From a virus: DNA of 22,090 nucleotides. Of the stretch, positions 1 to 22,090 are shown piece by piece. The notes beneath the pieces are model-generated. The model was given only the letters and a program-made list of their open reading frames with translations, made no database searches and had not been told where the DNA came from. Both the position numbers and the translations under genes were made by a program. Within the stretch, counting starts at the first letter, position 1, and every line of letters begins with the position of its first letter. The DNA lies in the IMG/VR virus record IMGVR_UViG_3300032174_000063, positions 1 through 22,090 of that record. The stretch is one strand, 5' to 3'.

Positions 1-1011
1 GACTATTTTGTCGAAGATACCCGGATCAATGGCACTGGGTCCGCCCAATTTTTTCAGTTCCTCCTTAGTTTTATCTACGTTATAGTCCAACTGTGCGCTT
101 GCTTGGCGAGTCGCGCCCAGCATCTTGGTGAGTTGCGCGGTAGAGACTTTGCCCGCTTGGTACTCGACTTGCTGACGCGCGTATTCCATCCCCGCTTGTT
201 CTTCGGACACGCCCATATCCTGCGCAATTTCCCTGATGGCCTGATCGCGGATTTGCGATCGCTGAGCTGCAGCCTGTTTCCCGTAGCCCGGAACGATGGT
301 ATTCAAGGGCGCACCAGTACGTGCCATACCCACAGCACCTCGCGGTGGGCCGCCAGCGGGCGGCATGTTGTTCGCCTTCGCAATGTCGATCTGTTCCTTG
401 TGCAGTTTCAAGGTCTCACGGCGCGCGTCCATGTCGTAGATCATTTTCGTCATTTCGTCGTAGCGCTTCTCCCGAGCGCGCGCGAGCAGCGCCTGGTCGT
501 CCCACTTCGCCGCCTTCATCTGCAGCTCAGTGAAAATCTGGTTGATGGTGAGCTTCTTGCTTTCGAGCGTCGCCAAGTAATCCTGCTGCTGCTCATGGTG
601 GCGCTCGATCGCCTTATCGAAATCCGCCTGGTAGCGCTTCCAGTCCTCATCCGCCTTCGCTTGGTTGCCCTCCAGGTAGCCCTTGAGCGCGCCGTTCAAG
701 GTGTGCGAGACGCCGTACCAATTATGCGAGAGCGCCCCGGCCAGCCCCGCCATTGCGACCAGCATGCCGGAGAACTTCGAGTATTCATCGGGGTCGATGA
801 GCGGCTTATTCGGCGTCGCGGGCAGTTGGGCAGGGCCCGGCGGTTTCGCGGCGGCCGCATCGCCATAGGCCCCGGCGAGGCGCGCCTCCGTGGGCGCCAT
901 GTCCGCCGTTTTCTGGCTGATGACCTGCTCTTCGGTGGGGCCGGCCGGAATCGCGGCCCGCTGGGCGACCGCAGCAGCGCGATCGGCGGCAAGTGGGTCG
1001 GGCGTACTCAC
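1..1011 (-). CDS. Internal virion / ejection-type protein, partial (3' end beyond left edge)
   Basis: The reading frame enters from the left edge and begins at GTG 1011-1009, giving 337 visible codons (MSTPDPLAAD... to ...DPGIFDKIV) with no stop. The start overlaps the stop of the upstream gene as GTGA, which supports this start. The N-terminal third is Ala/Pro-rich. A short hydrophobic stretch at about residues 80-96 (FSGMLVAMAGLAGALSH) is followed by a long charged, helix-forming region with Gln/Lys/Glu-rich stretches at about 112-215 that looks coiled-coil. No enzyme motif is visible in the part seen. Its place at the far end of the virion operon, after a Gly/Ala-rich protein, resembles podovirus internal virion (DNA ejection) proteins; this is inferred from position and composition, not from a recognised domain. 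A lysozyme or transglycosylase domain could lie beyond the edge. Confidence 0.8.
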   Translation of the reverse strand, partial: MSTPDPLAADRAAAVAQRAAIPAGPTEEQVISQKTADMAPTEARLAGAYGDAAAAKPPGPAQLPATPNKPLIDPDEYSKFSGMLVAMAGLAGALSHNWYGVSHTLNGALKGYLEGNQAKADEDWKRYQADFDKAIERHHEQQQDYLATLESKKLTINQIFTELQMKAAKWDDQALLARAREKRYDEMTKMIYDMDARRETLKLHKEQIDIAKANNMPPAGGPPRGAVGMARTGAPLNTIVPGYGKQAAAQRSQIRDQAIREIAQDMGVSEEQAGMEYARQQVEYQAGKVSTAQLTKMLGATRQASAQLDYNVDKTKEELKKLGGPSAIDPGIFDKIV

Positions 1012-2465
1012 GGGCCGCTCTGCCGCGGAAGTTGCGTGGTGCCGCTCGCGAGCAGGAGCGCGAGTTCGGCCGTCTGCCCCGCCAACTGCTTCGCGCGTTC
1101 ATCCTGTTGCAACTGCATGGCGCCGATTTCGGCGAGGATTTGATCGCCTTGGGAGAGTTCCGAGAGCGCGTTATTGACGTTCTGCTGCTGCGCCTGGGTG
1201 TAGAGCTGCTGACGCTGCACGTTCGCTTGGCGGGTCATCTCGGCGATCTGCTGCTGCACGATCCCTGAATTCTGGTTGCCCATGCCGGAGTTGATCGCGG
1301 CCTGCTGCAAGGCTTCGGACTGCTGCTTGATCTGCTGGTCGATCGTTGCGTCAATCGAGGCCTTCTGACTCGACCACAAGGGTGTCGCGGTGCCGCCCGA
1401 CTGAATGATGGGCAACGCGCCCTTGGTGAGCGCGCTGGCATTATTCGCGGCCGTCTGCGAGGCGCCAGGGAGCGCGGGGTGCGAGAGGGCGGACATGCCG
1501 GAAATGCCGAGGGACGCCAACGTAGCGAGGTTGCGGGGGTTAGAGAACCACTTCTCCACCCCGTCGGTCGTTGAAGGGCCGGCCACATCCATCGGGCCGT
1601 AGCCGGGGTTGTCAGCAAACGCGGGGTCCGAGGTCATCGAGGAAGGATCGATCCCGAATTGGCTCATCATATCGCCGCTCATCGGCTGCAAGGAGGGCTG
1701 CGTGTCGTTCGCGCCCAGGAAGTTGGGCTGCCCCGAGGGGAGCGTGGCTCCAATATCGGTCATCGCGCCCGGTACCGCGCCTAAGCTCGCGAGCAAGGGG
1801 TCCGCGCCGCCGATCCCGCCGCCCGCCGTGCTCTGCCCGGTCACGGTCAATTCGGGGAGCATCGCCGCACCCGTGGCTGCGACATCGCCCACGGCCGCTC
1901 CAGTCCCACCGCCCGCGAGGCTCGGCGCTGTCACGGTGATAGGGTCGAGCATCGCCCCACCGCCGCCCGCCGCCGCCAGGGGAGTCGTCCCGACCGCACC
2001 GACACTGCCGATCCCGGCCGCCGCCGCATCTGAGGCCGCGAGCCCGCCGGCCGCGTCACCGATGCCTACCAGCGGGTCTGTCAAGGCGATATCTCCCGCC
2101 GCGCTCGATCCCACGGTGCCCGCTCCCGCCGCCCCGGCGCCCGCGCCGGCCCCACCAATGAGCCCCGCGCCTGCCGCGCCGCCGAGCGCGACCCCAGCCA
2201 AATTGAGCCCGAGGGCCAGATTGGCCCAGGGATCCGGTTGCGATTCCTGGAACTTGACATAGTCCTCCACGCGGTTAGTCCCGGCGGCGGCATTGGCGAG
2301 CTGCTGGGAGATCGGCATCGTATCGACATTGCCGGTCAAGCCCGCTTCCCAGTTCGGCGGCAGGAGCATCGCGCCCGGCACGGCATTTTGGCCGGTCCAC
2401 CCCGACTTCGGGCGGGTGAGCGTGTCCTCCGAATTGGCCGCGGTCGCGGGGTTGTAGAGCGCCAT
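1008..2465 (-). CDS. Gly/Ala- and Gln-rich internal virion (DNA ejection-like) protein
   Basis: The frame encodes 485 residues with ATG at 2465-2463 placed directly after the TAG of the gene before it (zero gap). Residues about 80-130 are an almost pure Gly/Ala stretch with Leu/Val (LALGLNLAGVALGG), which could insert in a membrane. Residues about 165-215 hold two copies of a short motif (DPITVTAP and PELTVTGQ). The last 130 residues are Gln-rich and helical (KQQSEALQQAA, QQQIAEMTRQ), consistent with coiled coil. No enzyme motif is visible. Composition, length and location beside another helical protein suit an ejection protein packaged in the head, as in P22- or T7-type podoviruses. That role is an inference; a tail-fibre or assembly protein remains possible. 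It is coupled to the next gene by a GTGA overlap. Confidence 0.82.
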   Translation of the reverse strand: MALYNPATAANSEDTLTRPKSGWTGQNAVPGAMLLPPNWEAGLTGNVDTMPISQQLANAAAGTNRVEDYVKFQESQPDPWANLALGLNLAGVALGGAAGAGLIGGAGAGAGAAGAGTVGSSAAGDIALTDPLVGIGDAAGGLAASDAAAAGIGSVGAVGTTPLAAAGGGGAMLDPITVTAPSLAGGGTGAAVGDVAATGAAMLPELTVTGQSTAGGGIGGADPLLASLGAVPGAMTDIGATLPSGQPNFLGANDTQPSLQPMSGDMMSQFGIDPSSMTSDPAFADNPGYGPMDVAGPSTTDGVEKWFSNPRNLATLASLGISGMSALSHPALPGASQTAANNASALTKGALPIIQSGGTATPLWSSQKASIDATIDQQIKQQSEALQQAAINSGMGNQNSGIVQQQIAEMTRQANVQRQQLYTQAQQQNVNNALSELSQGDQILAEIGAMQLQQDERAKQLAGQTAELALLLASGTTQLPRQSGP

Positions 2466-2864
2466 CTATGTCAATCCTAGTTGGGCGTACTCAAAATCAT
2501 GCATCGACTGGTGCACGAACATCCAATCGCTGAAGGACTCCGCCTTGGTGAAGTCCGCCACCGACAAATCCGGCGCCACCGTGCCCGGCTGCCCCAACAG
2601 AGTGTACGTCGTGGAATGGATATCCGCATGGAATTTCAGCCAGTCGGTGAGCGCGGCAGACACCGCGCCTTCGCCCTCCTGCATCAAGGTCGCCCACGCG
2701 TCTTCGGCCGGGCCCGAGGAGAGCCCAAAGGTCGAAGTCGAGCGGCCAAGTGTCTTCGTGAGCGCTTCCGCCGTCTGATCGTGCACGAAGCGGTGCACCA
2801 GAAAGAAGTCGCGCAAGCCTTCGCGATCGCCAAAGACCATTTGCGACACGAGATCAATGTTCAC
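2466..2864 (-). CDS. 132-residue protein with three D-[FW]-x3-H-x3-H repeats
   Basis: The start is GTG at 2864-2862, overlapping the TGA of the upstream stabilisation-like gene (GTGA). The protein has three copies of one motif: D19-F-F-L-V-H24-x3-H28, D74-W-L-K-F-H79-x3-H83 and D113-W-M-F-V-H118-x3-H122. In each, Asp lies five residues before the first His, an aromatic residue follows the Asp, and the two His are one helical turn apart. Paired His on a helix is a common metal or haem ligand arrangement, but no family is recognised. No signal peptide or membrane segment is seen. Being inside the virion operon suggests a structural or assembly part. The pattern resembles hemerythrin-type bundles only loosely. 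Function is unknown. Confidence 0.85.
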   Translation of the reverse strand: MNIDLVSQMVFGDREGLRDFFLVHRFVHDQTAEALTKTLGRSTSTFGLSSGPAEDAWATLMQEGEGAVSAALTDWLKFHADIHSTTYTLLGQPGTVAPDLSVADFTKAESFSDWMFVHQSMHDFEYAQLGLT

Positions 2865-4831
2865 TTGAGCATCTCCCGGTCCGCCTTGCCGCGCAGCGCA
2901 AGCATGCGGATTTGGGTCACGTTCGACCCGCCCGCCACCGTTAGCCCCAAATACTGGCTGCCGCCCTCATTCGCCGCCAAGGGGTCCAATTGATAGGCCA
3001 CCGGTGAACCTTTCAACGGCACGGGCAGGGCGGCCGATGAGCCCAATTCGGTGTCCACGGTCACCGTGACGCCAGAATTCGCCGCTCCCGCCCAGTTTGC
3101 AGCGAGCGCCGCGTTGAGCGACTGCTTCTCGTGCAGGGGGGCGCCGCCGTCCCACAGCTTCGTTTTCAGAAGCCACGACGTGAGTCCCACGCTCGCGCTG
3201 AACGCCTGCACCATGGTGTGCCCCTGCCACACATAGAGCGTCTGATTGCCGGCGACGGACACCGAGACCATCGCCTGGGACGCAGCGCCGGTGAGCGAGG
3301 CGACCCACCAGCGTCCTCGGAAGAACAGCGCCAAGAGCGTGCGCGTCGCGCCGCCTTGAGTAAACGTATCTTTGAAGCTGAAGAGGAACGTCGCGCATAG
3401 CTCGCCGCGAATGAGTACCGCCCCGCCGTACGCGAGCGGGAGGGTGAGGCCGCCCAACAGCACCGAGGTGATCTGCTGGATGATGCCGGAGATTTTCTGC
3501 GAAATTTTCTCCGGCGTCGCGCCCGACAGCAGGTAGAACCCGCTCGAATGGTAGAACACGATCGCGCGGTAGTAGGCGAAGATCGAGGTCGGCGCCGAGG
3601 TCCCCACGGAACTCGGGATATTGATGCGCGAGAACGAGGTGACGCCTGCGCTCACTGTGACATTCGAGAGCGCGTCGATCGAGGTGTCGCCGAAAATGTA
3701 CAGATAGTTGTTCGCGGCATAGAGTGCGGTGATGTTGTTGTGCAGGTAGGCATCGTTGATGGTGAACGAACCGCCCGCCCCGCCAAAGGCATTGTAAGCG
3801 TTGATATCGGTGAACAAGACGGTTCGCAAGAACTGGATCCACACCCGCCCCGCGTAGGTCGCGATACTCGTCCCGCCAATCACCCCGCTGGAGGTCAAGG
3901 TAAAGGCGGTCAATTTCAAGGGCGGGGTGTGCGCGGTGGCGAAATCCCACACCGTATCGCCGGTGACGTAGCCCGTGCCAGGCTTGACGATGGTCAAGGA
4001 CACGCCCTGCATTTTGATCCCGAACGTCGCGCCCGTGCCCGCCGTTGCGCCGCCGATCACGCTCCCGGTGGGGCCCGTCGCGACCAACGTCTGCGAGGCC
4101 GGCCCCGGATACGCGCCGCCCGTCGCGATGGTGAAGGTCGCGATGGCCCCGCCCCCCCCAAACGTCGCGACAATGAGTTGCGCGGGCGTCGTCGGGCTCC
4201 CGTCGGTCAGCAGTAGCACATCGCCGACCGCGTAGCCCGTGCCGCCCGCGGTCAAGGTCGCGGACACGACACTATAGGAGGTGCGAAACACGCCGCCCGT
4301 GCCGTTGCTCGCGAGATTCTGCCCCAAGGATTGCCCGCCAGTGAGCACGGTGGCGAGGGTGAGCGTACCCCCAGATGCGGTGTTGTTCTGCGCGGTCAAG
4401 GTCGCCGGGGTCGTGATGTTCCAGTCCCAGTACCCGGTGGGGTCGATGATGAGGAGCCCCTGGTTGTTGTACTGCGTCGCGGCCGTTTGGTTCGAGGTGA
4501 GCCCGGTGATGATCTGCGTCGCGATGAAGGTCGAGAGGTTGACGACGTAGCCCTTGCCGCTATTCGCCCACACGGCAAAGCAGTAGTCGATGCCGGCGGC
4601 GTTGAAGTTTTGCGTGTAGGTGGGCGGCCCCGTCTCCGCGGTCACGGTCGTGAAGGCGAGCGACGGGCCATTGACAGGATAGAGTTTCGCCCCGCCGATC
4701 GGGATTGCGTTCTCGCACCAGTGGAATTCGTTATCCTGGATCGCCTCGCGCTCATCCAAGGTGTTCATGCCCTCGAATTCGCGCAAGATGAACTCGGGGT
4801 TCTGGCCGCCGGCATTCATCGCGCGGGCCAT
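2861..4831 (-). CDS. Tail / packaged-DNA stabilisation-like protein (P22 gp10-type role) with Gly-Tyr repeat insert
   Basis: The protein has 656 residues with ATG at 4831-4829 and a 3 nt gap to the preceding adaptor gene. The N-terminus (FILREFEGMNTLDEREAIQDN then CENAIPIGGAKLYPVNGP) follows the pattern of podovirus stabilisation or tail-hub proteins, which begin with F-x-G-x-N and an N-A-x-x-x-x-G turn. The rest is beta-rich with repeated Trp/Tyr-Gly strands (YLYIFGDTSIDAL, FYLLSGATPEKIS), as in a beta-propeller that closes the portal channel. Residues about 190-300 form a Gly-rich insertion with GGTGYAVGD and PGTGYVTGD motifs that also occurs in two neighbouring virion genes. The role as a head-completion or tail protein is inferred from gene order (adaptor before, internal proteins after) and this N-terminal pattern. 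Confidence 0.82.
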   Translation of the reverse strand: MARAMNAGGQNPEFILREFEGMNTLDEREAIQDNEFHWCENAIPIGGAKLYPVNGPSLAFTTVTAETGPPTYTQNFNAAGIDYCFAVWANSGKGYVVNLSTFIATQIITGLTSNQTAATQYNNQGLLIIDPTGYWDWNITTPATLTAQNNTASGGTLTLATVLTGGQSLGQNLASNGTGGVFRTSYSVVSATLTAGGTGYAVGDVLLLTDGSPTTPAQLIVATFGGGGAIATFTIATGGAYPGPASQTLVATGPTGSVIGGATAGTGATFGIKMQGVSLTIVKPGTGYVTGDTVWDFATAHTPPLKLTAFTLTSSGVIGGTSIATYAGRVWIQFLRTVLFTDINAYNAFGGAGGSFTINDAYLHNNITALYAANNYLYIFGDTSIDALSNVTVSAGVTSFSRINIPSSVGTSAPTSIFAYYRAIVFYHSSGFYLLSGATPEKISQKISGIIQQITSVLLGGLTLPLAYGGAVLIRGELCATFLFSFKDTFTQGGATRTLLALFFRGRWWVASLTGAASQAMVSVSVAGNQTLYVWQGHTMVQAFSASVGLTSWLLKTKLWDGGAPLHEKQSLNAALAANWAGAANSGVTVTVDTELGSSAALPVPLKGSPVAYQLDPLAANEGGSQYLGLTVAGGSNVTQIRMLALRGKADREMLK

Positions 4832-4834
4832 GGG

Positions 4835-5704
4835 CTAGCTCGAGTAGATATCGCCGATGCGGCGCGTGTAGGAGGAAGTGACTTCCAGCAAGCGTGTGCG
4901 GTACTGCGCGCGAAAGCCTTCCGCCTCGCCATAGCTCTGGGCGTTGTTCTTGGCGAGGTAGGCGGCAAAGAACTTGATGGGGTCTTGGTTGCGCGGCGGG
5001 ATGGGATCCTGCGTGGTGGTGTCGCCGGTCGCGATCGGCGTCGGCAGCACGACGGTATCGAACTCCACCGCGTAGCTTTGATCGGGGGTGGTGCCGATGA
5101 AAATGCTGTTCTCGCCATACGCCGCCCAGCATTCGGGCTGGCGCTGGTAGGACGCCGCCGTCCAGGTACGAAAGGCGGCGGAAAACAAGCTAAACGGCAT
5201 CCAGCGCAAGGTATATCGCTGCGTCCCCCACAGCACATGCACGCTGATGACATCGTAGGTGTTCACGTTGATGACGCCGACTTGCGCGGTCGCGTTGATG
5301 CCGGTGGGATCGGTAATCGTGGCGGTGGGGGCAGAAGAGTAGCCGCTACCGTAGTTCGAGAATGAAATGGTGTTGACAGCACCCCCGCTCTGACCCAGGG
5401 TTGCGGCTACACCTGTACCCCCACCGCCACTGAAACTAACCGCGGGCGCCGTATACCCGGAGCCCCCCGTGAGAATGACCCCGCCCGCGACAGTCCCAAA
5501 GGTGTACTGCTCCACCCCGCCGGTGACGAAGGACTGCTGTAGCGAGCGCAAGCACCCGGTGTCCATGACCAATTGCCGGCGCGCCTCGTTGATGTAGCCG
5601 TCGATCTGCCCGAGCGTCCACTTATTGAGATTCGGGTCATGGAGCAGGTCGAGAACCTGGTACTCATAGGTTCCGGGCGTCGTCGAGGGCGCGAGCGTGG
5701 TCAC
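4835..5704 (-). CDS. Head-tail adaptor (gp4/DUF6682-like) with Gly-Tyr repeat insert
   Basis: The protein has 289 residues and starts at GTG 5704-5702, overlapping the upstream stop (GTGA). Residues about 11-60 ([20 protein letters not shown] then INEARRQLV) match the helical start of phage adaptor proteins that sit below the portal. The adaptor body resumes at about 150 ([20 protein letters not shown]) and ends in helices with an Arg-rich stretch (QYRTRLLEV). Between them, at about 74-145, is a Gly-rich beta insertion with [12 protein letters not shown] and [13 protein letters not shown]. This insert would interrupt a normally compact protein and recurs in two neighbouring genes. The adaptor call rests on the N-terminal helices and the position before the stabilisation-like gene. 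DUF6682 is my recollection of the closest family and should be tested. Confidence 0.8.
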
Positions 5705-6018
5705 ACAACGACGTCAGTCTTGACGCCTTGCGCCAACGCCGAGCGCGGCGTCATCACGGCTTCTTCGAACACGAAATGCGCCAGGCGCTTGACCCCGTCC
5801 GCGTTCTCGATCTGCGTTTTGGTGACCGGATCGTACTTCATCGCCCACCCTAAGCGCACCAGCGTGTCGGTCTTGTCGACGAGCTGATATCCCAACATAT
5901 GCACGGCGGCCTCGCGCGGAATGAGGACCGCTTCGCCGGGCGGAAACACGAAATCCTCCCCGTCGTAGCGGTCCGAGTGGGGTTCCTTGTTGGTGTTGGT
6001 CACGAAAACGCTGTTCAT
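5701..6018 (-). CDS. Small conserved-looking virion-operon protein, unknown function
   Basis: The protein has 105 residues, with ATG 6018-6016 preceded by AGGAG ten bases upstream. It reads [20 protein letters not shown] and then [20 protein letters not shown], with a short beta pattern followed by a charged helix. No catalytic motif, signal peptide or membrane segment is visible. Small proteins with an N-terminal strand, a D-G-x-x-[FY]-x-F-x-P-G turn and a following A-A-x-H helix are often found near capsid genes in phages of this type, but I know of no assigned role. Its stop overlaps the GTG of the adaptor gene (GTGA), so the two are translated together. A minor capsid or head-completion role is a guess from location. 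Confidence 0.78.
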
Positions 6019-6193
6019 AGTATGTCAACTCCTATGGGGGACTTTATCGACTGCGCTGGCGCGAGGGCATGCGCGGAATTCGCGCGCGGGACGGCTGCGG
6101 CTGAGGAATGCGCCCGCGAAACGCAGGCATCCTCACGGGCGCTGCATCCGCTTGACGACCGGCAAGAACCGACGCCCTAAGATGATCGGCTCC
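6019..6193 (-). other. 175-base gap with two possible tiny basic reading frames
   Basis: No gene of normal size fits here. On the minus strand a GAGGAG sequence lies at the end of the upstream gene, but no ATG follows at a normal distance. Two short basic frames chain through the gap. One ends in ILGRRFLPVVKRMQRP with a TGA at 6135-6133, which overlaps a GTG at 6136-6134. The other reads on from that GTG, or from ATG 6130, to TAA 6046-6044 as MPAFRGRIPQPQPSRARIPR followed by MPSRQRSR. Both are Arg/Pro-rich like the tiny ORFs near 10441-10950. Neither has a convincing ribosome-binding site, so this is recorded as possible coding or untranslated sequence only. Confidence 0.3.
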
Positions 6194-7510
6194 TCAGTAG
6201 GACAGGAGTTTGACCACATCGGACGCGCCCCCCATCACTGGCGTCTGCACCGCCACCGTCGTCACCGTACCCGCCGCGAGCTGGGTGCCGAACGCTAAGG
6301 TCGGGACCGCTTGAATGTTGACACCGCCAAAGTTATTGCCCGAGAGCGTCGTGACGGCGGTCGTCGCAGCCACCACGACGGGCGGAAACTGCGGATTCGA
6401 GATGCGCTGGGTAAACGACAGGGAGGTGTTTGTGGCCGGCGTCGCGACCGTCACGCCACCCGCCCAGACGGCAAAGGCGTTCGTGTAGCCGGCGCCGGGG
6501 GTCGTGTTGGTGATCGAAGTCACGGTCCAGTTCATGATGGCGGTCGCGGACGGGGCCGGGTTCGACGTACCACCGAAGGTGAAGGTCGGCACGGCCGTGA
6601 CCGCCGTGCCGTAGTACGCCGGCCACATCGCGAGCACGGTGCCCGAGCCCGTGCCAGCGCCCAAGCCCGCGGTGCCGGTCTGCGCCGTCACCCACCCCAC
6701 GATCGCACCGCCGCCCGTGGTATCCCCAGGCTGCGGCACGACCGTAATGCCGGGGAGCGACATCAAGCCCGCGCCCTGCTCGGTGACGGTGATCGCGTTG
6801 ATGATGCCGCCCGAGATCGTGCACGTCGCGCACGGCAGGATGTAGGGCTGCGCGCCCTGATTCAACGGGGGCGAGAACACGATGATCGGCGGGCGCGTGT
6901 AGCCCGACCCGCCGCTTGCAGTGACGCCGCCGGTGGAGGCGCCGAACGCGCCATTCACTCCGTAGTTGCCGTTGAACACGGTCCCCGAGAACGCCATGGT
7001 CGCGGATACCGCGCCGCCGACGATGGCATTCCACAAGGAGCCGCCCGCCGAGGGGGTGATCGTGAAAATGGCGTTGCCCAAGCTGGTGACGCCATTCTGG
7101 ATGACGATCGCGCCGCCCTGGCCCTGGCCAAATTGCGAGTAGCCGTAGAAGCCGTTGGTGCCGGCGCTGCCCGCACCCGTGAGCACGGCCCCCACCGGGC
7201 ACCCGGTGGAGTTGACGACGCGATAATTGACGCCGTCCGAGGATACCGGGAAGAGGGCGTAGGGCGCGACTTGCACGGTCTGCCAGTTATTCGTACCCTG
7301 GTCGTACTGCTGCAGGTTCGTGTACTGGCCCAATTGCAGCAAATACTGTCCGGTCAACGAGTTGTTGGTCGCGAGCTGCGGGGAGGTGACACCGCCAAAC
7401 CCGCCGACCACCCCTTGACCCACCGGCAAGGTGAAGTAGGACCCGGCCGGCATGCCGATGTTGAGCATCGGCGGATTGAACGCTTGGCCTGAGATTTTTG
7501 CGAAGCCCAT
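6194..7510 (-). CDS. Gly-rich virion protein downstream of the capsid gene (decoration or head-fibre candidate)
   Basis: The protein has 438 residues with ATG at 7510-7508. Its AGGAG site is embedded in the last codons of the HNH gene before it (CAG GAG TAG), nine bases from the start. It is rich in Gly, Ala, Thr and Val and poor in charge, a composition typical of beta-structured surface proteins. Motifs include GGSGYTRPPIIVFSPP at about 200-215, EQGAGLMSLPGITVVP at 244-259 and TPGAGYTNAFAVWAGG at 337-352, the same Gly-Tyr module as in the adaptor and stabilisation-like proteins. There is no signal peptide or recognised enzyme motif. Its site just after the major capsid gene suggests a decoration, minor capsid or head-fibre protein; that is inference. 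Confidence 0.8.
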   Translation of the reverse strand: MGFAKISGQAFNPPMLNIGMPAGSYFTLPVGQGVVGGFGGVTSPQLATNNSLTGQYLLQLGQYTNLQQYDQGTNNWQTVQVAPYALFPVSSDGVNYRVVNSTGCPVGAVLTGAGSAGTNGFYGYSQFGQGQGGAIVIQNGVTSLGNAIFTITPSAGGSLWNAIVGGAVSATMAFSGTVFNGNYGVNGAFGASTGGVTASGGSGYTRPPIIVFSPPLNQGAQPYILPCATCTISGGIINAITVTEQGAGLMSLPGITVVPQPGDTTGGGAIVGWVTAQTGTAGLGAGTGSGTVLAMWPAYYGTAVTAVPTFTFGGTSNPAPSATAIMNWTVTSITNTTPGAGYTNAFAVWAGGVTVATPATNTSLSFTQRISNPQFPPVVVAATTAVTTLSGNNFGGVNIQAVPTLAFGTQLAAGTVTTVAVQTPVMGGASDVVKLLSY

Positions 7511-7516
7511 GAATCA

Positions 7517-8032
7517 CTACTCCTGAATCGTCACGTGGATCCACGCACGACCATGAACGATGCGCCAAATATTTTGTCGTGACACGTTGAATCTCTTGGC
7601 CAACTGAGCCTGAGTGTGTCCTGTGCGATTAAGTCTCAAAATTTCCTTCACCTGAACCTCAGTCAAAGTGTGGCGAGTTGACGATTCGCCGCGACGAAAA
7701 GACGCATTTTTGGACCAATGATGATCCTTGCCGGTCGCCCGACGACCTCTGTCCAAGGCATCCTTTTGATTTTGTTTACCGTCTCCCAGATACAAATGCT
7801 CAGGGTTGACACAAGGTTTGACATCGCAGCGATGAAGAACCCACAGCCCTTCAGGAATCCGACCATGCAGATGCTCATACATGCCCCGATGAGCGAGCCA
7901 AGGACGATTGTGATACCAGATACATCCATACCCGTCCGGGAAACGATTGCCAGTCCAAATCCAACAGCCATTATTGTCAACACGGTAATGGCCATCCAAT
8001 TTTTCTTTGAGAGGAACCTTCCGCGCAGGCAT
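7517..8032 (-). CDS. HNH homing-type endonuclease with C-terminal HTH
   Basis: The protein has 171 residues. ATG 8032-8030 has a strong GGAGGAG site seven bases upstream. The HNH core is visible at about residues 23-85: NGCWIWTG, then LHRCDVKPCVNPEHLYLGD with His67, Asp70, Asn76 and His79 as likely catalytic or structural residues and Cys ligands. A helix-turn-helix (TQAQLAKRFNVSRQNIWRIV, about 140-159) follows and probably provides DNA specificity. It lies between the major capsid and Gly-rich virion genes, is visibly more AT-rich than they are, and has its own candidate promoter, all fitting a free-standing mobile endonuclease. It resembles the HNH gene at 16734-17060. Such enzymes cut an uninvaded sister locus to spread; the target is not deducible here. 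Confidence 0.93.
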   Translation of the reverse strand: MPARKVPLKEKLDGHYRVDNNGCWIWTGNRFPDGYGCIWYHNRPWLAHRGMYEHLHGRIPEGLWVLHRCDVKPCVNPEHLYLGDGKQNQKDALDRGRRATGKDHHWSKNASFRRGESSTRHTLTEVQVKEILRLNRTGHTQAQLAKRFNVSRQNIWRIVHGRAWIHVTIQE

Positions 8033-8059
8033 AGCAATACTCCTCCATTGGGAGTCACT

Positions 8060-8088
8060 ACTATACCTAAAATGTTACCTAAGGTCAT
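8060..8088 (-). promoter_or_regulatory. Candidate promoter for the HNH gene
   Basis: Read on the minus strand, ATGACC (8088-8083) and TATAGT (8065-8060) are separated by 17 bases. Four of six and five of six positions match the sigma70 consensus. The predicted transcript would start near 8053 and include the GGAGGAG ribosome site of the endonuclease. The stretch is clearly more AT-rich than its surroundings. It may let the endonuclease be expressed apart from the late operon. Confidence 0.42.
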
Positions 8089-8107
8089 ATATAAAAGTGT
8101 AATCATT

Positions 8108-9124
8108 TCAAATGGCTACGAACGTAAACCCCGTGACAACTGTCGTGACCTTGGGTTTTGCAAGGACCAATTCCAACAGCGACAGCACCGCCCCGATAAA
8201 GCCGATCTGGTTGTTCGACAGCGTCGATTCGAACCCCGTGAACGCGAACGCAGCGCGCTCGTGGATATAGAACGCCAAATACCCGGTGTTGAGCAAGTAG
8301 AGCGTCCCTTCCGGCACGTACGGGTCCATATACACGGGGACACCGGAGACCATCAGCGCGCGGAACGCCGAGCGCGCGCCCCACGGCTCATCATCGAAGC
8401 CCTTCTCTGGCGTGATGACATAGGATTCGTTCGGCAGGTAGTCGTTCTGCAGCGTCTGCCAGGTCGCCGGGCCCATGAGCCCGAAGGTGGGAAGTTCCCC
8501 GCCGTACTTGAAGGTGCCGGTGATGTACTGGGCGACGAGCGCACGCGTGGGATTGACCGACCCCGCAGCGTAGCGCTTCGCCTTCAACCACGGATTCGTG
8601 GTGCGCGACTGGCCGCCGTAGAGGGTGGAGTTCGTGCCGTCATCGACCGCGGCCGGCAAGCCGATCACCTGCGTCACGTTCGAGACATTGTTGAGTAACG
8701 CGGTCGCGACCCCGTCGCAGTAGACGTTGCCGGCGTCATTCATGCGCGCCGCCAAGAGAGGGATGATCTCGTGGGCGTCCTGAATGAGTCCTTCAAATCC
8801 CAGATACGGGATAGGAATCACCGCGCCTTTGAGATTGAACTCGAGGTTGGTGATCGCGGGCTGAACAGCCGGCTGGTTGAACGATCCGTCGTAACCGACC
8901 CACTGAAGGTTGACGAACTGGGACCCCTGCGCCGGGATCGTGACCGAAGAGACGCCGCCCGAGGCGGGCTGAGAGTTGGCGATGAGCGCCGCGGTCAAGG
9001 GCGATGTGTTGTAGAGCTGGACCACCAGCTTTTTCACGAAGGCCCGGCGGACGATGAATTGTAACTCACCTCCTAGAGACCCCACTCCACCTGCAGGAAT
9101 TACACCAGTCCCGAGCTGAGGCAT
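8108..9124 (-). CDS. Major capsid (coat) protein
   Basis: The protein has 338 residues, ATG 9124-9122, with AAGGA upstream. It starts MPQLGTGVIPAGGVGSLGGE and has an alternating strand and helix pattern of a coat subunit: a conserved-looking AFVKKLVVQLYNTSPLTAAL helix, an extended AITNLEFNLKGAVIPIPYLG arm, a central LLAARMNDAGNVYCDGVATA helix and a C-terminal VPVYMDPYVPEGTLYLLNTG strand pair. The FGLMGPATWQTLQNDYLP then VSGVPVYMDP layout is common in HK97-fold coat proteins, where a domain repeats near the C-terminus. It follows a scaffold-like gene and is the only gene in the block with the expected size and composition. No delta-domain protease lies next to it, so a separate scaffold is the likely assembly route. 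Confidence 0.88.
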   Translation of the reverse strand: MPQLGTGVIPAGGVGSLGGELQFIVRRAFVKKLVVQLYNTSPLTAALIANSQPASGGVSSVTIPAQGSQFVNLQWVGYDGSFNQPAVQPAITNLEFNLKGAVIPIPYLGFEGLIQDAHEIIPLLAARMNDAGNVYCDGVATALLNNVSNVTQVIGLPAAVDDGTNSTLYGGQSRTTNPWLKAKRYAAGSVNPTRALVAQYITGTFKYGGELPTFGLMGPATWQTLQNDYLPNESYVITPEKGFDDEPWGARSAFRALMVSGVPVYMDPYVPEGTLYLLNTGYLAFYIHERAAFAFTGFESTLSNNQIGFIGAVLSLLELVLAKPKVTTVVTGFTFVAI

Positions 9125-9151
9125 GACAGAAACGTCCTTCTAAGTTGTCAG

Positions 9152-9178
9152 CGATTCACTTCTGTCAACAGTGAATCG
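9152..9178. promoter_or_regulatory. 9-bp inverted repeat (hairpin) in the leader of the capsid gene
   Basis: CGATTCACT (9152-9160) and AGTGAATCG (9170-9178) are perfect reverse complements around a 9-base loop. In the minus-strand transcript the hairpin lies between the scaffold stop codon and the capsid ribosome site. It has no following U-run, so it does not look like an intrinsic terminator. An RNA stabilising or processing element that raises capsid expression over scaffold is plausible. Confidence 0.6.
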
Positions 9179-9191
9179 TCGACGTGAAAAA

Positions 9192-9785
9192 TCAGTTCAG
9201 CTTCGCTCCACCTAACCCGGCCACCTTGCCTGAGGCGATTTCATTCCACGCCTTGTAGGCTTCATCCATCGCGACGCGCCCCAACGCGGCCTTGTTCCCA
9301 ATCCCTGGCCCCCACACGTCCTTTTCAGGCATCGTGTACGTCGGCGGCTGGAATGAGGCCGGGGTCGGCACGGCCGATGCCCGGCTCGCGAGGAACACCC
9401 GCGCGGCGGCGTCGTAGGTCGGAATCGGATTCTCCGCATCGACCATCAAGGCCTCGACGCCCTTCATGTCCTCATCGGACAACTTATATTTCGATTGCGT
9501 GGTAGCGCGATCCCGCTCGATGCGTTCGCGAATGCCCTTCTCCTGGATCTCCCGGCGCAACTTCGCGTTGTCCTCGCGTAGTTCGTTGATCGGCGCCATC
9601 AAGGCGTCCTTGTTGTCGATCTCGGGGATGGAGAGCTTCGGGTTGATCTTCTTGATGGCGCGCTGAATGGTTTCGCGCGTCTCAGGATTCGAGGTCAGAG
9701 AGTTCAGCAGCCCCACTTGGGATTCGAGGCCCCTGGCGTGCTCCACCAATTCGGGAACTGTGTAATCCTCAAGTGACTTAGCCAC
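9192..9785 (-). CDS. Scaffolding protein (head assembly)
   Basis: The protein has 197 residues and starts at GTG 9785-9783 with GGAGG five bases upstream. It is acidic and helical, with a strong coiled-coil stretch at about 60-95 (INELREDNAKLRREIQEKGI) rich in Glu/Arg/Lys. The C-terminal third is Pro-rich and ends in a helix with small and basic residues (ALGRVAMDEAYKAWNEIASG). Size, composition and location immediately before the major capsid gene are those of phage scaffolds, which bind the coat protein during procapsid assembly and are then removed. No protease motif is visible. The start overlaps the end of the upstream 61-residue gene by eight bases, so translation is coupled. Confidence 0.8.
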   Translation of the reverse strand: MAKSLEDYTVPELVEHARGLESQVGLLNSLTSNPETRETIQRAIKKINPKLSIPEIDNKDALMAPINELREDNAKLRREIQEKGIRERIERDRATTQSKYKLSDEDMKGVEALMVDAENPIPTYDAAARVFLASRASAVPTPASFQPPTYTMPEKDVWGPGIGNKAALGRVAMDEAYKAWNEIASGKVAGLGGAKLN

Positions 9786-9963
9786 GGCCGCCTCCGGGCT
9801 TGCTGATCGTCATCGGGTTTTTCTGCGCAATGCGCCCCGGTTTGTCGAGTCCGCCGTGCTCGGCGTAGCGCGGCTGGTTCACAATTTGGCCATTTTCTTT
9901 GGCCGGGTCCGTCGGCTTACGCAGTCCGCCGCCGCTGGAAGGTTCGAGGTAGCGAGTCGGCAC
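9778..9963 (-). CDS. 61-residue basic protein before the scaffold gene, unknown
   Basis: The start is GTG 9963-9961, with AAGGAG seven bases upstream. The product (MPTRYLEPSSGGGLRKPTDP, later KPGRIAQKNPMTISKPGGGR) is rich in Gly, Pro and Lys, appears unstructured and has no known domain. Its stop lies inside the scaffold gene, with an eight-base overlap. A role in head assembly is suggested only by location. It is short but has a good ribosome site and coupling on both sides, so it is probably real. Confidence 0.72.
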   Translation of the reverse strand: MPTRYLEPSSGGGLRKPTDPAKENGQIVNQPRYAEHGGLDKPGRIAQKNPMTISKPGGGRG

Positions 9964-9973
9964 GGGTAGCTCC

Positions 9974-10444
9974 TTACGCCGCCGCCGGGGCGGCTTGAGG
10001 TTTCTGTTGGCTCATCATCTTCATGAGTTGCTGCTGGACGTCCGTTCCGCCGCCCATCTGCGGCATGCGCTTGACCATTTGCATGACTTCGGCGGGCACT
10101 AGGTCGGAAGTATCACGCTTTCCCACCAAAGAGCCAAGGATTTTCAGTGCGGAGAGGATTTTCGCCCCTTCGGGGGACTCGGAGCCGAACGCCGGCAAGG
10201 CTTCCTCCAACATGTTGGTCGCAATATGGAGGTTGGTGTGCGCGGCGGTTTTGACCCCGCGCTTATCCTGTGGGGTGGACATCGGCGCGCCGCCGGGGGA
10301 CTGCCCCGGCCCTTGGGTACCGGCGGACGGTTGCGCACCAGGACCCCCCGCTCCCGGCATGGCGGACGGGGGCGGCGCGCCCATGGCGGGGCCTTGACCA
10401 CCGCCTTGCATCGCGCGCTGCATCACGGCGGGAGGGACGCTCAC
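9974..10444 (-). CDS. 156-residue head-morphogenesis-block protein, unknown function
   Basis: The start is GTG 10444-10442, which overlaps the TGA of the tiny ORF before it (GTGA), with GAGG five bases upstream. The first 55 residues are low-complexity Pro/Gly/Ala/Gln (PGAGGPGAQPSAG). Residues about 60-135 form an amphipathic helical region (LHIATNMLEEALPAFG, AKILSALKILGSLVGKRDTS, PAEVMQMVKRMPQMGG). It ends with Gln/Ala. No enzyme or DNA-binding motif is visible. Such proteins between portal and scaffold are frequent in this type of phage and usually unannotated. It could be a minor scaffold or a portal accessory factor; neither is shown by sequence. Confidence 0.8.
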   Translation of the reverse strand: MSVPPAVMQRAMQGGGQGPAMGAPPPSAMPGAGGPGAQPSAGTQGPGQSPGGAPMSTPQDKRGVKTAAHTNLHIATNMLEEALPAFGSESPEGAKILSALKILGSLVGKRDTSDLVPAEVMQMVKRMPQMGGGTDVQQQLMKMMSQQKPQAAPAAA

Positions 10445-10539
10445 ACGCGCCTCGACTTGCGTCCGCGACGCTTGTAGCCGTGATGGCCGGAGGCGTCACA
10501 CACGCTTGGAGGGCTTGCGGCGCTGTTGATTGCGCGCAT
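10441..10539 (-). CDS. Tiny basic protein, 32 residues, coupled to the downstream gene
   Basis: ATG 10539-10537 is preceded by GGAGG, which lies within the repeat shared with the preceding ORF. The product begins MRAINSAASPPSVCDASGHH and ends GYKRRGRKSRRV. Its TGA overlaps the GTG start of the 156-residue gene (GTGA), the usual spacing for real genes in this genome. The C-terminus is strongly basic, with eight Arg/Lys in the last twelve residues. It could bind nucleic acid or a negatively charged virion surface. No family is recognised and no homology is claimed. Confidence 0.6.
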   Translation of the reverse strand: MRAINSAASPPSVCDASGHHGYKRRGRKSRRV

Positions 10540-10609
10540 GCCGACCTCCGCCGCCGCGCTTGCCCGCGGGGAGGACGGCATTATCCTTGGCGTTGTCGTT
10601 TTCGGGCAT
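10496..10609 (-). CDS. Tiny basic protein, 37 residues, copy B of a duplicated VLPAGKRGGGGR motif
   Basis: ATG 10609-10607 has GGAGGT four bases upstream, inside the codons for Gly-Gly-Gly-Gly-Arg of the previous ORF. The product reads MPENDNAKDNAVLPAGKRGG then GGRHARNQQRRKPSKRV. The block VLPAGKRGGGGR[HY]AR is shared with the preceding ORF. Codon differences between the two copies are mostly silent (CTC/TTG, GCG/GCC, GGC/GGT, CAG/CAA), which suggests both are translated. The frame could be read further upstream, but that would cover the ribosome site of the 11-residue ORF, so the ATG with a Shine-Dalgarno sequence is preferred. The function is unknown; the Arg/Gly-rich end suggests nucleic-acid binding. 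Confidence 0.62.
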   Translation of the reverse strand: MPENDNAKDNAVLPAGKRGGGGRHARNQQRRKPSKRV

Positions 10610-10640
10610 ACCGACCTCCGCCGCCGCGCTTACCGGCGGG
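10541..10640. repeat. Two 30-base direct repeats, 70 bases apart, in the tiny-ORF cluster
   Basis: Copies at 10541-10570 and 10611-10640 match at 28 of 30 bases, and similarity continues a little further on both sides. The two mismatches fall on third codon positions of the frames at 10581-10697 and 10496-10609. On the minus strand each copy contains GGCGGAGGTCGG, which encodes Gly/Arg and also acts as the ribosome site for an ATG just after it. The 70-base offset is not a multiple of three, so each copy is in a different frame. Confidence 0.85.
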
Positions 10641-10697
10641 CAATACTTGAGTGGGGAACAGCGGCGAGCACGACCCGCCGCCGGTGGGGAAAGGCAT
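10581..10697 (-). CDS. Tiny basic protein, 38 residues, copy A of the duplicated VLPAGKRGGGGR motif
   Basis: ATG 10697-10695 lies four bases after the stop of the 11-residue ORF. The product begins MPFPTGGGSCSPLFPTQ and ends LPAGKRGGGGRYARKRQRQG. No clear Shine-Dalgarno sequence precedes it, so coupling to the ORF before it would be needed. The evidence that it is translated is the C-terminal block shared with the next ORF, with silent differences. The C-terminus is Arg/Lys/Gln-rich, and the N-terminal half is neutral and Pro/Gly-rich. An alternative view is that this frame is an older version of the gene now decaying. Function is unknown. Confidence 0.5.
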   Translation of the reverse strand: MPFPTGGGSCSPLFPTQVLPAGKRGGGGRYARKRQRQG

Positions 10698-10701
10698 GGG
10701 C

Positions 10702-10737
10702 CTACTTCCGCTTGTGACGCCGACGATGCCGAGCCAT
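10702..10737 (-). CDS. Eleven-residue basic peptide MARHRRRHKRK
   Basis: ATG 10737-10735 is preceded by AAGGAG seven bases upstream (CAAGGAGATGACA), one of the best ribosome sites in the block, yet the frame closes after eleven codons with TAG. The product has eight Arg/Lys and two His in eleven residues. It could be a real micro-peptide, a translation-initiation device feeding the next ORF four bases downstream, or the remnant of a longer gene broken by a frameshift. The composition matches the neighbouring tiny ORFs. Confidence 0.5.
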   Translation of the reverse strand: MARHRRRHKRK

Positions 10738-10791
10738 TGTCATCTCCTTGCGTGAGAGAGGCCGCTTTTTGACGGAGCAACCACTACCGTA

Positions 10792-10950
10792 TCAACTGCG
10801 AGAACTTTTCGAGCGTGAGCTTTTGCCGCGCGCCATGCGAATGTGGTACTTGCCTGAAGGGCCGTGATTGAAATTGCGCTTGAAGGCGTGACCCGGTTGG
10901 TGACCGCCGGCGGCGGACTTGGCTCGATCAATGCGTTTGAGTCCGTCCAT
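10792..10950 (-). CDS. Small basic protein, 52 residues, directly after portal
   Basis: ATG 10950-10948 immediately follows the TAA of the portal gene, with AAGGA nine bases upstream. The product reads MDGLKRIDRAKSAAGGHQPG, continues HAFKRNFNHGPSGKYHIRMA and ends RGKSSRSKSSRS. It is rich in Lys, Arg, His and Ser, and its SR-type tail resembles a nucleic-acid-binding tail. No known domain is seen. The tight join to portal and the good ribosome site make it a likely real gene. It opens the cluster of tiny basic ORFs that runs to 10441. Confidence 0.7.
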   Translation of the reverse strand: MDGLKRIDRAKSAAGGHQPGHAFKRNFNHGPSGKYHIRMARGKSSRSKSSRS

Positions 10951-12639
10951 TTACGGTTTTCCTTTGGGGGGTCGTCCGCCTTGGGCCATCATCTGCAATT
11001 CCAACTGCTTCGCCTCGGCTTCCTGCTTCTCGATGACTTTAAGCCGTTCCTTCAACTCTTGCAAGTTGGGCGGATCGTACATATCGAGGAGCGTCGCACG
11101 ATCGATCGCCTTGGCCTCGTGCAAGGTGGTCGCGTCGTGCTTGCGGTCCTCGACGAAAATGGGGCTGGAGGAGTGCCCGTCGACCTTCACCTCGTAGTCG
11201 CGCGTGAACTGCTCAGCGGTGAAGGGGATGAGTTTCCCGTCGATCAGTGCCTGGAAGCGTTGCTCGCTGTGATCTTGCGTTAAGCGCAGGATGAGCCCGG
11301 CGACTTCCTCGGCGCATTCTTCCGCCGCGATCGCGCGCTCCTTCGGGCGACTCGATCCCAACCGCGCCATCAAGTCCGCTTGGCCGCGCGAGCGCACGCC
11401 GGGCTCGCCCTTGCCTTGCAGCACATGCCCCAATCCCGCCTGGTCGTCGAACATGGTGTCGATCTGCGCGACTTCGGCGAAGATATCAGTCGGCATCTCG
11501 GGCGCGTGCACGTCGACCTTGCCCGTCGGCACCGCGCTCGACAAGCGGCTCCCCGAGGTGCCGTACGCTTGGAACTTCTCGTCCTGGATGCCGCCCATGC
11601 CGATCATCGTCATCGGCGGATTGACTTGTTTCGCCAAGAGCGCGCGGATCTCGTAGGTGCGCTGCGTGCGCCACTCCTGCAGCCACGTGAGCCGAGCGAC
11701 GAACGAGCCGCCCCAAAAGTAATCGTAGAGGTTGAACTCCGGGATCACCTTGACGAACGGGCCAATGCCCTTCACATGCCCCATCCAGCGCGAGGGGCGA
11801 TCGTAGATCACCACCTCCGGAGCAGCGCGCGTCACCACTTGATAGTCGTCCTGCTCGTCATCCCAGACGTAGAGATCGCACATGTCGATCAAATCCGCCT
11901 CGACGTGCGGTGAGTAGTCGTAGGAGGGTCCGCGCCCGCCGCCGCCTAGCCCTGAGTCCACGCCCGACATCGCGCCGGGGATCGCGGTCGACACCGCGAG
12001 CCCGCCGACGGGCGAGCCGATCAACAGGCGCGACAGCCCGCTCGACAACGGCGGCAGGTTATCGGTGCGCGACTGACCGACGCGCGCCATGATCGAGTCC
12101 TTGCGCGGGTTACCGGTCAAGTTGTGCGCGAGCTGCGTCTTGGTGATGGTGTAGTGGTGGGTGAACGCTTCCTGATCGGAGAGTTCCGGGAAATCCTCCC
12201 GGAGCACGCCGAACTGGTGCGGCTCGACGAGATAGGAGCGAAAGCGGTTATTGACCCACATGCCCTTCATCAGCATGCAGCCGAAGACTTGGCTCCAGCG
12301 CAGCGCCATCCCAAAGAGGATGTGGGTTTTGCTGACCCGCCACTGCTCGGTGACCTCCTTCGCGAGCGGCACGGCTTTCGCGATGTCATCGTGCGGCGCT
12401 TCGGTGCCCAAGTGCAGCGAGAAGCGCAGCGTGTCGGGCGAGTAAATGAAACTTGAGAGCGTTTCGACCGTGCTGCCGATCTTGTTGTAGGGCGCGCCCT
12501 TCGCGTCCGCGCTACCAAACAGGTAGTAGTTCCTCAACACCTGATAGAAGTTGAACCGATCAGTGCGCGAGGCCGTGCATTGGCGCACCAGCTCATCGTA
12601 GAGCGCGCTGCGTTCGCCTAAGTCTGCGGGGAGTTTCAC
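10951..12639 (-). CDS. Portal protein
   Basis: The protein has 562 residues and starts at GTG 12639-12637, overlapping the upstream stop (GTGA). Portal features are the N-terminal NFYQVLRNYYLFGSADAKG region, THILFGMALRWSQVFGCMLM (stem-side helix region), a wing-like beta domain (YVWDDEQDDYQVVTRAAPEV), the conserved-looking IGPFVKVIPEFNLYDYFWGG, then WLQEWRTQRTYEIRALLAKQ and a helical C-terminus with VLQGKGEPGVRSRGQADLMA. It ends in a charged, Gln/Lys/Pro-rich tail. Twelve copies would form the DNA channel at one head vertex and contact the terminase and adaptor. Length, the order terminase-portal-scaffold-capsid and the sequence pattern support the call. Confidence 0.9.
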   Translation of the reverse strand: MKLPADLGERSALYDELVRQCTASRTDRFNFYQVLRNYYLFGSADAKGAPYNKIGSTVETLSSFIYSPDTLRFSLHLGTEAPHDDIAKAVPLAKEVTEQWRVSKTHILFGMALRWSQVFGCMLMKGMWVNNRFRSYLVEPHQFGVLREDFPELSDQEAFTHHYTITKTQLAHNLTGNPRKDSIMARVGQSRTDNLPPLSSGLSRLLIGSPVGGLAVSTAIPGAMSGVDSGLGGGGRGPSYDYSPHVEADLIDMCDLYVWDDEQDDYQVVTRAAPEVVIYDRPSRWMGHVKGIGPFVKVIPEFNLYDYFWGGSFVARLTWLQEWRTQRTYEIRALLAKQVNPPMTMIGMGGIQDEKFQAYGTSGSRLSSAVPTGKVDVHAPEMPTDIFAEVAQIDTMFDDQAGLGHVLQGKGEPGVRSRGQADLMARLGSSRPKERAIAAEECAEEVAGLILRLTQDHSEQRFQALIDGKLIPFTAEQFTRDYEVKVDGHSSSPIFVEDRKHDATTLHEAKAIDRATLLDMYDPPNLQELKERLKVIEKQEAEAKQLELQMMAQGGRPPKGKP

Positions 12640-13142
12640 ACGGTGAGCGCTTGGGCTTTCACATCCGCGCCCTTCTCGCCCTTGAACGCCGTGACTTCGC
12701 CCGCTTTCGGCAAGCGGCGCCGCGTGATCCCCGCCTCCGTCGCGGCTTCCCGCATGCCGTTGTTGCGATCGAGCCTGAGTTGCCCCGAGCCGTCGCGTTT
12801 ATCGACGATGAGCGGTTTCGCGGCGAGGCCGGTTAACTCGGCGAACGAGTGGCCCATGACCTTTTTGCAATTATCGCCCCACAAGAGTTCCTGCCCCACG
12901 GGCGCGCGCCCCGCGAAGGAGGTGTCGCCGGCCTTCGCGCTCTTCCAATCGTCCACCTGGTACATGTCGGCGGACTTGCGCATGCCGGCATCGAAGCGCT
13001 TGCGAAATTGCGAGCCGATGGTGACGGGGGTGAGGAACACCTGGGTCACCGCTTCGCTCAAGCAGCCGTTTTCTGGGCAGATGGGGTGCGAGCCCTCGAA
13101 CGGGCCGTGCAGAATGCACTCGAATTCTTTCACTACTCCCAT
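12636..13142 (-). CDS. 168-residue Cys/His protein upstream of portal, unknown function
   Basis: I choose ATG 13142-13140 because AGAGGTGA lies just upstream, embedded in the end of the preceding gene; the frame is open further but upstream codons look random. The N-terminus has Cys9, His12, His19, Cys22 and Cys27 (FECILHGPFEGSHPICPENG), a likely zinc-binding knuckle. The rest is basic with no known domain (FRKRFDAGMRKSADMYQVDD, AGITRRRLPKAGEVTAFKGE). Proteins opening with C-x2-H-G-x-F-E and a C-P-x-x-x-C pair are common beside portal genes in related phages, with no assigned role. Zinc binding is an inference. Confidence 0.8.
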   Translation of the reverse strand: MGVVKEFECILHGPFEGSHPICPENGCLSEAVTQVFLTPVTIGSQFRKRFDAGMRKSADMYQVDDWKSAKAGDTSFAGRAPVGQELLWGDNCKKVMGHSFAELTGLAAKPLIVDKRDGSGQLRLDRNNGMREAATEAGITRRRLPKAGEVTAFKGEKGADVKAQALTV

Positions 13143-13146
13143 ATCG

Positions 13147-13572
13147 TCACCTCTTGAACGCCAGTACGACCGCGTCAAGAGTAGCGCGCTCAGTGGGGGA
13201 ATATCGATGCGTACATGAACCACCCACTTTCATGAGCCGCCTGACCACTAGGCCCTGTTCGGCTTTGTCTCGTTTCAGGATGAGATACGGCAACATATCT
13301 TCAAGTGCCCACCCTACTGCCCGGCCTCCTATAACCCACTTCCAAATCATCCGATCTCGACCGTAACCGGAATTTTTGTAACGCCCAAGAGTGCCACCGT
13401 AAAATCGACGGAATATCTCAAGGGGGCGCGGATCGACTTGTGAAATTTGAATTTGCACTCTATGCCATTTCTTACGAACACGAAAAACACATACGCTACC
13501 TTCGCCGTCGAAGAATCCAGCGAAGTATGCGGCTTGTTCCGGTGTCACTGATTGTCTTTGAATCACGCTCAC
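13147..13572 (-). CDS. LAGLIDADG-type homing endonuclease, single motif
   Basis: The protein has 141 residues. GTG 13572-13570 overlaps the stop of the gene before (GTGA). The motif AAYFAGFFDGEGSVCV (about residues 14-29) is the LAGLIDADG signature, with the acidic Asp/Glu expected to bind metal. One motif and short length imply action as a homodimer. A beta-rich part (VQIQISQVDPRPLEIFRRFY) and a basic helix (PYLILKRDKAEQGLVVRRLM) follow. Its last codons (AAG AGG TGA) double as the ribosome site of the next gene. Free-standing endonucleases of this type spread by cutting phage DNA lacking them; no intron or intein was recognised around it. Confidence 0.9.
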   Translation of the reverse strand: MSVIQRQSVTPEQAAYFAGFFDGEGSVCVFRVRKKWHRVQIQISQVDPRPLEIFRRFYGGTLGRYKNSGYGRDRMIWKWVIGGRAVGWALEDMLPYLILKRDKAEQGLVVRRLMKVGGSCTHRYSPTERATLDAVVLAFKR

Positions 13573-14027
13573 TTCGTGAACCTCAAGCCCAGCGTTTCTC
13601 GATCGATTGTCATGGTTATCTGCCGCGATCGGGCTTGCGTGCCCGGCGCGGGTGCCATTTGCGCCAGCCCCGACTCATAGCGCCCCACCAGCCGCCAGGT
13701 GTCCCCGACGCGCGCTTTCAAGAGCGTCCCAGCATCGAGCCCATGGAAGAAGCGCGAGAAGTCCCGTTGCCGCTCGGGCGGTAAGGGCACGGCCTTGCGC
13801 GGCGGCGGGCGCGTGACCAGCCGGTGGCGAGAGCGGGGCATCTGCGGGAACCACATCAGCACCTCGTTGTGGGTGCAGCCAATATAGCGCGTGACGTCGC
13901 TCAAGCGCAAAACGGCGTTGTGGGGGTTGTCGGGAGGGAGTTCGGCGCGCAGGTGCGCTTCGCCCGCGCGGATTTTAGCTAACCGTTCGCCGATCTCGGC
14001 CACGGAGAGGAGGTCAGGGGGAACCAT
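13569..14027 (-). CDS. 152-residue protein with HTH-like segment, unknown
   Basis: ATG 14027-14025 is the only usable start in this frame, since a stop lies upstream, and it has no ribosome site of its own. It lies inside a 24-codon ORF that has a perfect one, so translation is probably coupled. Residues about 40-60 (LRLSDVTRYIGCTHNEVLMW) look like a helix-turn-helix. The rest is basic and Pro/Arg-rich (LVTRPPPRKAVPLPPERQRD) with a C-terminal beta stretch (ARSRQITMTIDRETLGLRFT). No family is recognised. It may be a DNA-binding or assembly factor in the late operon. Confidence 0.72.
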   Translation of the reverse strand: MVPPDLLSVAEIGERLAKIRAGEAHLRAELPPDNPHNAVLRLSDVTRYIGCTHNEVLMWFPQMPRSRHRLVTRPPPRKAVPLPPERQRDFSRFFHGLDAGTLLKARVGDTWRLVGRYESGLAQMAPAPGTQARSRQITMTIDRETLGLRFTK

Positions 14028-14088
14028 CGCGTGTTGTCTGCCGGATGCGCGGCCCCCGGACGTTCATGGCTGGAGTTGGGTCCGGCAT
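14014..14088 (-). CDS. Tiny leader ORF (24 residues) with a perfect Shine-Dalgarno
   Basis: ATG 14088-14086 is the start, with the product MPDPTPAMNVRGPRIRQTTR followed by DGSP. AAGGAGGTGA ends six bases before the ATG. The stop at 14016-14014 lies just past the start of the 152-residue gene (14027), so ribosomes finishing this ORF can re-initiate there. A 38-codon ORF in another frame starts at the ATG nearer the site but is less well spaced. The peptide is probably a coupling device rather than a folded product. Confidence 0.5.
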   Translation of the reverse strand: MPDPTPAMNVRGPRIRQTTRDGSP

Positions 14089-14094
14089 GGCGCA

Positions 14095-14104
14095 TCACCT
14101 CCTT
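14095..14104 (-). promoter_or_regulatory. Perfect ribosome-binding site AAGGAGGTGA
   Basis: On the minus strand AAGGAGGTGA follows directly after the TAA of the 73-residue gene. It is complementary to the 16S anti-Shine-Dalgarno over its whole length. It serves the 24-codon ORF and, by coupling, the 152-residue gene. Confidence 0.75.
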
Positions 14105-14326
14105 TTACAAAGTGCCGAGTCCTGGGCTGATCGGATGCCCGCCGAAGATCAAATTGACTGCCTCGTCGACCAGATAGGTACCGTGGGTACGGAAATAGAA
14201 CTCGACCTCCATGAACAAATCGGAGTCGATGACGGTCGGTACACCCGTGGGCGGAGGGGCCTTGCGGTGAAGTTGCACCCGCAGTTGCGCGACACGGCGG
14301 GGCGGCATGCGGATTTCGGTTTCCAT
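14105..14326 (-). CDS. 73-residue protein after terminase, unknown
   Basis: ATG 14326-14324 lies four bases after the terminase stop, with a GAGGGGG sequence about eight bases upstream. The product begins METEIRMPPRRVAQLRVQLH and continues with IDSDLFMEVEFYFRTHGTYL and VDEAVNLIFGG. It has a basic N-terminus, then a strand-helix pattern. No domain is recognised. Position between terminase and portal suggests a packaging or head accessory protein, unproven. Confidence 0.7.
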   Translation of the reverse strand: METEIRMPPRRVAQLRVQLHRKAPPPTGVPTVIDSDLFMEVEFYFRTHGTYLVDEAVNLIFGGHPISPGLGTL

Positions 14327-14330
14327 CAGG

Positions 14331-16172
14331 TCAACCCCCTCGGACGTGGATCTTGTTCGCGGTCAGGTAATTTATCACCGAGCGCTCGGCGGCGCTGAAC
14401 TGCTTTTTCTCCTCGAGCGGCCGGTTCTCGGACTGGTAGGTGCGGTGCATCGCCTGCATCTCGTGCATGATCCAGTCATTCCAGGCGACGGTGGCTATGG
14501 CGAGTGCGATCACCCGGTCATCCTTCGCCCGGCCCTCCCCGCCAATCTGATCGCCGTTACGGTGAATGTTCTTGAACTGCTGCAGGCACAGCACCGAATT
14601 GATCTCGATCACCTCGCGCTCGAAGTACCCCCGTAACGTGGACATCATCCTAATTTTCTCGCGGTGGTTCGTCTGCCACTGGTAGGCAAAGTTACCGTGG
14701 ATCGAGTCCTGCTTTTTGAAGAGGTAGTCGCGGATCCGGCCGATCACATCAAAGGCGCCCGCGCGCGGGTCGGAGGCGGGCAAGGTCGCGGCCATGCGCT
14801 TGAGGTTTAAGAGCTCGTTGTAGACCGCGAACCCAGGGCCCAGCATCTCTAAGTTCAGCATGCAGTCCCCGTACCAGCCGCAGAGGTGCGCCAACGCCCA
14901 CGCGAACTGCTGGTCGGTCCAGGACGGGGTGCCCAATTCGGCGACTTGCACCACCTTGTCCGCATAACACCGGAGCACGCACGCCGCGAATTCGTCCGCC
15001 CACTCGCTGGACCCGTAGGCAGGATCCGCCCCCAAGGTGTAGGAGCCGCCGCGCTCGGAGGCGGATTTGCCCTTGACCGGGGTCTCCCAAATGGTGACCT
15101 CGGCGTTCTCTTCCGTGGTCTCGACGAACTGCGTGTCCTCGAAATGTAGCCCAAACTCGTAGCGAAAGTAAATCGCGTCCTGCTTGCGCGCGCGCTCGTA
15201 CGCTAAGTTCGTGCGCTCGGCGGAGAAGAACTTCGAGCCCGAGAGTTGGAAGGCGTAGTCCTCGGTCGGGGGCATCTCCTGCAATGCCATCATCTCATCG
15301 CCCTTCATTTTCTCGGTCACGTACCAGCGCCACCAGGCGAGCTGATTCGACGTGATCTCGACCCCATAGATTTTGAATATCTCGCCGATCCACACGCGTT
15401 CATCGGAGGTGGGCGAGCCGTCCCAGTAGACTTGATATTCCGGCTTATCCTCGCTCCATGCGTAGAGTTCGTTGCGCCACCAGCCGATGAACACCGCCTT
15501 CATCGTTTTTGACGCCTTGGCGGTCTCCCATGCTTGGTAGAACATGTTGTAGCCGCGCGCAGTGGACTCAAAGATGTAGAGGCGATTGGGGTTTATCTGT
15601 GCCAGTGAATTCATGAGCGAGCCGAAGCCTTGTTCATCGCCCCACGAACTGCACTCGGTCGCGTGCAGCATATTGATGCCTTTGGCTCGACCCAGATCGC
15701 CCTTCTTTTTAGTACCGGCAACCATATACATGAGACGGGAGGAACAGGGCGCTTCGCAAATCAATTGGTCGCGGTTGTGGAATTTGATTTTTGGGCGCAT
15801 CGAGGGCGGCAGGCTCGCGATGTATTGACCCAAGAGCGAACGGAACAACGAGCGGTTCTCATCCGTGTCGGTGACCACCGCAGCCTGTAGCCCCTGATGT
15901 TTGAACAACCAATAAATATCAAGCGCAAGCGTAATCGTAGAAATGCCAATTTGGCGCCCCTTAAGTATCACGAACTCATGGATGTCGGCGGCCAAGCCTT
16001 CGGCGATCTGCTCGACCAAGTATCGCTGTGAGTTCATCCAAACAAGGCGTTGGCGCCCGAACTCCTTCGAGTCGATCCATAGTGAATTGCAGAACGCCTC
16101 GAACTTCGGCACCGAGAACGCCCGCCGCTCCTCCTCGGTCAAGGGGGCACGGATGATCAGAGGCTCGGTCAT
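14331..16172 (-). CDS. terL: Terminase large subunit (DNA-packaging ATPase and nuclease)
   Basis: I take ATG 16172-16170 (MTEPLIIRAPLTEEERRAFS) because it overlaps the stop of the gene before as ATGA; codons further upstream are Arg/Ala-rich noise. The product has 613 residues. ATPase motifs are Walker A at 72-78 (GRQIGIST), Walker B with acidic Glu173 (LHATECSSW) and coupling motif FESTARG at 201-207. The C-terminal RNase-H-like nuclease has Asp383 (GADPAYG), Glu442 (LEMLGPGF) and Asp551/552 (KDDRVIALA). It pumps DNA into the procapsid through the portal and cuts the concatemer. All key residues are present, so it should be active. The matching small subunit is not certain; candidates are the small genes just before it. 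Confidence 0.95.
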   Translation of the reverse strand: MTEPLIIRAPLTEEERRAFSVPKFEAFCNSLWIDSKEFGRQRLVWMNSQRYLVEQIAEGLAADIHEFVILKGRQIGISTITLALDIYWLFKHQGLQAAVVTDTDENRSLFRSLLGQYIASLPPSMRPKIKFHNRDQLICEAPCSSRLMYMVAGTKKKGDLGRAKGINMLHATECSSWGDEQGFGSLMNSLAQINPNRLYIFESTARGYNMFYQAWETAKASKTMKAVFIGWWRNELYAWSEDKPEYQVYWDGSPTSDERVWIGEIFKIYGVEITSNQLAWWRWYVTEKMKGDEMMALQEMPPTEDYAFQLSGSKFFSAERTNLAYERARKQDAIYFRYEFGLHFEDTQFVETTEENAEVTIWETPVKGKSASERGGSYTLGADPAYGSSEWADEFAACVLRCYADKVVQVAELGTPSWTDQQFAWALAHLCGWYGDCMLNLEMLGPGFAVYNELLNLKRMAATLPASDPRAGAFDVIGRIRDYLFKKQDSIHGNFAYQWQTNHREKIRMMSTLRGYFEREVIEINSVLCLQQFKNIHRNGDQIGGEGRAKDDRVIALAIATVAWNDWIMHEMQAMHRTYQSENRPLEEKKQFSAAERSVINYLTANKIHVRGG

Positions 16173-16375
16173 TTCACGCGCGTGTGCTCGAAGCGCCCGA
16201 CGATGTTGGCGGCGACGTACTTGCCGGGGCTGTCCGCCCCCACCGCGCGCTGCCACTCGAGTTCGGGCACGTTCTGGTACACGTAGATATGCCCGGAGCG
16301 AAACTCGATTTCGAGCGCATCGTCCTCCCAGCCGATGGAGGCGATGTTGCTGCTACTGACCGGGCGACGGTTCAC
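16169..16375 (-). CDS. KTSC-domain protein
   Basis: The protein has 68 residues with GTG 16375-16373 overlapping the upstream stop (GTGA); it overlaps terminase as ATGA. The product opens [16 protein letters not shown] and continues LEIEFRSGHIYVYQNVPELE, the classic KTSC pattern: S-S-[NR]-[IL], then a G-[YW] turn, an E-F-x-[SG]-G-x-x-Y strand pair and a final basic R-F-x-x segment. KTSC proteins occur in phages and bacteria, and the domain's role is not settled, with nucleic-acid or lysyl-tRNA-synthetase links noted. Here its location suggests a packaging or morphogenesis accessory. Confidence 0.85.
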   Translation of the reverse strand: MNRRPVSSSNIASIGWEDDALEIEFRSGHIYVYQNVPELEWQRAVGADSPGKYVAANIVGRFEHTRVK

Positions 16376-16737
16376 TGGCGGCGCCCCGGATTCGGCAACG
16401 GGCCATTGGGGAGCGCGACCGAGGGGGATTCCTCCTGCCCGATGCGCTGGCCCGCGACTTGGCTAAACACCTGCGCGCGCACGTTGCGCTCCAAGTGCCG
16501 GCGCAGCGGGGTGTTCAGCTCGTTGTCCTCGGGTAGGGGCTTGAGCCAGCCGCGCGCCTGCGCCTGCGTGATCAGTTCGTCGGCGAGTTCAAGCGCAAAG
16601 TGAGCCGGGGCGCGCGCGGGCGACTCCCATACCGCCCCCGGCGACTTTAAGAACTCGATCGCGAGCTTGACGCGCAGGTCGAGCTGCACGCCGTTCTGAA
16701 ATTGCTGCAGCACATCGCCAAAGTAGGTTTCGGTCAT
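16372..16737 (-). CDS. 121-residue protein upstream of terminase, unknown (small-terminase candidate by position only)
   Basis: ATG 16737-16735 overlaps the HNH stop (ATGA). The product starts [20 protein letters not shown]. It is mostly helical and acidic early ([20 protein letters not shown]), then basic ([20 protein letters not shown]), with a Pro-rich tail. No HTH is obvious. The small terminase often lies just before the large one, so this is one of two candidates along with 17057-17308, but the evidence is positional only. Confidence 0.72.
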
Positions 16738-17060
16738 TCTTGCACCTGTCTGATTTCAATCGGCCCCGTGTCTACATACCCGCGACAACGACCTTTGCGA
16801 GCAGCGTCTTGCATATTCGTCTTCGCGTCCCCCAAAAACAAGTGATGCGGGTTCACGCAGCAGCGTACGTCGCAGTGATGGCACACCGATAGGTCCTTTG
16901 GAATGACGCCCCCGTGCAGCAGCCAGCACGCGCGGTGAGCGTACATATTCCTCCCCTGGTACTTGAACCGCCCGTACCCCCGATCGTTGCAACTGCCCTC
17001 CCACAACCAGCAGCCCGACTCCGTCACCGGAATCACATGCGACATGAACCGGTCCATCAT
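16734..17060 (-). CDS. HNH homing-type endonuclease
   Basis: I choose ATG 17060-17058, which overlaps the stop of the previous gene (ATGA), giving 108 residues; earlier ATGs in frame exist at 17084 and 17072 and cannot be excluded. The HNH core includes GCWLWEGS at about 17-24 and [19 protein letters not shown] at 60-78, with paired Cys and His as metal and catalytic residues. It is clearly related to the HNH gene at 7517-8032 but lacks the C-terminal HTH. It is overlapped with genes on both sides, so it is translated as part of the operon. Probably a mobile endonuclease; an HNH packaging role next to terminase is also known in phages and cannot be ruled out. Confidence 0.9.
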
Positions 17061-17308
17061 CGAACCCGCCATATGCGGCACCACCCTGGCTTACTCACCC
17101 TCACCTTGAACGCCATGTCCCGGCCATTCTCCACCCGATACCGATACACATAATGCTGCGTTGCCGCTAGGGAGCGGTTGATCTCGATCGGTGACCCGCC
17201 AACCGCCATCGCCTCCAGTGCCTCGTACACCTTTAGCCGCTTGCGACCGCGAACCGCATCCTCTGGCACCGGTGCGTCGCATGGAAGGATAATTAATTCG
17301 GCGGCCAT
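17057..17308 (-). CDS. 83-residue HTH-like protein, first gene of the virion operon
   Basis: ATG 17308-17306 has no Shine-Dalgarno; the candidate promoter -10 ends 11 bases upstream, so the mRNA would be nearly leaderless. The product ([60 protein letters not shown]) has a basic helix and then a helix-turn-helix-like stretch with [19 protein letters not shown]. It may bind DNA. Its place at the head of the packaging block fits either a small terminase or a late regulator. Neither function is shown by a recognised domain. Confidence 0.72.
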
Positions 17309-17319
17309 TTGTTATCGTG

Positions 17320-17347
17320 ATTTTACGCCTAACAATAGCGATGTCAA
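17320..17347 (-). promoter_or_regulatory. Strong candidate promoter for the leftward virion operon
   Basis: On the minus strand TTGACA (17347-17342) and TAAAAT (17325-17320) are separated by 16 bases: the first is perfect, the second matches five of six. The predicted start site is near 17313, giving a leader of about five bases before ATG 17308. This fits the absence of a ribosome-binding site. No other promoter of similar quality was found ahead of the virion genes, though a phage-specific promoter could exist. Confidence 0.6.
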
Positions 17348-17593
17348 TTGTGTACAGGAATCCGTTTTTACTTTTCCGGGGCGATGTTGGGTTCCCCGTT
17401 ACCGCAGCGTCACGCCCCAAACGATCCCTTACGGAACCCGTTCGGCGGGCTAGATAGTGGCCCGACTTCGTATAATCTTCCATTATGTCAAATCGATATT
17501 TAGCATTCAGCCGCTCAGTTAGTCGATATGGGGGTAACTGTCCTAACGCGCTATCACTTATCCACCGCTGGTGTAGGACATTGCACTGCAGCT

Positions 17594-17624
17594 CGTCAAC
17601 CGTGTCGGCGCGTTTTGGTTGACG
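17594..17624. repeat. 8-bp inverted repeat between replication and virion operons
   Basis: CGTCAACC (17594-17601) and GGTTGACG (17617-17624) are perfect reverse complements around a 15-base loop. It lies just past the stop of the last replication-operon gene. There is no T-run after it on either strand, so a classical terminator is unlikely. It could be an operator or a weak transcript-end hairpin. Confidence 0.5.
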
Positions 17625-17663
17625 TAGGCGCGCGTCGTGCGTCTCTCGTGGAATCTTGCGTCC

Positions 17664-17843
17664 CTAGAGTAATTTACGCTGCTTTCGCTCGCAGGCATCC
17701 GCAATGATGGCGGTTTTCGGTCGTGGTCGGTGCTTGAACGGCTTGCGTGGCTTCGGCGTAACGCGGGGCTCATCCAGTCGCAGGTCATGATCCTTGATGA
17801 CTTGACCGACCAGTGCCCAGTACGGATCGTGGACGCGCTTCAT
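17664..17843 (-). CDS. 59-residue basic protein, replication operon, unknown
   Basis: ATG 17843-17841 is preferred because it overlaps the upstream TGA (ATGA); the frame is open further upstream, but that part lies inside the previous gene. The product begins MKRVHDPYWALVGQVIKDHD, has a basic Pro-rich middle (RVTPKPRKPFKHRPRPKTAI) and ends ADACERKQRKLL. No domain is recognised. It may act with the replication initiator encoded upstream in the same operon, possibly binding nucleic acid. Confidence 0.68.
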   Translation of the reverse strand: MKRVHDPYWALVGQVIKDHDLRLDEPRVTPKPRKPFKHRPRPKTAIIADACERKQRKLL

Positions 17844-18091
17844 AGCGGATCGGGAATGCGCGCCATGGCTTCGTCGAACGCGCGCTTGAGTTGGTCGAAC
17901 TCCCATGTCAATTCGTGCGGATCCCACTGGCTGATCCACTCGACGAGCTCAAGGCATTCGCGGCGTCGTTCCCTGATCTGCAAATCGCCACGGTACATGT
18001 CCGTCAAGCGGCGTTGGGCCAAGTACTTCAGGAACAGCCCATTGACGAGTTGCAGGGTCAGGGGTTTCGGTTGCTCGGGCGATGTTCTCAT
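17840..18091 (-). CDS. 83-residue helical protein, replication operon, unknown
   Basis: ATG 18091-18089 overlaps the stop of the replication gene (ATGA). The product begins MRTSPEQPKPLTLQLVNGLF, continues KYLAQRRLTDMYRGDLQIRE and has an acidic helical end (WEFDQLKRAFDEAMARIPDP). No catalytic motif is visible. In lambda-like systems a helicase loader follows the initiator, but this is too short and lacks P-loop motifs, so no such role is claimed. It is probably a small replication accessory. Confidence 0.72.
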   Translation of the reverse strand: MRTSPEQPKPLTLQLVNGLFLKYLAQRRLTDMYRGDLQIRERRRECLELVEWISQWDPHELTWEFDQLKRAFDEAMARIPDPL

Positions 18092-18873
18092 GAAGCATAC
18101 TTCGCGTAAGCGTGGCAGAAGTCACGCTGGATCTTGCCCGCCTCGTATTCGGTGCGTTGGCTGATCCGGCTCCAGCCCCCGGCTGCGTCAATGGCGTGCT
18201 GTAGTCTCGCATCGCGCGGGGGGCTCGTGCCGCCCGTGTCGATGAGCATGCGGTACACCAGATCTGCGCGACGTTCGGGCGTGAGCGGGTCGTTGACGGG
18301 TTGCCGTTGTCCGTTGCTCTTGTCCGCAGCCAATTCATTGGCAAATCCGGACTCTTCGGTTTGCTGCGCTGGCGCAGACTTATCCACAGGCGTGTCCGCC
18401 CTCTTAGGATTTTGTTGTAGATGGTGTTGGTGTTGAAGAGGTGGACATGGGGGACTGTCCAACTTGTCCACAGTTGCGGTGTGGACATTTGTGGACAGTT
18501 TGGACTTGGCCCGCTGTTCGCGTTTCTTGAGTTTGAAGTACTCCTGGCGTTCGGCGGCGGTGCGGATTTTGTCGTACTTCTCGTAGTTGGTGATCTTCCA
18601 GCCCCACGCCCGATGCTCGTCTAATCGGATGATGCGCCGGCCTTCCTCTTCCGGGGAACGCGAGGCCGGGTCAGGCTTTTCCAGCTCTTCGAGCCCGCGC
18701 TTGACGATCGCGAGCGGGTAGCCCACGCGCGCCGCAATCGCTTCGGCGGTCATGTCCACGTTGCCGTTGCGCTCGGCCAAGACCAGCATCGCGAGGAACA
18801 CCACGGTCGGCTCGAACTTGCCGTACAGACTGCCGTCGAAAATCGTCCGAAACACCTTGACGTACATCGACAT
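18088..18873 (-). CDS. Replication initiator-like protein (winged-helix N-terminus, lambda-O-like layout)
   Basis: The protein has 261 residues from ATG 18873-18871. The N-terminal ~100 residues form a winged-helix-like domain: MYVKVFRTIFDGSLYGK, FLAMLVLAERNGNVDMTAEA, IAARVGYPLAIVKRGLEELE and a wing ending in RAWGWKITNYEKYDKI. This is the pattern of phage replisome-organiser and DnaD-type proteins. Residues about 120-200 are a polar, Gln/His/Pro-rich linker, and the C-terminal 60 residues are helical (ERRADLVYRMLIDTGG, WSRISQRTEYEAGKIQRDFC). The linker-coding DNA contains repeated TGTCCA motifs and a DnaA box, as the lambda O gene contains its origin. It probably melts the origin and loads host helicase. 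It has its own promoter with the same repeats. Confidence 0.8.
   Translation of the reverse strand: MSMYVKVFRTIFDGSLYGKFEPTVVFLAMLVLAERNGNVDMTAEAIAARVGYPLAIVKRGLEELEKPDPASRSPEEEGRRIIRLDEHRAWGWKITNYEKYDKIRTAAERQEYFKLKKREQRAKSKLSTNVHTATVDKLDSPPCPPLQHQHHLQQNPKRADTPVDKSAPAQQTEESGFANELAADKSNGQRQPVNDPLTPERRADLVYRMLIDTGGTSPPRDARLQHAIDAAGGWSRISQRTEYEAGKIQRDFCHAYAKYAS
18380..18506. other. Candidate replication origin: DnaA box and TGTCCA iterons inside the initiator gene
   Basis: A perfect DnaA box TTATCCACA lies at 18380-18388. From 18441 to 18505 the core TGTCCA[AC], in either direction, occurs at 18441-18447 (GTGGACA), 18456-18463 (TGTCCAAC), 18464-18471 (TTGTCCAC), 18481-18487 (GTGGACA), 18491-18497 (GTGGACA) and, degenerate, 18499-18505 (TTTGGAC). 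These fall in the codons for the low-complexity linker (about residues 122-145), where coding constraint is low. Clustered short repeats in an initiator's own linker are the hallmark of lambda-type origins. No strongly AT-rich unwinding element is visible beside them. Confidence 0.6.
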
Positions 18874-18882
18874 AGGTCACCG

Positions 18883-18906
18883 TTGGACAAGTGTGGACAG
18901 TCCAAC
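18883..18906. promoter_or_regulatory. Operator of the replication operon, same repeat as the origin
   Basis: GTTGGAC (18882-18888) and GTCCAAC (18900-18906) form a perfect 7-bp inverted repeat with an 11-base spacer that includes GTGGACA (18893-18899). It covers the predicted transcript start and the edge of the -10 box. It shares the core with the origin repeats, so the initiator may repress its own gene. Confidence 0.55.
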
Positions 18907-18932
18907 TATACATAATCTGTCGGGCGTGGCAA
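18905..18932 (-). promoter_or_regulatory. Candidate promoter of the replication operon
   Basis: On the minus strand TTGCCA (18932-18927) and TATAGT (18910-18905) are 16 bases apart; each matches the sigma70 consensus at five of six positions. The predicted start is near 18898, leaving about 25 bases before the ATG at 18873. GGTGA lies four bases before that ATG as a modest ribosome site. Confidence 0.55.
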
Positions 18933-18950
18933 GCGTTCTGTTAGTCACCT

Positions 18951-19205
18951 TCAATGCCGCTGATCGAGCCAGCCGGCGGGCAATTGGAGCGCGTCCTCGA
19001 GCGCGCGCGCGAGTCGCTCGCTGATGCTGCGGTTCGGATTCGGCCCCGCAATGTTGACCAACAACTGCGGGGACTGACCGCATAGGCGCGCCAAATCGTT
19101 CCAACTCCCCGCCACCTCCTTGAAGCGAGCGATGTTCGCCCGGCGCGTTTTGAATACTTCCTCCAGCGCCTTGTAGCCCGCGATCCGGTCACGTTTGGTG
19201 AGCAT
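18951..19205 (-). CDS. Small HTH (Cro/CI-like) transcription regulator
   Basis: The protein has 84 residues, ATG 19205-19203, with AGGA eight bases upstream. The pattern WNDLARLCGQSPQLLVNIAG (about 35-54) is a helix-turn-helix, followed by the typical NRSISERLARALEDALQLPA then GWLDQRH end seen in Cro/CI-type DNA-binding domains. There is no dimerisation or peptidase domain, so it is a Cro-like or short repressor. It is divergent from the gene at 19244, and two palindromes in the space between are its likely operators. It may decide between the leftward replication operon and the rightward one. Confidence 0.82.
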   Translation of the reverse strand: MLTKRDRIAGYKALEEVFKTRRANIARFKEVAGSWNDLARLCGQSPQLLVNIAGPNPNRSISERLARALEDALQLPAGWLDQRH

Positions 19206-19214
19206 GGTTGCATC

Positions 19215-19235
19215 CTAACTCGAATTAGTGTACAC
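19215..19235. promoter_or_regulatory. Two palindromes in the divergent regulator intergenic region
   Basis: CTAACTCGAATTAG (19215-19228) is an imperfect palindrome (CTAA-N-TCGA-N-TTAG), followed by the perfect palindrome GTGTACAC (19228-19235). They lie between the HTH gene (minus) and the rightward operon. Likely operator DNA for the HTH protein. No strong -35/-10 pair was found on either strand, so promoter positions are uncertain. Confidence 0.45.
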
Positions 19236-19243
19236 AGCAATCT

Positions 19244-19336
19244 ATGCGTACCTCCATTTCCCATCCCTGGCGTTGGCTCACCGGCTGGCCGCGGTTGCTG
19301 CTCACCCTGCTCGCGTGGATTTGCGTATGGGCTTGA
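19244..19336 (+). CDS. Tiny membrane-like peptide (30 residues)
   Basis: ATG 19244-19246 starts a 30-codon ORF: MRTSISHPWRWLTGWPRLLL then TLLAWICVWA. It has a basic, Trp-rich start and a hydrophobic segment at about 17-30, like a single membrane span. It has no clear ribosome site, so a short-leader transcript is possible. The stop at 19334-19336 overlaps the next gene's start region (19327). A longer frame from GTG 19228 covers this stretch in another phase but reads as a poorer protein. Moderately supported. Confidence 0.4.
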   Translation: MRTSISHPWRWLTGWPRLLLTLLAWICVWA

Positions 19337-19680
19337 GCAGCATCGAGACGACTTTCGAGCGCATCGCGGCGGCGCTGGAGCGGATCGCGACGGTTGCCGA
19401 GGCGTGGGCTCAACCCGCCCCCATCTTGAAGTCGGGCACCGTTCTAGGCGACATCGCCTTGACGCCTGGCCCGGTCGTCTTCGCCGAACATCCGCGCGAG
19501 CCTGTCTACCCCGCCGCCACCTACCCCGAGGCCCAGGCCGCCGTGATGGCCTACATTGGCGCGAAAGGGCACGACGCCGGCAAGGCGCTGCTCGCGGAGT
19601 TTGGCGTTAAGTTCGTCAAGGAGTTGAAGCCCGAGCAGTACGGCGCGATGGTCGCGAAGGTCAAGGACGCGACGACGTGA
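19327..19680 (+). CDS. 117-residue helical protein before the DUF2800-type gene, unknown
   Basis: I take ATG 19327-19329 (MGLSSIETTFERIAAALERI) since residues from GTG 19228 read as non-coding and overlap the tiny peptide. The N-terminus is a coiled-coil-like helix (RIAAALERIATVAEAWAQ). A Pro-rich linker leads to a compact C-terminal domain (YPEAQAAVMAYIGAKGHDAG, KALLAEFGVKFVKELKPEQY). The last 50 residues resemble a small C-terminal domain common in phage recombination or replication accessory proteins (helix, A-K-G-x-x-x-A, F-G, L-x-x-E-x-Y). It overlaps the next gene as GTGA. Precise function is unknown. Confidence 0.75.
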   Translation: MGLSSIETTFERIAAALERIATVAEAWAQPAPILKSGTVLGDIALTPGPVVFAEHPREPVYPAATYPEAQAAVMAYIGAKGHDAGKALLAEFGVKFVKELKPEQYGAMVAKVKDATT

Positions 19681-20549
19681 CTCGCCTCTTCTTGGATCCC
19701 CGCGACTACGCCCGCTGGAGCGCCTGCCCCGGCTCCCCCGCGCTCTGCGAGGCGGACCCGGAGCCGAAGCGCCGCGGCTACGCCTACGTACCTACCCAAC
19801 AGGAGGAGGCTGTGGCGGCTCACAAAGCCCGTGGCGCCGACGTGCAAGTCATTCCGGGGGATCGCTTGAACCTTGAGCCGATCACGGGCGAGCGGGGCGC
19901 GCAGGCGCTGGTCGATACCATTCTGATTGTGACCGAAGGCGAGATGGCGCGCCTCGAGGTCTGGCAACCCAGCACCGTGCTCAAAGGCGTGCCCGTCTAC
20001 TTCGATGCCGGCAAGCCCACGGATGAGGCGCGGTTCCTGGCCTTAGCGGCGCTGCACAAATACTCGCTCCTGCACCAGTTCACCGACACCAACTGCGGGT
20101 CGATCGCGGAGCTCTACAGCTTCCGAGAGATGATCCAGCCCGTCGCGAGCTTGGCCTTGGAACTGCGCAACAACGTCGACGCGCTCGGCAACTTGGTGGT
20201 GGGCGATCACTGCAAAGGCTGCCCGGCCGCCTACCGCTGCCCGCAGCTCGCCAAAGGCGTGCATGAGGACGTGTTCGGCGAGATCCAGGCCTTGGATGAG
20301 CCGGTGTTGACCCCGCTCCCGCTCGCGACCCGCGTCAGCGCGGCGGCGGATATAACTCAAGTGCTGCGCGCGGCGCTGCAGCGACTCCCGCTGATCCATG
20401 CCTGGTGCGATGCGGTGCTGAAGGAAGGGGTGTCGCGGGGGCTGCTGACGGTAAAGACTCGCCCCGCGGCCAAGCCCAAAAAATCACGGCGCCATCGCAA
20501 GCCACGAGCAGCCAAAGCAACGTCCACATCACCGAGAGCAGCCGATTGA
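19677..20549 (+). CDS. DUF2800-type (Cas4/RecB-like) protein with altered active site
   Basis: GTG 19677-19679 overlaps the stop of the gene before. The protein has 290 residues. The start DYARWSACPGSPALCEADPE follows the W-x-x-C-P-G-S motif of DUF2800 proteins. Four Cys (17, 179, 182 and 188; CKGCPAAYRC) match the Fe-S cluster layout of Cas4/AddB-type nucleases. The PD-(D/E)xK region appears as VDTILIVTEG then RLEVWQPST: Asp80 and Glu94 are present, but the expected Lys is Trp96/Gln97. So cluster and fold are probably kept and catalysis may be lost or shifted. The tail after residue 260 is very basic (KPKKSRRHRKPRAAK), suggesting DNA binding. Such genes usually belong to phage recombination or replication modules. 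Confidence 0.8.
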   Translation: MTRLFLDPRDYARWSACPGSPALCEADPEPKRRGYAYVPTQQEEAVAAHKARGADVQVIPGDRLNLEPITGERGAQALVDTILIVTEGEMARLEVWQPSTVLKGVPVYFDAGKPTDEARFLALAALHKYSLLHQFTDTNCGSIAELYSFREMIQPVASLALELRNNVDALGNLVVGDHCKGCPAAYRCPQLAKGVHEDVFGEIQALDEPVLTPLPLATRVSAAADITQVLRAALQRLPLIHAWCDAVLKEGVSRGLLTVKTRPAAKPKKSRRHRKPRAAKATSTSPRAAD

Positions 20550-20567
20550 CGCCCACGCGCGAGCGGA

Positions 20568-20933
20568 TCATCGGACGTTCCGGCGCGTGATGATCTTGAC
20601 TTCAACGCCGTAGAGTTCCCGCACCTGTTTGATCTTGTTGAGCGACACTTGCGTGACCACACCCTTGCAGTCCTCGACCGTGACGCGCGGCAGGAAGTCC
20701 CTCCACACAACAAGGAAGTCCGCGCGGTAGGTGATTTTGCCCGGCAATCGAAACGGCGGCTGGCAGATAAACCACGCCACCGCCCCCGCCAGGCGCAGCC
20801 GCTGCAATTCGAGGTACCGATCGCGCTCCAACTTCGAGTCGAAGCGCCAGCCGTCGACGTACTGATATTCGTTGTGGTACTTGTTTGAGGGCCGCAGCGA
20901 CTTGAAGTCGGCGAGCGTCATGCGCGTGGTCAT
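20568..20933 (-). CDS. DUF1064-type phage nuclease (PD-(D/E)xK-like)
   Basis: I take ATG 20933-20931 (MTTRMTLADFKSLRPSNKYH), which overlaps the previous stop (ATGA); sequence upstream in frame is not protein-like. The product has 121 residues. DUF1064 features are KYHNEYQYVDGWRFDSKLER (Ser33, Glu36), an aromatic FICQPPFRLP strand, YRADFLVVW (Asp72) and VEDCKGVVTQ (Asp88, Lys90), then a C-terminal helix with KIKQVRELYG. These residues match the E...D...(D/E)xK nuclease core. DUF1064 proteins are found in phage replication regions and resemble resolvases. It faces the DUF2800-type gene, with only 18 bases between their stops. Confidence 0.87.
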   Translation of the reverse strand: MTTRMTLADFKSLRPSNKYHNEYQYVDGWRFDSKLERDRYLELQRLRLAGAVAWFICQPPFRLPGKITYRADFLVVWRDFLPRVTVEDCKGVVTQVSLNKIKQVRELYGVEVKIITRRNVR

Positions 20934-21124
20934 CGCAGCAACTCTTCGATGGAAAGCCCGGTGACTTTGGAGAGCCGCTGTAGCGTTGCGCGTCCTGGCT
21001 TGCGCAACCCCTGCATCCACAGCGTAATCAAGCTTGGGTGCACCCGGACTTGGCGTGCGAGCGACTGCTTGGAAATTTTCGGCTCCGTGTTCTCGACTAG
21101 GAACTGCACGAGGGGTGTGGCCAT
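20930..21124 (-). CDS. Small HTH (XRE-like) regulator
   Basis: ATG 21124-21122 gives 64 residues (MATPLVQFLVENTEPKISKQ); ATG 21142 or GTG 21154 upstream are possible starts, but none has a good ribosome site. The segment SKQSLARQVRVHPSLITLWM (about 18-37) is a helix-turn-helix, followed by QGLRKPGRATLQRLSKVTGL and IEELLR, the normal end of an XRE domain. It is divergent from 21234 with repeated TTGACA-type sites between. Probably a Cro-like regulator of its own operon and the divergent one. Confidence 0.82.
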   Translation of the reverse strand: MATPLVQFLVENTEPKISKQSLARQVRVHPSLITLWMQGLRKPGRATLQRLSKVTGLSIEELLR

Positions 21125-21147
21125 GGGCAGCGACTGTTGCATACTTC

Positions 21148-21190
21148 TTGACACAAGTAAAGTGTAAACGGAGTTGACAAGTTAACTGCG
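21148..21190. promoter_or_regulatory. Divergent regulatory region with repeated TTGACA sites
   Basis: TTGACACAAGT (21148-21158) and TTGACAAGT (21174-21182) repeat, and the second lies in GTTGACAAGTTAAC (21173-21186), a near-palindrome. They lie between the HTH gene (minus) and the gene at 21234 (plus). TTGACA at 21174-21179 could be a -35 for the rightward gene, but the matching -10 (TTCGAT, 21197-21202) is weak. Likely operators and promoter, not precisely resolved. Confidence 0.45.
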
Positions 21191-21233
21191 CTGTGGTTCG
21201 ATACCCGTCATCCCAACACCGGAGCGAACGCAA

Positions 21234-21458
21234 ATGGCCAGTCGAATCTACAAAGTGGTGAGCCGCGATAAAGGCGTGCTGCAGCGCTTCGTGCGCGCGA
21301 ATACCCTAAACGCAGCGGTGCGCGCGTACGCCGAGGAGCTGTTCGTGGCAACCCCGGCCACGGCCGAGGATATGGTCGTGGCGTTCGACGCGGGCGTGGG
21401 GCACGTCTTGGACGCGGTCGCTCCCGAGCAACTAAACTTGGGGGGGGGTTGGAAATGA
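21234..21458 (+). CDS. 74-residue small phage protein, unknown
   Basis: ATG 21234 has GGAG nine bases upstream. The product begins MASRIYKVVSRDKGVLQRFV, with a strand-helix-strand pattern (RANTLNAAVRAYAEELFVAT, DMVVAFDAGVGHVLDAV). Small proteins of this kind occur in many phages without known function. The last codons include nine Gs in a row (21440-21448), and the stop overlaps the next start as ATGA. A -1 shift at the G run would fuse it to the next gene. Confidence 0.78.
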   Translation: MASRIYKVVSRDKGVLQRFVRANTLNAAVRAYAEELFVATPATAEDMVVAFDAGVGHVLDAVAPEQLNLGGGWK

Positions 21459-22090
21459 TTAGCCATACGCCGATGCTTGCCTACCACAGCGATACAAACA
21501 TCAAGCGCAAATATCTCGCGCGGGTTCGCGCTCACGCCAAAGCCGACGAGCTACTCCAAGGCTATGGCTATTGGAAGAACGGCAAAGGCTGTGCAGTGGG
21601 CTGCACCATTCACGGCGATTCGCACGAAGTATACGAAATCGAACTCGGGATTCCGGCGGAAATAGCTTATCTCGAAGATCACTTCTTCGAGCGCTTGGAG
21701 CAACAGACCGCACGCGTCTGGCCGGCGCGCTTTCTTGCCGCGATCAAGCCGGGGGCGGATTTGTCCCGCATCTACGATCAGTGGAGCGCGTGGAATCTGA
21801 TTGATCCTGTCGATGGCGTCATCACCCTCGTCACGAACGATTACCCCGATGTACAGCGCATCGTGCGCGAGACGGGGGAAGCTTGCTTGAACGGCGATAG
21901 GGTGAACGCTGCGCGGGCTGCGCGGGCTGCGCGGGCTGCGGAGGCTGCGCGGGCTGCGTGGGCTGCGCGGGCTGCTGCGGGGGCTGCGCGGGCTGCGGAG
22001 GCTGCGGCGGGGGCTGCGTGGGCTGCGGGGGCTGCGGAGGCTGCGCGGGCTGCTGCGTGGGCTGCGGAGGCTGCGGCGGGGGCTGCGTGG
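21455..22090 (+). CDS. Phage protein with long Ala-Ala-X repeat tail, partial (3' end beyond right edge)
   Basis: ATG 21455-21457 overlaps the stop of the gene before (ATGA), and the frame stays open to the right edge (212 visible codons). The N-terminal ~150 residues form a globular domain: MLAYHSDTNIKRKYLARVRA, GYGYWKNGKGCAVGCTIHGD, YEIELGIPAEIAYLEDHFFE and FLAAIKPGADLSRIYDQWSA. From residue 152 the chain becomes 19 tandem Ala-Ala-X units, sometimes Ala-Ala-Ala-X, with X being Arg, Glu, Trp or Gly. I recall similar phage and bacterial proteins of unknown function with such Ala tails, but can name no family. The conserved CAVGCTIHG patch (Cys46, Cys50, His53) could bind metal. Confidence 0.85.
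   Translation, partial: MISHTPMLAYHSDTNIKRKYLARVRAHAKADELLQGYGYWKNGKGCAVGCTIHGDSHEVYEIELGIPAEIAYLEDHFFERLEQQTARVWPARFLAAIKPGADLSRIYDQWSAWNLIDPVDGVITLVTNDYPDVQRIVRETGEACLNGDRVNAARAARAARAAEAARAAWAARAAAGAARAAEAAAGAAWAAGAAEAARAAAWAAEAAAGAAW
21908..22090 (+). repeat. Tandem 9-base GCTGCGNNG repeat encoding Ala-Ala-X
   Basis: From 21908 to the right edge the unit GCT GCG plus one variable codon (CGG, GAG, TGG, GGG) repeats 19 times, with occasional extra Ala codons. The variable codons mostly differ by single bases. The reading frame is kept throughout. Such low-complexity DNA can change copy number by slippage; the true length may also be misassembled here. Confidence 0.9.

What the first reader, a model, noticed from the sequence alone, without database searches (positions are those of the whole stretch)
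10441..10950. Cluster of overlapping tiny Arg-rich ORFs between portal and scaffold genes
Five short minus-strand ORFs (52, 11, 38, 37 and 32 codons) fill 510 bases that would usually be left unannotated. All have strongly basic C-termini: RGKSSRSKSSRS, MARHRRRHKRK, GGGGRYARKRQRQG, RNQQRRKPSKRV and GYKRRGRKSRRV. The first and last are tied to their neighbours (TAAATG after portal, GTGA into the 156-residue gene), the 11-codon ORF has a strong AAGGAG and two others have GGAGG. Location in the head-assembly block suggests protamine-like DNA binding or portal/scaffold contacts; that is inference.
Basis: partly seen in the sequence, partly recalled or inferred. Interest (0 to 1): 0.78.

Follow-up and report, generated by a model that had tools for sequence, protein, structure and literature searches.

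The report
Phage polybasic micro-genes with RNA pseudoknot
Between the portal gene and the next head gene, a large group of uncultured environmental phages carries overlooked genes as short as 10-14 codons that make very positively charged peptides, and one of them is preceded in nearly every relative by the same folded RNA (a pseudoknot), so these tiny genes look real and have their own conserved control element.

Summary
In detail: five minus-strand ORFs (52, 11, 38, 37, 32 codons) fill 10441-10950. They are not chance. The 11-codon ORF MARHRRRHKRK recurs behind the portal gene of related phages. Two degenerate searches of all IMG/VR for such peptides gave 30 and 120 contigs, every one at this locus. 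In a sample collected by portal alone, 51 of 55 clusters hold at least one polybasic ORF of 8-16 codons with a Shine-Dalgarno (SD) site; three more have a longer or weak-SD form. Codon changes are mostly synonymous. ORF1 and the ORF3-5 family are conserved too. Searched alone, it found 31 loci, all followed by a polybasic micro-ORF. Best reading: conserved late micro-genes for nucleic-acid-binding peptides acting in head assembly or packaging, expressed under the pseudoknot, perhaps by autogenous control. Genes and RNA are well supported by sequence comparison; translation is untested and function is inferred. Nearest known: viral protamine-like peptides and the T4 gene 32 operator pseudoknot; neither is a demonstrated relative.

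The parts
10951..12639 (-). portal protein gene, upstream anchor of the block
   Evidence: AlphaFold2 model matches the SU10 portal, Foldseek E 5e-16; relative annotated 'portal protein' in MW202825
10792..10950 (-). ORF1, 52-aa basic protein, start abuts the portal stop
   Evidence: conserved in 18 window-clade loci, codon-position differences 0.34/0.32/0.58; a differently worded ORF of about 50-58 aa at the same place in the distant clade
10787..10790 (-). pseudoknot helix P1, 5' arm (ACGG)
   Evidence: compensatory changes in alignments A4 and A5
10776..10782 (-). pseudoknot helix P2, 5' arm (GGUUGCU)
   Evidence: pairs 7/7 with 10760-10766; covariation across clades
10772..10775 (-). pseudoknot helix P1, 3' arm (CCGU)
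10760..10766 (-). pseudoknot helix P2, 3' arm (AGCGGCC)
   Evidence: whole element 10760-10790
10744..10749 (-). Shine-Dalgarno AAGGAG of ORF2
   Evidence: sequence
10702..10737 (-). ORF2, 11-codon micro-gene MARHRRRHKRK (class A)
   Evidence: present or replaced by a longer form in nearly all relatives; all 30 pattern hits in IMG/VR at this locus
10581..10697 (-). ORF3, basic protein with GKRGGGGRYARKRQRQG tail
   Evidence: family in 14 copies from 11 loci, codon-position differences 0.34/0.27/0.64
10496..10609 (-). ORF4, paralogue of ORF3 (GKRGGGGRHARNQQRRKPSKRV); its SD and ATG lie inside the GGGGRYAR codons of ORF3
   Evidence: separate non-overlapping copies in L046; nested start also in L001 and L011
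10441..10539 (-). ORF5, basic protein ending GHHGYKRRGRKSRRV; start nested in ORF4
   Evidence: counterparts in L001, L011, L046, L066
9974..10444 (-).
   Evidence: conserved in all loci; no Pfam match and no significant PHROG match; function unproven

Best explanation
Shown by sequence comparison: the gap behind the portal gene of this phage lineage holds a block of conserved basic micro-genes. It comprises a ~50-aa ORF1, one to three polybasic ORFs of 10-14 codons and, in the window's clade, zero to three Gly/Arg-rich ORFs of about 20-40 codons. The class-A micro-gene (window ORF2) is preceded by a conserved H-type RNA pseudoknot whose 3' end lies about 21 nt before the AUG. Inferred: the peptides are made late, in the same transcript as terminase and portal, and bind nucleic acid by charge. 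They most likely neutralise or organise DNA, or bridge DNA and proteins, during head assembly and packaging. The pseudoknot sits at the upstream edge of the ribosome's landing site and sets the translation level of the micro-gene, most likely by being recognised by a nucleic-acid-binding product of the block (autogenous control, as in T4 gene 32). The confidence given is for the whole chain; for conserved genes plus structured RNA alone it would be about 0.95.
For: Peptide patterns hit only this locus in IMG/VR: 30/30 and 120/120. Enrichment is about 1200-fold over the rest of the same loci. In the portal-selected sample 51/55 clusters have a strict micro-ORF; L013, L062 (extended) and L064 (weak SD) account for three of the other four. 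Codon differences are 57% synonymous against 25% expected, with position 3 at 0.46 against 0.20 and 0.19. Pseudoknot: covariation 0.281 against 0.133 shuffled (A4) and 0.244 against 0.077 (A5), 0/500 shuffles each, and slid registers are far worse. P2 changes wholesale but stays paired, e.g. GGUUUCU/AGAAACC and GGUCUCU/AGAGACC. Reciprocal test: the RNA pattern alone found 31 loci, all with a polybasic micro-ORF 17-27 nt downstream, against about 0.5% at random points. The portal assignment is confirmed by fold.
Against: No translation, virion or binding data exist. A 10-14-residue peptide may be too unstable to act alone. Nothing shows that any peptide binds the pseudoknot, and P2 sequence changes without an obvious matching change in the peptide. 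One clade (L075, L089, L113, L121) keeps the micro-ORFs but lacks this pseudoknot. Phages with remotely similar portals (Phriendly, GiJojo, MG592626) do without any such micro-ORF, so the function is not general. One paper states there is no evidence that basic proteins contribute much to neutralising phage dsDNA (PMC3281028).
Confidence: 0.42

Rival explanations
1. Leader-peptide reading: the act of translating the polybasic micro-ORF matters, not the peptide. Slow or stalled ribosomes on Arg/Lys/His codons, together with the pseudoknot upstream and hairpins downstream, tune expression of the downstream capsid genes.
For: Very short ORFs with strong SDs lie between two gene groups; stable hairpins follow many micro-ORFs; a promoter-like TTGACA lies before the next gene in L049.
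Against: Amino acids are conserved beyond charge (exact MRKARKGRKSRK in many clusters) while codons drift, including Ser TCA/AGC switches. Two tandem paralogous micro-ORFs are usual in the distant clade. Most downstream hairpins lack a U-run. L013, L014 and L062 turn the ORF into a 30-32 aa helix plus basic tail.
Confidence: 0.15
2. Assembly cofactors: the peptides bind portal, scaffold or capsid protein (acidic surfaces) and help portal incorporation or terminase docking, with no direct DNA role.
For: Invariable position between portal and head-assembly genes; family-specific, not general; distinct conserved sequences per class.
Against: No structural or binding data; composition is that of nucleic-acid binders; co-variation with portal was not tested.
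Confidence: 0.2
3. Host-directed peptides: Arg-rich RNA-binding or membrane-active peptides that act on host RNA, ribosomes or membranes late in infection (for example lysis timing).
For: Extended forms carry an apparently amphipathic helix before the basic tail (MSEALMFDPLGEALHALQALLSMFRRHRRHRR); Arg-rich motif composition.
Against: The helix is absent in most members; the location is the head block, not a lysis or early-gene block.
Confidence: 0.12
4. The RNA or DNA element is the functional part (for example a packaging or processing signal) and the short ORFs are a by-product of conserved DNA.
For: The element is strongly conserved and present when ORF1 and ORF3-5 are absent (L002, L003).
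Against: Micro-ORF DNA varies at synonymous sites while the peptide is kept; the ORF lies outside the pseudoknot; the clade lacking the pseudoknot keeps the micro-ORFs; conserved G-U pairs point to RNA, not DNA.
Confidence: 0.05

Closest known systems
Phage T4 gene 32 translational operator (H-type RNA pseudoknot; PMC535899)
   Same: A small phage mRNA pseudoknot upstream of the SD of a gene for a nucleic-acid-binding protein; sequence diverges among relatives while structure is kept.
   Different: Product is a 10-14 aa polybasic peptide, not a single-strand-binding protein; no UUAAA repeats identified; the pseudoknot ends about 21 nt from the AUG; autoregulation untested here.
Small Arg-rich protamine-like proteins of Adenoviridae, Asfarviridae and Baculoviridae (as described in PMC3281028)
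   Same: Short, extremely basic, virus-encoded; plausible genome neutralisation.
   Different: No sequence relation shown; these are tailed-phage genes of 10-14 codons in tandem, with an RNA element; virion presence unknown.
Downstream-peptide RNA motif, RF01704 (PMC2864571)
   Same: A structured RNA in the 5' UTR of short conserved ORFs (17-100 aa) of no known family.
   Different: Cyanobacterial, proposed to resemble the glnA riboswitch; no Rfam family matches this element; these ORFs are shorter and polybasic.
Small-gene catalogues of phages and microbiomes (Fremin et al. 2022, PMC9254267, not held; GMSC, PMC11364881)
   Same: Show that many unannotated small genes exist.
   Different: Could not be checked for these peptides; neither the RNA element nor the locus is known to me from them.

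Membership tests
Viral protamine-like core peptides | Very high Arg/Lys content in a short virus-encoded protein | tested here: met
   At least 50% R/K in 8-16 codon ORFs, 143 cases
Viral protamine-like core peptides | Packaged in virions and bound to the genome | not testable with these tools
   No proteomics available
Viral protamine-like core peptides | Sequence homology to a known core peptide | tested here: inconclusive
   No match of ORF1 in Pfam, PHROGs or NCBIfam, of ORF3 in PHROGs, or of ORF4 and ORF5 in PHROGs and NCBIfam; the 10-14 aa micro-peptides are too short for these searches
T4 gene 32-type autogenous pseudoknot operator | H-type pseudoknot 5' of the SD with structure kept while sequence diverges | tested here: met
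   Covariation in two clades
T4 gene 32-type autogenous pseudoknot operator | Downstream gene encodes a nucleic-acid-binding protein that represses its own translation | not testable with these tools
   Basic composition only
Known Rfam RNA family | Covariance-model match | tested here: not met
   No match at gathering threshold in the window, none at E up to 5 in five loci
Protein-coding gene (micro-ORFs) | Excess synonymous change, conserved frame, RBS, synteny | tested here: met
Protein-coding gene (micro-ORFs) | Translation observed | not testable with these tools
   No ribosome profiling or mass spectrometry

The most novel reading that the evidence does not exclude
A phage-specific circuit in which Arg/Lys-rich peptides of 10-14 residues, among the shortest widely conserved phage gene products I know of, both bind DNA during head filling and recognise a dedicated mRNA pseudoknot to control their own synthesis: a peptide-RNA autoregulated protamine system in tailed phages.
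Probability: 0.25. Interest if true: 0.9.

Novelty: new variant of a known kind. Interest (0 to 1): 0.78.

Why it matters
Genes of 10-14 codons are below the cut-off of ordinary annotation. In the two annotated relatives (MW202825, MW202753) the micro-ORFs are not called, and reverse-strand ORFs are annotated over them and the RNA element. Here such genes are shown by conservation, not expression, in a lineage with at least 561 contigs in IMG/VR, together with an apparently undescribed covarying RNA pseudoknot tied to them. If the peptides enter heads, they would contradict the view that tailed phages hardly use basic proteins to neutralise DNA. If they bind the pseudoknot, they would be a minimal peptide-RNA regulatory pair. 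The pairing also gives a search handle: RNA motif plus polybasic ORF.

Tried and rejected
A conserved peptide within the element (MAAPxxKWPL): rejected, because the frame is not kept between loci and the conservation is explained by the pseudoknot. Frameshift pseudoknot: rejected, because ORF1 or the first micro-ORF stops well upstream of the element. boxA-like antitermination site and direct-repeat protein site: considered from the sequence, not supported once the pairing was seen. Known RNA family: no Rfam match. Host from prophages: only four MAG contigs with conflicting taxa, not usable. Extension to phages with N4-like or actinophage portals: no such micro-ORFs. Intrinsic terminator in the window gap: none found. 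My first pseudoknot scan scored freely and gave only moderate separation from shuffles (46/105 against 6/80 at the cut-off); the alignment-based pair counts are the evidence I rely on. Structure of the 156-aa neighbour: low confidence, no function drawn. Literature searches found no earlier description, but the library lacks many journals.

Full report
What was checked. The window is a 22.1-kb IMG/VR phage fragment. Its minus strand runs terminase (by eye, not tested here), portal, the reported block, a 156-aa gene, a 61-aa gene, a 197-aa gene and a capsid gene (PHROG match E 6e-23). The portal identity was weak by sequence (Pfam SU10_portal, E 0.002, below cut-off) but clear by fold: an AlphaFold2 model (pLDDT 74) matches the SU10 portal at E 5e-16 and many other portals. 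The five ORFs exist as described.

Conservation. Portal-based search of IMG/VR gave 18 close loci. A profile search then gave at least 561 relatives, of which 80 were kept. ORF1 is conserved across the close loci, with codon-position differences of 0.34/0.32/0.58 in 18 loci. ORF2 or its extended form is present in all close loci whose gap is complete, as MARHRRRHKRK, MARRHRRHKRK, MRRHRRHKRK and similar. In L013, L014 and L062 it is replaced by a 30-32 aa protein made of an apparently amphipathic segment plus the same kind of tail (FRRHRRHKR). L002-L004 lack ORF1 and ORF3-5 and keep only ORF2 and its RNA element. In the distant clade (portal about 40% identical, including MW202825 and MW202753) there are usually an ORF1 analogue and two tandem micro-ORFs, MYKxxKRGRKTRR and M(A)RKARKGRKSRK.

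Is it more than chance? A degenerate DNA pattern for MARH[RK]R[RK]HKR matched 21 stretches and one for MARRHRRHKR matched 9 in all IMG/VR; all 30 lie in this gap, and each ORF stops after 10-11 codons. Across 93 gap clusters (90% nucleotide identity) strict micro-ORFs occur at 2.66 per kb against 0.0022 per kb elsewhere. Because pattern-found loci favour the peptide, the test was repeated on portal-found loci only: 51 of 55 clusters carry at least one. Of the four without, L013 and L062 have the extended form, L064 has MARRHRRGKRR with a weak SD, and L132 has a less basic 20-aa ORF. Codon differences between homologous micro-ORFs are 57% synonymous against 25% for random single changes, and position 3 differs about 2.3 times more than positions 1 and 2.

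ORF3-5. These belong to a family with the core RGGGG[RK]YAR followed by Arg/Lys/Gln/Ser. Fourteen copies from 11 loci differ by codon position 0.34/0.27/0.64. Copy number varies from none to three. In L046 three separate ORFs correspond to window ORF3, ORF4 and ORF5, at least two of them with a clear SD. In the window, L001 and L011 the codons for GGGGRYAR (GGCGGAGGTCGCTATGCG type) also supply the SD and ATG of the next, overlapping ORF (sequence). Start sites of ORF3 and ORF5 remain uncertain.

The RNA element. Between ORF1 and ORF2 a conserved stretch, GGTATGGCTGCTCC...AAAAGTGGCC, is not kept in any reading frame. It folds as an H-type pseudoknot: P1 (NNNGG/CCNNN) closes a loop whose GGCUGCU pairs with downstream AGUGGCC (P2). 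MAFFT alignments made without structure information were tested; the structure itself was first recognised by eye on these sequences. In the window clade (18 sequences) 94% of cells pair, with 22 double-change cells against 7.8 in shuffles and covariation 0.281 against 0.133. In the distant clade (22 sequences) the covariation is 0.244 against 0.077. Slid registers score far lower on cells paired, double-change cells and covariation score. P1 changes completely between relatives (GUGG/CCAC, GCAG/CUGC, AUGG/CCAU). P2 appears as GGCUGCU/AGUGGCC, GGCUGCC/GGUGGCC, GGUUUCU/AGAAACC, GGUCUCU/AGAGACC and, in the window, GGUUGCU/AGCGGCC. The tandem U-G/G-U pair in the middle of P2 is invariant or nearly so in the window clade, which argues for RNA rather than DNA; in part of the distant clade it is replaced by two pyrimidine mismatches. 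Eighty of 83 aligned loci keep at least 5 of 7 P2 pairs; in the other three (L111, L131, L137) the stretch taken was not in front of a class-A ORF carrying the element. No Rfam family matches.

Independent prediction. The RNA pattern was searched by itself in all IMG/VR. It gave 31 loci, ten of which the peptide patterns had not found. All 31 have a polybasic micro-ORF whose ATG lies 17-27 nt after P2, including new sequences (MARKARKHGRKARK, MARHKRKGRKSKR, MARRSRRGRRKGK, MFQPLEAKRGRKGRKHRR); random points give 0.5%. This test was made after the model was formed and could have failed.

Mechanism. Shown by comparison: conserved coding, conserved RNA fold, and fixed linkage and spacing. From general knowledge: a structure ending about 21 nt before the AUG abuts the 30S initiation footprint, so an effect on initiation is plausible. 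Inferred: late expression with terminase and portal (same strand, tight gene contacts); nucleic-acid binding by charge; a role in head assembly or packaging; and autogenous control through the pseudoknot, by analogy with T4 gene 32 (PMC535899). The chief rivals are a leader-peptide function and protein contacts in assembly; the data do not separate these. The clade with MRRKGRKARR-type ORFs lacks the pseudoknot but keeps the micro-ORFs, so the peptide can exist without the RNA.

Limits. All evidence is comparative. Loci overlap in origin, so counts are of sequences, not independent events; clusters at 90% identity reduce but do not remove this. The host is unknown. Novelty claims rest on the libraries and the open-access papers searched.

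Noticed in passing
L049 6779-7039 (minus) and L050 4740-5038 (minus), i.e. MW202825 and MW202753: Annotated reverse-strand 'hypothetical proteins' lie over the micro-ORFs and pseudoknot and are probably mis-annotations; the micro-ORFs themselves are not annotated.
   Followed up: partly
L013, L014, L062 portal-scaffold gaps: The micro-ORF is replaced by a 30-32 aa protein: apparently amphipathic helix (FDPLGEALHALQALLSMF type) plus the same kind of RRHRRHKR tail.
   Followed up: partly
L062 5583-5658: A tRNA-Met (CAT) gene sits inside the gap just after the micro-ORF.
   Followed up: no
L075, L089, L113, L121 gaps: These have no pseudoknot of this type; instead a conserved GGGGACGAYCACAC-like stretch and, in most, a CCCGCGATAGCGGG hairpin lie between the tandem micro-ORFs.
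   Followed up: no
L082, L086, L098 and others, after the class-A micro-ORF: A G-rich/C-rich hairpin is followed closely by TTGACA, perhaps a promoter with operator for the capsid genes (promoter-like site in L049).
   Followed up: no
L125, about 3000-3960: About 1 kb of extra sequence between portal and micro-ORFs, perhaps a mobile insertion.
   Followed up: no
window 7517-8032, 13147-13572, 16734-17084 (minus): Three ORFs that read like homing endonucleases (HNH, LAGLIDADG-like, HNH) inserted among structural genes; judged by eye only.
   Followed up: no
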